From NCBI RefSeq assembly GCF_006716785.1, contig NZ_VFPQ01000002.1, positions 434,001 through 498,000 of the forward strand: a DNA stretch of 64,000 nt, written 5' to 3'. How positions within the stretch are numbered: position 1 is the stretch's first letter; every line of letters starts with the position of its first letter. The stretch comes from Thermopolyspora flexuosa. Its GTDB lineage: Bacteria > Actinomycetota > Actinomycetes > Streptosporangiales > Streptosporangiaceae. Positions 1 through 64,000 of this stretch are shown here, piece by piece. Both the position numbers and the translations under genes were made by a program. A model generated the notes under the pieces. The model saw nothing but the letters and a program-made list of their open reading frames with translations. It was not told where the DNA came from and did no database searches.

Positions 1-619
1 CCCGCGGGGCGCTGCCGACCGCGAGGTGCACCTGCCGCCCGGCGAGGTGGAGGTCCTCGGCGATCTGGCAGCCGGACTGGCCGCTGCCCACCACGAGCAC
101 CGCGCCCTCCGGCAGCGCGTCCGGGTTGCGGTACTCCGAGGAGTGCAGCTGGGTGACGGTCGCGGGCAGCCGCTCGGCCATCCGGGGGATCTTCGGGCCG
201 TGGTACGGGCCGGTGGCGACCACCACCTGGTCGGCGGTGAGCGTGCCCGCGGTGGTGGCCAGCTCGAACGCGCCGGACACGGCGCGGCGCAGCCGGGTGA
301 CCCGCACGCCCTCGGCCAGCGGCGGCCGCACGAACGCGGCGTACTCCTCGATGTACCGGATGATCTCCGCGCGGTTCATGAACCCGTCGGGGTCGGGCCC
401 GCGGTAGGGGAAGCCGGGCAGGCGGCACTGCCAGTTCGGGGTCACCAGGAAGAAGTTGTCCCAGCGCCGTTCCCGCCACTCGTACGCGACCCGCTCGGCC
501 TCGAGCACGATGTGCCGGATGCCGCGTTCGCGCAGGTGGTAGCTGATCGACAGGCCGGCCTGGCCGCCGCCGACGACCGCGACCGGGTAGCGGGCCCCGG
601 CCACGCGCGGCGCGCTCAC
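1..619 (-). CDS. Flavin-dependent oxidoreductase, MSMEG_0569 family (C-terminus beyond window)
   Basis: The 5' portion (206 codons) of a flavoprotein of the monooxygenase/FMO-like superfamily runs off the left edge. Two dinucleotide-binding motifs are visible: an N-terminal VVGGGQAG for FAD and a later VVGSGQSG for NAD(P)H. Between them lies [14 protein letters not shown], typical of the MSMEG_0569 family. The GTG start at 619 overlaps the TGA of the upstream gene (GTGA), so the two are translationally coupled. From memory, homologues sit in the nitrilase-containing Nit1C cluster with a radical SAM protein, a GNAT protein and an AIR-synthase-like protein, linked to nitrogen starvation and cyanide use. 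The rest of that cluster, if present, lies outside the window. The substrate is not established. Confidence 0.85.
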
Positions 620-936
620 CGGGCGCTCCCGCCTGGAACGTTCCCGCCGGGGGAGTACAGCCGCTCCACGGTCACCGCCGCCCCGGGGGCCGAGCCGTAC
701 CCGGCGGCGATCCGCTCGATCTCGGCGAGCTGGGCCTCCGCGGCGGTGCACGCGACGCCGAACTTGGCCCGCACCCGTTCGCTCGCGATCCGCAGCGCGG
801 TCCGGCTGCGTGCCACGAAGTCCGCCACGTCGTACGACTCACCCGGGGCCAGGTGGTCGGCGACGACGGTGGAGGGGGAGTAACAGCGCTGGGTCCGGCC
901 GTCCGGCCAGCGCACGTCGAAGTAGAGCTCAGGCAT
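616..936 (-). CDS. MSMEG_0570 family nitrogen starvation response protein
   Basis: A small protein of 106 residues starting [13 protein letters not shown]. It matches the MSMEG_0570 family of about 90-100 residues, named for induction in nitrogen-starved mycobacteria. The middle holds a helical stretch ([20 protein letters not shown]); no catalytic motif is apparent. I chose the ATG at 936 because the family begins MPE(L/M) there; an upstream extension to 978 is possible. It is the first gene of a coupled pair with the flavin oxidoreductase. The noncoding segment upstream (979-1103) contains GTnAC half-sites like a GlnR operator. Biochemical function is unknown. Confidence 0.85.
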
Positions 937-1028
937 GGTTCCTCCACGCGCGACCTGCCTCGCCGTCGCGCTGAGCACTACTTCAACCTGCGGCGATTAC
1001 CGAACGGGGTCATCCGGAATAACCCGCT

Positions 1029-1064
1029 GTTACTCGACCTGACGCAACGTGACGGGAGCGTAAC
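1029..1064. promoter_or_regulatory. Candidate GlnR-type nitrogen-control site
   Basis: Three GTnAC/GTnAC-like half-sites occur here: GTTAC at 1029-1033, GTGAC at 1049-1053 and GTAAC at 1060-1064, the last two separated by 6 bases as in actinobacterial GlnR boxes. The site lies about 95-130 bases upstream of the nitrogen-starvation gene starting at 936. The spacing of the first half-site does not fit the consensus, so this is a suggestion only. Confidence 0.35.
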
Positions 1065-1103
1065 GATGATCTTGCCTGCGCAGGATCGGGGCTGTGCGGG
1101 CCG

Positions 1104-1865
1104 TCACAACGGGATCCACACCGCGGTGGCGTCGTCGTGGACCTTCGCCGTGCCGCGCGGCCCGTGGGTGCGCTCGGCCTCGCGTACCAGCTCGACGAGC
1201 CGGGCCGGGCCGTACTTCTCCGCGATCGTGACAACCTGCGCCCAGGTGTGGCCGTACCACTCGACCAGCCGGTGGACGCCGTCCGTGCAGACCAGCACGC
1301 CGTCGAGGTCCGTGACCGGCACCGCGCCGGTGAGCGCCTCGCGGGCCGCCTCGGGCCTCGTCGACGCCACCCAGAAGCCGCCCGGCCGGTTGCGCATCGC
1401 GTCCACCAGCCCCGGCGGGTACGGCCGGCCACCGGGCAACCGGGCGACGCGGTCGTCGAGCACCTCCCGCACGCTGCCGTCGCGGTGGCGCAGCACGATC
1501 GGGGAGTCGCACAGGGCCAGGTAGTCGAGGGTGTCGCCGCGGCGGCGGACGATCGACACCGTGGCCGAGGGGGAGCGCGGGTTGGCCAGGTCGCAGGTGC
1601 CGGCGTGGGCGGCCATGGTGTCCCGGATCGCCTCCTCGAGGATCTCTGCCAGGCCGGCCTGGGGGCCGGTGGCGAGGGCGAGGGCGAGCGCGCCGCCGAG
1701 GCGGCCGACCAGCCACGGCACGCCGTGGCGGCACCCGGTGTCGGCGCCGGGGACGGGGGTGGCCCCGTCGAGCACGACGGCCCAATCCGGGCCGCAGACC
1801 ACGTAGTCCTCGTTGGGGCGGGGCGGGCTCGCCGGGGCGGCCTCGGTCGTATAGCTGATCGTCAT
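1104..1865 (-). CDS. PP2C-like serine/threonine protein phosphatase (stand-alone)
   Basis: A 253-residue soluble protein that looks like a compact PP2C/integrated phosphatase domain. Visible features are NEDYVVCGPDWAVVLDGAT near the N-terminus (metal-binding Asp in VLDGAT), DYLALCDSPIVLRHRDG in the middle, VLVCTDGVHRLVE (second Asp region) and a C-terminal KVHDDATAVWIPL that supplies the HDDAT motif of PP2C enzymes. It therefore probably dephosphorylates Ser/Thr-phosphorylated proteins or acts in a stress-signalling relay. The ATG at 1865 is preferred; an upstream extension crosses the divergent promoter. No kinase or sensor is fused or adjacent, so the partner is unknown. Confidence 0.75.
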   Translation of the reverse strand: MTISYTTEAAPASPPRPNEDYVVCGPDWAVVLDGATPVPGADTGCRHGVPWLVGRLGGALALALATGPQAGLAEILEEAIRDTMAAHAGTCDLANPRSPSATVSIVRRRGDTLDYLALCDSPIVLRHRDGSVREVLDDRVARLPGGRPYPPGLVDAMRNRPGGFWVASTRPEAAREALTGAVPVTDLDGVLVCTDGVHRLVEWYGHTWAQVVTIAEKYGPARLVELVREAERTHGPRGTAKVHDDATAVWIPL

Positions 1866-1983
1866 CCGTGCCCTTCCGTTCGGGGATCGTCGTGGATGCG
1901 CGGCGCCGTACGGCTCGGCGCCCACACCGGCATACCCCGCCGGGCGGTGCCGGCCTCCGCGCGGGCCGGGAAGTGTCGGACCC

Positions 1984-2304
1984 GTGTGCGATGCTGCGGG
2001 CGTGAAGGTCGTGTTCGATGGCGAGCTGTGGATCTGGGACGCGCGGCGGAGCGAGAGCTGGACGTTCGTCAGCCTGCCGGTCGAGGCGTCCGAGGAGATC
2101 CGCGAGCGGTTCGCCGGGCGGCTGCGCGGGTTCGGGTCGCTGCGGGTCCGGGCCACGATCGGCGACACCACGTGGACGACCTCGATCTTTCCGGACAGCC
2201 GGGAGGGCGCCTACGCGCTGCCGATCAAGCGCGCCGTCCGTCAGGCCGAGGGGGTCGAGGCCGGTGACGTCGCCACCGTGACCGTCGAGGTGCTCGGCGG
2301 CTGA
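1984..2304 (+). CDS. DUF1905 domain-containing protein
   Basis: About 106 residues consisting almost entirely of a DUF1905 domain: FDGELWIWD, SWTFVSLPVE, GFGSLRVRATIGDTTWTTSIFP, and a C-terminal LPIKRAVRQAEGVEAGD ending in a beta-strand (VATVTVEVL). The family forms a small beta-barrel of unknown function and is often found alone or fused to YdeI-type domains. The start is ambiguous: GTG at 1984 with GGGAAG upstream, or GTG at 2002 directly before KVVFDG. It is divergent from the phosphatase gene and ends 6 bases before the convergent SDR gene. Confidence 0.8.
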   Translation: MCDAAGVKVVFDGELWIWDARRSESWTFVSLPVEASEEIRERFAGRLRGFGSLRVRATIGDTTWTTSIFPDSREGAYALPIKRAVRQAEGVEAGDVATVTVEVLGG

Positions 2305-2310
2305 GCGGGG

Positions 2311-3135
2311 TCAGGACATCGTGACGACCTGGCCGGTGACCCGCCGCGCCTGCTCGGAGGCGAGGAAGACGATCACGTCGGCGACCTCCTCCGGGGTCGC
2401 GACCCGTCCGGTGGGGCTGTAGGCGCGCACCTCCGCCTCGACCTCGGGGGTGACCCATCCGGTGTCGGTGACGGGCGGGTGGACGACGTTCGCGGTGATG
2501 CCGTGGCGGCCCAGCTCGGCCGCGGCGGACATGGTGTAGTTCACCTGGGCCGCCTTGGCCGCGCCGTACGACACCTCCTGGGGGAAGCCGGACGGGCCGC
2601 CGGAGGTGAGGCCGATGATCCGGCCCCAGGTGGCGCCGCGGCGGATGTGGCGGCGGGCGAACTCGGCGATGAGCAGCGCCGGGGCGCGGGCGTCGACGGC
2701 GAACTGCCGGTCGTACGACTCGGCGTTCACCGGGCGCAGCGCGCGGCCGAACCGGTCGCGGGCGTCCGGGAGGAACGTGTCGGCGAGCCAGCCGCTGGCG
2801 TTGTTCACCAGGATCTCCACCGGGCCGAAGGCCGCCTCCGCCCGGTCGAACAGCATCGGCACGCTCGCCGGGTCGGCCAGGTCGGCCTCGACCGCCTCGG
2901 CGCGCCCGCCGCTCGCGCGGATGCGGGCGAGCACCTCGTCGGCGTTCCGCGCGCGCAGCTCGCCGTACGCGGGCGGGAAGGCCGTGTCGTCGGCGTGCTC
3001 GGCCGGATCCAGCCGCTTGTAGGTGAGGAGGACGGCGACCCCGTGCGCGGCCAGCGCGATCGCCGTGGCCGCCCCGATGCCCTGGTTCGCACCGGTGACC
3101 AGCGCCACCCTGCCCGTCAGGCCCGGATCGATCAT
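2311..3135 (-). CDS. SDR family NAD(P)-dependent oxidoreductase
   Basis: A 274-residue classical short-chain dehydrogenase. The cofactor motif TGANQGIG is at residues 14-21, the NNAS motif follows around residue 112, and the catalytic Ser is followed by YGAAK (Y-x-x-x-K). The C-terminal segment EEVADVIVFLASEQARRVTGQVV is typical of FabG-like members. An insertion of about 25 residues after the second strand (LDPAEHADDTAFPPAYGEL) is longer than usual and may shape the substrate pocket. Substrate cannot be predicted. It stands alone between a convergent DUF1905 gene and a divergent CmcJ-like gene. Confidence 0.9.
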   Translation of the reverse strand: MIDPGLTGRVALVTGANQGIGAATAIALAAHGVAVLLTYKRLDPAEHADDTAFPPAYGELRARNADEVLARIRASGGRAEAVEADLADPASVPMLFDRAEAAFGPVEILVNNASGWLADTFLPDARDRFGRALRPVNAESYDRQFAVDARAPALLIAEFARRHIRRGATWGRIIGLTSGGPSGFPQEVSYGAAKAAQVNYTMSAAAELGRHGITANVVHPPVTDTGWVTPEVEAEVRAYSPTGRVATPEEVADVIVFLASEQARRVTGQVVTMS

Positions 3136-3284
3136 GCGCCCAGTCTCGCAGCCGGCGCCCGGCGTCTCACCGGATTTCCGCCCGGTCGCCAGGCGGCGCC
3201 ACGACGGCGGGGCGTACGTGGGGCCGGGGAACCCGTCCCGTATGTCCCGAGAAATTCCTTTCCGTCCGGTGAAAAGACGGGACA

Positions 3285-3300
3285 GGAAAATTTCCGGAAA
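3285..3300. promoter_or_regulatory. Overlapping palindromes upstream of CmcJ-like gene
   Basis: Within the AT-richer divergent region, GGAAAATTTCC (3285-3295) overlaps TTTCCGGAAA (3291-3300), giving three alternating GGAAA/TTTCC half-sites about 95 bases before the start at 3394. The local drop in GC and the symmetry suggest an operator or promoter element for the CmcJ-like gene; the binding protein is unknown. Confidence 0.3.
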
Positions 3301-3393
3301 CCTTTGAATGGGAGCCGCAGGACGAAATCGGGATCCGCGGGATCTCGGCCATCAGGGCACGTCACGGGCCGTGAAACGGGAGAAGTACCACCA

Positions 3394-4248
3394 ATGACGG
3401 TCGCCGAAACCACTCAGGTTCCCACCATTAAGGGCGAGCTCAGCTATCTCGCCCCCGAGTCCAAGGTGCTGCGCCGCTTCACCGCCCCGGGAGCGAGCGT
3501 CAACACCGGGATCTACCGCACGTACGAGATGACGATCCACAACGGGCGGCCGGTCGCCGACCGGTTCACCCTCGACCGCAACGGCTTCGAGATCATCGAG
3601 CACCGCTCGGCCGTACGGGACTTCACCGACCGCGAGGAGGTCGATCGGGTGTACGTCGGCGAGGTGGTGGAGTTCATCAAGTCGTACACCGGGGCCGACC
3701 ACGTGGTGCCGATGGGCTGGGTGCTGCGCCGCGCCGCCGACCCCGCGGCGAACGCCTCGCAGCCCGCGGCGGCGCTGGTGCACGACGACTTCTCGGTGCA
3801 GGGCGCGCAGGAGCGGGCCGCCTCGCTGTACGCCCGGCACTTCCCGGACGGGCCCGGCTACCGGCGGGCGCTGATCACGAGCCTGTGGCGCGTGTTCAGC
3901 CCGCCGCCGCAGGACTGGCCGCTCGCGATCTGCGACTACACCAGCGTGCGCGAGGGTGAGGGCATCCCGAACCGGCTCTACTTCGTCGACCGCATCCCCG
4001 ACGACCTGTTCCAGGAGATGCCCGAGGACCACCCCGGCACGAGCGGCTTCGAGTTCCTCCACCAGCCGTACCACAAGTGGTGGTACTTCCCGGACATGAC
4101 CCGCGACGAGATCCTGTTCTTCAAGCTCAACGACAGCGACCAGACGCGGGCCTGGATGGTGCCGCACTCGGCGTTCCACGACCGGACCGTGCAGGCGACC
4201 ACGCCCCGGCACAGCATCGAGTTCCGCAGCGTCGCGTTCTTCGAGTGA
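3394..4248 (+). CDS. CmcJ/NvfI (GA4-desaturase-like) family oxidoreductase
   Basis: A 284-residue protein resembling CmcJ, a component of cephamycin 7-methoxylation, and fungal GA4-desaturase-like Fe(II)/2-oxoglutarate enzymes. Features include MTIHNGRPVADRFTLDRNGFEI near the N-terminus, PPPQDWPLAICDYTSV in the middle, HKWWYFPDMTRDEILFFK, then HSAFHDRTVQ and a C-terminal RHSIEFRSVAFF that provide His and Arg positions expected for metal and co-substrate binding. ATG 3394 follows CGGGAGAAG. No beta-lactam genes occur nearby, so the substrate is probably a different small molecule. The gene is monocistronic. Confidence 0.8.
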   Translation: MTVAETTQVPTIKGELSYLAPESKVLRRFTAPGASVNTGIYRTYEMTIHNGRPVADRFTLDRNGFEIIEHRSAVRDFTDREEVDRVYVGEVVEFIKSYTGADHVVPMGWVLRRAADPAANASQPAAALVHDDFSVQGAQERAASLYARHFPDGPGYRRALITSLWRVFSPPPQDWPLAICDYTSVREGEGIPNRLYFVDRIPDDLFQEMPEDHPGTSGFEFLHQPYHKWWYFPDMTRDEILFFKLNDSDQTRAWMVPHSAFHDRTVQATTPRHSIEFRSVAFFE

Positions 4249-4343
4249 CCCGACCCGGACGGCGTGGTCCCCGGGCGCGACACCGTCTTTCGCCACGCGG
4301 AACAGCTGATAATCCCGGCAAAACGACACGGTAAGGTCCTCGC

Positions 4344-4757
4344 ATGACCGAGAAGGCGACGATCCCCGACGAGTACAAGGAACTGCTCGACGCCCCGGTG
4401 GCCATCCTCGCGACCAACGGCCCCAGCGGGCGGCCGCAGGTGTCGGCGATCTCATTCCTCTACGACGCCGAGGACGGGCTGATCAAGATCTCCCTCAACG
4501 ACACCCGGCAGAAGATGAAGAACCTGCGCCGGGATCCGAAGTGCACGCTCCTCATCGTGGACCCGCAGACGCCGTTCCGGACCCTGGAAATCCGGGCCGA
4601 CGCGGAGATCCAGCCCGACCCGGACTTCTCCTGGTGCGCCCGCATCGGCCAGGGCAAGTACAACGCGGACTTCCGGGTGCACGACAAGCCGGGGGAGACC
4701 CGCTCGCTCGTCATCCTTCACCCCAAGCGCGTCGTCGGCACCGACCTGCGGCGCTGA
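4344..4757 (+). CDS. PPOX-class F420/FMN-dependent oxidoreductase
   Basis: A 137-residue split-barrel flavoprotein. It shows the family landmarks VAILATNGPSGRPQVSAI (cofactor strand), IKISLNDTRQKMKNLRRDPK and TLLIVDP, followed by the second half of the barrel. Actinobacterial members of this length commonly use F420 rather than FMN, but the sequence alone does not settle this. The likely role is reduction or protection against a small redox-active compound. ATG 4344 lies 95 bases after the CmcJ-like gene on the same strand, so co-transcription is possible. Confidence 0.8.
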   Translation: MTEKATIPDEYKELLDAPVAILATNGPSGRPQVSAISFLYDAEDGLIKISLNDTRQKMKNLRRDPKCTLLIVDPQTPFRTLEIRADAEIQPDPDFSWCARIGQGKYNADFRVHDKPGETRSLVILHPKRVVGTDLRR

Positions 4758-5564
4758 GCGCGCGTTCCCGCCGGGCAGGGCGTGTCCACGACGACCGCTC
4801 GCCCGGAGAGGCGGGGCCCGCGTCGCCGGAAACGTCGGCGGTCCGGCGCCCCGCCCCGCCGTGACCTGGGCCGCGTCCGCGCGGCCCCGATGCACCGTGG
4901 CACCGTGGCCCGCCGCGCACACCGTGCCACGTCGTGCCACACCGTGCCACGCCGCCGCTCCCGGCGGCCCGTGCCGAGGCCGAGCCGCCGAAGATCAACG
5001 AAGTCGGCGCGCCGGGGAGTTCGCCGCGGTACCGGCCATCACATCACGCAGTGCCGTAATTGCGATTCCGCACAGCCGTTATTCCGGCGTCGTTAACCAT
5101 TTCCTATGCAATTGTTCACGCCATCTTCCGCCGTGCCGTGAGCCATTCACCGGAGTAATCTCCCGCCGCCGTGCTCGCGGGTTCCGCCGCCGCGCCCGCC
5201 GGGACCTCTCCCCGCGCCCCGGCCGCGGTGACGCACTCTCCCCTTTCCGCCGGAGACGCGGCCCAAGCCCTCTCTGCCCGGATTTGGCACGCAGGCTGAC
5301 CAGGATTCGGACGTGACCGAACCCGTAAATATTTCGGTACGGAAACAGAGCGGCGGATCCCGGTAGGCGTCGAGGCCCGGAAGCCGGTATAAGGGCAGTC
5401 GGCCAGGCCGAAGATCGGCACCGACGCCGACGGCCGGGCCGGGAGACTCGGGGGCCTTCGCGCCTGCTTCACGCACCACGGGGAGAAACGGTGCGGGCGA
5501 GGCCGGCGTAACCGATATCGGTCGATATTGCTCGCACACCCGAACACACCGAGGAAGGCCGGCG
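4758..5564. other. 807-base intergenic region with short repeats
   Basis: I see no convincing gene here; open frames are arginine-rich and lack recognisable motifs. The left half carries short tandem GTGCCAC repeats. The right half drops in GC around 5050-5110 and 5310-5345 (CCGTAAATATTTCGG), as expected for promoter DNA. Just before the regulator at 5565, CGATATCGGTCGATAT holds two CGATAT elements that could be an autoregulatory site. Confidence 0.5.
4893..4950. repeat. Short tandem/inverted GTGCCAC repeats
   Basis: CACCGTGG occurs twice in tandem at 4893-4908. Three 10-base units ending GTGCCAC follow at 4921-4950 (accgtgccac, gtcgtgccac, accgtgccac). The first group contains GTGGCAC, the inverse of GTGCCAC, so the block is both tandem and inverted. 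It may be an operator array or simple slippage. Confidence 0.5.
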
Positions 5565-6755
5565 GTGAATGGCGGCGGATATGAATACGGCGACGACGTC
5601 GGTCGGCGCATCGCGCACTGGCGCAAGGTCCGGGGGCTCACCCAGTCGGGGCTCGCCCGCGAGGCGCACGTCTCGCGAAGTCTGATCGCCCAGGTGGAGG
5701 CCGGGCACAAGCCCGCCACGTCCTCGCTGGTCGCGGCCGTGGCCGCCGCGCTGGGCGTGGAGCCGGCGCTGCTGTCCGGCCCGCCGTACCGCAGGGAGGA
5801 CGGCCGCGGCGACGCCGCGCACCGCGCGATCCCCGCGATCCGGCGCGCACTGGCGTACGCGGACCTCGCGCCCGAGGTGGACACGCCCCCGCGCTCGCTC
5901 GACGCGCTCGACGAGGAGCTCGCCACGGTGCAGCGGCTGCAGGGAGCGGCCCAGTACGTGCGGCTCGGCGCGCGGCTGCCCGCGATCATCGAGGAGCTCA
6001 CCGTGCACGCGGTGCAGACCGACCTGCCCCGGGCGTGGCTGCTGCTCAACCGTGCCGACGCGGTCGCGGCCTCGCTCGCCCGGCGGCTGGGCTACCACGA
6101 TCTCGCCCAGGTGGCGATCGAGCGCGCCGCGTTCGCCGCCCAGCGGGCCGACGATCCGCTGCTGCCGCGGCTCGTCGTGCTGTCGCGCGCGCTGCTCCTG
6201 CTCAGCGCCAAGGCGGCGGACCTGGCGTTGGCGATGGCCGTACGGGCGGCCGCCGAGGTCGACCGGGACGAGCCGGGCGGGCTCACCGTGTACGGCGCGC
6301 TGCAGTTGCGGGCCGCGGTCGCGGCCGCGCGCGCCGGGCGGGCGCGGGAGGCCTGGGAGCATCACGGCGAGGCCGAGGAGGTGGCGCGGCGCCTCGGCAA
6401 CGGACCTGATCCGTACGGCCTGCAGGTGCTGCCGGGCAATGTCGCGATTCACGGTTGCGCCATCGCGGTCGAACTCGGCGACTACGACTGCGCGCTGCGC
6501 ATGGACGAACGCATCGTGCTCTCCCCCCGCCTCTGGCCGGAGCGTCGCGCCCACCACGAAATCGATATGGCCCGCGCCTGCCTGGGCGTGGGGCGGCACA
6601 AAGAGGCGCTCCACCGAATCCTGAAAGCGGAAAAGATCGCGCCACAAATGACGCGATATCATCCCACATCGCGCGAAACGGTCATGGAGCTCGAGCGGAA
6701 GTATCGCACCCTTCCGGAATCCCTGCGCGCGCTCGAGCGCCGGATGGGACTCTGA
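5565..6755 (+). CDS. XRE-family transcriptional regulator with TPR-like C-terminal domain
   Basis: A 396-residue regulator. Residues 13-66 form a Cro/C1-type helix-turn-helix (GLTQSGLAREAHVSRSLIAQVEAG). The remainder is all-helical and alanine-rich with tetratricopeptide-like repeats (AWLLLNRADAVAASLARRLG; GRAREAWEHHGEAEEVARRLG; LGVGRHKEALHRILKAEKI). Such HTH-TPR proteins often respond to peptides or small ligands and sit beside secondary-metabolite genes. The GTG start is preceded by GAGGAAGG. A strong hairpin lies 19 bases after the stop, and a methyltransferase gene of the FxLD type follows, so the regulator probably controls that gene or itself. Confidence 0.85.
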   Translation: MNGGGYEYGDDVGRRIAHWRKVRGLTQSGLAREAHVSRSLIAQVEAGHKPATSSLVAAVAAALGVEPALLSGPPYRREDGRGDAAHRAIPAIRRALAYADLAPEVDTPPRSLDALDEELATVQRLQGAAQYVRLGARLPAIIEELTVHAVQTDLPRAWLLLNRADAVAASLARRLGYHDLAQVAIERAAFAAQRADDPLLPRLVVLSRALLLLSAKAADLALAMAVRAAAEVDRDEPGGLTVYGALQLRAAVAAARAGRAREAWEHHGEAEEVARRLGNGPDPYGLQVLPGNVAIHGCAIAVELGDYDCALRMDERIVLSPRLWPERRAHHEIDMARACLGVGRHKEALHRILKAEKIAPQMTRYHPTSRETVMELERKYRTLPESLRALERRMGL

Positions 6756-6773
6756 TAATCGTTTTTGTCAAGG

Positions 6774-6806
6774 CGGCCGTTGTTCACAAGATGTGAACAA
6801 CGGCCG
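6774..6806. terminator. Perfect 15-bp inverted repeat (terminator or operator)
   Basis: Arms of 15 bases (cggccgttgttcaca at 6774-6788 and its exact complement at 6792-6806) flank a 3-base loop, starting 19 bases after the regulator stop. There is no T-run, which is common for actinobacterial terminators. The core TTGTTCACA/TGTGAACAA also resembles a protein-binding palindrome. Confidence 0.6.
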
Positions 6807-6925
6807 TCGCGATTATTTCTAAGGTGTGCAACGGCCCCCGCGACCCCTGGGGAGCAGGTGAGGGATTACAACCGCCGGCCATCGGTTGCGATGCCGGCGG
6901 GCGACGTGCACAAGGGAGAAACGCA

Positions 6926-8209
6926 ATGTCGAGGCCTCGGCCCACCGATGTCGACGCGAGTCCCGCCGCGCCACCGCGCGCGGCCATGGTCGACGGGCTG
7001 CGAGATCTGGGTGACATTCGCGACCCGCGCGTCGCCGCCGCGTTCTTCCGGGTCCCCCGGCACCTGTTCGCACCGGACGAGCCGCTGGAGGCCGGCTACG
7101 CCCTCGACCGGCCGGTGGACCGGCACTTCTCGCGCGTCCGGACGGCCGGGCGCGCCTCGGCCACCCGGCTCGAGGCGATGCTGCTCGAGCAGGCCGGCGT
7201 GGAACGCGGCATGCGCTGCCTGGAGATCGGCGCCGGCTACACCACCGCGCTCCTCGCCGAGCTGGTCGGGGAGGAGGGCGAGGTCGTCGCCGTCGACGCC
7301 GACCCCGACGTCGTCGACCGGACCGCCCGCCGCGTCGCCGCCGCCGGGTACCGCCAGGTGACCCTGTGCCGCGCCGACGGGGAAGACGGCGCGCCCGAGC
7401 ACGCCCCCTTCGACCGGGTGATCGTCACCTCCGGCGCCTGTGACGTGCCGCCGACCTGGATCGACCAGCTCACCGACGACGGCGCGATCGTGGTTCCGCT
7501 GCGCATCCGCGGGCTCACCTGCGGGCTCGTGCTCGAGCGCGAGGACGACCACCTCGTCGCGCGCTCGGCGCAGGTCTGGGGGTTCGTCCCGCTGCGCGGC
7601 GCCGCGGCGTGCGCCGAGCACCTGGTGACCCTCGGCGGGCGGGAGATCGCGTTACGGTTCGACGGGGAACGGCCCGGCGACACCGAGATGCTCGCCGCCG
7701 CGCTCGACGCGCCGCGCGTCGAGGCCTGGTCCGGGGTGCGGATCGGCCTCGGCAAGCCGTTCGAGCTGCTCGAGCTGTGGCTGGCGAGCGTGCTCGACGG
7801 CTTCTGCCTGCTGTCGGTGAACCCCACCCGCGACTCCGGCCGCGTCGATCCGGCGCACCGCGTCGCCTGCCCCGCGATGGCCGGCGCGGGCGGCCTCGCC
7901 CACCTCGCGCTGCGCCGTACCGGCCCCATCGCGGAGTTCGGCGCGCACGCCTACGGCCCCGACGCGGCCCGGCTCGCCGAGGAACTCGCCGAGCAGGTGC
8001 AGGTCTGGGACCGGTACCACCGCGGCGGCCCCGGCCCGCGGATCACGGTCCATCCGGCCGGGGACGCCGCGGGGCCCACGGACGCGGGCCGCCTCCCCGA
8101 CGGCCGCGTCATCGCCAGGCGGCACGTCCGCGTCGCGGTCCGATGGCCCTCGCCGACCGGCCCGGGGTTCGTCCCGCACCCGTGGTACGACACCCTGCAC
8201 GTCGGCTGA
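6926..8209 (+). CDS. SAM-dependent methyltransferase, FxLD-system type (PIMT-like)
   Basis: A 427-residue protein. The N-terminal half is a protein-L-isoaspartate O-methyltransferase-like fold: FFRVPRHLFAPDEP at 41-54, motif I CLEIGAGYTTALL at 98-110, then AVDADPDVVDRTARRV and the acceptor-loop region. The C-terminal 200 residues form an extra domain, as in methyltransferases of FxLD-type lanthipeptide systems, where the enzyme is thought to convert peptide Asp residues. No FxLD precursor peptide, dehydratase or cyclase gene was found in the window, so the natural target here is uncertain. ATG 6926 follows AAGGGAGA. Confidence 0.75.
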   Translation: MSRPRPTDVDASPAAPPRAAMVDGLRDLGDIRDPRVAAAFFRVPRHLFAPDEPLEAGYALDRPVDRHFSRVRTAGRASATRLEAMLLEQAGVERGMRCLEIGAGYTTALLAELVGEEGEVVAVDADPDVVDRTARRVAAAGYRQVTLCRADGEDGAPEHAPFDRVIVTSGACDVPPTWIDQLTDDGAIVVPLRIRGLTCGLVLEREDDHLVARSAQVWGFVPLRGAAACAEHLVTLGGREIALRFDGERPGDTEMLAAALDAPRVEAWSGVRIGLGKPFELLELWLASVLDGFCLLSVNPTRDSGRVDPAHRVACPAMAGAGGLAHLALRRTGPIAEFGAHAYGPDAARLAEELAEQVQVWDRYHRGGPGPRITVHPAGDAAGPTDAGRLPDGRVIARRHVRVAVRWPSPTGPGFVPHPWYDTLHVG

Positions 8210-8524
8210 GCCCGTGCGGCGAGCGCGCCCGGACCCCTGGTCGTCGGCCGTGGGGACCCTGATGACGGCCGACGCGCCTGCTCCGGGTCCGGGTCGGGGT
8301 CGAGGCCGGTACGGCCTCGCCGCGCTCGCCGGGACGCGCGTACCGCGGCCTGCCGGCGCCCGTCCGGGCGGGCGGCCGGCCCGTGCCCACCTGGCAGGTC
8401 TGTGGTCCGCGGTCACCGAGCCCGGCCCGCCCGGCGGCCCACCCTCACCCAATCCGATCGAATCGGCGACGGCGCGGCGTCGGCACGATCGGGGCGGGGC
8501 CGCCGGGCGGTGCCGTTCGGCGGT
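8210..8524. other. Convergent intergenic region, nothing recognised
   Basis: Between the methyltransferase and the convergent CGSC operon. It is uniformly GC-rich; no ORF with credible motifs, no clear terminator with a T-run and no small-peptide gene with an FxLD-like motif were seen on either strand. Confidence 0.5.
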
Positions 8525-8773
8525 TCAGTGGCCCGGGGTGTCCGCGGGCAGCTCGATCCGATCCAGCGAGTACGGCGTGCCGGCCAGCGCGTCCGACAGG
8601 ATGGCCTGCATCACCGGCAGCGGCACCAGGCAGTCGGCGCACGCGTCCGGCCCGGCCTCGATCCGCACCACGACCTTCTCCCCCTCGCCGACCTGCCAGT
8701 CGAGGCTGTAGCCGTCGGAGGCGAGCATCTCCTTGAAATGGCCGAACGCCGCATCCAGGGTCTTTTGCGTCAT
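8525..8773 (-). CDS. Small NifU C-terminal-like CxxC protein
   Basis: An 82-residue protein resembling a NifU C-terminal domain in layout: an N-terminal helix (DAAFGHFKEMLASDGYSLDW), a beta-hairpin (EKVVVRIEAG) and a Cys pair in DACADCLVP (Cys45 and Cys48), followed by a helix (VMQAILSDALAG). NifU-type domains carry iron-sulfur clusters through CxxC. The resemblance is by eye and moderate. The ATG at 8773 overlaps the TGA of the upstream gene (TGATG), so it is the last, coupled gene of the CGSC operon. A role in metal or sulfur handling for that pathway is an inference. Confidence 0.6.
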   Translation of the reverse strand: MTQKTLDAAFGHFKEMLASDGYSLDWQVGEGEKVVVRIEAGPDACADCLVPLPVMQAILSDALAGTPYSLDRIELPADTPGH

Positions 8774-9867
8774 CACACATCCCTCACCGGCGCGATCGAA
8801 GGGGCGTCCCCCCGCGGCCCGAAGGTCTCGATGATCGTCGACACCCCGGCGTTGTTCGCCCCGGCCACCGCGATCAGGATCGCCTCGGGGCTGTTGAGCG
8901 CCGGCACCCGCTCGGGGGTTTCGGAGGCCGAGGCGGTGTCGGGGATGGCGTCGGGGTGGTCGGACGGCAGGCGCCAGCGGCTCAGCCGGGAGATGGCGTC
9001 CTTGCCCACCGCCTTGAGCTCCTCGCGGGTGTTGACCGCGTTCTCATAGACAAAGCGGCGCACGTCCTGCTTGCTCCAGCCGCAGGAGGCGAACATCTTC
9101 GCATGCTCGGGGCCGAGCACGATCAGCACGCTGGTGGTCTCGTGGATCAGCGCGCCGGTGCGGCGCACGCTGTCGGCAAGGTCGCGGCCGAGCTGTTCGG
9201 GGATGCGGGTGTGGCGGGCCTCGATGTGCATGCACGAGCGGATCGTCAGCCCGGTCACCGCGCTGGTCTCAGCATCCAGGCCGTGTTCGACGTGGAACGG
9301 CTCCCAGGGGGAGTCCTCTTCGTTTTCGGCGATGCAGGCGCTGTATTTGCCGAAGGTGGCCTGGGTGGCCTGGTCGAGCTGGTGGGGGCGTACCCCGAAC
9401 ACGTTGATCGCGGTCAGGCGGATCGCCCGCCCGATCGTGGCGTTGGCGCGAAAGCCGGAGCCGAAGACGTTGCCTTTGCTGTTGAGCCCGATGCGGTCGC
9501 GGATGGGGCCGTTGACCATCAGCAGCGGGGCGGTGCCGGTGGTCGACTGCCAGATGCCCTTCTTCGGGTAGGGCTCTTTGGCCAGGGCGTCCCAGCCGGC
9601 GAGCACGACGGGGAAGTACTCGGGCAGGCATCCGGCCAGGGCGGCGTTGATCGCCGCCAGGCGGACGGTGAGCTTGCGGTTGAGGTGCGGCATGACAAAC
9701 AGCACCTCATCGGGGTCCCGGCCGGTGGTGGCGAGGAACTCGGCCAGGTAGGACTCGGTGACCGGGACGACCGGCAGGCCGTCGGTCCAGCCGTTTCGGG
9801 CGTAGTGTTCCATGGCCGCGCGGATGGCGGCGGCGTCGACGGCCGGGGTGTCGAGCTTGGTGCTCAT
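8773..9867 (-). CDS. Conserved protein with DGLPVVP motif, partner of UGSC-family protein
   Basis: A 364-residue soluble protein of unknown function. The N-terminus has WTDGLPVVPVTESYLAEFL, a motif I associate with proteins fused to or adjacent to UGSC-family proteins. Further features: AAINAALAGCLPEYFPVVLA, TTGTAPLLMVNGPI, GSGFRANATIGRAIRLTAIN, CIAENEEDSPWEPFHVEHG and, in the C-terminal half, a Rossmann-like LIVLGPEHAKMFASCGWSK. Conserved-looking Cys, His and Glu clusters suggest an enzyme, perhaps working with the Cys pair of the CGSC protein. It is the middle gene, 76 bases after the CGSC gene and overlapping the NifU-like gene. Reaction unknown. Confidence 0.7.
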   Translation of the reverse strand: MSTKLDTPAVDAAAIRAAMEHYARNGWTDGLPVVPVTESYLAEFLATTGRDPDEVLFVMPHLNRKLTVRLAAINAALAGCLPEYFPVVLAGWDALAKEPYPKKGIWQSTTGTAPLLMVNGPIRDRIGLNSKGNVFGSGFRANATIGRAIRLTAINVFGVRPHQLDQATQATFGKYSACIAENEEDSPWEPFHVEHGLDAETSAVTGLTIRSCMHIEARHTRIPEQLGRDLADSVRRTGALIHETTSVLIVLGPEHAKMFASCGWSKQDVRRFVYENAVNTREELKAVGKDAISRLSRWRLPSDHPDAIPDTASASETPERVPALNSPEAILIAVAGANNAGVSTIIETFGPRGDAPSIAPVRDV

Positions 9868-9943
9868 GATCTGCGATCAGCCCTCGTAGTCGATCAGGGG
9901 GTCAGGAAAGGGACGGGTCGGGGGTGGGAGCCGGGGTGGGGGG

Positions 9944-10483
9944 TCAGTTTTCCAGGCCGAGGATGCGCTGGATGTCCGGCAGCACCTCCAGCACGCGCTG
10001 GCGCAGCTCGGTCTCGTCGCAGCTGGCCACGGGGTGGCGTACGGCGACGAACTCGTAGCCGGAAAAGCCTTGGAGCTGGGCCATGGCGCGGCCGGAGACG
10101 AGGAAGGAGTCGGAGACGATGGCGACGGCGGGGATGCCGGCGCGTTCGAGCATGATGCCGTCGGCGACGGTGGCGGCGCTGCAGGAGCCGCAGTCGCCGA
10201 CGGCGGTGATGACCAGGTCGCATTCGGCGGTGAGCTTGTTGAGGACCTGCTCGGTCATGGGGGTGCCGAAGTAGTCTTTGGCGTATTCGCGGACCTGGCC
10301 GGTGCCGTGGCGGGCCTGGAGTTCGCGTGCCACGTGCCGCAGCAGGTTGGTGGCGTTGGGTTTGGTGTTGTCGAGCAGGCCGATGGTCAGGCCCTGCAGG
10401 GTTCCGGGCCTGGGGGCGAGGGTGGTGTCGGCGGCCTGGTCGGCGTTGCCGGTCGGGTCGAGCAGGTGTTCGAGTTCGGGCAT
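9944..10483 (-). CDS. UGSC-family protein, cysteine (CGSC) form
   Basis: A 179-residue protein with a C-G-S-C motif at residues 98-101 in VITAVGDCGSCSAATVADG. This position is selenocysteine (UGSC) in some marine bacterial homologues; here it is a TGC codon, so the cysteine version. The fold looks alpha/beta with LTIGLLDNTKPNATNLLRHV near the N-terminus and IPAVAIVSDSFLVSGRAMAQ after the motif. A redox or thiol-transfer role is plausible from the Sec/Cys exchange, but no function is known. ATG 10483 follows AGGAGG. It is the first gene of a three-gene operon divergent from an IclR regulator. Confidence 0.8.
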   Translation of the reverse strand: MPELEHLLDPTGNADQAADTTLAPRPGTLQGLTIGLLDNTKPNATNLLRHVARELQARHGTGQVREYAKDYFGTPMTEQVLNKLTAECDLVITAVGDCGSCSAATVADGIMLERAGIPAVAIVSDSFLVSGRAMAQLQGFSGYEFVAVRHPVASCDETELRQRVLEVLPDIQRILGLEN

Positions 10484-10555
10484 GTCCCCGGACGCCTCCT
10501 GGGTTGGGTCATGGGGGTGCTTGGTGGTCAGCTAAGCACGACCCCGGATGGATGA

Positions 10556-10572
10556 CAAGATTGTGAACAATA
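10556..10572. promoter_or_regulatory. Candidate IclR operator 1, contains ATTGTGAACAAT palindrome
   Basis: The 17-base element ACAAGATTGTGAACAAT includes a perfect ATTGT-GA-ACAAT palindrome at 10561-10572. It sits 73 bases upstream of the CGSC start codon (10483) and matches a second copy at 10934 at 13 of 17 positions. Confidence 0.45.
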
Positions 10573-10933
10573 TTGCCCGACAGATTGTCGTCCGTGCAGC
10601 CGCGACGGCGGATCTCTCTCCCCGGACATGGCTCCGCCCCGTGGCAGAAGGGATCCGCGGATGGGACGTCGGTACGGCACGCGACAGCGCGCGGGCGCAT
10701 ACCGCACACCGCGATGGCGGGGTCACCGAACGGTCGCACGCTCCGCGGGTCCGCGGGCGAAGCCGCGAACGGGGCCGGGTCTCCTCGCCCCGGCGGAGAG
10801 CGACACCACATGCCGAGCGCGTACGGGCTGTGCGGGCCGGCGGCGGGGCCGGCCGCGTACGCGTGGCCGTCGACGAGCACCGTCGGGCGCTCCGGTCGCC
10901 TTCCTGTCGACGTTTGCAGCGTAGTTATCGTTT

Positions 10934-10950
10934 ACAGGATTGTCCATAAT
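10934..10950. promoter_or_regulatory. Candidate IclR operator 2
   Basis: ACAGGATTGTCCATAAT matches the element at 10556-10572 in 13 of 17 positions and lies about 155 bases upstream of the IclR start codon. Two related sites flanking a divergent promoter region fit autoregulation plus control of the CGSC operon. A shorter third copy (ACAGATTGTC) is at 10581-10590. Confidence 0.4.
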
Positions 10951-11104
10951 CGCCAAAGCGGGTGGGTGTGTGGGGGAATGACCAATCCATCCCGATATGT
11001 CCCCACCGCCGAGGTTGTGGCAGGCCCTGACCTGCGCGGATGATGCAGGCGCGCCCTCGGCCCGACGTGGCCGCCGGGCCGGGGTGCGGAAGGAGCGGAT
11101 CGAC

Positions 11105-11890
11105 ATGGCGAACGAGCGGCGGTCGGTGCTCCGCCGAGCGCTGCGCATCCTCGACACGATCAAGGATGCAGGGGAGGGGCTCAGCCTCTCCGAGATCAGC
11201 CGGCGATCGGGGGTTCCGCTCAGCACCACCCATCGCATCGTCGGTGAGCTGCACGAATGGGGTGCGCTCGAGCGCGACGAGTCCGGCGAGTACCGGATCG
11301 GGCTACGGCTGTGGGAGGTCGCGGCCGCCACCCCGCGGTCCGGCGGCCTGCGCAGCGTGGCCCTGCCGTTCATGCAGGACCTCTTCGAGACCACGCACCG
11401 GGGCGTGCACCTGGCGATCCGGGAGAAGGACCAGGTCGTCTTCGTCGAGCGCTTCCTCAGCCCGGAGACCGCCACCGACCGGACCCGCGTCGGCGGCAGG
11501 TACGAGCTGCACGCCACCGCGATCGGGCTGGTCCTGCTCGCGCACGCCCCCACCGAGCTGCAGGAGGAGATCGTCACCGGCCCGCTCAACGGGCCGAACT
11601 GGCACCCCCCGATCACCGAGCGGGAGCTGCGGCAGAAACTCGCCGACATCCGCCGCGCCGGCTACGCCACCAGCGTGGTCCGCAACGAGCACCTCTCGGT
11701 GGCCGCCCCCATCTACAACCACACCGGCCAGGTGGTCGCCGCGCTCTCCCTGATCCTGCCGCTGAACGAGCCGTACGGACCGAGCCTCGCCCATCTCCTC
11801 GCCACCGCGCGCGGCATCTCCCGTGCGTTGGGCGCCCCTCAGGGGCGGATACGACCTGCGATGCCTTCCAATATGTGGAAAGGTGGCTAG
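11105..11890 (+). CDS. IclR-family transcriptional regulator
   Basis: A 261-residue IclR protein. The winged helix-turn-helix occupies the first 75 residues (GLSLSEISRRSGVPLSTTHR, then DESGEYRIGLRLWEVA). The effector-binding domain includes HLAIREKDQVVFVERF, YELHATAIGLVLLAHAP and SVAAPIYNHTGQVVAALSL, all usual IclR landmarks. ATG 11105 is preceded by GGAAGGAG. IclR proteins mostly control catabolic operons and sense an intermediate. Its position between the divergent CGSC operon and the downstream ABC transporter makes it the probable regulator of both. Confidence 0.9.
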   Translation: MANERRSVLRRALRILDTIKDAGEGLSLSEISRRSGVPLSTTHRIVGELHEWGALERDESGEYRIGLRLWEVAAATPRSGGLRSVALPFMQDLFETTHRGVHLAIREKDQVVFVERFLSPETATDRTRVGGRYELHATAIGLVLLAHAPTELQEEIVTGPLNGPNWHPPITERELRQKLADIRRAGYATSVVRNEHLSVAAPIYNHTGQVVAALSLILPLNEPYGPSLAHLLATARGISRALGAPQGRIRPAMPSNMWKGG

Positions 11891-11895
11891 GCAAT

Positions 11896-11927
11896 GACGC
11901 TTATGAGACGCAAGTCTCATTCGCGTC
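11896..11927. terminator. Hairpin with GCAA tetraloop between iclR and transporter genes
   Basis: Arms gacgcttatgagac (11896-11909) and gtctcattcgcgtc (11914-11927) pair at 12 of 14 positions around a GCAA loop, a GNRA-type stable tetraloop. It begins 6 bases after the regulator stop, so a terminator or attenuating hairpin is most likely; as DNA, ATGAGAC/GTCTCAT could also be an operator. Confidence 0.55.
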
Positions 11928-11969
11928 GACTTTGGCTGTGAGTCGACACCAACGCATCGAGGAGACGAC

Positions 11970-13058
11970 GTGCGTACTACCCCCCGCAACGAGCTCCCGT
12001 TAAGCCGACGGTCCTTTATCAGCCGCACCGCCCTTGCCGTGACCGCGGCCACAGCCGGAGGCGGACTCCTCGCCGCCTGCGGCACCGAGTCCGAGACAGG
12101 AGGTGGTGGTGACTCTTCCGGGGGCGGCACCCGGAAGATGACCTTCCTCAGCCCGATTCCCCTCGAGTCGCTCTCCCTTGCGCCCGAGCTGCTCGCGGTG
12201 GCCGGAGGCTACTTCGAGAAGCACGGGCTCGAGGTGGAGCTGCAGGCCACGAAGGGGACGGCCCAGGCGATGCAGACCCTGCTGTCCGGTGTGGCGCCGG
12301 TCGCCCGCATCGGCCAGATCGACGCGATGACGGCGATCGCCACCGCCGGCCAGCCGCTGGTCAACATCGCCATGCCGTTCCGCACCACCGCGCTGCGGTT
12401 CGTCTACAGCAAGAAGAACCACCCGATCGAGAAGCCCCAGGACATGGTCGGGACGATCATGGGCGTGCCCTCCGAGGGCGGGACCAGCGACAAGGTCGTC
12501 TCCCTGGTGCTGGCGAACGCGGGCATCGCGCCCACGGAGGTCAAGCGCCAGGTCGTGGGCCTCTCGCCGGGCACGTTCAACCTTGTCCAGCAGGGGCGGA
12601 TCGCCGGCTACGTGGTGAGCATCGACACGGCCAACATCCTCACCGCACAGAATCCCGATGCGGGGGTGTTCGACCCCACCAAGTACGTCAAGTCGGACGG
12701 CCAGCTCTACGCCACCACCAAGGAGAACCTCACCAAGGAGGCGGACAGCCTGCGCCGGTTCCTCGCGGCCATCCGCGAGGCGATGGCGTTCATGGTGGCC
12801 GACGAGAACTTCGACGAGACGATCACCATCCTGCGTGGCAAGTACAAGTTCGCCACCCTCGACAACGACGCCATCGCCCGCGCGAGCCTCGGCATGCTGC
12901 GCGAGAGCTGGACCGGGGGCGATCGCAGCAAGCCCCTGCTCGTCACCGACGAGGCGGCGTGGGCGGCCGGATACAAGGAACTGACCGACGCAGGGCTCCT
13001 CCAGTCCGGCGAGGACCCGAAGTCCTGGTTCGACAACAGCCTGTTGCCCAAGTCGTAG
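11970..13058 (+). CDS. ABC transporter substrate-binding lipoprotein, nitrate/sulfonate/taurine (SsuA/NMT1) type
   Basis: A 362-residue exported binding protein. The N-terminus has a twin-arginine motif (SRRSFI, residues 12-17) and a lipobox ending LLAAC with Cys37, so it is probably a Tat-exported lipoprotein. The mature part shows SsuA/NMT1 features: LAPELLAVAGGYFEKHGLEVE, MQTLLSGVAPVARIGQIDAM, and a C-terminal helical region. GTG 11970 follows GAGGAG. With the ATPase and permease genes it forms a complete importer. Substrate is unknown; this family carries small anions such as sulfonates and aromatic or heterocyclic acids. Confidence 0.9.
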   Translation: MRTTPRNELPLSRRSFISRTALAVTAATAGGGLLAACGTESETGGGGDSSGGGTRKMTFLSPIPLESLSLAPELLAVAGGYFEKHGLEVELQATKGTAQAMQTLLSGVAPVARIGQIDAMTAIATAGQPLVNIAMPFRTTALRFVYSKKNHPIEKPQDMVGTIMGVPSEGGTSDKVVSLVLANAGIAPTEVKRQVVGLSPGTFNLVQQGRIAGYVVSIDTANILTAQNPDAGVFDPTKYVKSDGQLYATTKENLTKEADSLRRFLAAIREAMAFMVADENFDETITILRGKYKFATLDNDAIARASLGMLRESWTGGDRSKPLLVTDEAAWAAGYKELTDAGLLQSGEDPKSWFDNSLLPKS

Positions 13059-13103
13059 GCCTCGCGGGCCGGCCGACGGGCACGTATCGACGAAAGGAGC
13101 CGG

Positions 13104-13964
13104 ATGTCCCCGGACAGCGCCGAGGCGGTCAAGACGACCGCCGGAGCCCGGCAGAGCTCCCGAACCGGGGCCGCCGGAGCGGCGAAACTCGAGCTCATCG
13201 GTGTCGGCAAGGAGTTCCGCACCAAGCGTGCGCACACCGTCGCCCTGTCGGACATCAATCTGACGATCAACGACGGCGAGTTCGTCTCGATCATCGGGCG
13301 GTCGGGATGTGGCAAGACCACGCTGCTGCGCATGCTCGCAGGGCTGCTCAGTCCCACGACCGGACAGATCCTGGTCGAGGGCAGGTCGCTGTGGAACGGC
13401 ACCAAGGTCGATACCTCCGTCGTGTCGCAGCTCGGCGTGGTGTTCCAGGAGGCGAACCTCTTCCCCTGGTACTCCGTGGCCGAGAACATCGCGCTGCCGC
13501 TGCAGCTTCGCGGTGACGACAAGGCCTCGCGGATGAAGCGCGCGTACGAACTCGCCGAGCTCGTCGGGCTCGGCGGGTTCGAGCGCTCCTACCCGCGGGA
13601 GCTCTCCGGCGGCATGCGGCAGCGCGTCGCGATCGCGAGGGCGCTGAGCATCAACCCGAAGCTGCTGCTGATGGACGAGCCGTTCGGCGCCCTCGACGCG
13701 CTCACCCGCGAGCGCATGAACCTTGAGCTGCAGCGGATCTCGCTCGCCACCAAGGCGACGGTGGTCTTCATCACCCACGACATCAACGAGGCGGTGTTCC
13801 TCGGCGACCGCGTCGTGCACCTGACGCCCCGGCCCGGCCGGATCCACCAGATCCGTACGATCGACTTCCCCAAGCCGCGGAGCATCGACGTGCAGACCGA
13901 GCCGGAGTTCGGCGTCATCGTCCGGGAACTGCGCCACGCGCTCGACGAGGACGAGAAGAGGTGA
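13104..13964 (+). CDS. ABC transporter ATP-binding protein, TauB/SsuB type
   Basis: A 286-residue ATPase. Walker A GRSGCGKTT is at residues 65-73, the Q-loop is in GVVFQEANLFPW, the signature LSGGMRQR is at about 167, and Walker B LLLMDEP is followed by FGALDALTRE and the H-loop VVFITHDINEA. The N-terminal 28 residues precede the usual domain start and are low-complexity. It lies 45 bases after the binding-protein gene and overlaps the permease gene by GTGA, indicating one transcript and translational coupling. Confidence 0.93.
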   Translation: MSPDSAEAVKTTAGARQSSRTGAAGAAKLELIGVGKEFRTKRAHTVALSDINLTINDGEFVSIIGRSGCGKTTLLRMLAGLLSPTTGQILVEGRSLWNGTKVDTSVVSQLGVVFQEANLFPWYSVAENIALPLQLRGDDKASRMKRAYELAELVGLGGFERSYPRELSGGMRQRVAIARALSINPKLLLMDEPFGALDALTRERMNLELQRISLATKATVVFITHDINEAVFLGDRVVHLTPRPGRIHQIRTIDFPKPRSIDVQTEPEFGVIVRELRHALDEDEKR

Positions 13965-14767
13965 GGGGCGTGTCCCGCGATCGATCCCGCAAGCTGCTGC
14001 CCTGGATCAGCACGCCGATCATTCTCGTGCTGGCCTTCGTCGCCTGGGACGTCTTCGTCCGCGTCTCCGAGATCTCCGACGCGGTGCTGCCGCCGCCGGG
14101 CCGGGTGCTGTCGGAGATGGTCACGGTGCTGACCACGGCGGAGACCTGGGAGCACGCCTGGATCACCACCTCGGAGACCCTCGGCGGCTTCCTCATCGCC
14201 CTCGTGGTCGGCGTCGTGGCCGGCGTGGTGCTGGGCAAGGTGCCGTGGCTGGAGCTGAGCCTCCGCCCGGTGATCGTCGCCTCCCAGGTGGTGCCGAAGG
14301 TCGCGCTCGTGCCGCTGTTCGTGATCTGGTTCGGGTTCGGGATCACCTCGAAGGTGGTCATCTCCGCGATGCTCGCCTTCTTCCCGATCATGCTGAACAC
14401 GCAGCTCGGCGTGCGCTCGGTGGAGGCGGGCCAGCGCGAGGTGATGCGCAGCCTCAACGCCACCCGGTGGCAGACGTTCCGGCACCTGGAGATGAAGAGC
14501 ACGCTGCCGTACGTGCTCGCCGGCATGGAGGTCGGCATCGTGCTCGCGATCATCGGCGCGATCGTCGGCGAGTACCTCGGCGGCAGCGAGGGGCTCGGCT
14601 ACATGCTGGTGCGCACCCTCAACGACCTCAACGCCTCGGCGATGTTCGCCACCACCATCCTGCTGTCGCTCATCGGCCTGCTGCTCTACTTCGCGGTCAA
14701 CGCGCTCAAGCGGTTCCTCATCCCCTGGCACGAGTCCGTCTACGCGCAGCAGGACCTCAACGGCTGA
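13961..14767 (+). CDS. ABC transporter permease, TauC/SsuC type
   Basis: A 268-residue integral membrane protein with about six transmembrane segments. The cytoplasmic coupling loop is visible as EVMRSLNATRWQTFRHLEM, close to the EAA motif of importer permeases, followed by LPYVLAGMEVGIVLAIIGAI. Proline-rich VLPPPGRVLSEM after TM1 is typical of the SsuC family. GTG 13961 overlaps the ATPase stop by four bases. It completes the importer adjacent to the CGSC operon. Confidence 0.93.
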   Translation: MRGVSRDRSRKLLPWISTPIILVLAFVAWDVFVRVSEISDAVLPPPGRVLSEMVTVLTTAETWEHAWITTSETLGGFLIALVVGVVAGVVLGKVPWLELSLRPVIVASQVVPKVALVPLFVIWFGFGITSKVVISAMLAFFPIMLNTQLGVRSVEAGQREVMRSLNATRWQTFRHLEMKSTLPYVLAGMEVGIVLAIIGAIVGEYLGGSEGLGYMLVRTLNDLNASAMFATTILLSLIGLLLYFAVNALKRFLIPWHESVYAQQDLNG

Positions 14768-14784
14768 CAAGACCACCCTCCCGG

Positions 14785-14807
14785 GGCCCGGTTCTCCCGG
14801 CCGGGCC
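14785..14807 (+). terminator. Probable terminator of transporter operon
   Basis: A 7-bp GC stem (ggcccgg at 14785-14791 and ccgggcc at 14801-14807) lies 18 bases after the permease stop. No T-run follows, as is usual in high-GC actinobacteria. Confidence 0.4.
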
Positions 14808-14958
14808 TCGGGGCGGGTCAGGGATCCCGGCCCAGGGTACGGCCCGCCGTACCAGGGGTGGGGAGGCGGGGCTCCCCTGCCGGCCTCAGGGCGGAACCAG
14901 GGTGACGCCGGGGTGAATCCGGATATACGCGGCGATAAGTCGCGGGCAGTGTGGAGGC

Positions 14959-15390
14959 ATGAGCGAACTGCAGCCACACCCGGTGAAACAGCTTCGGCGT
15001 ACCCGTCACGGCCGCATCGTCGCGGGCGTCTGCTCCGGCATCGGCGACTTCATCGGCGTCGACCCCAACATCGTCCGCGTCGCCCTCGCCATCGCGAGCT
15101 TCTTCGGCGGCCTCGGCATCGGCGTCTACGCCGTCGCCTGGCTGATCATCCCCGAGGAGGGCAAGAGCGGCTCGATCCTGCAGGACCTGATCGACAAGCA
15201 GAAGGCGCGGCAGGCCGACGGCTCCTGGCCGCGGATCCAGTGGCCGACCCCGTCGTCCACCACGCCGACCACGTACGGCAACGGCGCCCCGTACGGCCCG
15301 GCCGAGGCGGCGCCCCAGCCCGGGCCCCAGCCCGAGCAGGCCCCGACCGGCCCGCGTCCCACCGGCGAGCGGCCGGGGACGGATGTCTGA
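14959..15390 (+). CDS. PspC domain-containing membrane protein
   Basis: A 143-residue protein whose first 66 residues are a PspC domain: RRTRHGRIVAGVCSGIGDFI, IGVDPNIVRVALAIASFF and one hydrophobic helix (about 38-64) ending AWLIIPEE. The cytoplasmic tail is charged, then proline/alanine-rich and disordered (PAEAAPQPGPQPEQAP). In actinobacteria single PspC domains act in envelope stress or in membrane-associated signalling complexes. It is a stand-alone gene downstream of the transporter operon. Confidence 0.85.
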   Translation: MSELQPHPVKQLRRTRHGRIVAGVCSGIGDFIGVDPNIVRVALAIASFFGGLGIGVYAVAWLIIPEEGKSGSILQDLIDKQKARQADGSWPRIQWPTPSSTTPTTYGNGAPYGPAEAAPQPGPQPEQAPTGPRPTGERPGTDV

Positions 15391-15509
15391 CCGCCGGCCC
15401 TCCCACCGGGGCCGCTCGCTCTCGCCCGGCCGGGCGGGACCGGGACGGCCCGGTGGGGGAGCCACGACCCGCGGGCGGCCAGCCCGCACCCGCGTGGTGG
15501 CGGGGCCGG

Positions 15510-16820
15510 TCAGCCCGAGGTCGGCTGGGCGCGCATCCGGGCGATGATCCCGTCCTGCGACCGCGCCCAGCCGGGGAACAGCAGGGCGGCGCAGACCAGC
15601 CCGCCCAGCCCGGCGAGGGCGACCACCGGCTCCGGGCCGAGCCGCTCGGCCGCCGCCCCGCCGAGCAGGATCCCCACCCCCTGCACGGCGAACAGCCCCG
15701 ACTGCACCAGCCCGAACGCCTGCCCCCGCCGCTCGGCGGGCACGCACAGCACGAACGCCGCGTTCGCCGCCAGCTGGTAGGCGCCGCCGATCCCGGAGAC
15801 GATCCACAGCAGCAGCACCACCGGCAGCGGCGGCTCCAGCACGCAGAGCACGAGCGGCGCGCAGCTCAGCATCGCCATCCAGCCCATCAGCCGCAGCCGC
15901 CCCGTGGGCGAGACGTACCGGGTGAACAGCACCGCCCCGATCACCGTCCCGGTCGGCAGCGCGGCCATGAGCAACCCGCTCGCCACCGGCAGCATGCCCG
16001 GGTCGTCGGTGACCGTGGCCGCGTACGGCACGGCGATGCCCTCGGTCACCACGTAGAACCCGCACAGCCAGGCCATGAGCACGAGCGTGCGCAGCCGCCG
16101 GTCGCCGAACACCAGCCGGGCGCCCGCGGCCGCCATGCGCAGCGGCGACGGGCGCGCCTCGCCGTCCCGGCAGGGGGCGGGGCGGCGCCGTACCGCGGCG
16201 ACGAGGATGAGCGCGGAGGCGAGGAAGGTGGCCGCGTCGAGCGCGAGCGCGCGGTACGGGCCGAGGTTGAGGATGGCCACGCCGCCGAGCGCGAAGCCGA
16301 GCAGCTGCACGCCCTGGTTGGTCATGTTCTGCAGCGCCGACCCGACGACGTACCGGTCCCCGGTGAGGATGTCGGGCAGCAGCGCGGCCCGGGCCGCGGA
16401 GAACGGCGCGCTCAGCGTCATCACGCCGAACAGCAGCACGCACAGCACCCAGAGCGGCATGCCGGGTACGGCCATCGCCGCGACCAGCACCGCCCGGGCC
16501 AGGTCGCACACGATCATCACGCGCCGGCGCGCGTACCGGTCGGCGAGACCGGCGAGCAGCGGGCCGCCCACGATCGGCGGCAGGTAGGTCAGCGCGTACA
16601 CCACGGCGGTGACCAGCGGTGACTCGGTGCGCTGGTAGACGAGCACGCCGAGCGCGACCTGGGCGAACTGGTCGCCGAGCAGCGACAGCCCCTGGGCGAG
16701 CCACAGGGCGCGGAACTCGCCAAGGGCGATGACCTCGCGATACGTCGCCCGGCCGTCGGATGTGGCGCGCTCGGTGTCGAGCGGTCGCCGCGGCAGCCGG
16801 CCGGACCCGGTGGCCGTCAT
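15510..16820 (-). CDS. MFS transporter (putative drug/metabolite efflux)
   Basis: A 436-residue protein with about 12 hydrophobic helices. The loop between TM2 and TM3 reads GLADRYARRRVMIVCDLARA, the MFS signature, and helix 1 begins FRALWLAQGLSLLGDQFAQVAL, typical of the MFS_3/EntS-like group. This group exports siderophores, macrolides or other natural products. No biosynthetic genes are adjacent. The upstream region (16821-17002) contains a CAACCGGTTG palindrome that could be a regulator site. Confidence 0.88.
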   Translation of the reverse strand: MTATGSGRLPRRPLDTERATSDGRATYREVIALGEFRALWLAQGLSLLGDQFAQVALGVLVYQRTESPLVTAVVYALTYLPPIVGGPLLAGLADRYARRRVMIVCDLARAVLVAAMAVPGMPLWVLCVLLFGVMTLSAPFSAARAALLPDILTGDRYVVGSALQNMTNQGVQLLGFALGGVAILNLGPYRALALDAATFLASALILVAAVRRRPAPCRDGEARPSPLRMAAAGARLVFGDRRLRTLVLMAWLCGFYVVTEGIAVPYAATVTDDPGMLPVASGLLMAALPTGTVIGAVLFTRYVSPTGRLRLMGWMAMLSCAPLVLCVLEPPLPVVLLLWIVSGIGGAYQLAANAAFVLCVPAERRGQAFGLVQSGLFAVQGVGILLGGAAAERLGPEPVVALAGLGGLVCAALLFPGWARSQDGIIARMRAQPTSG

Positions 16821-16910
16821 GTGCCTCCGCCTGAGTCGCGGGCGCGCGGCCCATCACTGACAGGTTGTGTTCACGACGTAACCTACAGTGCCCGCCGCCG
16901 GAGGCGTTTG

Positions 16911-16920
16911 CAACCGGTTG
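16911..16920. promoter_or_regulatory. CAACCGGTTG palindrome upstream of MFS gene
   Basis: A perfect 10-base palindrome in the sequence TGCAACCGGTTG, about 90 bases upstream of the MFS start. An extended copy occurs at 21432-21443. The symmetry, with a central CG, resembles LacI/GalR-type operators. Confidence 0.35.
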
Positions 16921-17002
16921 GAGTCAGGCCGTTTCAAACTGTAATCGGATGTGGTGGTCGCGATGCGGCGGGTAACGGGGGGAAGGTCGGGTAGGCCGGG
17001 AT

Positions 17003-17353
17003 TCACCACCCCAGCTCGTGGAGGCGCTCGTCGCTGATGCCGAAGTGGTGCGCGATCTCGTGCACGACGGTGATCTGCACCTCCTCGACCACGTCCTCCT
17101 CGGTCTCGCAGATCTCCAGCGTGGGGTTGCGGTAGATCTCGATGCGGTCGGGCAGCACGCCCGAGTACCAGCTCCCTCGCTCGGTGAGCGGCACCCCGGT
17201 GTAGAGGCCGAGCAGCCCCGGCTCCGGCGGGTCGTCCACGACCACGACGACCACGTTGTCCATCAACTTCGCGAGTTCCGGCGGAATCGTGTCCAACGCC
17301 TCCGCGACGAGCTCCTCGAACCTCTCCCGCGAAACATCGATCACGCCGTCCAT
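17003..17353 (-). CDS. Metallopeptidase (zincin-like) family protein
   Basis: A 116-residue minimal zincin of the PF06262 type. The zinc-binding HEIAH is at residues 98-102 near the C-terminus, followed by HFGISDERLHELG, the usual arrangement in this short family. The N-terminal part (FEELVAEALDTIPPELAKLMDNV) and GLYTGVPLTERGSWYSGVLPDRIEIYRNP are also conserved landmarks. I chose ATG 17353; an upstream extension would cross into the divergent phosphoesterase promoter. Physiological target unknown. Confidence 0.88.
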   Translation of the reverse strand: MDGVIDVSRERFEELVAEALDTIPPELAKLMDNVVVVVVDDPPEPGLLGLYTGVPLTERGSWYSGVLPDRIEIYRNPTLEICETEEDVVEEVQITVVHEIAHHFGISDERLHELGW

Positions 17354-17433
17354 CGTTCCATCGGTACGCGGGGCCGCGCGAGACCGCGGCGCACAGGCGA
17401 GAACGGAGGCGATACGGGGTAGGCAAAGGTTGG

Positions 17434-18993
17434 ATGAATCCGACACGTCTGGTCGAGCACGCTCGCGCGCTGACGCGGCACCGCCTGGTACGGCGGGCGG
17501 CCGCGATCTTTTTCGTGGTCGCCGTGGCCCTCGCCGGGGCCCTGCTCGGCATCACGCTCGGCGCGCAGGTGCGCACCGAGGTCGGACCGGCCGACATCGG
17601 CCTGCGCCTCACCCCGTCCCTCACCGGCGAGACCGTCCTCGACGTACGCCCGCTCGGCACCCTCGGCTTCGACACCCACAACGCCCCGCTGCGGCTCGAC
17701 ATGACCGTGGACGGGGTGCACCCGGAGAAGGCCCAGGAAATCCTGGAGAACCCGCGCTGGGCCGACCGGCTGCCGGAGCGGATCGAGGAGGACCTCCAGG
17801 AGGGCCTGTGGCGGCTCCTCGCCGAGGCGGCGGTGCTCGCGGTCCTCGGGGCCGGGATCGCCGGTCTCGTGGTGTTCCGGAGCCTGCGCAGGGCCACCTG
17901 GGCCGCGCTCACCGGGCTCGTCGCGGTCGCGCTCACGGCCGGGCTGTCCGCGGCCACGTTCAACCCCAAGGCGATCTCCGAGCCCCGCTACACCGGCCTG
18001 CTCACCGGCGTGCCGTCCCTCGTCGGCGAGGCCGAGGCGATCGTGACCCGGTTCTCCGAGTACCGGGGCCAGCTCGCCAAGCTCGTCACCAACGTGTCCC
18101 GGCTCTACCAGGCCGGCCGCAGCCTGCCGGTGTTCGAGCCCGACCCGGACACGATCCGGGTGCTGCACGTCTCCGACATCCACCTCAACGTGGCCGCGTG
18201 GAACGTGATCAAGTCGCTCACCGAGCAGTTCCAGATCGACCTGATCATCGACACCGGCGACATCAGCGACCACGGCACCAAGGCGGAGAACAGGCTCCTC
18301 GACGAGATCGGCCGCCTCGGCGTGCCGTACGTGTTCGTGCGCGGCAACCACGACTCGAAGACCACCGAGCGCGCGGTCGCCAGGCACAAGAACGCGATCG
18401 TGCTCGACGGTACCGCCGCGACCGTGAAGGGCCTGCGCATCTACGGCATCGGCGACCCGCGGTTCACCCCGGACAAGTCGGCCAAGCCGATCCCGGACGA
18501 GAAGCTCGCCGAGATCGGCCGCGAGCACGCCTCGCGGGTGGTCCCGCCGGAGTGGCCGCGCTCGTCGTCCACCTCGGCGCCCGACCGCATCCCCGCCGAC
18601 GTCGTCGCGGTGCACGACCACACCATGGGCCGCCCGTTCGCCGGCCGGGTCCACCTGATCCTCAGCGGCCACGTGCACGACCGGCGCACCGAGATGCTGC
18701 CCGGCGGCACCCGCCTCATGATCCAGGGCTCCACCGGCGGCGCGGGCCTGCGCGGCCTGGAGCACGAGGAGCCGACCCCGATCATGGCCTCGGTGCTCTA
18801 CTTCGACAAGAAGGACAAGCGGCTGCAGGCGTGGGACGACATCACCCTCGGCGGCCTGGGGCAGCAGTCGGTTCAGATCCAGCGTCACCTGGAGACCGAC
18901 CCGGGGCGTACAATCGAGCCGGGACCACCGGCCGACTCGTCGCCAGCGAGCTCAGCCGGCCCCACGGCGACGCCGTCCACGCTCGCGGGCTGA
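17434..18993 (+). CDS. Membrane-anchored metallophosphoesterase
   Basis: A 519-residue protein. Hydrophobic helices lie near residues 22-45, 128-150 and 155-175, so the enzyme is anchored in the membrane. From about residue 241 a calcineurin-like phosphoesterase domain follows with the metal ligands in HVSDIHLN (D248, H250), DTGDISDHG (D273 region), GNHDS (304-308) and SGHVHD. The C-terminal 30 residues are Pro/Ala/Ser-rich. The N-terminal region with two hydrophobic segments before the catalytic domain is actinobacterial. Substrate is not inferable; a phospholipid or nucleotide is possible. It is divergent from the metallopeptidase gene and upstream of the tRNA cluster. Confidence 0.87.
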   Translation: MNPTRLVEHARALTRHRLVRRAAAIFFVVAVALAGALLGITLGAQVRTEVGPADIGLRLTPSLTGETVLDVRPLGTLGFDTHNAPLRLDMTVDGVHPEKAQEILENPRWADRLPERIEEDLQEGLWRLLAEAAVLAVLGAGIAGLVVFRSLRRATWAALTGLVAVALTAGLSAATFNPKAISEPRYTGLLTGVPSLVGEAEAIVTRFSEYRGQLAKLVTNVSRLYQAGRSLPVFEPDPDTIRVLHVSDIHLNVAAWNVIKSLTEQFQIDLIIDTGDISDHGTKAENRLLDEIGRLGVPYVFVRGNHDSKTTERAVARHKNAIVLDGTAATVKGLRIYGIGDPRFTPDKSAKPIPDEKLAEIGREHASRVVPPEWPRSSSTSAPDRIPADVVAVHDHTMGRPFAGRVHLILSGHVHDRRTEMLPGGTRLMIQGSTGGAGLRGLEHEEPTPIMASVLYFDKKDKRLQAWDDITLGGLGQQSVQIQRHLETDPGRTIEPGPPADSSPASSAGPTATPSTLAG

Positions 18994-19000
18994 AATCACT

Positions 19001-19030
19001 TTGGCATCGAGGACCATCGTCCCCTATGCT
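19001..19030 (+). promoter_or_regulatory. Promoter of the tRNA cluster
   Basis: TTGGCA at 19001-19006 and TATGCT at 19025-19030 are separated by 18 bases, a good housekeeping-sigma promoter. It lies 48 bases before tRNA-Glu and just after the phosphoesterase stop. Confidence 0.65.
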
Positions 19031-19077
19031 TCAGTCGTCCCCGACGGGAAGGCGTCAAGGACAGGGCGGCAGCCCTA

Positions 19078-19150
19078 GCCCCCATCGTCTAGCGGCCTAG
19101 GACACCGCCCTTTCAAGGCGGCGGCACGGGTTCGAATCCCGTTGGGGGCA
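19078..19150 (+). tRNA. tRNA-Glu (UUC)
   Basis: A 73-base cloverleaf: acceptor arm GCCCCCA pairs with TGGGGGC, the anticodon loop CTTTCAA presents TTC, and GGTTCGAATCC is the T-arm. CCA is not encoded. First gene of a three-tRNA transcript. Confidence 0.97.
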
Positions 19151-19226
19151 CGGCGCGAAGCACACCAGAGAGCTGGTACGCTAAACGAGCCGAACAACGC
19201 GGAAGCCACAAACTTCCTCGACACAA

Positions 19227-19301
19227 GGTCCTGTAGAGCAGCTAGGAGTGCTCGCCACCCTGTCAAGGTGGAGGTCGCGGGTTCAAATCCCGTCAGGACC
19301 G
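19227..19301 (+). tRNA. tRNA-Asp (GUC)
   Basis: A 75-base cloverleaf: acceptor GGTCCTG pairs with CAGGACC, the anticodon loop CTGTCAA presents GTC, and GGTTCAAATCC is the T-arm. CCA is not encoded. Second gene of the cluster. Confidence 0.97.
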
Positions 19302-19325
19302 CTCCCGGTAGGCGGACCCTACCGA

Positions 19326-19399
19326 GGTCAGGTAGCTCAGTTGGTACGAGCGTCCGCCTGAAAAGCGGAAGGTCGGCGGTTCGACCCCGCCCCTGACCA
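19326..19399 (+). tRNA. tRNA-Phe (GAA)
   Basis: A 74-base cloverleaf: acceptor GGTCAGG pairs with CCTGACC, the anticodon loop CTGAAAA presents GAA, and GGTTCGACCCC is the T-arm. The Glu-Asp-Phe order is common in actinobacteria. Confidence 0.97.
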
Positions 19400-19419
19400 C
19401 CCGATCCGAGTAGCGACGA

Positions 19420-19453
19420 CGCCCCGCCCAAGCACTTGGGCCGGGGCGTTTTT
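19420..19453 (+). terminator. Rho-independent terminator of the tRNA cluster
   Basis: A GC-rich hairpin (cgccccg...cggggcg, with CCCAAG/CTTGGG inside) followed by TTTTT, 20 bases after tRNA-Phe. This is the clearest classical terminator in the window. Confidence 0.9.
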
Positions 19454-19682
19454 GCGTTGCCGGGCGACCTATTTGCGCGACCACGGCACCGGGTGGCCGG
19501 GAAACCCGTCTCGCATTCGTCAGGCGGCCGGAGCCGTACGGTGAACCGGGCCGGCCGGAGCGTGCGTGGCACGCGTGCCACGACGGCGTACGGGCCACCC
19601 ACGGGCGGGTGCAGGCCGCGGCGGGCGCCGCCTTGGTCCCGGGTGCCTCGCGATCGTCCTGGTCGCGACGTAGGAAGAAACC

Positions 19683-20543
19683 ATGCCGGTGCAATCACGG
19701 ATGACGCCGCCGCAGCGCGTGTTCCTGGCCGCGGGTCTGGCGGTCTTCGTGCTCGCGTACGGGTACCTGTTGGCCACCGGGAACACCGCGATCAGCGTGT
19801 CGCGGGATCCGGGGGCGGCGAAGGCGTCGCTGTGGTCGGCGATCCTGCCGCCGCTGGCGGCCATCGTGCTCACCTGGGCCGTCTCGCCGCGGGCCCGGGT
19901 GCCGCTGCCGCTCGCCGGCCTGCCGCCAGGCCGCGTGGCCAGGGAGGCCTGGGCGCTGGTCGGGGCGGCGGTCGTCATGGCGCTGGCCGCGCCGTTCGCG
20001 CAGGGAGGGCTCTACCCGCTCGCCAAGCTCCTCCTGCTGCTGATCGTGCCGCTGGTGGCCTTCCGGCTGACCAGGGGCACGGGGGAGAAGGCCAGGGCGA
20101 TCCCGGCCCCGGTCACCTGGCTCGCCCCGCTGCCCGCGGTCGCGGCGTGGTTCCTGCTGTCGCAGGTGGGCCCGCTCGCGATTCCGCTGACCCGGCAACT
20201 GCCCGATCCGGTCACGCTCGCCGTGGGCTCGCTGCTGACGTTCCTGACCGCGAGCCTGCTGGAGGAGGTGTTCTACCGGGCCTGGCTGCAGACGCGGCTG
20301 GAGGTCCGGTACGGCCGGTGGCCCGCGATCGTCGCCCAGGCCCTGCTGTTCGCCGCGATGCACAGCGGCCGCGTGACCTCGGACGGCATCCTGCTCGGCC
20401 TGGCCACCATCGTCGCCTTCCAGGGCGTGTTCGGGCTCATGCTCGGCCACCTGTGGGCGCGGTACCGCAACTTCTGGGCGATCGTCTTCGTGCACACGGT
20501 GACGAACCTCGTCTACGTGCCCATGCTCCTGGGCCGCGCCTAG
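19683..20543 (+). CDS. CPBP family intramembrane metalloprotease
   Basis: A 286-residue polytopic membrane protein. The CPBP (Abi/CAAX-protease-like) motif 1 is SLLEEVFYR, with the catalytic glutamates, and motif 2 is LLFAAMHSG with a metal-binding His; a third His is in FVHTVTN near the C-terminus. About eight hydrophobic helices are present. In bacteria such proteins process membrane substrates or give self-immunity to peptides; no bacteriocin genes are nearby. ATG 19683 follows GTAGGAAGAAACC. Confidence 0.88.
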   Translation: MPVQSRMTPPQRVFLAAGLAVFVLAYGYLLATGNTAISVSRDPGAAKASLWSAILPPLAAIVLTWAVSPRARVPLPLAGLPPGRVAREAWALVGAAVVMALAAPFAQGGLYPLAKLLLLLIVPLVAFRLTRGTGEKARAIPAPVTWLAPLPAVAAWFLLSQVGPLAIPLTRQLPDPVTLAVGSLLTFLTASLLEEVFYRAWLQTRLEVRYGRWPAIVAQALLFAAMHSGRVTSDGILLGLATIVAFQGVFGLMLGHLWARYRNFWAIVFVHTVTNLVYVPMLLGRA

Positions 20544-20555
20544 CCGGCGGACGGG

Positions 20556-21344
20556 TCACGCCAGCAACGCGTCCGCCCACAGCCGTTCGCGCGCCTCGAT
20601 GTAGTCGGCGTCGTCGCGCCAGTACCCGCCGTGGCCGTCGCGCCACAGCGTGGTCCACGGTTCGGCGCCGATGGCCGCTTGGTCGCGGAGGAAGTCGTGC
20701 ATGGCCCGGGTACGGCGGGCCAGCAGGGGGACGAGCGCGCGGCGCTCGGCCTCGGCCAGGCCGTAGGCGTCGGCGAAGGCGCGCACGCGGGCCGCGGCGT
20801 CGGGGTCGGGGCGTTGCCAGGTGGGGTGGGCCGACAGCGGCACGAAGCCGTGGATGGCGTAGGCGAGGTCCCACAGCCGGGTGCCGGGCGCGGCGCAGTC
20901 CCAGTCGATGAAGGCGAAGCGGTCGTGGCCGTCGGCGACGAGGTTCCACGGGGCCAGGTCGTTGTGGGCGATGATGTCGGTCTCGCCGTCCGGCGGCATG
21001 AGCACCTGCCACCGGGCGTCGGGCGGCGGGACGAAGTCCGCCACGGCGTCGTGGAACTCCCGGATCAGGCGGGCGACCCGGGCGAGCCGGTCCGGCGGGT
21101 CGAGCAGGGCGAACCGGTCGGGCCACACCACCTCGCCGGGCACGAAGGTGAGCACCTCCCGGCCCCGTTCGTCGATACCGAGCGGGCGCGGCGCGCCCCG
21201 GAACCCCACCTCGTGCAGGTGGGCAAGGAGGGCGTGCACCGCCGGGGTCCACGGGCCGCTCGGCCGCCGCACCGTGTCGCCGACCCGCACCACGCCACCG
21301 CTGACGTTGCCGCCGTGCAGCGGCACCTCGTCGTCCGTCCGCAC
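20556..21344 (-). CDS. Aminoglycoside phosphotransferase-fold (APH/choline kinase-like) protein
   Basis: A 262-residue kinase-fold protein. The Brenner motif HNDLAPWN (127-134) supplies the catalytic Asp, and IDWDC (146-150) is the metal-binding DxD equivalent. The N-terminal VSGGVVRVGDTVRRP is the nucleotide-binding hairpin seen in small APH members. It may phosphorylate a small molecule or be an antibiotic-modifying enzyme; the sequence does not decide. The GTG at 21344 is preceded by GTGGGGGCC. The gene converges on the CPBP protease with a 12-base gap. Confidence 0.82.
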   Translation of the reverse strand: MRTDDEVPLHGGNVSGGVVRVGDTVRRPSGPWTPAVHALLAHLHEVGFRGAPRPLGIDERGREVLTFVPGEVVWPDRFALLDPPDRLARVARLIREFHDAVADFVPPPDARWQVLMPPDGETDIIAHNDLAPWNLVADGHDRFAFIDWDCAAPGTRLWDLAYAIHGFVPLSAHPTWQRPDPDAAARVRAFADAYGLAEAERRALVPLLARRTRAMHDFLRDQAAIGAEPWTTLWRDGHGGYWRDDADYIEARERLWADALLA

Positions 21345-21431
21345 GGCCCCCACTCTGCCCGCGCGGGCGGCCGCGCGGCACACGATTTTCCGGGCGCGGG
21401 CGGTACGGCCCGGCCCGCCCGGCGCCCCGGT

Positions 21432-21443
21432 GCAACCGGTTGC
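21432..21443. promoter_or_regulatory. GCAACCGGTTGC palindrome
   Basis: A perfect 12-base palindrome with a central CG, 88 bases upstream of the phosphotransferase start. It extends the CAACCGGTTG palindrome found at 16911-16920 and resembles LacI/GalR-type operators. A LacI-family gene lies at 33882-34979, but a link is speculative. Confidence 0.4.
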
Positions 21444-21470
21444 GATCCCTACGGCGTGCGGCGCGAGGGC

Positions 21471-21505
21471 GGGGTGCCCGCCCCAGGGCGGGAGGCGGGC
21501 ACCCC
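21471..21505 (-). terminator. Terminator of hcp-hcr operon
   Basis: A 12-bp perfect stem (ggggtgcccgcc at 21471-21482 and its complement at 21494-21505) about 80 bases after the hcr stop on the minus strand. The stem is long and GC-rich without a T-run. Confidence 0.6.
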
Positions 21506-21583
21506 TCTCTCTGCGACCCCCGGAAAGGGAAGGGCCGGTCGGCGGCCGTGTGTGTCCGCCCGATGCGGCCGCCGCACCGGAGC

Positions 21584-22660
21584 TCAGGTGGCGAGGAACC
21601 GCTCGTAGAAGACGCGGTCGGGCGGCACGATCCCGGCGGTGGCCTGGGTGACCGCGTCGATCAGCGGCGGCGGCCCGCACACGTACACGTCGGGCACCTC
21701 CGGCGCCTCGGCGAGCGCGGCGGCGACCGCGTCGGCCGGGGTGCCCACGCGCCCCTGCCACGACGGCCCCGGCTTCCACACGCACACCTCGTAGCCGAAG
21801 CCGGGCAGCTCGGCCGCGACCGCGTCCAGCTCGGCGACGCCGAACACGTCCGCCTCCTCGTTCACCCCGAGGAACAGCCGCGCCGGATGCGGCTCCTGCC
21901 ACTCGGCCATGTGCCGCACCATGGCGAGCAGCGGCGCCAGCCCGGTGCCGCCGGCCACGAACCAGCGCGGCCGCAGCCCGGTCTCGTGCAGCCCGAACGC
22001 GCCCTGTGGCCCGTGCGCCAGCAGCCGCCCGCCGATCCGGGCGTCCTGCCGCAGGTAGGACGAGAACGCCCCGCCGGGCCGCAGCCGGATGTAGAACTCG
22101 AGCAGCCCCTCCCAGTTCCCGGTGTTGGCGAGCGAGTACGCCCGCTTCACGCCCTCCTCACCGGGCACCTGGAGCTCCATGAACTGCCCGGGCTCGAACT
22201 GGGCGTCGAGGCCGCCCGCCTCGTCCTCGGCGAGCCGCAGCGTCAGCCGTACCGTGTCCCGCGCCACCGGGTCGAGCCCGATGATCTCGGCCTCGCGCAC
22301 CGGGATGCCGCCGTACAGGATCCGCGACGACTCGTACGGCAGCGCCACCGCCAGCGGCTCCCGCGGCACGGTACGGCACAGCAGCACCTCGCCGCAGGCC
22401 CGCCGCTCCTCCGGCAGCGCCGCGGGGCTGTGCGCGCCGAGCTCGTACCCGCCCTGCACCACGGTGGCGCGGCAGGAGCCGCAGGTGCCGCTGCGGCACG
22501 AGGCGGGGAGGGCGGCCCCGGCCTCCGCCGCGGCCTCGAGCACGGTCTGCCCGGGCGCGCAGGTGACCTGGAGCTCCTCCCCGTCGGCGGTGGTGAGGGT
22601 CACCGGGAGGCCGTCGGCCTGCCGCGCGCCGACGGCCCCGGTCTCGGCGATCGAGGTCAT
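21584..22660 (-). CDS. hcr: 2Fe-2S/FAD NADH oxidoreductase (Hcr-like, partner of Hcp)
   Basis: A 358-residue electron-transfer protein. A plant-type ferredoxin domain comes first (residues 18-105) with cluster ligands Cys55, Cys60, Cys63 and Cys95. A ferredoxin-NADP-reductase-like FAD domain follows (RAYSLANT motif), then an NAD-binding domain ending [13 protein letters not shown] and a C-terminal VFYERFLAT. This N-terminal ferredoxin order is as in phenol or methane monooxygenase reductases, whereas E. coli Hcr carries it at the C-terminus. The ATG overlaps the hcp stop (ATGA), so it surely supplies electrons to the hydroxylamine reductase. Symbol by function and context. Confidence 0.85.
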
Positions 22661-24318
22661 GCCCGCTCCAGCGCGCTGGCGAGGTCGGCCTGGACGTCGC
22701 CGATGATCCGCAGCCCGAACCGCTCGGCGAGCCGCTCGGCGAGCGCGGGGGTGAGGAACGCGGGCGGCTGCGGCCCGACGCGGATGTCCTTCACCCCGAG
22801 CGCGAGCAGGGTGAGCAGCACCGCGATCGCCTTCTGCTCGGTCCACGCGAGGGTGAGGGTGAGCGGCAGGTCGTTGATGCCGCACCCGAAGGCGTCCGCG
22901 AGCGCCGCGGCGATCTTGATGGCGGAGTGGCTGTCGTTGCACTGGCCGACGTCGAGCAGCCGCGGGATGCCGCCGATCTCGCCGAAGTCGTGCCGGTTGA
23001 ACCGGTACTTGGCGCAGCCGAGGGTGAGGATCACGGTGTCCTGCGGCAGCGCGAGCGCGAGCTCGCGGTAGTAGTCCCGGCCCGGGGTGGGCCCGTCGCA
23101 GCCGCCGATGAGGAAGAAGTGCCGGATCGCGCCCTGCTTGACCGCCTCCACCACGCGGTCGGAGACGGCGAGCACGCTGTCCCGGGCGAAGCCGACCGTG
23201 ATGTACTCCTCCGGGCCGTCCTCGGTGAACCCGGGCGTCGCCTTCGCCGCCTGGATCAGCGGCGTGAAGTCGTGGTCCGCGATGTGCCGCACGCCGGGCC
23301 AGCCCACCGGGCCGGCGGTGAAGATGCGCCGCCGGTAGCTCGCGTGGGGCTCGATGATGCAGTTCGAGGTCATCAGGATCGGCCCGGGGAACGCGGCGAA
23401 CTCGCGCTGCTGGTCGTGCCAGGCCCCGCCGTAGTTGCCGACGAGGTGCGGGTACGCCTTGAGCTTCGGGTAGGCGTGCGCGGGCAGCATCTCGCCGTGC
23501 GTGTACACGTTGATCCCGGTGCCCGCGGTCTGCTCGAGCAGCGCGGCGAGGTCGCGCAGGTCGTGGCCGCTGACCAGGATCGCCTTGCCCTTGACCGGGG
23601 TGACCCGCACCGCGGTGGGTTGCTGGGCGCCGAAGGTGCCGGTGTTCGCCGCGTCGAGCAGCTCGATCACGGAGAGGTTGAGCCGGCCGAGGCCGAGCGC
23701 CCGCTCGAACAGCTCCTCCACATCCTTGGGGTCCTCGGCGAGGTAGGCGAACGCCTTCTCGATCTCGGCGAAGATCTCCGGCCGCCGGTGGCCGAGCACG
23801 CACGCGTGGTACGCGTAGGCGCAGATGCCCTTGAGCGCGTACAGGTGGAGGTTGCGCAGGCCGACCACGTCGGCGCCGACGATGTCGAGGCCGGCGAGCA
23901 CGCCCTTCGTGCCGGCCTGGCGGCGCAGCCCGTCCTGGTCGGCCTCGGGGCTCCAGGCGGCCGGCCCGCCGAGCGTCTCGGGCTCCAGGCCGCGCGCCCG
24001 CGCCGCCTCCTCGTATCGGGCCCGCACCCGGTCGCGCACGGCCGCGGCCTCGCGCAGCAGCCCGGCGAACCGGGTCGGGTTGAAGTTCACGTTGGTGAGG
24101 GTCGTGAAGACCGCGTAGAGGATGAACTCGGAGGCCTCGTCGTCCGGGACGCCGAGGGAGCGCGCCCTCGTGGCGTACTGCGCGATGCCCTTGACCGCGT
24201 GGAGGAGCAGGTCCTGCAGGTCAGAGGTGATCGCGTTCTTCCCGCAGTTGCCGACGGGGCCGCCACACCCGGGATTCGCACCGCTGCGGTCGGTCTGTTC
24301 GCACTGGTAGCAGAACAC
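22657..24318 (-). CDS. hcp: Hydroxylamine reductase / hybrid cluster protein
   Basis: A 553-residue prismane protein. The N-terminal [4Fe-4S]/[2Fe-2S] ligands are Cys3, Cys6, Cys18 and Cys25 (MFCYQCEQT ... [11 protein letters not shown]). Downstream are [36 protein letters not shown] and [10 protein letters not shown], which carry the ligands of the hybrid 4Fe-2S-2O cluster. The length matches class I Hcp. The enzyme reduces hydroxylamine or nitric oxide and protects against nitrosative stress under low oxygen. It is followed by its reductase, preceded by a Crp/Fnr regulator gene, and has an FNR-like box in its promoter. Confidence 0.96.
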
Positions 24319-24383
24319 GTCGTCTCTCCCGTGAGTACTGGCGGTTACCGCCGCGATCCTGCCGGGGGGACGACGTGGTTTCC

Positions 24384-24397
24384 TTGACGCGCGTCAA
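24384..24397. promoter_or_regulatory. FNR/DNR-like box upstream of hcp
   Basis: TTGACGCGCGTCAA is a perfect TTGAC-N4-GTCAA palindrome, the pattern recognised by Crp/Fnr-family proteins. It is 66 bases upstream of the hcp start and overlaps the stop codon of the Crp/Fnr gene itself. Confidence 0.75.
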
Positions 24398-25143
24398 CTC
24401 GACGGCGTCAGCGGCCATACTGTGGCGGAACTCACGACCTGCTCAAGCCGGTCGACGTCGTGCAGGGTGATGCGCCGCCCCCGCACGCTGATCAGCCCGT
24501 CCGCGGTCAGGTCGCGCAGCACCCGGGAGAGGGTCTCGGGGGCGATGTTGAGCCGGGAGGCGAGCACCTGCTTGCGGGTGGGCAGCACCACCACCCGCTC
24601 CCCGGGCGTGGCCTCGCCGGCGTCCGCCTCCGCGGCGTCCTCGCCGGGCTCCTGGCTGAGCAGGAAGCCCACGACCCGCTGGATGCTCGAGCGCAGCGAG
24701 TACGCCTCGACGTCGCGGATGAGGCGGCGCAGCCGTACCGCCATGTTGGCGAGCAGGCGGCGGGCGAACGACGGGTCCCGGTCGATCAGGTCGAGCACGG
24801 CGGTGCTGGAGACCGCGAGCAGGGTGGTGGCGACGAGCGCGGTCGCGGTGACCGGGTACCGCTGGCCGTCGAACACCACGGCCTCGCCGAAGCTCTCCCG
24901 CAGGGTGACGATCTCCACGACCTTCTCGGCCCCGTCCGCGGTGGAGACCGAAAGCTGCATCTGGCCGCGCAGCACGTAGTAGAACCCGCGGACCGGGTCC
25001 CCCTGGTGGAAGAGGATCTCCCCCTTGTCGAGCCCGATGACGTGCGAGCCCGCCCGGATGATCTCCATCTGCTCCGGGGTGAGCCCGGTGAACAGCGGTA
25101 GCTCACCCAGCAGCTCCGGCGGCGCCGACGCGGTCCTCCCCAC
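24394..25143 (-). CDS. Crp/Fnr family transcriptional regulator (Hcp operon regulator)
   Basis: About 249 residues. The N-terminal cyclic-nucleotide-binding-like domain is visible as LFTGLTPEQMEIIRAGSHV, GEILFHQGDPVRGFYYVL and RESFGEAVVFDGQRYP; no N-terminal Cys cluster is present, so oxygen sensing by FNR-type Fe-S is unlikely. The C-terminal winged helix-turn-helix includes TRKQVLASRLNIAPETLSR. An acidic insertion (EPGEDAAEADAGEATPGE) separates the domains' final parts. The start is uncertain: GTG 25143 is chosen, but GTG 25191 is in frame. Immediately upstream of hcp on the same strand, it probably activates hcp-hcr, possibly sensing NO through haem like DNR/HcpR. Confidence 0.85.
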   Translation of the reverse strand: MGRTASAPPELLGELPLFTGLTPEQMEIIRAGSHVIGLDKGEILFHQGDPVRGFYYVLRGQMQLSVSTADGAEKVVEIVTLRESFGEAVVFDGQRYPVTATALVATTLLAVSSTAVLDLIDRDPSFARRLLANMAVRLRRLIRDVEAYSLRSSIQRVVGFLLSQEPGEDAAEADAGEATPGERVVVLPTRKQVLASRLNIAPETLSRVLRDLTADGLISVRGRRITLHDVDRLEQVVSSATVWPLTPSS

Positions 25144-25254
25144 GGCCCCGAGGCTACCGCAGGGCCCGCCCACCCCCGCCGGGTACGGCACGGCCGGACG
25201 CCTCGCCGCCCCGCGCGAGGGTACGGCGAGCCGTCCGGCCGTCCGATGGGCGCC

Positions 25255-27498
25255 TTAGAGGACCGCGCCCGAGCTGTCCCGGACCTTGGGCGCCTTGCGC
25301 TTCTGCGGCTCGGGCGGCGGCTGCTTGCTGAACCGCTCGAGCTCGATCGAGGTCGGCCCGGCGATGAACGAGGACGAGGCCGTGCCGGCCACGATGCCGA
25401 TGATCAGCGCGATGGCGAAGTCCTGCAGCGAGTCCCCGCCGAAGAACGCCAGTGCGGCGAGGATGAACAGCGCGCCGAGACCGGTGTTCACGGTACGCGG
25501 CACGGTCTGCAGGATCGCGGTGTTCACCACCTGCGGGAACGGCGTGCGGCGCTGCATGCCCCACAGCTCGCGCACCCGGTCGAACACCACGACCTTGTCG
25601 TTCACCGAGTAACCGATGATGGTGAGCATCGAGGCGAGGAAGACGCCGTCGATCGGCTTGTTCAGCCAGACGAACGCGCCGACGACCGCGGCCACGTCGA
25701 CCACGAGCGCGATCACCGCCGCGGTGCCGAAGGTCCAGCGGAACCGGAACGCGAGGTAGAGGAGCTGCGCGGCGAGCGCGACCAGCAGCGCGATCAGTGC
25801 GTTGCGGCTCAGCTCCGCGCCGAGGCTCGGCCCGATCAGCTCGTCACGCTCCTTGGTGACGTCGCCGATCCCCTGGTCGAGCGCCTGCTCGATCTTCACC
25901 ACCTCGTCGGCGGTGATCTGCCCGGTGCGCACCGAGATGGTGTCGCCGGACGACTGGACCACGGCGTTCGGGTAGCCGGCGTCGGCCACGATCCGCCGCG
26001 CGGTGTCGGCGTCGACCGACTTGGAGGTGGCGAACTCGACCACCCGGCCGCCGGTGAACTCGACGCCGAAGTTGAGCCCGCGGGTGGCGATGCCGGCGGC
26101 CGCCGCGACGACGATCAGCGCGCCGATGACCAGCCACAGCCGGCCCTTGCCCATGAGGTTCGGGTTCCGCTTGGTCACCCAGGTGCGGACCCGGCCCACG
26201 CTGCCCAGACCGGAGACCTTGGGCCCGATCCGGTTGATGAACAGCCCGGCGACCGCCCGGGAGACCACCATCGCGGAGATCAGCGAGGCGAGCACACCGA
26301 TGGCGAGCGTCACGCCGAAGCCCTTCACCGGGCCGCTGGCGAGCCAGAACAGCAGCGCCGCGGCGAGCAGCGTGGTGATGTTGGAGTCGGCGATCGCGCT
26401 CCAGGCGTTCTTGAAGCCGCGGTCGAGCGCCGCCCGCAGGCCGCGCTTGGGGCTCTGGCCGTACTCCTCCCGCGCCCGCTCGAACACGAGCACGTTCGCG
26501 TCGACCGCCATACCGATGGCGAGCACGAAACCGGCGAGGCCGGGCAGGGTGAGCGTCGCCCCGAGGGCGACCAGCGCCGCGTACGAGATGAGGCCGTAGG
26601 CGGCGAGCGCGACCGCGGCGGCGAGGCCGACGAGGCGGTAGATCACGAGGATGAACAGCGTCGTCATGATCACGCCGGCCACGGCGGCCTTGGCGCTCGC
26701 CTCGATCGCCTCGGCGCCGAGCGTCGGGCCGAGGGTGCGCTGCTCGATCAGCTCCAGCGGCACCGGCAGCGCACCACCCTTGATCAGGATGGCGAGGTTC
26801 TGCGCCTCCTCCTGGGTGAAGTTGCCGGTGATCTGGGTGCTGCCGCCGGTGATGCCCGCGTTGCAGACGATCGACGGGTCGACCTGCGGCGACGAGATGA
26901 TCTTGTTGTCGAGCACGATCGCGACCCGGCGCTTGGGGTCGCCGGGGTCCGCGCAGGCGGCCTTGCCGGTGAGCTGCTGCCAGGCCTTCGCGTCGCGGAA
27001 GTCGACCGTGACGAAGTGGCCGATGCCCTGCTGGAAGTCGGAACCGGCGGCGGCGTCCTCGACCCCTTCACCGGTGATCGCGGCCTTGCCGAGCTTGAGC
27101 TTCTGCCCGGACTCGTCGGGCAGCGCGTCCTTGTCGTTCTCCTCGGCGATGCCCTCGACCGGGTGGAAGGTGAGCTGCGCGGTCTGGCCGATCACCTCGG
27201 CGGCCTTGCGCGGGTCGAGCACGCCGGGCAGCTCGACGGTGATCCGGCGCTCACCGGTGACGTACAGGTTGGGGTCGACGACGCCGAGCGCGTCGGCGCG
27301 GCGCCGGAGCACGTTGAGCGCCCGCTCGGTCGCCTCCTTGTCGGCCTTGACGTTGGGCGCGTCCTTGGCCTCGAAGACGAGCTGGGTGCCGCCGCGCAGG
27401 TCGAGCCCTAACCGCGGCGGGATGGTGTAGGCGAGTACGGCGGAGGCCGCGATGATGACGAACGCGACCACCGCGCGCCAGATCGGCGCACGTGACAT
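25255..27498 (-). CDS. secDF: Protein translocase SecDF, fused
   Basis: A 747-residue fusion of SecD and SecF. The SecD half starts with TM1 and the P1 domain (LGLDLRGGTQLVFEAK), then the periplasmic beta-rich domain and six TMs. The SecF half starts near FGVEFTGGRVVEF and has a second set of TMs with GYSVNDKVVVFDRVRE. The fused protein uses the proton gradient to pull Sec substrates out of the channel. ATG 27498 has GGAGG five bases upstream, better than the in-frame GTG at 27510. Actinobacteria usually carry separate secD and secF, with a fused copy as a second set; the location without yajC or relA supports the latter. A small secreted protein gene lies just upstream. Confidence 0.95.
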   Translation of the reverse strand: MSRAPIWRAVVAFVIIAASAVLAYTIPPRLGLDLRGGTQLVFEAKDAPNVKADKEATERALNVLRRRADALGVVDPNLYVTGERRITVELPGVLDPRKAAEVIGQTAQLTFHPVEGIAEENDKDALPDESGQKLKLGKAAITGEGVEDAAAGSDFQQGIGHFVTVDFRDAKAWQQLTGKAACADPGDPKRRVAIVLDNKIISSPQVDPSIVCNAGITGGSTQITGNFTQEEAQNLAILIKGGALPVPLELIEQRTLGPTLGAEAIEASAKAAVAGVIMTTLFILVIYRLVGLAAAVALAAYGLISYAALVALGATLTLPGLAGFVLAIGMAVDANVLVFERAREEYGQSPKRGLRAALDRGFKNAWSAIADSNITTLLAAALLFWLASGPVKGFGVTLAIGVLASLISAMVVSRAVAGLFINRIGPKVSGLGSVGRVRTWVTKRNPNLMGKGRLWLVIGALIVVAAAAGIATRGLNFGVEFTGGRVVEFATSKSVDADTARRIVADAGYPNAVVQSSGDTISVRTGQITADEVVKIEQALDQGIGDVTKERDELIGPSLGAELSRNALIALLVALAAQLLYLAFRFRWTFGTAAVIALVVDVAAVVGAFVWLNKPIDGVFLASMLTIIGYSVNDKVVVFDRVRELWGMQRRTPFPQVVNTAILQTVPRTVNTGLGALFILAALAFFGGDSLQDFAIALIIGIVAGTASSSFIAGPTSIELERFSKQPPPEPQKRKAPKVRDSSGAVL

Positions 27499-27540
27499 GA
27501 AAGCCTCCACAGGCTGAACGGAGAAACGGATCGGGAAACG

Positions 27541-27885
27541 TCAGCGTGTGGAGGCGCCGGGCGGGGCCCGGGGCGGGGCGACGGAGCGGGTGAGCACGGG
27601 GACGGCGGCGGGGCCTGCGCTCTCCACCGGCCCGCTCGTGCGCGGCCGGGCCGGTACGTCGCCGCGCGGCAGCAGGGCGAGGGTGCCGCCGACGGTCGGG
27701 GCGCCCTTGGCCACCTGCAGGGCGAGCAGCGCCGCGCCGTACGGGGCCTGGCCGAGCGCCGGGTCCTGGGTGCCGGGCGGCTGCTGCGTGGCGGTGACCG
27801 CCCGCGCGGCCTCGTCGGCGTTCCGTCCGGTACCGGTGAGCAGGCACAGCAGAAGCAGCAGCACCGCGGTGACCCTGCTGCGCAT
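27541..27885 (-). CDS. Small exported protein of unknown function
   Basis: A 114-residue protein with a clear signal peptide (MRSRVTAVLLLLLCLLTGTG) and no other motif; the mature part is Ala/Pro-rich and probably unstructured. A strong GAGGAGGG precedes ATG 27885, supporting translation. It is 42 bases upstream of secDF on the same strand, so the two may be co-transcribed. Confidence 0.55.
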   Translation of the reverse strand: MRSRVTAVLLLLLCLLTGTGRNADEAARAVTATQQPPGTQDPALGQAPYGAALLALQVAKGAPTVGGTLALLPRGDVPARPRTSGPVESAGPAAVPVLTRSVAPPRAPPGASTR

Positions 27886-28080
27886 GCTCCCTCCTCGCGT
27901 CCCGTTGCGCCAACGGTACCGTGACCGGACGGTGTACGAGTCCGTCCATCCTCGCCGGTTTGCCGCGCGCTTACCGATGGGAAGAAAGGGTTAACCGGGA
28001 CGCGCACGCGATCCGGGCGCAGGAGACCCGGGGTTTTTACCCCATGCTTTTCTGCGTGGCCTGGGCTATGGTGAGGCAAT

Positions 28081-28431
28081 ATGGGCGGATATTGGCGGAT
28101 TTTCCGCCGGATAGGCGCGGTGAGCGCGATCACGGCAGGGTGGGCCCTGCTGGTCGCGCTGCTCGCCGTGTCCACATCCGTCCTCGGCGCCCGTGCCCAT
28201 GACCCTGCCGACCCGGCTCCCGCAGGGCCCTGGATCAGCCAGTCGAGCGGCGTGCCCCTCGCCTACGCCGCGCCCCGGGAGGACCCGCCGGCACCCTGCC
28301 TGCCGACCCGGCACGTGGCCCGCTCCCCGGAACTGCCGCTTCCGCTACCCGACGCGGAGGCGGAGGCGATACGCAGCCCGCAGCAGTTCGCGTTCCGCTG
28401 CGCCGACTCCCGCAGCCCGCCGCTGATCTGA
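28081..28431 (+). CDS. Hypothetical small membrane/exported protein
   Basis: A 116-residue protein with one N-terminal hydrophobic helix (AVSAITAGWALLVALLAVSTSVLGA) and a proline-rich extracytoplasmic tail containing two cysteines. No family is recognised. A plausible -10 (TATGGT) sits 16 bases before the ATG; with so short a leader and a weak ribosome-binding site, the call is moderate. Confidence 0.45.
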   Translation: MGGYWRIFRRIGAVSAITAGWALLVALLAVSTSVLGARAHDPADPAPAGPWISQSSGVPLAYAAPREDPPAPCLPTRHVARSPELPLPLPDAEAEAIRSPQQFAFRCADSRSPPLI

Positions 28432-28606
28432 TCTTCGGTACGTCCCGGCGGCGGCACACGTCGTCCGGGTGGCTTCCATGCCTTCATCACCGCACGGCGG
28501 CGGCGACCTACGGCCACCGCCGCCTCCGGCATACCGTCACGCCCGCACACGCCGTTGCCGGCACGTGACGGGGTCGTGTTCACCCCACCCAAGGAGTGAT
28601 GTCGCC

Positions 28607-28948
28607 ATGGCCGACATCAGATCTGTCCACGCCCTCATGCGCGCCCATGACCGCCATGAGGCCCAACTGGACACCCTGCGCGACCTGCTGACCGAGCGGC
28701 TCGCCGCCGCCCGGGCCGAGCTCGCGCAGGCGCCCGCGGCGCTCCGCCGTACCCACCCGGCGCGGCGGCGCATCGGCGAGCTCGAGGCCGCGCTCGACCG
28801 CATGGAGCGCGGCCTGTACGGAATCTGCCGTGGCTGCGGCGCGTTCATCGAGATGAGCGTGCTGCTGCACGCTCCGCAAGACCAGGAATGCGCCGAGTGC
28901 CGCCGCGCGAGCGAGCGGCGGGCGGGCCCGCGGCGGGCGGCGGTATGA
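28607..28948 (+). CDS. DksA/TraR C4-type zinc finger protein (first of pair)
   Basis: A 113-residue protein with a long N-terminal helical hairpin (RAHDRHEAQLDTLRDLLTER; RRRIGELEAALDRMERGLYG) and a C4 zinc finger with Cys74, Cys77, Cys95 and Cys98. This is the DksA/TraR layout; such proteins insert the coiled coil into the RNA polymerase secondary channel. The coil tip lacks the DxxDxA acidic motif of true DksA, so the role may differ. ATG 28607 follows AAGGAG. Its stop overlaps the ATG of the next gene, an actin-like ATPase, giving tight coupling. Confidence 0.85.
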   Translation: MADIRSVHALMRAHDRHEAQLDTLRDLLTERLAAARAELAQAPAALRRTHPARRRIGELEAALDRMERGLYGICRGCGAFIEMSVLLHAPQDQECAECRRASERRAGPRRAAV

Positions 28949-29805
28949 ACCCGCCGGACGGCCCCGCCCGGGCGTGGGCGGGCCGCGGCGTCGCCCTCGC
29001 CCTCGACCTTGGCACCGCCCGCACCAGGACCGTGGTGCCCGGCGGGAGCGCCATCCTCGACCGGCCGTCGTGCGTGCCCTCGGCGGACGGTACGGCCGAG
29101 CCGGTCTGGCCGATCCGGCACGGGATGGTCGCCAGCATGGCGGCCTGCCACCGGCTGGCCCGGACCGTGTTGCGGGAGGCGCTCGACCAGGCCGCCGGCG
29201 TGTCGGCGGACCCGGCCGGTGACGGCGACCCCCTCGGGCGCGTGGCCCGCGTGCTCGTCGGGGTGCCGGTCGCGGCCACGGCCACCGAGCGCCGTGCCGT
29301 ACGGGCCGCGGTCGGGCGGGCGGTGGACTGCCCGATCGTGCTCGTCGAGGAGCCGCTCGCGGCCGCCATCGGGTGCGGCGTGGACGTCACCGCCTCCCGC
29401 CCCCGGCTCCTGCTCGACGTGGGCGCCGGGATCATCGAGGCCGTCGTGATCACCGACGCGGCGGTCGCCGAGGCGGGCGCGCTCCAGGTGAGCTGCACCG
29501 CGTCGGCCGGGCTGCCCGGCCACGCCGTGGAGGCGGTCACCGACCTCGTCGCCGACCTCGTGCGCAGGCTTCCGCCACACCAGCGGCTCGGCGTGCGCGC
29601 CGGTGGGCTGCTGCTCACCGGCGGTGGCGCCGCCCAGCCGGACCTCGCGGGCCGGCTCGGCGCCGGACTCCGGCTCACCGTTCATCCCGCCGCCCGGCCC
29701 GCCCACGCGACCATCCGCGGTCTCACCCGGCTCTGCCTCGTGCCCGAGCTCGCCGAGCGGGTGACCGCGTCCGAGCCCATCGACATCATGAAAGGAAGTG
29801 TCTGA
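28945..29805 (+). CDS. MreB/Hsp70-like actin-fold ATPase, shortened
   Basis: A 286-residue actin-superfamily protein, shorter than MreB (about 340). The phosphate-1 loop VALALDLGTARTRTVV is at residues 16-31, EEPLAAAIGCG is the connecting helix, phosphate-2 is LLLDVGAGIIEAVV, and the adenosine motif is LLLTGGGAAQ. It lacks the longer subdomain segments used in filament formation, so it may not polymerise. The ATG overlaps the stop of the upstream DksA/TraR-like gene (ATGA), and a second DksA/TraR-like gene begins 3 bases after the stop. The operon arrangement suggests a joint role of unknown nature. Confidence 0.78.
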   Translation: MNPPDGPARAWAGRGVALALDLGTARTRTVVPGGSAILDRPSCVPSADGTAEPVWPIRHGMVASMAACHRLARTVLREALDQAAGVSADPAGDGDPLGRVARVLVGVPVAATATERRAVRAAVGRAVDCPIVLVEEPLAAAIGCGVDVTASRPRLLLDVGAGIIEAVVITDAAVAEAGALQVSCTASAGLPGHAVEAVTDLVADLVRRLPPHQRLGVRAGGLLLTGGGAAQPDLAGRLGAGLRLTVHPAARPAHATIRGLTRLCLVPELAERVTASEPIDIMKGSV

Positions 29806-29808
29806 ACC

Positions 29809-30138
29809 ATGACCTCGACCGGACTCAGCAGCGTTCAGATCCAGGCCCTGCGGCAGCAGCTGGAGGAGCAGCTCCAGCAGCGGCTGAGCCAGATGGAGAG
29901 CCTGAAGGCCTCGGCGGAGGGCGGTACCGCCGCCGAGATGAGCTGGCAGGACGTCGAGGTGGCGATGGCGGCCACCGACCGCGCCATCGCCGAGACCCGG
30001 CGTTGCCTGGAGATGCTCGACAACGGCACCTACGGCCGGTGCGAGCAGTGCAACGCCGACATCCCGTTCGAGCGGCTGAAGATCCGGCCGCTGGCCCGCT
30101 ACTGCATCACCTGCCAGCGCAAGCGGGAAGCGGCCTGA
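29809..30138 (+). CDS. DksA/TraR C4-type zinc finger protein (second of pair)
   Basis: A 109-residue protein with a glutamine-rich helical N-terminus (QALRQQLEEQLQQRLSQMES), a second helix (EVAMAATDRAIAETRRCLEM) and a C4 zinc finger: Cys78, Cys81, Cys99 and Cys102 in RCEQCNADIPFERL and YCITCQRK. It matches the TraR/DksA family better than the first copy at the finger (GRCEQC...C..C). It begins 3 bases after the MreB-like gene, with GAAAGGAAG upstream, so all three genes form one unit. Confidence 0.88.
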   Translation: MTSTGLSSVQIQALRQQLEEQLQQRLSQMESLKASAEGGTAAEMSWQDVEVAMAATDRAIAETRRCLEMLDNGTYGRCEQCNADIPFERLKIRPLARYCITCQRKREAA

Positions 30139-30182
30139 CCCACGGGCTTCCGCCGCCGGCCGGAGGCGTCCCCACGACCACG

Positions 30183-30263
30183 CCTCCGGCCGGCGGCCGG
30201 TACGCGACACCTCCGGCCGGAGGCCGGTACGCGACACCTCCGGCCGGAGGCCGGTAGGCGAAA
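30183..30263. repeat. Three 27-bp tandem repeats with internal palindrome
   Basis: Three head-to-tail units of 27 bases (30183-30209, 30210-30236, 30237-30263) each hold the palindrome CCTCCGGCCGGAGG (one substitution in unit 1) and a GGTAcGCGA tail. They start 45 bases after the second zinc-finger gene. They could form strong hairpins (terminator) or bind a dimeric protein. Only three differences from the unit are seen across the last two copies. Confidence 0.8.
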
Positions 30264-30367
30264 CCGCCCGCCGGTCGGCCTCGGCGGGGCGTGCGAGCGG
30301 GTGGGCGCGCACGTCGGCGCCGATCCGCGGCATTGCCGGGGCGACCGACCGGAAGTACGTTCCAGTA

Positions 30368-30658
30368 ATGAACGTCGTGCATCCACCGCGCGTCGCCTGG
30401 GAGGGCGCCCGCACCTTCGTCACGGCGGCGGGCTGCGACGTGTACTGGTGGCTCAGCGAGATGGTCGGCCGCTACCTCGGCCTCATGTTCGAGCTCTACC
30501 TCGCGGAGACCCGGGCACGGCTGCGCCACCGCGACGATCCGTACGCGGAGATGAGCCTCTGGCGGGTGTACCTGCAGACGCTCCTCGAGGAGCGCCCCGA
30601 GCTGCAGCCCATCGTCCGGCAACTGATCGACGAGACCGGGTACCGCCTCGCCTGCTGA
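30368..30658 (+). CDS. Conserved hypothetical protein
   Basis: A 96-residue protein, predicted all-helical: VAWEGARTFVTAAGCDVYWWLSEM, YLGLMFELYLAETRARLRH, WRVYLQTLLEERPELQPIVRQLIDE. No signal peptide or known motif. Its sequence is rich in aromatic residues and not low-complexity, unlike random GC-rich frames, so it is likely a real gene. Upstream lie the tandem repeats; downstream is pyrD. Confidence 0.6.
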   Translation: MNVVHPPRVAWEGARTFVTAAGCDVYWWLSEMVGRYLGLMFELYLAETRARLRHRDDPYAEMSLWRVYLQTLLEERPELQPIVRQLIDETGYRLAC

Positions 30659-30835
30659 GACCCGGTACGGCACGGCGACCGGCCCGGCGGCGCCCGCGGA
30701 CGCCCTGGACGGCCGGGGTCGCCGACGCGTGCCGCCCTGCGGAGGCGCCGGGAACGGCACGGTGCCGGCCGGACCGGCGTGGACGGGCAGGGTGTCGCAT
30801 GGTGCAGGGGTTGTCTCGGGCTAGGGTTGCCCGTG

Positions 30836-31924
30836 ATGTATCGCGTTGTCTTCAGCCAGGTCCTGCAGCGGCTCGACGCCGAGGACGCGCACCGGGCGAC
30901 CGTCCGGGCGCTCGCGGCGATCTCCCGGGTGCGCCCGCTCAACCGGGCCATCCACCGGAGGCTCGCGCCGCACGACCCCGCGTTGCGGGTGAGCGCGTTC
31001 GGGGTGCACTTCCCGTCGCCGTTCGGGCTCGCCGCCGGGTTCGACAAGAACGCCGTCTGCTTCGAGGCGCTCGCCGCGTTCGGCTTCGGCCACGTCGAGG
31101 TGGGCACGGTCACCGCGCACGCCCAGCCGGGGAACGCCCGGCCGCGGCTGTTCCGGCTGCCCGCGCAGCGGGCGGTCATCAACCGGATGGGCTTCAACAA
31201 CGACGGCGCCGCCAAGGTCGCGCGCCGCCTCGCCCGGGTGCGCGGGGTGCCGGTGGTCGTCGGGGTGAACATCGGCAAGACGAAGGTCGTGCCGGAGTCC
31301 CGGGCCGTCGCCGACTACGTCGCGAGCGCCCGCGCGCTCGCCGACCGCGCCGACTACCTCGTGGTGAACGTCAGCTCGCCGAACACGCCCGGGCTGCGCG
31401 ACCTGCAGGCGGTCGAACGGCTGCGGCCGCTGCTCACCGCGGTCCGCGAGGTCACCGAAAGCCTGCCGCGCCGTACCCCGCTGCTGGTGAAGATCGCGCC
31501 CGACCTGGCGGACGAGGACGTGGACGCGGTCGCCGACCTCGCGGTGGAGCTCGGCCTCGACGGGATCATCGCCACGAACACCACGATCCGCCGCGACGGG
31601 GTGCCGAGCACGGAGGCCGGCGGGCTGTCCGGCCGTCCGCTCAAGGAGCGCTCGCTGGAGGTGCTGCGGCGGCTGTACGCCCGGGTCGGGGACCGGCTCA
31701 CCCTCGTCTCGGTCGGCGGGGTGGAGGACGTCGACGACGTGTGGGAGCGGCTGCTCGCCGGGGCCACCCTGGTGCAGGGCTACACCGCGATGGTCTACGA
31801 GGGCCCGCTGTGGGCCGCGCGGATCAACCGCGCCCTGTCCCGCCGCCTCCGCCTGCACGGCCACTCCTCGATCCAGGAGGTCATCGGCAAGACCGCGCCG
31901 GCCCGGACCGGCCGCGACGCCTGA
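30836..31924 (+). CDS. pyrD: Dihydroorotate dehydrogenase (quinone), class 2
   Basis: A 362-residue enzyme oxidising dihydroorotate to orotate with electrons to quinone, step 4 of pyrimidine synthesis. An amphipathic N-terminal extension for membrane contact ([20 protein letters not shown]) marks class 2. Landmarks are [53 protein letters not shown] (with the catalytic Ser), [10 protein letters not shown] and [13 protein letters not shown]. The ATG at 30836 matches the family start; GTG 30833 is also possible. It is apart from other pyr genes. Confidence 0.95.
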
Positions 31925-32272
31925 CGTACGCCCGACGCGCTCGGCCGGGTGGCGCCGCCGCGCGGCCGAGCCGTACCGGCGTACGCCGTGACCGATCGGC
32001 CCTCGGGCTGCGGCGACGCGGAGGATCCCGGACGGGGCCGGCATCGCAGCGGAGGCCGGCCGGCCCGGACGGCGGGGCACACGCCGGCCGTCCGGCCTCG
32101 GCCACCCGGGACCGGGAACCTCGCGCGCCGGGGCGCCCGGATGCCGCCCCGGATCAGGCCGTGGACGCCCTCACCGGCGTGCCTTCGCGGTCGCCGCCGG
32201 GATCCCGTGGCCGGTCGCGCCGAGGCGAGGGCGTTGCCTCGGTACGGCGCCGGGCCGTACCTGGTCGGGGCG
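31925..32272. other. Convergent intergenic region, nothing recognised
   Basis: 348 GC-rich bases between pyrD and the convergent amidase. I see neither a convincing gene nor a clear terminator with a T-run. Confidence 0.5.
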
Positions 32273-33160
32273 CTAGGTGAGGTAGTTCTCGATGCCCTTG
32301 GCGATGGCGTCGCCGAGGCGCTGGCGGAACTTCGGGTTCTTGAACTTGGCGGCGTCCGAGGCGTTGCGCATGTTCCCGCACTCGAGGAACACCTTCGGCA
32401 CCGTGGACAGGTTGAGCCCGCCGAGATCGTTGCGGAAGTTCAGGCCCTGCTTGCCGATGTAGGTGGAGTACGGCAGGTCGGTCCCGGCCCGGATCGCGTC
32501 GCGGATCGCGATGCCGAGGCGCCGCGACTCGCCCACCACCGGGTCCACCGGGCCGTTGATCTTCTTCGGCATGATCACGTGGAAGCCGTGGGCCGAGGGG
32601 CCCGCGCCGTCCGCGTGGATCGAGATCGCCGCGTCGGCCTTGGCCTTGTTGCCGATCGCGGCCCGGACGTCGATGCACGGCCCCACGCCGGTGTTGTTCG
32701 GCCGGGTGAGCTTGACCGTGGCCCCGGCCTTGCGCAGCGCCTTCGCCGCCCGGACGGCCACGTCCCAGTTGAACGCGGCCTCGGTGTACCCGTCGTTGGT
32801 CTGGGTGCCGGTCGTGTCGCAGGGCTTCTTGTGCGTGTGCACGTCGACGGGCTTGTTGATGATGTCGGGCCGCCGGTAGTTGTGGCCGTTGTGGCCGGGG
32901 TCGATCACCACGACCTTCCCCTTCAGCGGCTTGTCCGCCGACGCGTCGCGGGCCGAGTCGTCCAGGGCGACGGACGACCGTGCCGGGGCCGTCGACCGCG
33001 CCGCGGAGGACGCCGCGTCGAGCGGCGGACTCGACTCCGCCGGCGAACCCGCCTTCGCCGGCGAAGCCGACTCCGCCGCCCCCTGCGCGCCTCCGCACGC
33101 CGCCACGGCCCCGAGCCCGTACAGCGTGACCATCGTCGCGACCAGCGTCCGACCTCTCAC
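32273..33160 (-). CDS. N-acetylmuramoyl-L-alanine amidase (Amidase_3), lipoprotein
   Basis: A 295-residue peptidoglycan hydrolase. A signal peptide ends in lipobox AVAAC (Cys22), followed by a Ser/Ala/Pro-rich linker to about residue 78. The amidase_3 domain has zinc ligands in VVVIDPGHNG, TEAAFNWD (Glu) and AISIHADG, and the catalytic Glu in VFLECGNMRN near the C-terminus. It cleaves the bond between MurNAc and L-Ala in the cell wall. The gene is monocistronic. Confidence 0.92.
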   Translation of the reverse strand: MRGRTLVATMVTLYGLGAVAACGGAQGAAESASPAKAGSPAESSPPLDAASSAARSTAPARSSVALDDSARDASADKPLKGKVVVIDPGHNGHNYRRPDIINKPVDVHTHKKPCDTTGTQTNDGYTEAAFNWDVAVRAAKALRKAGATVKLTRPNNTGVGPCIDVRAAIGNKAKADAAISIHADGAGPSAHGFHVIMPKKINGPVDPVVGESRRLGIAIRDAIRAGTDLPYSTYIGKQGLNFRNDLGGLNLSTVPKVFLECGNMRNASDAAKFKNPKFRQRLGDAIAKGIENYLT

Positions 33161-33427
33161 AGGACCTCCCGTGCCGGGCGGGTCCGGCGGTACCTGACCC
33201 CCACCGGGCTCGCCCTCCTCGCTCGCGCTCGGTGTTCCGCACCGGTGTCGCGGAGCACCCCGGTGACGCCCTTCCGTCCCTCCAACTTACGCGCGGCCTG
33301 ACGGTGCCGCTGCGGCCTCCCCCGCATCGCGGGGGAGGGGAGCGCCGTTGCTCGGGGAGGGCACGGGTTCGGGCCGGGGACGGGAGGCCGGGGCGCCGGC
33401 GCGTGTCCGGACGTGGCCGGACCGGGC

Positions 33428-33688
33428 CTAGCCCCGGTTCAGCGCCGGTGAGGTGCGCTCCTCCTGGGCCTCGAGCAGGGCGGCGAGCTCGTGGGCGTCC
33501 TCGGCGTCGAGGCCGAGCACGACCCGGGCACGGCCCCACGGGTGGTCGATCGAGTGGGCCACGTAGCCCGCGACGGACTCCGCGTGGCCGTCCGTGTTCC
33601 GCCCCCGCGCGCTCCGCCAGCCCGCCCAGGCGCGCTCGAGTGCGGTGGCCGCCCGTTGCGCGCAGGACACCAGCTCTGGATCACGCAT
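33428..33688 (-). CDS. Conserved hypothetical protein
   Basis: An 86-residue protein with helical stretches: LVSCAQRAATALERAWAGWR and DAEDAHELAALLEAQEERT. The middle (ESVAGYVAHSIDHPWGRARVVLGL) has a balanced composition, so it looks genuinely coding. ATG 33688 is preceded by GGGGG. No family recognised. It is probably cytoplasmic. Confidence 0.55.
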   Translation of the reverse strand: MRDPELVSCAQRAATALERAWAGWRSARGRNTDGHAESVAGYVAHSIDHPWGRARVVLGLDAEDAHELAALLEAQEERTSPALNRG

Positions 33689-33881
33689 GAAAACCCCCGT
33701 CTTTGCTCGTGGTCGCGTTGTGCGCCAACGCCGACCGCCGGTCTGCGTCCCCGTGGGGGTCGGCGTCACGGCCCCGAGTTAACACCGGATGCCACCAACC
33801 GTGGCGTGCCTTGACCGAGCTTTGGTCGTTCCTGGGTGCCCCGCTGGCCCTTCGTGGGAACGCGCCAGGCCGGACCGGCGG

Positions 33882-34979
33882 TCACGCGGGAGCGGGGCCG
33901 GTGCTGTTGCGGACGACCAGGCTCGGGCTCACCTCACGCATCCGGGACGGCTTGCCGGGCCCGGAGATGCGGTCGCTGAGCAGCGCCGCCGCGGACCGGC
34001 CCATGGCCCGGCGCGGTTGGTCGACGCTCGTCAGCGAGATCTGGTTGAGCGCGGCCAGGTGGGTGTTGTCGTAGCCGACGATCGACAGGTCCTCGGGCAC
34101 CCGCAGGCCCAGCTCCTTCGCGGCGGCGAGCACACCGAGCGCGACGATGTCGTTGGTGGCGAAGATCGCGGTCGGGCGCGGGTCGCGGCGGAGCAGCGCC
34201 AGCGCGGCCTTCTTGCCGCCCTCCTCGCTGGACTCGCCCTGCTCGACCATGATGTACGGCGCGAGCCCGTGGCGGCGCATCGCGACGAGGTAGCCCTCGC
34301 AGCGGTAGCGCGCCGCGGAGGACGGGGAGCCCTCGATGTGCGCGATGCGGCGGTGGCCGTGCTGCACCAGGTGGTCGATGGCGAGCCGGGCGCCGAGCTG
34401 GTCGTCGTCGACCACGATGTCGACCCCGTCGAGCTCGACGTCGCGTTCGCCGACCACGACGGTGGGCGTGTACGCGGCCGCCTCGGCGAGGGTGTCGCTG
34501 GAGGGCGCCACGCCGAGCAGCACGAGGCCGTCGACGCGCAGCTCGAGGAACGCCTCCACCGCCTCGTCCTCGAACGCCGGGTCGAACCGCCCGCTGCCGA
34601 TCAGCAGGCGCAGCCCCTCGCCGTGCAGGCTCTCCTGGAGGCCGTCGAGGAACTCGGCGTAGAACGGGTTGTGCAGGTCGGCGACGAGCGCGCCCACCAG
34701 GTGGGTACGGCCCTCGACAAGGCTGCGGGCGACGGCGTTGGGCCGGTAGCCCAGCTCGCGTGCCGCCTGGAGCACGGCCTCCCGCCGGTGTTCACTCACG
34801 TGGGGAGAGCCGCGGAGTACCAGCGACACCAGTGATTTCGAGACGCCGGCCCGCTCCGCCACGTTGCGGATCGTCGGTCGAGGTCTGAGTGGTGGTCCGA
34901 AACCGTCAGGCAGTCCGGGTGCCGGCGTCGCCGTACCCGCACGCCTGCGGGTAGAGGTCTGCGTATACGGTCCTGACAC
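33882..34979 (-). CDS. LacI-family transcriptional regulator
   Basis: A 365-residue LacI/GalR repressor. The helix-turn-helix (TIRNVAERAGVSKSLVSLVL) lies at residues 36-55, after an unusual 35-residue N-terminal extension, followed by the hinge RPNAVARSLVEGRTHLVG. The periplasmic-binding-fold domain shows DLHNPFYAEFLDGLQ, VDGLVLLGVAP, GHRRIAHIEGSP, FATNDIVALGVL and TSVDQPRRAMG. Sensing of a sugar is typical of the family. GTG 34979 follows GGGGAG. No sugar transporter or hydrolase is adjacent, so it acts elsewhere; the GCAACCGGTTGC palindrome at 21432 is the kind of site it might bind. Confidence 0.93.
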   Translation of the reverse strand: MSGPYTQTSTRRRAGTATPAPGLPDGFGPPLRPRPTIRNVAERAGVSKSLVSLVLRGSPHVSEHRREAVLQAARELGYRPNAVARSLVEGRTHLVGALVADLHNPFYAEFLDGLQESLHGEGLRLLIGSGRFDPAFEDEAVEAFLELRVDGLVLLGVAPSSDTLAEAAAYTPTVVVGERDVELDGVDIVVDDDQLGARLAIDHLVQHGHRRIAHIEGSPSSAARYRCEGYLVAMRRHGLAPYIMVEQGESSEEGGKKAALALLRRDPRPTAIFATNDIVALGVLAAAKELGLRVPEDLSIVGYDNTHLAALNQISLTSVDQPRRAMGRSAAALLSDRISGPGKPSRMREVSPSLVVRNSTGPAPA

Positions 34980-36174
34980 GGTTCTCCCCACGTCTCCCCC
35001 ATGGCTAGAGGATGTGCACCTGTCAGACCAAACGATCCAGTGGCGGGAAGGGTACGGGTGTGATCGTCGCATCTACCCGCAGTCACGGTTCGTGACGTTT
35101 TCGCGGTCGTCGGCCCCGGGTGCACGACACGCGGCGGCGGCCGGGCGGGCGGTGGATCGTTCCCACCGGCCTTCCGCGGGCGAACGCGAGGAGATTTCGC
35201 GTCGCCGTGGACGTCCGGCGCCCGTACCGACCGGATTTCGGGACACGGCGCGGCGGCGTTCCGGACGCGCGCTCCGGGCGCCACGGGACCGCTCCACACC
35301 CTCCGGCGCCGACACGCGAGGGCGGGTACGGCGGAGCCGTGGTCGTCCGGGCAGGGGACGGCCGGCGGTGGGCGCCGGCGGCGAAGCGTTCCAGGCGACG
35401 AGGCGGCGGCCGTCGCCACACCCGGTGCCCGGCCGCTGGAGGGGGTGCTGCGCGGGGCACGTCGGTGAACGGCGTACCGCGGTTGAAACGGTCTCACGCA
35501 TGCCGTGCCGCGATCGGCCACGGGTGCCGCGAGGACACGGCCGAGGCACGGACGACGGTTCCCGGCATGCGGGCATGTGGCGGGCTTGCGGGCCGACGCG
35601 CCCTGCGCCGCGCCACCCATGTGGCCGCGGGGGAGCGCAGCGGTCGGCGTACGGTGGTCGGACTCGTGGGCAGGCCGCGCCCTCGCCGGTGAAGGCGGGC
35701 ACGGCGAGCGGTGTGCCGCGACGCGGGCCGTGCCGTACCGGGATCGGCGGAAAGCGGCGGCATGGTCGGCCGCCGGTGGGGTGACGGCGCGGTGGCGTGC
35801 CGAACCGTCCGGGGTGCCCGGCGGCCCGCTCGGGCGGAACGGGGGAGTCGCCGCCCCGACCATGGGTGTGGGGTGGGGCGTGCCAGGGGGAACGGCGGGC
35901 GCGACGACGCGACCGGCACGGCCGCGGGCGTGGCGCCCACGGGGATGGCCCTCCTGATCGACCAGATGGTCGCGCTGCCGGACCTGGCCGCCGCACACGG
36001 CTCCGCCGTCCGGCTCCTGGCCGTCAGTCGGACCGGGGGTCACCGCGAGTAGCGGTGCCGGGCGGGCGGCACCGCTTCACTCGGCCCCGTGGCCCTCGCG
36101 GTCACGGGTTGTCGGCCGACGCGCTCACATCGAGGATGAGAGCGCGCCGTGAGTTCCCCCCTTGATCGGCGACT
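34980..36174. other. Long 1.2-kb region without recognisable genes
   Basis: Between the LacI gene and bldC. Open frames exist in all six frames, but their translations are Arg/Pro/Ala-rich with no motif, hydrophobic pattern or credible ribosome-binding site. The first 100 bases are lower in GC and must hold the LacI promoter. I see no RNA gene, terminator or repeat that I can name. Confidence 0.45.
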
Positions 36175-36378
36175 TCACTCCGACCGCTGCTGCGGGATGC
36201 CCGCGAGCAACGCCCGGACCTCGGTCTCGCGGTAGCGGCGATGACCGCCGAGGGTGCGGATGGACGTCAACTTGCCCGCTTTCGCCCACCTGGTAACGGT
36301 CTTCGGGTCGACGCGGAACATGGTTGCGACCTCCGCCGGGGTGAGCAGTGGCTCGGCCTCGGGTGTACGAGCTGACAT
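36175..36378 (-). CDS. bldC: Developmental transcriptional regulator BldC
   Basis: A 67-residue MerR-like single HTH protein, MSARTPEAEPLLTPAEVATM followed by FRVDPKTVTRWAKAGKLTSI and GGHRRYRETEVRALL. It is nearly identical to Streptomyces BldC, which binds direct repeats cooperatively and delays entry into sporulation. The ATG at 36378 gives the canonical N-terminus. The neighbourhood (conserved unknown gene, amino-acid dehydrogenase, DUF3073) matches that in Streptomyces. Confidence 0.97.
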   Translation of the reverse strand: MSARTPEAEPLLTPAEVATMFRVDPKTVTRWAKAGKLTSIRTLGGHRRYRETEVRALLAGIPQQRSE

Positions 36379-36700
36379 TTGTGCGGCCTCTCCTCCGTGT
36401 GGACCGGCGACGCGATCCTTGCGACTTTCCTTGGCGCTTGTCACGGATGTCCCTCAATGGCCCCTGCACGTGCGGTTTCCGGAACCATTTGCGGCATCAC
36501 CCGGTGTGACCATACAGCCACGAAGAGCGATTGGCGAGCCCTCTGGGCACAACATCTCGTCCACGTGTTGAAGTCACGCTCGGTGATTCTAGCGACACGA
36601 TTCGTGGTATCGCAGTGAAAACGGCAAACTACTCAGTTCGCAGAATGGAGGCCTGCCGATAGCTGACCCAACTTTGCAGGTCGGTGCCCGAGTTTGGTGG
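36379..36700. promoter_or_regulatory. bldC upstream region
   Basis: 322 bases, the lowest-GC stretch of the neighbourhood, between bldC and the end of the next minus-strand gene. No ORF of merit; it should carry the bldC promoter. CGATTCGTGGTATCGC near 36598 has weak inverted symmetry, but no consensus could be assigned. Confidence 0.45.
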
Positions 36701-37591
36701 TCAGTTGGCCGATTCGAGGGCTTGGATCGACCGCCAGCGGAGGATGACGCGCTGGTACATCGCGTAGGCAAGTTCTTCCTGACCGGTGTCCAAACCGGTC
36801 AGCGCGGCCGCCAGCTCGGCGACGGACTGGTCGGACCGCAGGGTCTCGTCGTCCATCAGGTGGACGAGCCCACCGTAGTCGAGCTCCACCAGCGAGTGCG
36901 GGTGGAACTCCTCGAGCCACCGGCCGACGTCCTCCACCTGGTGGATCGCGGACACGTCGCCCATCCGGCGGCCCACGTGGCGGCGCAGGACCGCGAGCGC
37001 CCGCGCCACCCGGCGGCGCGCCTGCGCCATCGAGGTGACGTACAGCAGGTTGCGGGCGGGCGTGGTGGTGGTCGCCGCGGACGGCTCGCCCGAGGTCTGC
37101 TCCCTGGTCCCCAGCACCAGCCACCGCTCGGCCGAGTCGAACGGCACGAACCAGGCCGTCGGCACGTGCCAGGTGCTGGTGCGGATATGCGGCCGCAGCC
37201 CCTCGGCCCCCACCTGCCGCCGGTACCGGTCGAAGTCGTCGGCGGTCTGCTCGGCGATCGCGGCCGGCACGAACCGGTTGGCGAGCTTCGCCGGGATGCT
37301 GCCCCGGAAGCGCCCGAACGCGAGCCAGGACCGCAGCCGCGTCTCCCACGGGCACACGTACAGCGTGTCGTCGACGCGCCGCAGGTAGGCGTCCCGGCTC
37401 TCGTGCTCCGGCACCGGGATCGGGGGCACGCCGAGCAGGCGGCGGATCGCCTCGGCGTGCTCGGCCTCGAGGGCGTGGGCCCGGCGCGGGCGGTCCGGCA
37501 GGTCCACGTAGCGCGCCCACTGTGAGCGGGCCGGCTCGGGGAACGCGGCGAGCGGCTCGTACACGCGGAGGTACGCGGCATAGGGCAGCAC
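36701..37591 (-). CDS. Conserved actinobacterial protein of bldC neighbourhood
   Basis: About 296 residues of unknown function. It begins [16 protein letters not shown] and contains [76 protein letters not shown] and a C-terminal [19 protein letters not shown]. These segments are soluble and mixed alpha/beta; no catalytic motif is evident. An orthologue lies between bldC and the valine dehydrogenase gene in Streptomyces, as here. The start is uncertain: GTG 37591 fits the family, but in-frame starts to 37729 exist. Confidence 0.78.
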
Positions 37592-37832
37592 AACACGAAT
37601 CGTGCCACGCCGATCGCCGGTTTGCCGCACGAGGGCCCGCTCGGACGCGAACACGCCGCGCCTTCGCGGCGCGCAGATCAAGATCAACAGGGTGTCCGGG
37701 ATTACCCTGAAGGCGTGGTACCGCCGCAATGGGGCGGCGGACGGAGTGATCGGAGGTCACCACCGTGACCGAGCGGATCAGCGGCGTCGAGCGAGCCGGC
37801 GCCCGGGTCGTGTGGAACCCGAAGGAGGCCGC

Positions 37833-38936
37833 ATGACCGCAGTCTTCGGCCTGTCCCACAAGGACGGCAAGGCATTCGCGCGCACCGGCGGACATGAGCA
37901 GGTGGTGTTCTGCTCGGACGAGCGCAGCGGGCTGTACGCGATCATCGCGATCCACAGCACCGCGCTCGGCCCGAGCCTCGGCGGCACGCGGTTCTACCCG
38001 TACGCCGACGAGAACGAGGCGCTCGCCGACGTGCTCAGGCTCTCCCGGGCGATGTCGTACAAGAACGCCCTCGCCGGGCTCGACCTCGGCGGCGGCAAGG
38101 CCGTGATCATCGGGGATCCGGCCAAGGACAAGAACGAGGCGCTGCTGCGCGCCTACGGCCGGTTCGTGCAGTCCCTCGGCGGGCGCTACATCACCGCCTG
38201 CGACGTCGGCACCTACAGCGAGGACATGGACGTCGTGGCCCGCGAGTGCGACTACGTGACCGGCCGCACGGTCGCCCACGGCGGCGCCGGCGACTCGTCC
38301 ATCCTCACCGCCTTCGGGGTCTTCCAGGGCATGCGGGCCTCGGCCCAGCACGTGTACGGCACGCCGTCGCTGCGCGGCAGGCGGGTGGGCATCGAGGGCG
38401 TCGGCAAGGTCGGGGCGAAGCTCGCCGATCACCTGCTCGAGGACGGCGCCGAGGTGGTGGTGTGCGACGTCGACGAGCGGGCGGTGGCCCGGCTGCGGGA
38501 GCGCCACCCCCAGGTGGAGGTGGTGGCCGACACCGACGCGCTCATCGCGAGCGACATCGACGTCTACGCCCCGTGCGCCCTCGGGGGCGTCCTCGACGAC
38601 GATCGCGTCTCTAAGCTGGAAGCGAAAATCGTCTGTGGCGCCGCCAACAACCAGCTCGCCCATCCCGGCGTGGAGAAGCGGCTGGCGGAGCGGGGCGTGC
38701 TCTACGCACCGGACTACGTCGTCAACGCCGGCGGCGTCATCCAGGTGGCCGACGAGATCGAGGGGTTCAGCATGGAACGTGCCCGAGCCCGCGCGGAGCG
38801 GATCTTCGACACCACCCTCAAAATCTTCGCCATCGCCGGTGAAGAGGGCGTCCCGCCGGGCGTGGCAGCGGATAGGCTGGCAGAGCGCAGAATGTCGGAA
38901 GTCGGGAGACTTAGGGGCATTTGGCTACACCGGTAG
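37833..38936 (+). CDS. Leu/Val/Phe dehydrogenase (valine dehydrogenase type)
   Basis: A 367-residue NAD-dependent amino-acid dehydrogenase that oxidatively deaminates branched-chain amino acids to 2-oxoacids. Landmarks are [38 protein letters not shown] (catalytic Lys), [19 protein letters not shown], the Rossmann motif [15 protein letters not shown] and CGAANNQLA. The ATG follows AAGGAGG. It lies in the bldC neighbourhood as in Streptomyces. Its products are substrates of branched-chain 2-oxoacid dehydrogenase, a candidate for which is encoded at 55916-59525. Confidence 0.95.
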
Positions 38937-39091
38937 GCGTCGGCACCCATCCGACGTACCGAGTAGCGCGCAAAACAGGTACGGTAATAGCGGAACGAGA
39001 GGCTGACGCCGGGAAGTCAGGTGGCGTCAGTGCGTGATGCGTTAGCGACGAGGGGTCGGCCACTACGACCCCGCATGAGGGGGTCGAGCCA

Positions 39092-39334
39092 ATGGGGCGC
39101 GGCCGAGCCAAGGCCAAGCAGGTGAAGGTTGCCCGGCGCCTGAAGTACAACAGCGTGGGCACTGATCTTGATCGTCTTCGTGAGGAACTGGGGGTTGGCC
39201 GCGGCGATTCCACTCACAACCGTGACTACGCGGATCCGTACGAGGAGCTGGTGGATCGGTACGCCGACTACGCCAGGGAGTACGAGGAATCCCGGGACGA
39301 CCGCGACGAAGACGAGCGTCCCGCTCGCAAGTAG
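39092..39334 (+). CDS. DUF3073 domain-containing protein
   Basis: An 80-residue, highly charged protein beginning MGRGRAKAKQVKVARRLKYN, characteristic of DUF3073. The second half is acidic with Tyr/Asp/Glu (YADPYEELVDRYADYAREY). Function is unknown; the family is restricted to actinobacteria and is found near purM and amino-acid dehydrogenase genes. ATG 39092 comes after GGGGGTCGAGCCA. Confidence 0.93.
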   Translation: MGRGRAKAKQVKVARRLKYNSVGTDLDRLREELGVGRGDSTHNRDYADPYEELVDRYADYAREYEESRDDRDEDERPARK

Positions 39335-39447
39335 CGGATCTGCTTGGTGAGGGCGAGGCATCCGCCCACCCGGGCGGGTGCCGAAGCCTTGGCAAGCAGC
39401 CCGACTGAGCGCTTCGGCCTGCCGGAGCGCTCATCGTCGTGCCCTGA

Positions 39448-39483
39448 GCCCCACGCGGCGCCGTCCGCGGCGGGGCGTGGGGC
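39448..39483 (+). terminator. Probable terminator after DUF3073 gene
   Basis: A 9-bp stem, gccccacgc (39448-39456) with its exact complement gcgtggggc (39475-39483), and additional GC pairing inside the loop (GGCGCCG/CGGCGG). No T-run follows. Confidence 0.5.
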
Positions 39484-39728
39484 AGGTCCCGGCCTGCGGG
39501 CCGCCGTGCGCGGCTCCGCACGGCACGGGCGGTTCGGCGTCCCGTGCCGGCCGTCGCCGACGTGACCCGGTCGCGGCGGCGACGGCCGGCGGGACCCGGT
39601 CGGGAGGACGCGCCTTGCCCGGCGCCGGACCGGAGGGGACGGCCACGGGCGCCTTTGGCATGCCCGCATGCGGCCGCCCGGGCCGGTCGAGGCGACAGTC
39701 GGCCGGGCGCGCACGTCGGCTCCGTTAC

Positions 39729-39744
39729 TGTGATCTTGATCACA
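39729..39744. promoter_or_regulatory. CRP-like palindrome TGTGATCTTGATCACA
   Basis: A perfect 7-2-7 palindrome that matches the TGTGA-N6-TCACA pattern of Crp proteins exactly. It is in a convergent region, about 400 bases after the DUF3073 gene and 250 bases beyond the purM stop, so it does not sit in front of any recognised gene. Confidence 0.5.
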
Positions 39745-39993
39745 TCCGTGCCGGGCCACAGGCGTCCGGCCGGTCGGACGGCCCGCCGTACCCGGCCGGG
39801 CACGGGCGTGATCTCCGTCACCGCGACGCGGTACGGCCGGGCGACCGGATGACCCCGCCTGCCGGTGATCCGGTGCGCGCCCACGGCGGCCGGACCGCCG
39901 GCGCGGGACGTCGCGGCGGCACGGGCACCCTCCGGCGTACGCCCGGCGGCGCTGCCGGGGCGGCCACCGGAAGGGGCGCTGCCGGGCACGGCC

Positions 39994-41034
39994 TCAGAGG
40001 CGCGCCTGCCCGGTCCCGGCGACGATCTCGCCGAGCACCCAGGCGGGCACGCCCCGCTCCCGCAGTACGGCGAGCGCGGCGTCCGCGGCGTCCGCGGCGA
40101 CGATCGCGCACATGCCCACGCCCATGTTGAAGGTCTTGTCCATCTCGGCCTGCGGCACCTTGCCGTGTCCGGCGAGCACCTCGAAGATCGGCGGCGGCGT
40201 CCAGGAGCCGCGGTCGAGCACCGCGTCCACCGTGGGCGGCAGCGAGCGGGCGAGGTTCGCGGCGAGCCCGCCGCCGGTGATGTGCGCGAACGCGTGCACC
40301 TCCACCGCGTCGGCGAGCGCGAGGCAGTCCCGCGCGTAGATCCGGGTGGGCTCGAGCAGCTCCTCGCCGAGCGTCCGCCCCAGCTCGGGGATCTCGTCCG
40401 CCAGCGACAGGCCCGCGGCCTTCACGATGTGCCGCACCAGCGAGTAGCCGTTCGAGTGCAGCCCGGAGGAGGCGAGGCCGAGCACCACGTCGCCGGGCCG
40501 TACCCGGTCCGGGCCGAGCAGCCGGGACGCCTCGACCACGCCGGTGCCCGCGCCCGCCAGGTCGTACTCGTCCGGGCCCATCGCGCCCGGGTGCTCCGCG
40601 GTCTCGCCGCCGAGCAGCGCGCACCCGGCGATACGGCAGCCCTCGGCCACGCCGCCCACGATCGCGGCGATGCGCTCCGGCACCACCTTGCCGCAGGCGA
40701 TGTAGTCGGTCAGGAACAGCGGCTCGGCGCCGCACACCACGAGGTCGTCGACGACCATCGCGACGAGGTCGAGCCCGATCGTGTCGTGCCGGTCGAGCGC
40801 CTGCGCGATCATCACCTTCGTGCCGACCCCGTCGGTGGAGGTGGCGAGCAGCGGCCGCTCGTACCGGGTCAGCGCCGAGGCGTCGAACAGCCCGGCGAAC
40901 CCGCTCGCCTCGTCCACCACCTCGGGCCGGCGCGACCGGGCCACCTTCGCCTTCATCAGCTCGACGGCCCGCTCCCCGGCCGCGATGTCCACCCCGGCCG
41001 CGGCGTACGAGACGCCGCCCACCTCATCGCTCAT
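39994..41034 (-). CDS. purM: Phosphoribosylformylglycinamidine cyclo-ligase
   Basis: A 346-residue AIR synthetase, step 5 of purine synthesis (FGAM to AIR, with ATP). Landmarks are SYAAAGVDIAAGERAVELMK, LATSTDGVGTKVMIA, DLVVCGAEPLFLTDYI, GGVAEGCRIAGCALLGGETA, LGLASSGLHSNGYSLV and HITGGGLAANLARSLP. ATG 41034 gives the family N-terminus; GTG 41064 is in frame. It follows purF by about 90 bases on the same strand and should be co-transcribed. Confidence 0.96.
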   Translation of the reverse strand: MSDEVGGVSYAAAGVDIAAGERAVELMKAKVARSRRPEVVDEASGFAGLFDASALTRYERPLLATSTDGVGTKVMIAQALDRHDTIGLDLVAMVVDDLVVCGAEPLFLTDYIACGKVVPERIAAIVGGVAEGCRIAGCALLGGETAEHPGAMGPDEYDLAGAGTGVVEASRLLGPDRVRPGDVVLGLASSGLHSNGYSLVRHIVKAAGLSLADEIPELGRTLGEELLEPTRIYARDCLALADAVEVHAFAHITGGGLAANLARSLPPTVDAVLDRGSWTPPPIFEVLAGHGKVPQAEMDKTFNMGVGMCAIVAADAADAALAVLRERGVPAWVLGEIVAGTGQARL

Positions 41035-41124
41035 GCGCACATCACTCTCGAGATCGGCGCGCACGACGGCGCGCGGAAACGGTCGTTCACGGGATCGTCG
41101 TCCCCGGACGGGCGGCCGGGCCGG

Positions 41125-42564
41125 TCACTGCCCGGCGGCCTCCAGGACGTACTTGCCGACGTTGTCGCGGTCGATCGGGATCGGATAGGTGCCGTCGAAG
41201 CAGGCCCGGCACAGCCGCTCGGCCGGGAGCGTGGTGGCCTTGATCAGGCCCTCGAGCGAGATGTAGCCGAGGCTGTCGGCGCCGATCGACTCGCAGATCT
41301 CCTCGACCGAGAGCGACCCGGCGATCAGCTCGGCCCGGGTGGCGAAGTCGATGCCGTAGAAGCACGGCCAGGCCACCGGCGGGGAGGAGATCCGCACGTG
41401 CACCTCGGTCGCCCCGGCCTCGCGCAGCATGCGCACGATCGCCCGCTGCGTGTTGCCGCGCACGATCGAGTCGTCCACGACGACGAGGCGCTTGCCCGCC
41501 ACGACCTCCTTGAGCGGGTTGAGCTTGAGCCGGATGCCGAGCTGCCGGATGGTCTGCGACGGCTGGATGAACGTGCGGCCGACGTAGGAGTTCTTCACCA
41601 GGCCCTGGCCGTACGGGATGCCGCTCTCGGCCGCGTAGCCGATCGCGGCCGGGGTACCGGACTCGGGCGTGGGGATGACCAGGTCGGCCTCGACCGGGTG
41701 CTCGCGGGCGAGGGTACGGCCCACCTCGACCCGGGTGACCTGCACCCCGCGCCCGGCGATCGTGGTGTCCGGCCGGGCGAGGTAGACGTACTCGAACAGG
41801 CAGCCCTTGGGGTCGGCGAGCGCGAACCGGCGCGACCGCACCCCGCGCTCGTCGATCGTGATCAGCTCGCCGGGCTCGACCTCCCGGACGAACGCGGCGC
41901 CGACGATGTCGAGCGCGGCGGTCTCCGAGGCGACCACCCAGCCCTTCTCCAGGCGGCCCAGCACGAGCGGCCGGATGCCCTGCGGGTCGCGCGCCGCGTA
42001 CAGGGTCCTCTCGTCCATGAAGACGAGGCTGTAGGCGCCCTTCACCTGCGGCAGCAGCGCGGCCGCGGCGTCCTCCAGGCCAGCGCCGCCGTGCCGGGAC
42101 AGCAGCGCGGTGAGCACCTCGGTGTCGGTGGTCGCCCGGATGCTGTCGGCGGGGAGCCGCGCGGCGAGCTCGGGCGTGTTGATGAGGTTGCCGTTGTGCG
42201 CCATGGCGAGGCCGCCGGCCTCGGTCGAGCTCAGCGTGGGCTGGGCGTTCTCCCAGACGCTGGAGCCCGTGGTGGAGTAACGGCAGTGGCCGATCGCCAG
42301 GTGACCGCGCAGGGTACGCAGCACGGACTCGTCGAACACCTGCGCGACCAGGCCCATGTCCTTGTAGACGAGGATCCGGCTGCCCTCGCTGACCGCCATG
42401 CCCGCCGATTCCTGGCCACGGTGCTGGAGGGCGTAGAGGCCGAAGTAGGTGAGTTTGGAGACGTCCTCCCCCGGGGCCCAGACGCCGAAGACGCCACAGG
42501 CGTCCTTCGGGGCGTGGTCGAGGGGGTCAAGGTCATGGCCGAGCCGGCCGTCGCCTTTAAGCAC
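41125..42564 (-). CDS. purF: Amidophosphoribosyltransferase
   Basis: A 479-residue glutamine PRPP amidotransferase, the first committed step of purine synthesis. A 22-residue propeptide precedes the catalytic Cys23 in DACGVFGVW, as in the Bacillus-type enzyme; Cys residues in PKGCLFEYVY, PCFYGIDF and LCRACFDGTYP are the [4Fe-4S] ligands. The phosphoribosyl site is RLVVVDDSIVRGNT. The GTG at 42564 starts at VLKGDGRLGHDL, aligned with homologues. A TTGGAG-18-TAGACT promoter ends 7 bases before the GTG, so the mRNA may be leaderless. purM follows. Confidence 0.96.
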   Translation of the reverse strand: MLKGDGRLGHDLDPLDHAPKDACGVFGVWAPGEDVSKLTYFGLYALQHRGQESAGMAVSEGSRILVYKDMGLVAQVFDESVLRTLRGHLAIGHCRYSTTGSSVWENAQPTLSSTEAGGLAMAHNGNLINTPELAARLPADSIRATTDTEVLTALLSRHGGAGLEDAAAALLPQVKGAYSLVFMDERTLYAARDPQGIRPLVLGRLEKGWVVASETAALDIVGAAFVREVEPGELITIDERGVRSRRFALADPKGCLFEYVYLARPDTTIAGRGVQVTRVEVGRTLAREHPVEADLVIPTPESGTPAAIGYAAESGIPYGQGLVKNSYVGRTFIQPSQTIRQLGIRLKLNPLKEVVAGKRLVVVDDSIVRGNTQRAIVRMLREAGATEVHVRISSPPVAWPCFYGIDFATRAELIAGSLSVEEICESIGADSLGYISLEGLIKATTLPAERLCRACFDGTYPIPIDRDNVGKYVLEAAGQ

Positions 42565-42571
42565 GTGCTTG

Positions 42572-42601
42572 AGTCTAATTTGGCGCTCCGGGCTGCTCCA
42601 A
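42572..42601 (-). promoter_or_regulatory. purF promoter, probably leaderless
   Basis: On the minus strand TTGGAG (42601-42596) and TAGACT (42577-42572) are 18 bases apart. Seven bases separate the -10 element from the GTG at 42564, which is the spacing of leaderless actinobacterial genes; no ribosome-binding site is visible. Confidence 0.55.
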
Positions 42602-42809
42602 ATGCGCCCCTGCCTGCCGCGACGTCCCGGCCGCCGGTGGGAGGCGGCCCGGCGCCGGTCCGAAACCGGTCTTGCCAAGCCTTCACCGAATCCTCGCCGG
42701 CCCTTGGCCATGTCGCCTCGCCGCCACCCCGGGCCGCGGTGGAGGCTTGGAGGCGTCCTGTACGGCCGCGAGGTCGGGAACGGCCGGGAGAAGTGCCGGG
42801 AGTAGTACC

Positions 42810-43598
42810 GTGACGAGATCTGGCGATCCATATCGGCCCGACCGGCGGGAGGGCGCCACGGGCCGCCCCTGGGCACCGGGCCGGCATGCGCGGACCGGTG
42901 GCCCCGACGAGCCCACCGTCGCCCTGCCCCGCCTCACCCCACCGGCCACGGAGTGGGGCACCCGCGTGGCGAGCGGCCCCGCCGGGGCGACGGCGTACTC
43001 GGCCGACTCGCCCGATCTCTTCCCGCCGCTGCCGGAGCCCGAGCCGCGCCACCCGTCGGCGCCCGCGCCGGGCACCCCGGCCGGGGCCACCGCCGCGGCG
43101 CCGCCGCGCCGCGCCGCGGACCGCGGCCCCGGTACGGCCCCGCCGCCGTTCGCCTGGCCCGACGAGCAGGGCGCGTCCGGGCCGGACGACGCCGACCGTC
43201 CCGCGAACTGGGAGCCGTGGCCGGGCCCGTCCCACCGGGCCGGTGGCGCGCGGCCGTGGCCGCCGCGTCGCCGCAAGGGCGCCCGCGCCGCCACCGCCGC
43301 GCTCGTGCTCGGCGTGGCGAGCCTGCTGTCGCTGCCGCTCTGCGGCGTGGGCGCGCTCGTCGCCGTGGCCGGGCTGGTGACCGGCGTGGTCGGGGTGGCC
43401 CGGGGCGCGGCCCGCGGCCGGGCCGTGGCCGGGCTGCTGCTGAGCGCGCTCACCCTCGCCATCGTGGTCGCGGCGGCCGCCTGGCTCGCCTCCACCGGGG
43501 TGGCCCGCTGCCTCGACGAGCACCTGTATCCGACCCGTGCCGACGCCGAGGCGTGCGTCGCCGAGCGCCTCGGCATCCCGGCCCCGTCCGGCTACTAG
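42810..43598 (+). CDS. DUF4190-like membrane protein with long disordered N-terminus
   Basis: A 262-residue protein. The first 160 residues are Pro/Ala/Gly/Arg-rich and disordered. Then follow two hydrophobic helices, AATAALVLGVASLLSLPLCG and the one containing RAVAGLLLSALTLAIVV, with GVVGVARGAARGRAVAG between them, as in DUF4190 domains. The end (CLDEHLYPTRADAEACVAERLG) has two Cys that could be disulfide-bonded outside. GTG 42810 follows CGGGAG. It is divergent from purF. Function unknown. Confidence 0.72.
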   Translation: MTRSGDPYRPDRREGATGRPWAPGRHARTGGPDEPTVALPRLTPPATEWGTRVASGPAGATAYSADSPDLFPPLPEPEPRHPSAPAPGTPAGATAAAPPRRAADRGPGTAPPPFAWPDEQGASGPDDADRPANWEPWPGPSHRAGGARPWPPRRRKGARAATAALVLGVASLLSLPLCGVGALVAVAGLVTGVVGVARGAARGRAVAGLLLSALTLAIVVAAAAWLASTGVARCLDEHLYPTRADAEACVAERLGIPAPSGY

Positions 43599-43626
43599 CC
43601 CTGGGCCGGGCGTGCCGTACCCGGGG

Positions 43627-44070
43627 TCAGGAGGGCCCGAGCGGGAGGAACGCGGACAGGTCGGCCCGCACGCCGCTCGCCAGCACCCGCCCGGAGGCGA
43701 CCGCGTCGGCCCAGCCGAGGCGGCCGGTGGCGAGCTCCAGCCAGGTCCGCGGGTCGAGCTCCACCAGGTTCGGCGGCGTGCCGCGGGTGTGGCGCGGCCC
43801 CTCGACGCACTGCACGGCCGCGTACGGCGGCACGCGCACCTCGACCGAGCGGCCCGGTGCCCTGGCGGCGAGCACGTCGAGCAGGTGCCGTACCGCGGCG
43901 CGGGCGGCCTGCCGCTCCGGCTTCAGGCCGCGGTCGTACGCGCGCAGCACCGCGGCCACGCACGCGGCCGGGACCGCGGAGTCGGGGCCGTCGAAGGCGG
44001 GCTCGCCGAGCGCGAGGAGCTGCGCGTCGAGCGCCTCGCGCACCCTGGGGTCGGGTCTGCGGGGTGGCAC
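43627..44070 (-). CDS. Sterol carrier family protein (SCP2-like)
   Basis: About 147 residues. The C-terminal half, [39 protein letters not shown] and [14 protein letters not shown], is typical of actinobacterial SCP2-like proteins near pur genes; the N-terminal half is helical ([18 protein letters not shown]). A role in binding a hydrophobic ligand is family lore, not shown here. GTG 44070 is chosen since upstream codons are Arg-rich filler. The gene converges on the DUF4190-like gene with a 28-base gap. Confidence 0.75.
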
Positions 44071-44314
44071 CCGTCCATTCTCGCCGTCCGCACCGCGCCG
44101 TCCGCACAGGGGCCGCGATGCCCGGGCGCTCCGCCGTACCCGCCGGTCCCGCCGGGCCGCTACGTCGCCCGGCGCCACCGGATCGCGGGGTAGGGGAGGA
44201 AGATGAACCGGCCATGCGGCGACGGTTCATCGTCCGGGCGGCCGTCGTTCATCCCCGGTTCGAACGGCGGTCGTAGCGTCCCGCCGGGACAAGCGCCAGA
44301 AATTGGAGGATCCA

Positions 44315-46411
44315 GTGGCGAATCCGTCGCCCCGTCGTTCGCTGCCGTTGCTGTCCGTGCCGCGCACGGGCGTACGGGATCCGATGACATGCCGGTTCCG
44401 GTGCGGCAACAACTGCGCTCACGAGATCGCCAACACCAGCGACAATCCGTACTTCGGTGACATCCTGACCGCCGCCCTCTCCCGCCGCGGCGCGCTGCGC
44501 GCGGGCGTGCTCGGCGGCATGGTCGTCTCGTTCGGCGCCACGGCCCTCGCGACCCCGGCCGCCGCGCAGGCCGCCGACCCCGGGCACAAGGGCCCCGGGG
44601 GCGGCCACGGGCCGGGGCACGGCAAAGGACACGCGCACGGCAGGCTGGGCTTCACCCCGGTCGGGCCGAACACCAAGGACGCGCTCGTCGTGCCCGAGGG
44701 CTACGAGTCGGCGGTGGTGGTGCGCTGGGGCGACCCGGTGCTGCCCGACGCCCCGGCGTTCGACTTCGACAACCAGACGGCCGAGGCCCAGGCGAAGCAG
44801 TTCGGCTACAACTGCGACTTCGTCAGCCTCTTCCCGCTGGGCCGGGACCGCGCGCTGCTCTGGGTGAACCACGAGTACACCGACGAGAACCTCATGTTCC
44901 GCGGGTACACCGACGGCGAGAGCGCGACCGAGGAGCAGATCAAGATCGCGCTCGCCGCGCACGGCGGCTCGATCGTGGAGCTGCGCCGGGTGGGCCGGTC
45001 CGGCCGCTGGGAGCTCGTCACCACCGGGCGCCGCCGCTACAACCGGCGCATCACCGCCGAGACCGAGATGCGCTTCACCGGCCCGGCCGCGGGCAGCGAC
45101 CTGCTCAAGACCGCCGCCGACCCGACCGGCCGCCGGGTGCGCGGCATGCTCAACAACTGCGCGGGCGGCGTCACCCCGTGGGGCACCGTGCTCACCTGCG
45201 AGGAGAACTTCAACCAGTACTTCGTCGGCGGCAACGGCGTGCCCGAGGCGAACAAGCCCGCTCTCAACCGGTACGGCGTGAGCACCACCCAGGCGGTGCC
45301 GAGCGGCAACCGGCGGTTCGACCGGGTGGACGAGCGGTTCGACCTGTCGAAGCACCCCAACGAGATCAACCGCTTCGGCTGGGTGGTGGAGATCGACCCG
45401 TTCGACCCCGACTCCGTGCCGGTGAAGCACACCGCGCTCGGCCGGTTCGCGCACGAGGGCGCCACCACGACGCTCGCCAAGGACGGCCGGGTGGTCGTCT
45501 ACTCCGGCGACGACGGCCGGTTCGAGTACATCTACAAGTTCGTCTCCAAGGGCCGCTTCCGCCGCGGCGACGACCGCCACAACCGCAGGTTGCTGGAGGA
45601 GGGCACCCTGTACGTGGCGAGGTTCACCGGCGACAGCCCGAAGGGCGAGATCGACGGGTCCGGCCGGCTGCCCCGGGACGGCGCCTTCGACGGGCACGGC
45701 GAGTGGATCCCGCTGGTGAGCGGCGACCGGTCGTTCGTGCCCGGGATGAGCGCGGCCGAGGTGCTCGTGTTCACCCGGCTCGCCGCGGACAAGGTCGGCG
45801 CGACGAAGATGGACCGGCCCGAGGACATCGAGCGCAACCCGGTCACCGGCGCGGTGTACGCGGCGCTCACCAACAACTCCAACCGCACCCCGGCCCAGGC
45901 GGACGAGGCGAACCCGCGGGCGTACAACAAGCACGGCCACGTGCTGGAGATCGTCGAGCAGGGCAACGACGCGGGCGCGACCCGGTTCCGCTGGTCGGTA
46001 CCGCTGGTGTGCGGCGACCCGGCCGACCCGTCGACCTACTTCGCCGGCTACGACAAGTCGAAGGTGTCGCCGATCTCCTGCCCGGACAACCTCGCCTTCG
46101 ACGGCGACGGCAACCTGTGGATCGCCACCGACGGCAACGCCCTCGGCTCCAACGACGGCCTGTTCGCGATGCCGGTGAGCGGCCCCGAGCGGGGCCGGGT
46201 CCGCCAGTTCCTCACCGTGCCCCGCGGCGCGGAGACCTGCGGCCCGCTCATCACCGAGGATGGGCTCAGCGTGTTCGTCGCGGTCCAGCACCCCGGCGAG
46301 ATCAGCGGCGCGACCCCCGACTCGCCGGCGAGCCGCTGGCCCGACGGCGACCAGCCGCGCCCCTCGGTCGCCGTGGTCTGGCACCGGCGCGGCAAGAAGA
46401 TCGGCTCCTGA
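44315..46411 (+). CDS. PhoX family phosphatase (DUF839), Tat-exported
   Basis: A 698-residue protein. A Tat-like motif appears near residue 56 (SRRGALRAGVLGGMVVSFGA) followed by a hydrophobic stretch to AAAQAA; the leader is preceded by about 50 cytoplasmic residues. A His/Gly-rich linker leads to the PhoX beta-propeller: GVTPWGTVLTCEENFNQYF, RFGWVVEIDPFDPDSVPVKH, RFAHEGATTTLAKDGRVVVY, DDGRFEYIYKFVS, DRPEDIERNPVTGAVYAALT and SCPDNLAFDGDGNLWIATDG. These carry the Ca/Fe ligands of alkaline phosphatase PhoX. GTG 44315 follows GGAGGA. It likely releases phosphate from organic phosphates outside the cell; no Pho box was identified. Confidence 0.93.
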   Translation: MANPSPRRSLPLLSVPRTGVRDPMTCRFRCGNNCAHEIANTSDNPYFGDILTAALSRRGALRAGVLGGMVVSFGATALATPAAAQAADPGHKGPGGGHGPGHGKGHAHGRLGFTPVGPNTKDALVVPEGYESAVVVRWGDPVLPDAPAFDFDNQTAEAQAKQFGYNCDFVSLFPLGRDRALLWVNHEYTDENLMFRGYTDGESATEEQIKIALAAHGGSIVELRRVGRSGRWELVTTGRRRYNRRITAETEMRFTGPAAGSDLLKTAADPTGRRVRGMLNNCAGGVTPWGTVLTCEENFNQYFVGGNGVPEANKPALNRYGVSTTQAVPSGNRRFDRVDERFDLSKHPNEINRFGWVVEIDPFDPDSVPVKHTALGRFAHEGATTTLAKDGRVVVYSGDDGRFEYIYKFVSKGRFRRGDDRHNRRLLEEGTLYVARFTGDSPKGEIDGSGRLPRDGAFDGHGEWIPLVSGDRSFVPGMSAAEVLVFTRLAADKVGATKMDRPEDIERNPVTGAVYAALTNNSNRTPAQADEANPRAYNKHGHVLEIVEQGNDAGATRFRWSVPLVCGDPADPSTYFAGYDKSKVSPISCPDNLAFDGDGNLWIATDGNALGSNDGLFAMPVSGPERGRVRQFLTVPRGAETCGPLITEDGLSVFVAVQHPGEISGATPDSPASRWPDGDQPRPSVAVVWHRRGKKIGS

Positions 46412-46567
46412 CCGGCACCCCGCGCCCGGTACGGCCTGGCCGCGTCTGCGCGGAAAACCGCGCGCACCTGCGTGGGCCGGGCCGTACGCTGGGGGGCGGC
46501 CGCCCGGTGGGGCGGCGATCGAGCGGGCCGGTCGCCGGGACCGGCCGGGACGGGGGCGAGAGGGACG

Positions 46568-47080
46568 ATGCGGCCCACGACGAGGATCGCGGCCGGACTG
46601 CTGGCCGCCTGGGCGGTCCACGACCTCGAGGAAGTGCTCACCATGCGGCGCAGCGCGGCCGGGATCCTCCCGAACCTGCCCGCGTGGGTGCCGATCCCCG
46701 AGGAGCTGCGCCGGGAGGGCCTCTCGCAGCGCCAGATCAACCTGGCGGTCACGCTCATGGGCGTGGCGATCGCCACGGCGTCCGCGGCCGGGGTGCGCTC
46801 CGGCTGCCGCTCGCCGCTGTTCCGCGGCGCGCTGCTCGGCTTCGGCGTGCACGGCTTCACGCACATCGCGATGGCCCTCGCCGCACGCCGCTACGTCACC
46901 GGGGTCGCCACCGCCCCCACCGTGGTGATCCCGTTCTGGCTGTGGGCGCGCCGCGAGCTCGCCAAGGCGGGCATCCGCGACGACGACCGCGCGGCCGTAC
47001 TCGCCGCGCTCGCGTTCCTCCCGGTGGTGCCCGGGGTGCACGCCGCCGCCCACCGGCTGCTGCGCCGCCGTCGCGCCTAG
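46568..47080 (+). CDS. HXXEE domain-containing membrane protein
   Basis: A 170-residue polytopic protein. The defining H-x-x-E-E is HDLEE near residue 18 (WAVHDLEEVLTM), and further conserved His appear in GVHGFTHIAMALA and GVHAAAHRLL. About four hydrophobic helices are present. The His/Glu arrangement inside the membrane suggests a metal site, but the family is uncharacterised. ATG 46568 follows GAGAGGGACG. Confidence 0.82.
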   Translation: MRPTTRIAAGLLAAWAVHDLEEVLTMRRSAAGILPNLPAWVPIPEELRREGLSQRQINLAVTLMGVAIATASAAGVRSGCRSPLFRGALLGFGVHGFTHIAMALAARRYVTGVATAPTVVIPFWLWARRELAKAGIRDDDRAAVLAALAFLPVVPGVHAAAHRLLRRRRA

Positions 47081-47403
47081 CGCCGAAGGCCCGCGATCCC
47101 GGCATTCCGGGCCCGCGCGGGGTGGTGTGCGCCACCCCTCGTGCCCGTTCTTGCGCTCTCGTGCGCGATATTGATCACACTCGCTCTATGATCGTCTCGC
47201 CGGTATCCGATGATCCGGGATACCGGTAACTCTCTTTGCGTGCACAGGGGGCGCTTCACCCATGCGATTACCTCGCTACCGTGCGTAACCGACCACGTGC
47301 GTGAACGAGCCAGGCGGAGCCGAGGGCCGCGCCCACACCGCGCGATCGGAGGACCTGCGCCCGCCCGCCTGTGCGGCCTTTTCGAACCCCCCGGAGACAA
47401 GGC
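47081..47403. promoter_or_regulatory. Upstream region of RsbW-like gene, with inverted repeat
   Basis: 323 bases with lower GC at 47160-47260. CCGGTATCC (47200-47208) and GGATACCGG (47218-47226) form a perfect 9-bp inverted repeat with a 9-base spacer. TTGATCACA at 47171 repeats the right half of the CRP-like palindrome at 39729. No gene is recognised. Confidence 0.45.
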
Positions 47404-48642
47404 ATGGCTGACGCCGGCGACAGGCATCATCTGGATCTTCCCGTCCATCCCAGCGCCGCCTCGCAGGCGCGCCGGCACGTGCGCGAGACGCTGTCGCGGT
47501 GGGGGCTCGACGGACTGCGGGAGACCGCCGAGCTGGTCGTCAGCGAGCTGGTGACGAACGCGGTGAAGGCCGCCGGGGGCGGCCCCGAGGCGGACGCGCC
47601 CTGCGGGTACGCCGGGGGCGGCGCGGCGCCCGCCGGGGACATCCTGGCGGACCCGGCGCCTGCGGCGGCGGCCGGGCGGCGGGCGGGGTCGCCGAACCAC
47701 CGGATCGGGCTCGACGTGTACCGCACCGGGGCGCTCGTCGTGCTCGAGGTGTGGGACCCGAGCCGGGTGCCGCCCACGCTGAAGAACGCCTCGCTCGACG
47801 AGGAGGGCGGCCGCGGGCTCATGCTCGTCGACGTGTTCGCGGAGAAGTGGGGGTACCGCTGGCCGGTGCCCGGCGGCAAGGTGGTCTGGTGCGCGCTCGC
47901 CGTACCCGAGGAGGACCTGGCGAGGCCCGCGGGGTCAGGCGCGGCGCCGCGCGGCCGCGGCGAAGGCGATGCTGAGCAGGGTGACCGCGCACAGGAACGC
48001 GTAGGCGCGGACGAAGCCGGTCATGAGCTGGTCGACCGCGACCGGGGACAGCCGGGACAGGGTGCCCTGGTAGACCTGGGCCCGCAGCTCCGGCGAGACC
48101 GGCCCGGTGAGCACGCCGAGCGCGGTGCCGACGCTGAGCACGATCCCCACGTTCATGATCATCAGGCGGAGGCCGTTCACCACCCCGCGGGAGCCCGGCG
48201 GCAGCAGGTTCATCACGTAGGTGGTGTTGCCGGTGAGGAACATCCCGTTCCCCGCCCCGGCAAGGAACAGGCCCGCCGCGATCACCGCGTACGGCGTGGC
48301 CGGGTCGGCCGAGAGCGCGAGGATGAGCAGCCCGGCGCACCCGATCGCCGCGCCGAGGACCGAGGCGGCGTACGGCGAGACGCGGCGCTCGAGAAAGCCG
48401 GTGAGCGGCGAGGCGAGCGTCATGCCGATCGGCGCGGGCAGCACGGCGAGCCCCGCGGTGAGGGTGTCCATGCCCAGCGCCGCCTGGAAGTAGAGCGCGC
48501 TGACCACGATCAGCGCGGCGCGGGCGAGAGCGTTCCAGAACGAGGCCGTGTTCGCCATCGCGAGCCTGCGCTCCCCGAACAGCCGCAGGTCGAGCGCCGG
48601 GTTGGCGGCCCGCCGCTCCACCGCGACCAGCACCGGAAGTAG
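47404..48642 (+). CDS. RsbW-like ATP-binding protein; reading frame continues antisense into MFS gene
   Basis: The first 180 codons (to about 47940) encode a HATPase_c domain of the anti-sigma/serine kinase type: RRHVRETLSRWGLDGLRETA, N-box VVSELVTNAVKAAG, a Gly/Ala/Pro-rich insertion of about 45 residues, DVYRTGALVVLEVWDPSRVP (degenerate G1, no DxGxG) and GGRGLMLVDVFAEKWGYRW. No stop occurs where the domain ends; the frame runs on for about 235 codons complementary to the 3' part of the MFS gene, and this tail is Arg/His/Glu-rich like antisense translation. A GGAGACAAGGC leader precedes ATG 47404. Such stand-alone kinases act in partner-switching on sigma factors. Confidence 0.6.
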   Translation: MADAGDRHHLDLPVHPSAASQARRHVRETLSRWGLDGLRETAELVVSELVTNAVKAAGGGPEADAPCGYAGGGAAPAGDILADPAPAAAAGRRAGSPNHRIGLDVYRTGALVVLEVWDPSRVPPTLKNASLDEEGGRGLMLVDVFAEKWGYRWPVPGGKVVWCALAVPEEDLARPAGSGAAPRGRGEGDAEQGDRAQERVGADEAGHELVDRDRGQPGQGALVDLGPQLRRDRPGEHAERGADAEHDPHVHDHQAEAVHHPAGARRQQVHHVGGVAGEEHPVPRPGKEQARRDHRVRRGRVGREREDEQPGAPDRRAEDRGGVRRDAALEKAGERRGERHADRRGQHGEPRGEGVHAQRRLEVERADHDQRGAGESVPERGRVRHREPALPEQPQVERRVGGPPLHRDQHRK

Positions 48643-49389
48643 CACGACGGCGAGCGCGCCGACGAGCAGCACGCCGGGGGAGAGGTCGCCGCCGCCCATC
48701 TCGGAGAGCGAGACGAGCGCGGCCGCGATGACGACGAAGATGAGCACGTTCCCGGCGAGGTCGAGGGAGGCCCGCGGCCCGCGCGGGGTACGGCGCAGCG
48801 TCAGCGCGCCCCAGACCAGCCCGGCGAGGCCGAACGGCACGTTCACCCAGAAGATCCACCGCCAGCCCGCGATGTCGGCGATCACGCCGCCGACCGTGGG
48901 GCCGACGAACTGCGCGATCGAGAACGTGGCGAGGTAGACGCCCATGCCCCGGCCGAGCCGCCCGGGCGGGAAGGCGTCGGCGATGAGCACGGTGCCGTTC
49001 GCCAGCAGCATCCCGCCGCCGATCCCCTGGAGCGCGCGCAGCGCGATCACCAGCCCGACGTTCGGCGCGAACCCGGCGAGCAGCGACGCCACGGTGAACA
49101 GGCCGAACCCGAGCAGGTAGATCTCCCGCCGCCCGACGAGGTCGCCGATCCGCCCGAAGAAGACCAGCGTCGAGGTGCTGACGAGCAGATAGGACAGCAG
49201 TACCCAGGAGGAGGCGAGCGGCCCGGCCTGGAAGTGCCGCACCATCACCGGCAGGGCCACGTTGAGGGTGCTGACGCTGAGCCCGATCAGCGTGATCCCG
49301 ATGCTGGTGACCGAGACCACCCGCCAGGCGTAGCGCATTCGGGCGTCGTGTTCCGGGGTGCCGGGGAGTTCCTGGGGGATCGCGACCAC
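47935..49389 (-). CDS. DHA2-family MFS transporter (EmrB/QacA type)
   Basis: A 484-residue protein with about 14 hydrophobic helices. Signature segments: STLNVALPVMVRHF in TM1, GRIGDLVGRREIYLLGFGLF (loop 2-3), RALQGIGGGMLLANGTVLIA (motif C region) and GWRWIFWVNVPFGLAGL, typical of DHA2 multidrug exporters. The C-terminus ends naturally with RAYAFLCAVTLLSIAFAAAA and a basic tail. It probably exports drugs or metabolites. Its 3' half is overlapped by an open antisense frame of the upstream convergent gene. Confidence 0.92.
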   Translation of the reverse strand: MVAIPQELPGTPEHDARMRYAWRVVSVTSIGITLIGLSVSTLNVALPVMVRHFQAGPLASSWVLLSYLLVSTSTLVFFGRIGDLVGRREIYLLGFGLFTVASLLAGFAPNVGLVIALRALQGIGGGMLLANGTVLIADAFPPGRLGRGMGVYLATFSIAQFVGPTVGGVIADIAGWRWIFWVNVPFGLAGLVWGALTLRRTPRGPRASLDLAGNVLIFVVIAAALVSLSEMGGGDLSPGVLLVGALAVVLLPVLVAVERRAANPALDLRLFGERRLAMANTASFWNALARAALIVVSALYFQAALGMDTLTAGLAVLPAPIGMTLASPLTGFLERRVSPYAASVLGAAIGCAGLLILALSADPATPYAVIAAGLFLAGAGNGMFLTGNTTYVMNLLPPGSRGVVNGLRLMIMNVGIVLSVGTALGVLTGPVSPELRAQVYQGTLSRLSPVAVDQLMTGFVRAYAFLCAVTLLSIAFAAAARRRA

Positions 49390-50335
49390 GCCCTTCAGTG
49401 TGACGCACCCGGTTTTGTGAATTCTGTCCGGGTTGTCCCGTTGAGCGGAACGCGGCCGTCCGGTACGGCGGCGCCGCCGCGGGGACCCGATCGCGGTGTG
49501 GCCGCGGCTCGGCCCCTGCCGCCGCCGGGGGCCGTGCCCCGGGTCGGCCCGGCCGTACCGGTTTACGGTCGCCGATCATCCGGCCGGGCGTATCGCCACC
49601 GACATCTCGAAGTGGCAATTGCGGCATAAATGCTAAATGAACGTTTGATGCGTAAAGTGCGGCTTTCTTGGAACACGCGATTCCCGAAATCCCGCGAAAG
49701 GTGGCCGGTAAACCCGCGGCATTGGTATAAGAATCCACGGCCATTTCGTGGTGGCCGTCCGTCCCTTCCTTTCTCGGCGTCGAAGGGAGACCGGAACGCC
49801 CGGGACCGCGTCAGGTCCCGGGTGTTCCGCACGCCGCGGCAAACGACGATGGTGCGACCCCGGTGGGCCACCACATCACGAAAACCCTTCATGTCATCGT
49901 GCCCGCCCGTGCCGGCGGGCGCGCCCGGCTCACTCGCCGAACGCGTCGTCCCCGGGCATGGCACCGGCAGCGGGTACGGCTCGGCCTCCCCGGCGTCGGC
50001 GTGCGGGGCCGCCCGTCCGGCCGCGCGGCCGCGGAGCACCGGGGAGGCGGCCCGCGCCGCCGCGCAGTTCCGGGCGGGCACTTCAGCGATCGCGACCATC
50101 TCTCCGGCCGACGGGGTCGCACCAGGCAAAAGACCACGTCGGCGGGTACGGGGCACCCTCCGCGGGCCGCATCGCGCGGTGGTTTCGGGGCCGATGTTAC
50201 CCATGAGTTGCGACAGGCTGGTGTGCCAAATGTGATGAAACCGACGCCTGTTACATATGTGGCATAGGTGAACCGTTCCAATAGGATTGCGCGGCCAGAT
50301 GCCGGAACCAACCGGCAAGTCCCGGAGGAATCGCA
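49390..50335. other. 946-base intergenic region upstream of collagen-like gene
   Basis: No gene could be supported. Two lower-GC islands, 49600-49740 and 50195-50300, contrast with GC-rich DNA between and before them; the second is the promoter region of the collagen gene. Open frames on both strands are Arg/Pro-rich. A small hairpin (acggcca/tggccgt, 49737-49758) is present. The first island is unexplained and could hold a promoter or small RNA. Confidence 0.45.
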
Positions 50336-51226
50336 GTGGCTCTCAAACTTCCCGGCGGACGACTGCTCGCCGTCATGAGCGCTGGGGTGCTGGTCGGCTC
50401 GGTGGCTGCGGGCGGTCTCGCCTACGCCGCCGGTGAGACGAGCGCCGCGCCCAAGCGCATCTACGCGTGTGTCGACAAGAACACCCGGCTGGCGCGCATC
50501 GTGAACGCCACCGGCAAGTGCAAGACGACCGAGACCAAGATCTGGTGGAACCAGCAGGGGCCCGCCGGTCCGGCCGGTCCGCCCGGCACCACGGGCCCGA
50601 TCGGTGCCACCGGACCGAAGGGTGAGAAGGGCGACCAGGGTCCCCAGGGCCCGCAGGGTCCGCGTGGCCCTCAGGGGCCGCGCGGTCCGCAGGGTCCCAA
50701 GGGTGAGAAGGGCGACAAGGGCGACACCGGCCCCCAGGGTCCTCAGGGCCCGAAGGGCGAGAAGGGTGACAAGGGCCCCCAGGGTCCGCAGGGTCCTCGC
50801 GGTCCTCAGGGCCCCCAGGGTCCGAAGGGTGAGAAGGGCGACCGAGGCCCCCAGGGCCCCCAGGGTCCGCGCGGTCCTCAGGGTCCTGCTGGTCCCCAGG
50901 GCCCGAAGGGCGAGAAGGGCGACCCGGGTCCGCAGGGTCCCCAGGGTCCTGCCGGTCCCCAGGGCCCGAAGGGCGAGAAGGGTGACCCGGGCTCCGTGGA
51001 GCCGACCGTGAAGAGCATGTCCTTCTCCTTCGGCGGCTCGACCGGAAGCAGGAGCGTCAGCTGTGACGCGGGCAAGTCCGCCACCGGCGGCGGCTACACC
51101 ATCACCAGCGGCTCCGCGAGCGCCCAGATCTACGCCTCCGCGCCCGTCGTCAGCGGCAGCAAGCCGAGCGGCTGGCAGGTGTCCGGCAAGAACGCCAGCG
51201 GCACCGTGTACGTGATCTGCGTCTGA
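50336..51226 (+). CDS. Secreted collagen-like protein
   Basis: A 296-residue exported protein. The signal peptide covers about residues 1-32 ([20 protein letters not shown]). A short region with two Cys ([20 protein letters not shown]) follows, then 48 uninterrupted Gly-x-y triplets from residue 75 to 218, rich in GPQ, GPR and six KGEKGD motifs whose Lys-Asp pairs stabilise triple helices without hydroxyproline. The C-terminal domain (219-296) has [14 protein letters not shown] and ends GTVYVICV; two Cys could form a disulfide. It should trimerise at the cell surface or be released. GTG 50336 follows CGGAGGAA. Confidence 0.9.
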
Positions 51227-51323
51227 GCGGACACACCTCCCGGAACGACGCGAGAGGCGATGGGATCCCCTGGGAATCCCATCGCCCGGCCGTCCCGGGT
51301 GACGTAAGCGCATGGAAAGGGAA

Positions 51324-51354
51324 AAGGCCGGTACGGCACTGCCGTACCGGCCTT
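51324..51354. terminator. Bidirectional terminator between collagen gene and purL
   Basis: A perfect inverted repeat with 15-base arms (aaggccggtacggca at 51324-51338, its complement at 51340-51354) between convergent genes. A-rich DNA precedes the left arm, giving a T-tract for the minus-strand purL transcript. Confidence 0.75.
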
Positions 51355-51367
51355 CGCCGTCTCTTGA

Positions 51368-53727
<2,360 letters not shown>

Positions 53728-53731
<4 letters not shown>

Positions 53732-54408
53732 GCGTTCACCAGGTGCTTGAGGATGGAGGTGAAGATGCCGCGTCCGTCGAGGCTCGGGGCGCCGGTGAGC
53801 TCCTCGATCGCGTGCTCCGGGTGCGGCATGAGCCCGACGATCGAGCCGGTCTCGTTGGTGATGCCCGCGATGTCGTTCAGCGAGCCGTTCGGGTTGCCCA
53901 GGTAGCGGAAGACGACCCGGTTGTTCGCCTCGAGCTCGGCGATCGTCTCGGGGTCCGCGACGTACCGGCCCTCGCCGTGCTTGATCGGCAGCACGATCTC
54001 CTGCCCGGGCTCGTACGCGCCCGTCCACGCGGTGGACGTGTTCTCCACCCGCAGCCGCTGGTCGCGGCAGACGTAGCGGAGGCCGGCGTTGCGGGTGAGC
54101 GCGCCCGGCAGCAGGTGGGCCTCGCACAGGATCTGGAAGCCGTTACAGGTGCCGAGCACCGGCAGCCCCTTCCTGGCCGCCGGGATCAGCTCCTCCATCA
54201 CCGGCGAGAACCGGGAGATCGCGCCGCAGCGCAGGTAGTCGCCGTAGGAGAAGCCGCCGGGGAGGAAGACCGCGTCCACCCCCTTCAGATCGCGGTCCGC
54301 ATGCCACAGCGGCACCGCCGTCGCACCGGCGTGCCGCACCGCCCGCGCGGCGTCCTGATCGTCAAGAGTCCCTGGAAACGTGACCACGCCCACCCGGGCA
54401 CCACTCAT
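53728..54408 (-). CDS. purQ: Phosphoribosylformylglycinamidine synthase subunit PurQ
   Basis: A 226-residue class I glutamine amidotransferase that supplies ammonia to PurL. It has [35 protein letters not shown], the catalytic Cys in [10 protein letters not shown] and the His-Glu of [14 protein letters not shown] 54408 is preceded by GGGGAAACAGCG; an extension to 54435 is in frame. It overlaps purL by four bases. Upstream is an anti-sigma-like ATPase gene rather than purS. Confidence 0.97.
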
Positions 54409-54516
54409 CGCGCTGTTTCCCCTCACGCAGGTCACAGGAGGTACGCCTCAGGCTATCCGGTTGACGTCGATGGTCCGGTAGGCCGGTTCCGCGTAACGGG
54501 ATCGGGGCCGCCCCGG

Positions 54517-55008
54517 TCACACGGCGGCGAGCAGGTCGTCGCGGTCCGGGCGCGCCTGGTCGCCCGGCTGGGCGGCCCGCTCCCCAGCCTCCCGCCACCG
54601 GGCGGCCTCTTCGTCCCAGGCGAGCCGCTTGCGCAGCCGTACCGTGGTGCCCTGGCCGGGCGTGATGTCGAAGGAGATCTCGTCCACCACCGACTGCATG
54701 ATCAGGATGCCGCGGCCGTGCTCGGTGTCGCCCGGCGGGAACCGCTCGGGGATCGCGGGCAGGCCGGGGCCGCGGTCGACCACGCGCAGCTCGCACCGGC
54801 CGTCGCGGATCGCGGCCGTCACCTGGTAGCGCTTGGCCGGACCGCCGTGCCGTACCGCGTTGGCACACGCCTCGGAGGCGGCGAGGAGGATGTCGGACAC
54901 GCAGTCCTCGGCCACGCCGATGGTCCGCAGGGCGTTTCCCAGCACCCGGCGGACCATCGGGATGCCGAACGCATCCCGTGGCAGTGCCAGCGAGAACTCA
55001 ATTTCCAC
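54517..55008 (-). CDS. Anti-sigma-type ATP-binding protein (RsbW-like) inside pur cluster
   Basis: A 163-residue serine kinase/anti-sigma fold. The N-box is LAASEACANAVRHGG, G1 is LRVVDRGPGLP, and G2 is GRGILIMQSVVDEISFD; all ATP-lid positions look intact. The last 30 residues are charged (WREAGERAAQPGDQARPD). No cognate sigma factor or anti-anti-sigma gene is adjacent. It lies between purS and purQ on the same strand, with gaps of 236 and 108 bases, so it has room for its own promoter. Its target is unknown. Confidence 0.88.
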   Translation of the reverse strand: MEIEFSLALPRDAFGIPMVRRVLGNALRTIGVAEDCVSDILLAASEACANAVRHGGPAKRYQVTAAIRDGRCELRVVDRGPGLPAIPERFPPGDTEHGRGILIMQSVVDEISFDITPGQGTTVRLRKRLAWDEEAARWREAGERAAQPGDQARPDRDDLLAAV

Positions 55009-55244
55009 CGGACTCCTCCCGGCACGGCGACATCACCTTGGGCTTGGTTCCCCGAAGGCAGCCGCCTAATCGTCGAATTCGACAGTTGTTATTGCGCCCG
55101 GTTGGCTCGTCCGGGTAATCCCCGACAAGACGCCCTCGCCGCCGTCAACCGTTCGCCGAATTAACGTCGTTCAAAAGCGTGGGCGAACCGGGGCCGGCCG
55201 ATCTGTTGTGGTGAATCGGCGGATGGCGACCCCGGTGCGAAGTA

Positions 55245-55487
55245 TCACTCGACCCGTACCGTGAAGTCCTCGATGACGGTATTCGCCAGGAGTGTCTCGG
55301 CCATTTTGCGGACCTCCGCGAGCGCGGCCTCGTCCGCCGGGCCGTCGAGTTCCAGCTCGAACCGCTTGCCCTGCCGTACCGAGGTCACCCCGGAGAAGCC
55401 GAGCCGGGGCAGGGCGCGGGCGATGGCCTGGCCCTGCGGGTCGAGAATCTCGGGTTTGAGCATGACATCGACGATGACGCGCGCCAC
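55245..55487 (-). CDS. purS: Phosphoribosylformylglycinamidine synthase subunit PurS
   Basis: An 80-residue protein, ARVIVDVMLKPEILDPQGQA then IARALPRLGFSGVTSVRQGK and a C-terminal LLANTVIEDFTVRVE. It is a structural subunit bridging PurL and PurQ. The GTG at 55487 has an excellent AGGAGGGG upstream and gives the typical length. On the same strand as purQ and purL but separated from them by the RsbW-like gene. Confidence 0.95.
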   Translation of the reverse strand: MARVIVDVMLKPEILDPQGQAIARALPRLGFSGVTSVRQGKRFELELDGPADEAALAEVRKMAETLLANTVIEDFTVRVE

Positions 55488-55915
55488 GTTCCCCTCCTGG
55501 TCCGATGCCGCCGGCCCGTTTCGTCCCGGACCGGTGTGGTGAGACCTGTGCCTGGGCCCGGGTGCCCAGCCTAAGGCCTGCCCCGACGCCGCTCGGATCC
55601 GACCCGTGGGGTTGCGGGCCGGTCCCGGCGGCGCGGGTCCCGGCCGCCGCCGTGACCAGGGCGTGGGCACCCCGGGTGTGGCGGTGTGCCGGGTGGGAAA
55701 TGGGAGGGTGTGGACGACCGCATGGACACGGGTGTGCAGGGGGGATCGGTGTCGCGGCGCAACCGGCGATGTTTCGGGTCTTGCGCGCGGCGTGCTGCGG
55801 AGTGTCATATGGCGATAAACGGGACTGTTCCCCACCAATCGGACCGGTCCCCTCACGTGGACGGCCCCCGCGGATGGCGACCCCATCGGCCGGGCCCCGG
55901 AGAACGGGAGTGGCA
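55488..55915. promoter_or_regulatory. Divergent promoter region of purS and E1-alpha gene
   Basis: 428 bases between divergent genes. It must hold the purS promoter (towards the left) and that of the oxoacid dehydrogenase operon. GTGTGGCGGTGTGCCGGGTGG and nearby GT-rich tracts at 55675-55745 are purine-rich; no riboswitch fold or known box was identified by eye. Confidence 0.45.
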
Positions 55916-57028
55916 GTGAACACGAACGCCCCCGTCGGCGCCGAGACGTACGGCGCCGCCGCACCCCCCGAACTCGTCCAGCTCCTCACCCCCGAGGGCG
56001 AGCGCGTCGAGCATCCCGACTACGACATCGACCTCACCCCCGAGCAGGTGCGCTCGCTCTACCGCGACCTGGTGCTGGTCCGCCGGATCGACCTGGAGGC
56101 CGTCGCCCTGCAGCGGCAGGGTGAGCTCGGCATCTGGGCGTCGTTGCTCGGGCAGGAGGCCGCCCAGATCGGGTCCGGCCGCGCCCTGTCCGACCAGGAC
56201 ATGGTGTTCCCCACCTACCGGGAGCACGGGGTGGCCTGGTGCCGCAACGTCGACCCGATCAAGCTGCTCGGCCTGTTCCGCGGCGTGAGCCACGGCGGCT
56301 GGGATCCGGCCGAGCACAACTTCCACCTCTACACGATCGTCATCGGCAGCCAGACTTTGCACGCCGTTGGATATGCGATGGGCATTCAGCGGGACGGCGC
56401 CGAGGCCGCGGCGATCGTGTATTTCGGGGACGGCGCGACTTCGCAAGGCGACGTCAACGAATCGTTCATCTGGGCGGCGGTGAACAACGCCCCGGTCGTT
56501 TTCTTCTGCCAGAACAACCAGTGGGCGATTTCCGAGCCGCTGGAGAAGCAGTCGCGCATCCCGCTCTACCGCCGGGCCTCCGGGTTCGGCTTCCCCGGCA
56601 TCCGGGTCGACGGCAACGACGTGTTCGCCTGCCTGGCGGTCACCCGGGAGGCGCTGCGCAACGCCCGCGAGGGCCAGGGCCCCACGCTGATCGAGGCGTA
56701 CACCTACCGGATGGGCGCGCACACCACCTCCGACGACCCCACCCGCTACCGGGTGGAGAGCGAGCTGGAGGCGTGGAAGCTCAAGGACCCGATCGAGCGG
56801 GTCAAGGCGTACCTGTTCAAGAACGAGCTCGCCGACCAGGAGTTCTTCGAGGCGATCGACCTCGAGGCCGACGAGCTCGGCAAGGACCTGCGGCGGCGCT
56901 GCCTGGAGCTGCCCGACCCGGATCCGCTCGCCATCTTCGAGAACGTCTACGCCGAGCCGCACGCGCTGCTGCAGGAGGAGCGCGAGCAGTTCGCCGCCTA
57001 CCTCGCGTCCTTCGAGGGGGTGGCGTGA
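55916..57028 (+). CDS. 2-oxoacid dehydrogenase E1 component, alpha subunit
   Basis: A 370-residue thiamine-diphosphate enzyme subunit that decarboxylates a 2-oxoacid. The ThDP motif runs from GDGATSQGDVNE to NN (FFCQNNQWAIS). Other landmarks: LVLVRRIDLEAVALQRQGEL, FPTYREHGVAWCRNV and YRMGAHTTSDDPTRYR with the phosphorylatable-type loop region. The acyl side is probably branched-chain or pyruvate; RIDLEAVALQRQGELG favours the BCKDH/acetoin-like group. GTG 55916 follows GGGAG at 5 bases; GTG 55910 is possible. First gene of an E1alpha-E1beta-E2 operon. Confidence 0.92.
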   Translation: MNTNAPVGAETYGAAAPPELVQLLTPEGERVEHPDYDIDLTPEQVRSLYRDLVLVRRIDLEAVALQRQGELGIWASLLGQEAAQIGSGRALSDQDMVFPTYREHGVAWCRNVDPIKLLGLFRGVSHGGWDPAEHNFHLYTIVIGSQTLHAVGYAMGIQRDGAEAAAIVYFGDGATSQGDVNESFIWAAVNNAPVVFFCQNNQWAISEPLEKQSRIPLYRRASGFGFPGIRVDGNDVFACLAVTREALRNAREGQGPTLIEAYTYRMGAHTTSDDPTRYRVESELEAWKLKDPIERVKAYLFKNELADQEFFEAIDLEADELGKDLRRRCLELPDPDPLAIFENVYAEPHALLQEEREQFAAYLASFEGVA

Positions 57029-58059
57029 TGACCACGATGACCACGGGCGCGAGCCGTACCGCGGGCGGCCGGAGCGGGGGAGCGGCCACGCTCACCCTGG
57101 TCCGCGCGATCAACGAAGGGCTGCGCCGGGCCATGGAGGAGGACCCGAAGGTCCTCGTCATGGGCGAGGACGTCGGCAAGCTCGGCGGCGTGTTCCGGGT
57201 CACCGACGGGCTGCAGAAGGACTTCGGCGAGGACCGGGTCATCGACACCCCGCTCGCCGAGTCCGGCATCATCGGCACCGCGATCGGGCTCGCGCTGCGC
57301 GGCTACCGGCCGGTCTGCGAGATCCAGTTCGACGGGTTCGTGTTCCCGGCGGCCGACCAGATCATCACCCAGCTCGCCAAGATGCGGATGCGCTCGCTCG
57401 GCGCGCTGCGGCTGCCGGTCGTGGTGCGCATCCCGTTCGGCGGCGGCATCGGCGCGGTCGAGCACCACAGCGAGTCGCCCGAGGTGCACTTCACCCACAC
57501 CGGCGGCCTGCGCGTGGTCGCCTGCAGCAACCCCGCCGACGGCTACCACATGATCCGCCAGGCGATCCGCTGCGAGGACCCGGTGATCTTCTTCGAGCCG
57601 AAGCGCCGCTACTGGGACAAGGCGCCGGTCGACCTCGACGCCGACCCCGACCTGCCGCTCGACAAGGGCCGGGTGGTACGGCCCGGCACCGACGTCACGC
57701 TGCTCGCCTACGGCCCGATGGTGCGCACCTGCCTGGAGGCCGCGGTCGCCGCCGAGGAGGACGGCCGCTCCCTGGAGGTGATCGACCTGCGGTCGCTCTC
57801 CCCGCTCGACACCGAGCTGGTCGTCGAGTCGGTACGGCGCACCGGGCGGTGCGTGGTGGTGCACGAGGCCCCCGTGTTCAGCGGGTACGGCGCCGAGCTC
57901 GCCGCGCGGATCACCGAGCAGTGCTTCTACCACCTGGAGGCCCCGGTGCTGCGGGTGGGCGGCTTCTCCACGCCCTACCCGCCGTCCCGGCTCGAGGACC
58001 ACTACCTGCCGGACCTCGACCGGGTGCTCGACGCCGTCGACCGCACGTTCGCCTACTGA
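57028..58059 (+). CDS. 2-oxoacid dehydrogenase E1 component, beta subunit
   Basis: A 343-residue transketolase-like subunit. Landmarks: TLVRAINEGLRRAMEEDPKV, GEDVGKLGGVFRVTDGL, DTPLAESGIIGTAIGLALRG, EIQFDGFVFPAADQI, HHSESPEVHFTHTGGL and CVVVHEAPVFSGYGAELAAR. With the alpha subunit it forms the alpha2beta2 E1 of branched-chain or pyruvate dehydrogenase. The ATG at 57028 overlaps the last base of the E1-alpha stop (TGATG); GTG 57025 is in frame. Confidence 0.93.
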   Translation: MTTMTTGASRTAGGRSGGAATLTLVRAINEGLRRAMEEDPKVLVMGEDVGKLGGVFRVTDGLQKDFGEDRVIDTPLAESGIIGTAIGLALRGYRPVCEIQFDGFVFPAADQIITQLAKMRMRSLGALRLPVVVRIPFGGGIGAVEHHSESPEVHFTHTGGLRVVACSNPADGYHMIRQAIRCEDPVIFFEPKRRYWDKAPVDLDADPDLPLDKGRVVRPGTDVTLLAYGPMVRTCLEAAVAAEEDGRSLEVIDLRSLSPLDTELVVESVRRTGRCVVVHEAPVFSGYGAELAARITEQCFYHLEAPVLRVGGFSTPYPPSRLEDHYLPDLDRVLDAVDRTFAY

Positions 58060-58073
58060 CGGGAGAGGGACCG

Positions 58074-59525
58074 GTGCTTCGCGAGTTCAAGCTGCCCGAC
58101 GTGGGCGAGGGCCTCACCGAGGCCGAGATCGTACGGTGGCACGTGGCGCCCGGCGACCAGGTCCGGGTGAACCAGACGATCGTCGAGATCGAGACGGCGA
58201 AGGCGGTGGTGGAGCTGCCCTGCCCGTTCGAGGGCGTGGTGGCCGGGCTGCTCGCCGCCGAGGGCGACACCGTCGAGGTGGGCAGGCCGATCATCCAGGT
58301 GGAGACCGAGCCGGACGGCGCCCCGGCGCCCGCCGGGGAGGCGCAACCCGCGGCGGCGGCCGAGGAGCCGCGTCCCGCCGCCGAGGCCGTGGCCGGTGCG
58401 GCCGAGGGCGAGGCGGGCGGCCGCCGTCCCGTGCTCGTGGGCTACGGGGTGAAGGCGGGCGCGACGCGCCGCCGCCCGCGGCGGCCGGGGCCGGGCCGCG
58501 GACCGGCCGGTACGGCACCGGCCGCGCCGTCGCTCCCCGGCGCCTCGGCGGGCGCCGCCCCCGCGGCGCCGGCCGCGCCGTCGCCGGCCGTACCTCCGGT
58601 GGCCGGTGGCGGGCCGGCGGCGGGCGGCGCGCGGGCCATCACGCTCGCCAAGCCGCCGGTGCGCAAGCTCGCCAAGGACCTCGGCGTCGACCTCGCCACG
58701 GTGACCGGGACCGGGCCGAACGGCACCATCACCCGGGAGGACGTGCGCCGCGCGGCCGCCGCGACCGTGCCCGCCGCGACCGTGCCCGCCGTACCGGTCA
58801 CGCCCGCCGCGCCGCAGGCGGCGCCGGCCGGCCGCGAGGAGCGCATCCCGGTCAAGGGCGTGATGAAGGCGATGGCCTCGGCGATGGTCGCCTCGGCGTT
58901 CTCGGTGCCGCACGTCACCGAGTTCCTCCAGGTGGACGTGACGGCCACGGTGGACGCGGTGGCCCGGCTGCGGGCGATGCCGGACTTCGCCGAGGTGAAG
59001 GTCTCCCCGCTGCTGCTCGTCGCCCGGGCGCTGATCACGGCGGCGCGGCGGCACCCGCTGATCAACTCGTCGTGGGCCGGCGACGAGGTGGTGGTGAAGC
59101 ACTACGTCAACCTCGGCATCGCCGTGGCGACCGAGCGCGGGCTCGTGGTGCCGAACATCAAGGACGCGCAGGAGCTGTCCCTGCCCGGCCTCGCCAAGGC
59201 GCTCAACGAGCTCACCGCCCGGGCGCGGGAGGGCCGCAGCCAACCGGCCGAGATGACCGGCGGCACGATCACCATCACCAACGTCGGGGTGTTCGGCGTG
59301 GACGCGGGGACGCCGATCATCAACCCGGGGGAGGCCGCGATCCTCGCGTTCGGCCGGATCCGCGACATGCCGTGGGTGGTCGACGGCGCGATCGTGCCGC
59401 GCAAGGTGTGCACGCTCGCCCTGTCGTTCGACCACCGGATCATCGACGGCGAGCTCGGCTCGGCCGTACTGCGCGAGGTCGGCGCCATGCTGGAGGACCC
59501 GCTGCGCCTCCTTGCCTGGAGCTGA
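58074..59525 (+). CDS. Dihydrolipoamide acyltransferase (E2) of 2-oxoacid dehydrogenase
   Basis: A 483-residue E2. The single lipoyl domain (1-77) has the lipoylated Lys43 in VEIETAKAVVEL. An Ala/Pro-rich linker of 110 residues follows, then the peripheral subunit-binding domain (about 194-226; PPVRKLAKDLGVDL) and the catalytic domain with LSFDHRIIDGELG carrying the active-site His and Asp. The single lipoyl domain fits a branched-chain-type E2. GTG 58074 follows GGGAGAGGGA 14 bases after E1-beta. The E3 gene is not in the window, so a shared E3 is expected. Confidence 0.94.
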   Translation: MLREFKLPDVGEGLTEAEIVRWHVAPGDQVRVNQTIVEIETAKAVVELPCPFEGVVAGLLAAEGDTVEVGRPIIQVETEPDGAPAPAGEAQPAAAAEEPRPAAEAVAGAAEGEAGGRRPVLVGYGVKAGATRRRPRRPGPGRGPAGTAPAAPSLPGASAGAAPAAPAAPSPAVPPVAGGGPAAGGARAITLAKPPVRKLAKDLGVDLATVTGTGPNGTITREDVRRAAAATVPAATVPAVPVTPAAPQAAPAGREERIPVKGVMKAMASAMVASAFSVPHVTEFLQVDVTATVDAVARLRAMPDFAEVKVSPLLLVARALITAARRHPLINSSWAGDEVVVKHYVNLGIAVATERGLVVPNIKDAQELSLPGLAKALNELTARAREGRSQPAEMTGGTITITNVGVFGVDAGTPIINPGEAAILAFGRIRDMPWVVDGAIVPRKVCTLALSFDHRIIDGELGSAVLREVGAMLEDPLRLLAWS

Positions 59526-59585
59526 GCTCGGCCGATACCGGTTCGCAAGTGATCGCCAAGCGGCCCGGATCATGATGGGCGCGAC

Positions 59586-59613
59586 GCCGGGCGGTAGCCC
59601 GCCGCCGCCCGGC
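59586..59613 (+). terminator. Terminator of 2-oxoacid dehydrogenase operon
   Basis: A 9-bp GC stem, gccgggcgg (59586-59594) and ccgcccggc (59605-59613), with a 10-base loop, 60 bases after the E2 stop. No T-run. A second hairpin near 59726 is followed by TTTT. Confidence 0.5.
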
Positions 59614-59816
59614 AAGCGGTCGGCCCCGCCGGGGCCACCGATCGCGCCGGTAAAGGGACACGGGCCGTTGCGTCGGTGAACGGCGGGGCCGCGAGAGTGC
59701 GCCCCACCCGGCGGTACGCCGGGTCGGGGCGGCTCCGCGGCCCCTTTTCACCATCTCTCCCCGCCGTGCTCCGGCACCGCCCCCGAGGGGGCGCCGGGCG
59801 GCCTATGCGAATCGGG

Positions 59817-61640
59817 TCAGAACGCCTCCTCGGGCATCTCCATGAGGTCGTTGCCGGTGGTCTCGACGACCCGGCGCTCGGCGGCGATGCGCGGCAGCAC
59901 GGTCTTGGCGAAGAACGACGCGGCCGCGACCTTGCCGGTGTAGAAGTCCCGGTCCTGGTCGGAGGCGGCGAGCTTCTCCAGGGCCAGCTCGGCCTGGCGG
60001 AGCAGCAGCCAGCCGATCACCAGGTCGCCGAGCGCGAGCAGGAACCGGGTGGTGTTGAGCCCGACCTTGTAGATCTCCTTGGGCTGCTCCAGCGAGGCGA
60101 GCGCCCAGCCGGCCATGGTGTCGGCCATCGCCTTCACCTCGGCGGCGGCCTCGGCGAGCAGCTCCCGCTCCTCCTTCAGCCGTCCGTTGCCCGCCTCCGA
60201 CGCGGCGAACGCGTTGATCTCGCCGAGCAGCGTGCCGAGGGCCGCGCCCTGGTTACGGATGATCTTGCGGAAGAACAGGTCGAGGCCCTGGATCGCGGTC
60301 GTGCCCTCGTAGAGCGAGTCGATCTTCGCGTCCCGGATGTACTGCTCGATCGGGTAGTCCTGCAGGAAGCCGGAGCCGCCGAGGGTCTGCAGCGAGCGGG
60401 CGAGCATCTCGTACGAGCGCTCCGAGCCGACGCCCTTCACCAGCGGCAGCAGCAGGTCGTTGAGCGCCTCGGCGTTCTCGTCCCGCTCGCCGCGGAGCCG
60501 GGCGATCTGGGCGGCGTCCTGGAAGGAGGCCGTGTAGAACACCAGGGCCCGCATGCCCTCGGCGTACGCCTTCTGCAGCATGAGCTCGCGCCGCACGTCC
60601 GGGTGGTGGGTGATGGTGACCCGCGGCGCGGTCTTGTCCGTCATGCGGGTCATGTCCGCGCCCTGCACGCGGTTGCGGGCGAACTCGAGCGCGTTGAGGT
60701 AGCCGGTGGACAGCGTGGCGATCGCCTTGGTGCCGACCATCATCCGCGCCATCTCGATGATGAGGAACATCTGCCGGATGCCGTCGTGCACGCCGCCGAC
60801 GAGGTAGCCGATCGCCGGGTGCTTGGCGCCGAAGGTGAGCTCGCAGGTCGTGGAGACCTTCAGGCCCATCTTCTTCTCGACGTTGGTGACGTAGACGCCG
60901 TTGCGCTCGCCGAGCTCACCGGTCTCCAGGTCCACCAGGTACTTCGGCACGAGGAACATCGACAGGCCCTTCGTGCCGGGGCCCGCGCCCTCGGGGCGGG
61001 CGAGCACGAGGTGGTAGATGTTCTCGGCCATGTCGTGCTCGGCGCTGGTGATGAAGCGCTTCACGCCCTCGATGTGCCAGGTGCCGTCCGGCTGCGGGAT
61101 CGCCCGGGTACGGCCGGCCCCCACGTCGGACCCGGCGTCGGGCTCGGTGAGCACCATCGTGGCGCCCCACCGCCGCTCGACCGCGAGCTGGGCGAACCGC
61201 TTCTGCTCCGGGGTGCCGATCTCGTAGAGGATGCGGGCGAACCCGGGGCCGGCGCCGTACATCCAGATCGCCGGGTTGGAACCGAGCACGAGCTCGGACA
61301 TCGCCCAGACCAGGCTGCGCGGGCCGAGCGTGCCGCCGAGCTCCGGGGGAAGCTCGATCCGCCACCATTCGGCGTCCATCCACGCCTCGTAGGAGCGCTT
61401 GAAGCTCTCCGGCATGGTCACGCTGTGGGTCTCGGGGTCGAAGACCGGCGGGTTGCGGTCCCCGTCCACGAAGGACTCGGCGAGCGGGCCGGTGGCGAGG
61501 CGTTCCACCTCTTCGAGGATGTTCCGGGCGGTCTCCTCGTCGATGTCGGCGAACGGGCCGGTGCCGAGGATCTCGCCCCGCTTGAAGAGCTCGAAGAGGT
61601 TGAACTCGATGTCACGGAGATTGCTCTTGTAGTGGCCCAT
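59817..61640 (-). CDS. Acyl-CoA dehydrogenase (long, C-terminally extended type)
   Basis: A 607-residue flavoenzyme of the acyl-CoA dehydrogenase family that introduces the alpha-beta double bond in acyl-CoAs. Landmarks: [38 protein letters not shown] (FAD-binding), [24 protein letters not shown], and [27 protein letters not shown] with the catalytic Glu near the loop. The last 150 residues are an additional helical domain as in DmdC-like or very-long-chain members. ATG 61640 follows GTCCGAGGAGTCC. A TACTGGTCAGTA palindrome upstream suggests repression by a TetR/FadR-type regulator. Confidence 0.94.
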
Positions 61641-61681
61641 GACGGACTCCTCGGACGCCTGCAGGGGACGGCTAAGTTACG

Positions 61682-61693
61682 TACTGGTCAGTA
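61682..61693. promoter_or_regulatory. Operator-like palindrome upstream of acyl-CoA dehydrogenase
   Basis: TACTGGTCAGTA, a perfect palindrome, 42 bases before the start codon. A wider AGTTAC-N10-GTAACT repeat (61675-61696) surrounds it. Both patterns resemble TetR-family operators of fatty-acid genes. Confidence 0.5.
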
Positions 61694-61855
61694 ACTGTAC
61701 CGACGATGCTACCCGCTGGTAACCGGGGGAAAACTAGATTCTTTTGACTCCGCGCTCAAGTCGCCGATAACGGGATGAATGATGACAAAGCTCACATGCG
61801 GGTGATCGTCGCGGCAGGCCGGGATGGCGGGCGCGGGGAGCCTAGTATCCGGGGC

Positions 61856-62719
61856 ATGGACGCAACACGCGGCGCCGGGCATCGGGATGCGGATCCGGCC
61901 GAGGTGGCCGAACGCTGGCGGAGGGAGCTCGCCGCCTGGGCGATCCCCGACGAGATCATCGCCGCGGCGCCGGAGAGCCCGTGGGGGCACAACGTCGCCC
62001 GGTTCGCCCGCCGTACCGACCAGGCGATCGCCCGGCCGGTCGGGCCCACCGCGCGGCGCGTCCGCGAGGCGCTGCAGGATGGCACCACGGACGCGGCCGC
62101 CGCCACGCGTTTTCCCGGTTCACTGCTCGACGTGGGCGCGGGCACGGGCGCGGCGAGCCTGCCGCTGCGGCCCCGGGAACTGATCGCGGTCGACGAGTCC
62201 GCCGCGATGCTGGCCGAGCTCACCCGCCGGGCCGAAGGGCTCGGGGTGCCGGTGCGGGTGATCGAGGGGCGCTGGCCGGACGTGGCCGGGCGTACGCCGG
62301 TCGCCGACGTCGCGGTGTGCGCGCACGTGGTCTTCAACGTGCCGGACCTGGCGGAGTTCTTCACCGCGCTCACCGCGCACGCCCGCCGCCGGGTGGTCGT
62401 GGAGATGCCCGAGCGGCACCCCACGAGCTGGCTCAACCCGCTCTGGGAGCACTTCCACGGCCTGCGCCGGCCGGCCACCCCCACCTACGCGGACGCGGTC
62501 GCGCTCGCCCGCGCGCTGGGGTACGGCGTGGCGGTGGAGCACCACCGCGCGCCCGACCGGCTGTACGCGTCGATCGAGGAGATGGCCGCGTCGGCGTGTC
62601 GCCGGCTCTGCCTCGATCCGGCCCGGGCGGACGAGGTGGCCAGGGTCGCCGAGGAGCTCGGGGTGTGGCCGCTCGAGCCCACCCGCTGGGTCACCCTCTG
62701 GTGGGACGTGCCCGCCTGA
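61856..62719 (+). CDS. Class I SAM-dependent methyltransferase
   Basis: A 287-residue methyltransferase. Motif I is LLDVGAGTGAASLPL around residues 90-104, motif II LIAVDESAAMLAELTRRA, and VADVAVCAHVVFNVPDL is the post-II/III region. The C-terminal part (HPTSWLNPLWEHFHGLRR and WPLEPTRWVTLWWDVP) is specific and probably shapes the substrate site. Substrate unknown. ATG 61856 follows GGGG. It is divergent from the acyl-CoA dehydrogenase. Confidence 0.85.
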   Translation: MDATRGAGHRDADPAEVAERWRRELAAWAIPDEIIAAAPESPWGHNVARFARRTDQAIARPVGPTARRVREALQDGTTDAAAATRFPGSLLDVGAGTGAASLPLRPRELIAVDESAAMLAELTRRAEGLGVPVRVIEGRWPDVAGRTPVADVAVCAHVVFNVPDLAEFFTALTAHARRRVVVEMPERHPTSWLNPLWEHFHGLRRPATPTYADAVALARALGYGVAVEHHRAPDRLYASIEEMAASACRRLCLDPARADEVARVAEELGVWPLEPTRWVTLWWDVPA

Positions 62720-62809
62720 CGTTCCCGATCGCACGTCCTCGGCGGGCTTCTGTCCGGTTTTCCGTAACCACCTTGACCAGTTTGATGGTGTTGGAGTTCA
62801 CTGGCGCTC

Positions 62810-63211
62810 ATGATTCAGGTTCTGACCGTGACCTTCGACTGCGCCGACCCGTACGGCCTCGCCGAGTGGTGGAGCCGGGCCACCGGATGGCCCCTGGTCG
62901 ACTCCGAGCCCGGCGACGACGCGGTCCAGCTCGACCCGCCGCCCGACCGGCCGCACCAGCCGCCGCTGCTGTTCCTCAGGGTGCCCGAGGGCAAGACGGC
63001 CAAGAACCGGGTCCACCTCGACGTCGTCCCCACCGACGGCCGTACCCGGGACGAGGAGGTCGACCGGCTGATCGCGCTCGGCGCCAAGCCGTACGAGGAT
63101 CACCGCAGGCCGGACGGCTCGGGCTGGATGGTCCTGCTCGACCCCGAGGGCAACGAGTTCTGCGTCTGCCGCAGCCCCGCCGAGCGCGCGGCCGCCGAAC
63201 CGGCGTCGTGA
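62810..63211 (+). CDS. VOC (glyoxalase/bleomycin-resistance) family protein
   Basis: A 133-residue VOC protein: VLTVTFDCADPYGLAEWWSR at the N-terminus, LLFLRVPEGKTAKNRVHLDV in the middle and GSGWMVLLDPEGNEFCVC at the C-terminus, the last with the metal-binding Glu. The usual metal ligands His (HLDV) and Glu are present. It may be an isomerase, dioxygenase or binding protein. ATG 62810 is 90 bases after the methyltransferase on the same strand. Confidence 0.85.
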   Translation: MIQVLTVTFDCADPYGLAEWWSRATGWPLVDSEPGDDAVQLDPPPDRPHQPPLLFLRVPEGKTAKNRVHLDVVPTDGRTRDEEVDRLIALGAKPYEDHRRPDGSGWMVLLDPEGNEFCVCRSPAERAAAEPAS

Positions 63212-63376
63212 CCGGCGCGGCGGGCCGGCATCGCCGTCACCCGTGCCTGCGGTGCCGGACGTGCGTCCGGCGCGGCAGGTGACGCGCCGGGTGAAACGCC
63301 CTCACCGTGGTCCGCCACGGCCGGGCCGATGAGGATGGCCTGTGGGGTGCCGTCTCCGCGTTGACCATCGGCCGGG

Positions 63377-63826
63377 TCAGCGCGGGGACGGTGTGCGTCC
63401 GCGGACGACCAGGGTGAGCAGGCCGGTGATCAGGTACACGAGCGCGCCGCCCCAGACCGCGTCCCAGGCCGCGCCGAACACGCCCTCGCCGTCGAGCACG
63501 AGCTGCACCGGGTAGAGCAGGATCGCCGTGCCCGCCGCCGGGTAGAGCGAGAACCGCCACGGGTGCCGCAGCGACCAGGCGCGCGCCTTCTGGGTCACCC
63601 GGTCGCCCCGGTCCGGCCGGGCCACCGCCCCGATCGCCGCGATCAGCGTGAACAGACCGATCCCCATCCCCACCGACCAGCTCAGGTCGACGTCCCCGCC
63701 GATCAGATCGAAGAGCACGTCCACCCCGGCGACCAGCGCGCCGGTGATGCCCGCCGCCTTCCACGGCGCCCCCCGCAGTGCCGCCCCCGACAGGGCCATC
63801 TCGTCGCGTCGCGTCAGTTCGTTCAT
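63377..63826 (-). CDS. Conserved membrane protein
   Basis: A 149-residue protein with four hydrophobic helices: ITGALVAGVDVLFDLIGG, WSVGMGIGLFTLIAAIGAVA, RFSLYPAAGTAILLYPVQLV and VWGGALVYLITGLLTLVV. No known motif. ATG 63826 follows GGGGG. It lies next to an AraC regulator gene. Confidence 0.65.
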   Translation of the reverse strand: MNELTRRDEMALSGAALRGAPWKAAGITGALVAGVDVLFDLIGGDVDLSWSVGMGIGLFTLIAAIGAVARPDRGDRVTQKARAWSLRHPWRFSLYPAAGTAILLYPVQLVLDGEGVFGAAWDAVWGGALVYLITGLLTLVVRGRTPSPR

Positions 63827-63897
63827 GCCCCCACAGTGCATCCCGGCCGGGCCGCGGCGGATCGGGGACCGACCCTGGTTCTTCCCCGGCGTTCGTC

Positions 63898-64000
63898 TCA
63901 GGGTCGCGGGGTGGGGCTGCCCGGACGCGCCCCCTGGCGGTGCTCCCGCGGGCTCACCCCGCGCACCCGCTTGAACGCGGCGCTGAGCGCGAACGCGGTG
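63898..64000 (-). CDS. AraC-family regulator, C-terminal fragment (5' part beyond window)
   Basis: The last 33 codons only, ending with a TGA. They read FALSAAFKRVRGVSPREHRQ, the second helix-turn-helix and its signature in AraC/XylS proteins. The remaining 5' part lies beyond the right edge, so the effector domain cannot be judged. Confidence 0.8.
   Translation of the reverse strand, partial: TAFALSAAFKRVRGVSPREHRQGARPGSPTPRP

Follow-up and report, generated by a model that had tools for sequence, protein, structure and literature searches.

The three coupled genes at 28607-30138 of the window, by which the whole 64-kb stretch of DNA analyzed is meant, encode a shortened MreB (mini-MreB) between two DksA-like zinc-finger proteins, and the pairing is conserved, with a same-strand DksA-like gene adjoining the short MreB in 76 of the 94 loci read in relatives. 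Judged from its residues, the mini-MreB is probably an ATP-binding, hydrolysis-impaired and non-polymerizing actin fold. The explanation we put first, and hold tentatively, is a conserved regulatory module linked to the cell envelope and secretion, in which an ATP-bound mini-actin would hold the coiled coils of the DksA-like proteins; complex formation, a contact with the polymerase and a role in secretion are the elements of it that we infer. The trio and its near surroundings are arranged as listed.

25255-27510, minus strand: fused SecDF of 751 amino acids, a neighbor divergent to the trio
27541-27885, minus strand: small protein A of 114 amino acids, probably exported, with the C terminus ...RAPPGASTR
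28081-28431, plus strand: small protein B of 116 amino acids, with a hydrophobic segment and the C terminus ...PQQFAFRCADSRSPPLI
28607-28948, plus strand: DksA-like protein 1 (P0001) of 113 amino acids, with a predicted coiled coil and the C4 zinc finger C74/C77/C95/C98
28945-29805, plus strand: mini-MreB (P0002) of 286 amino acids, an actin-fold core that has lost subdomain IIB and roughly half of IB, with nucleotide-site residues retained and Ile163 in place of the catalytic Thr
29809-30138, plus strand: DksA-like protein 2 (P0003) of 109 amino acids, Pfam zf-dskA_traR, with C78/C81/C99/C102
30183-30274, no strand assigned: 27-bp G+C-rich unit in 3.4 copies with the palindrome CCTCCGGCCGGAGG, directly after the third gene

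The junction of P0001 and P0002, GTATGAAC, holds an ATGA overlap at 28945-28948 and that of P0002 and P0003, TGAACCATG, leaves a gap of 3 bases, so the open reading frames and junctions read just as the initial annotation had them for three coupled genes; all eight of the zinc-finger cysteines it named are likewise present, with P0003 carrying an extra cysteine, C66. The sequence AAGGAG lies ahead of the first ATG (P0001) and AAAGGAAG ahead of the third (P0003). A promoter scan of 27400-30800 finds no sigma-70-like site (shuffle mean 0.0), and two terminator-like sites occur in the same region where 0.4 are expected, at 28030-28043 on the plus strand and 27524-27504 on the minus strand. The 27-bp repeat at 30183-30274 is, from its sequence, a possible transcript end. 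The Rfam scan of 24000-31000 at gathering scores gives no structured-RNA match.

A link to hypoxia finds no support here, as the degenerate motif GGGNCCGNNCGGCCC (OsdR/DevR-type box, two mismatches) is absent between 27886 and 28606; the same search returns 162 matches in the 64-kb window compared with a shuffle mean of 114. A box of this type is predicted upstream of SCO6164 in PMC5069765. A phage origin was considered and rejected; in PHROGs, P0003 matches a DksA-like family and, weakly (E 0.005), one unknown family, and P0001 and P0002 match nothing. Directly beyond SecDF, the minus strand at 21587-25191 carries genes for a hybrid-cluster protein (hydroxylamine reductase), an unidentified neighbor and a Crp/Fnr-type regulator. 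The hybrid-cluster protein and Crp/Fnr-type regulator genes recur in the sister locus L040 and are not seen in the compared flanks of other relatives.

In the order sample, 60 of 297 genomes carry the short MreB with scores of at least 171.8 bits, followed by a match near 103 (profile from nine relatives, best 8 candidates per genome scored, counted by hand); in genus g83, 55 of 150 genomes carry it with scores of at least 194 bits, three of these having an internal stop (profile from ten g83 relatives, counted by hand). The gene layout of g83 (family f20) leads us to take this genus for Streptomyces; Nonomuraea, placed by NCBI in the Streptosporangiaceae, is a member of family f1. The first 74 loci read comprise 60 from the order sample, ten from g83, three from families f22 and f30 and the sister locus L040, with L041, L042 and L043 being duplicates of other loci that are counted once, and 20 further g83 loci were hand-picked from the 55 genomes. 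In the 74 loci, genes were called adjacent when a mini-MreB match (at least 50 bits) and a DksA match (E 1e-3) shared a strand and lay no more than 1.5 kb apart, the DksA profile having been built from zinc-finger motif matches in 49 of the same loci. By this measure a DksA-like gene adjoins the mini-MreB in 63 of the 74 loci, and 13 of the 20 further ones have such a gene as well, which shows that the arrangement is not unique to this strain, although the loci are related and the counts are not independent events. The linkage exceeds chance since the genome studied here has only 3 zf-DksA Pfam matches in 5.77 Mb, two of them outside the trio.

The gene orders in the 74 loci are DksA-mini-DksA (26, in two of which DksA1 is split into two matches), DksA-DksA-mini (nine, all from g83), DksA-mini (13), mini-DksA (15) and mini-MreB alone (11, of which three carry a flag for a nearby contig end). 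Loci in two families (f1 and f20) carry two DksA-like genes, and f22 and f30 bring the families with one or more to four. Over all 94 loci, the mini-MreB is without an adjoining same-strand DksA gene in 18, some of which end at a contig edge, and because of them it may also act without a DksA partner. Ten plasmid records contain a match; one Nonomuraea gerenzanensis record (11.85 Mb) aligns to 94% of P0002 with 51.6% identity and the remaining nine cover 53-61%. In a 396-genome sample of the phylum, full-profile matches above about 110 bits come, among the matches listed, only from this genome and members of its class, with a profile that is weak for distant mini-MreBs (about 100 bits in g83).

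The two flanking proteins had been described as DksA/TraR zinc-finger proteins, which holds by Pfam for P0003 (47.9 bits to zf-dskA_traR, PF01258, with a cut-off of 24.9), whereas for P0001 Pfam finds nothing at E 0.001, and it is called DksA-like from its retained C-x2-C-x17-C-x2-C zinc-finger spacing and a modest fold match. Modeling of P0001 with AlphaFold2 (4 sequences, mean pLDDT 81.7) yields a fold whose top Foldseek matches are DksA structures, with modest E-values (1.6e-3 and weaker). Neither protein reaches the NCBIfam DksA equivalog cut-offs of 105 and 115.5 bits, P0003 scoring 64.0 and 53.0 and P0001 34.5 and 30.9. A further difference lies at the tip of the coiled coil. The acidic motif D-x-x-D-x-A (D71/D74 type), which E. 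coli DksA has and which one of the two other DksA-like proteins of this genome also has, is absent from both P0001 and P0003. It occurs in one of 57 upstream copies and in none of 41 downstream copies and is thus missing in 97 of 98. In an alignment of DksA matches scoring at least 50 bits, many of the downstream copies retain one Asp in the tip loop (GAD), and P0003 has a Glu nearby. A 101-column tree of the f1 and g83 copies leaves each group whole, with supports of 91-94 for three groups and 54 for one, and does not indicate the g83 equivalent of the downstream copy.

These features bear directly on the possibility that the trio exerts classical transcription control, with the DksA-like pair being secondary-channel factors of RNA polymerase gated by the mini-MreB, which is the idea of the initial annotation taken strictly. 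The DksA-class zinc finger and fold are consistent with such a role, and SCO6164 of Streptomyces coelicolor is termed an RNA polymerase-binding DksA-like protein of unclear function in PMC9739823. The missed equivalog cut-offs and the lost tip point the other way, as D74 is essential to DksA activity at the polymerase active site, though a tip mutant is able to support DNA repair (both from PMC6488371). Because the tip is missing in nearly all copies, classical DksA action is doubtful for the two proteins, with some other mode of polymerase binding being conceivable, and we consider this control of the classical type an unlikely account of the trio.

The middle gene, described in the initial annotation as a shortened actin-fold protein, fits that description, with P0002 passing the Pfam MreB_Mbl cut-off of 27 bits at 83.5 bits (E 1.6e-23) and falling well below the NCBIfam MreB subfamily cut-offs (59.9 of 365.75 bits for TIGR00904 and 88.5 of 293 for NF010539). 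The AlphaFold2 model of P0002 (5 sequences, mean pLDDT 77.4, pTM 0.80) superposes on Thermotoga maritima MreB (PDB code 1jcg) with a Z score of 26.7 and an rmsd of 2.3 over 248 of 335 residues. The genome also encodes two canonical MreBs, and the mini-MreB departs from the four-subdomain layout (IA, IB, IIA, IIB) of such proteins in two places. The stretch that we assign to part of subdomain IB has 22 residues compared with 42 in a canonical MreB of the same genome, and the stretch assigned to IIB with its edges has 27 compared with 89. In the Nonomuraea pusilla mini-MreB (L041:5986-7134) the site at which IB is shortened holds a long insert of low complexity in which Ala, Gly, Ser and Pro abound. 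A quick tree separates 30 of the 74 mini-MreBs from 24 of the 38 canonical MreBs by one branch with an SH-aLRT of 100, subject to a warning from the program that long branches meet there.

The residues of the nucleotide pocket are largely retained. Asp-158, Gly-160, Gly-226 and Gly-227 of the phosphate and adenosine motifs are conserved in 94 of 94 mini-MreBs, Glu-165 in 93 and Asp-21 in 90 (three of the remaining four being gaps), so that at the level of sequence the capacity for nucleotide binding appears kept. The Asn of phosphate-1 is replaced by Arg in 90 of 94. The catalytic Thr, which is the first Thr of the canonical DIGGGTTE and equivalent to T167, is replaced in every mini-MreB, by Ile in 58, Leu in 31 and Val in 5, and the Glu before the conserved Pro (E136 position) is retained in 42 of 94 including P0002. 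The mini-MreB thus does not carry the catalytic E...T-X-[D/E] motif of canonical MreB, whereas the canonical MreBs of this genome retain both the Thr and the Glu. Weak hydrolysis is expected since the catalytic Thr is lost while the pocket residues are kept. The hydrolysis motif of Caulobacter MreB is E140, T167 and E169, and a Spiroplasma MreB, which is without the motif, releases phosphate slowly and polymerizes nonetheless (both from PMC9597168). Loss of the motif is therefore insufficient to predict loss of polymerization, and it is the missing subdomains that make an MreB-type filament unexpected; in MreB, subdomain IB shifts toward IIB upon polymerization (PMC4051119).

A second alternative starts from the coexistence of the mini-MreB with two canonical MreBs. 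A mini-MreB without IIB and half of IB could cap or poison canonical filaments and so tune wall growth, with the DksA-like genes being merely co-transcribed regulators. Expression in S. coelicolor lends this some support, as SCO6160-SCO6167 are up in a strain with dispersed growth, the rise of SCO6164-6166 being significant by EdgeR and NOISeq and not significant by DESeq2 (0.30, 0.17 and 0.09), in PMC6629963. Against it stand the persistent pairing of mini-MreB with DksA-like genes and the mbl2 deletion, which the same paper cites as leaving sporulation unaffected, and this cytoskeletal role seems to us rather improbable.

In one relative, at locus L123 (genome G289), positions 6528-7883 form a single open frame of 452 codons, in which the mini-MreB is followed, with no intervening stop, by a DksA2-like segment that has both the coiled coil and the zinc finger. 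A complex of mini-MreB with a DksA-like protein is favored because this frame joins both. An internal ATG in the frame is preceded by the SD-like GGAGGT, so that the second part is possibly startable alone, giving two products, and L123 is the only fusion flagged among the 94 loci.

Taken with these results, the initial interpretation of RNA-polymerase-associated factors and a cytoskeletal or chaperone-like ATPase in a possible regulatory complex survives in part. The conserved unit stands, and together with the one-frame fusion it argues for a complex, even with the fusion seen once and two products possible from it. The label of ATPase is doubtful, the catalytic Thr being gone throughout; the terms cytoskeletal and RNA-polymerase-associated are doubtful as well, the first as the protein is short of IIB and roughly half of IB and the second as the D74-type tip is missing in 97 of 98 copies.

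SecDF lies within the stretch read at 37 of the 74 loci and at 15 of the 20 further g83 loci, giving 52 of 94 together; at five of these 15 (L190-L194) the mini-MreB is near SecDF with no adjoining DksA-like gene. A fused SecDF match (E 1e-240 or better) is found somewhere in the genome for 59 of the 60 order-sample genomes that carry the mini-MreB, and also in 101 of the 237 others (both hand counts), which weakens a strict link between the two. In many mini-MreB genomes the fused SecDF is placed away from the mini-MreB locus. In the genome studied here, secD- and secF-like matches also occur separately, on another contig, and a fused SecDF may be redundant with SecD/SecF according to PMC4139356.

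Small proteins A and B, both hydrophobic and probably exported, flank the divergent region and share a recurrent C-terminal tail of R[AS]PP followed by 1-9 residues. The tail is present in 58 small hydrophobic ORFs near the cluster, in 43 of the 74 loci, and in 0 elsewhere in the same stretches, with 14 loci having both small R[AS]PP-tailed ORFs. Among called genes shorter than 260 amino acids, with no filter for hydrophobicity, the tail is found in 48 of 141 near the cluster compared with 0 of 386 elsewhere. Small protein B ends in PQQxxHRxxGSRSPPxx in the f1 loci. The codons of the tail differ synonymously among loci, which suggests selection on the tail at the protein level. A similar filter finds the tail in 1 of the 20 further g83 loci.

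The notion of a dedicated export chaperone, with the mini-MreB being a small Hsp70-type ATP clamp that passes R[AS]PP-tailed proteins to SecDF with the help of zinc-finger co-chaperones, could draw on the clustering of tailed ORFs and on the five loci where mini-MreB stays with SecDF without DksA genes, but we judge it very unlikely given the lack of a substrate-binding domain, the lost catalytic Thr, the near absence of the tail from the further g83 loci by the filter used and how commonly fused SecDF occurs without a mini-MreB. About equally slight is the chance we give to a more elaborate scheme, in which a hydrolysis-dead mini-actin would clamp tip-less DksA-like proteins under the control of ATP, both together serving SecDF as a dedicated export and signaling unit for the R[AS]PP-tailed small proteins. 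We know of no MreB or DksA relative with a role of that kind.

In the preferred reading, that of an envelope- and secretion-linked regulatory module, the trio would supply the cytoplasmic half of a module that actinomycetes conserve and that is connected with both the envelope and protein export. The expression changes of SCO6160-SCO6167 in S. coelicolor, down with glucose and up in dispersed growth, speak for it; the DESeq2 result for SCO6164-6166 and the unaffected sporulation after mbl2 deletion speak against it. The mini-MreB would be a monomeric ATP-loaded switch or scaffold, as opposed to a filament-forming ATPase, and would bind the DksA-like proteins via their coiled coils. Less certainly, the binding and release of ATP might set the amount of free DksA-like protein able to act, the target of which may be RNA polymerase contacted in a way independent of the acidic tip, or something else, and the trigger might be a change in the state of secretion or of the envelope. 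Filamentous actinomycetes retain a third MreB paralogue that is seemingly catalytically crippled. Its persistent pairing with tip-less DksA-like proteins, and the SecDF gene often found near it, suggest both partners and a process for it. If the reading is true, DksA-type zinc fingers would be used outside the polymerase active site and an actin fold would serve as a non-polymerizing switch. A search of the open-licence literature found no discussion of a DksA/mini-MreB complex, nor of the loss of the catalytic Thr in Mbl2, the pairing with DksA across families or the fusion.

Compared with E. coli DksA and TraR, the trio's DksA-like proteins have the same succession of a coiled coil and a C4 zinc finger and differ in falling under the NCBIfam cut-offs and in being without the acidic tip. 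With canonical MreB/Mbl the mini-MreB shares the fold and the nucleotide-pocket residues, and it differs by the absence of IIB, about half of IB and the T167 equivalent and by its own branch in the tree. Another short protein of the actin/Hsp70 fold, EutJ (PDB code 3h1q, a chain of 272 residues), is matched by the P0002 model in Foldseek at rank 48 (E 2e-9, TM 0.53); with 15% identity it lies far below the MreB matches, and it has another role (ethanolamine use, according to the entry title).

The closest known counterpart is the S. coelicolor region SCO6160-SCO6167, which comprises secDF, a secreted protein, garR/garS, two dksA-like genes, mbl2 and a Pro-rich protein. The combination of genes, which the initial annotation did not recognize, is therefore not new, as it matches the layout of SCO6164-SCO6166, reported gene by gene. 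SCO6166 is reportedly shorter and without subdomains IB and IIB. By layout the short MreB corresponds to SCO6166/Mbl2, the link with S. coelicolor resting on published gene order. Mbl2 is a third MreB paralogue and vegetative, as cited in PMC6629963, just as the mini-MreB here stands beside two canonical MreBs. Expression of SCO6160-SCO6167 falls with glucose, with a log2 value of -5.26 for SCO6164, in PMC4848846. Antibiotic production with glucose is under negative control by GarR/GarS (SCO6162/6163), and the authors of that work describe sco6164 as transcriptionally unrelated (PMC11043171). RNA-seq had suggested SCO6165 as a member of the SoxR regulon, an assignment that qPCR rejected (PMC4146615).

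The gene kinds and the divergent layout of SCO6160-SCO6167, with DksA-DksA-mini facing SecDF, are matched at nine of the ten g83 loci L129-L138. Genes that are kinase-like and response-regulator-like, named from sequence, lie between SecDF and the divergent DksA-DksA-mini in L131 and L135, together with a small exported-protein gene in L131. In the locus described here the order is instead DksA-miniMreB-DksA with a small-protein gene ahead of the trio, and the GarR/GarS genes are missing, the interval between 27511 and 28606 containing two called small-protein genes. Common to both are the short MreB with two DksA-like genes, the divergent fused SecDF (25255-27510) and a small protein (27541-27885) for which export is predicted.
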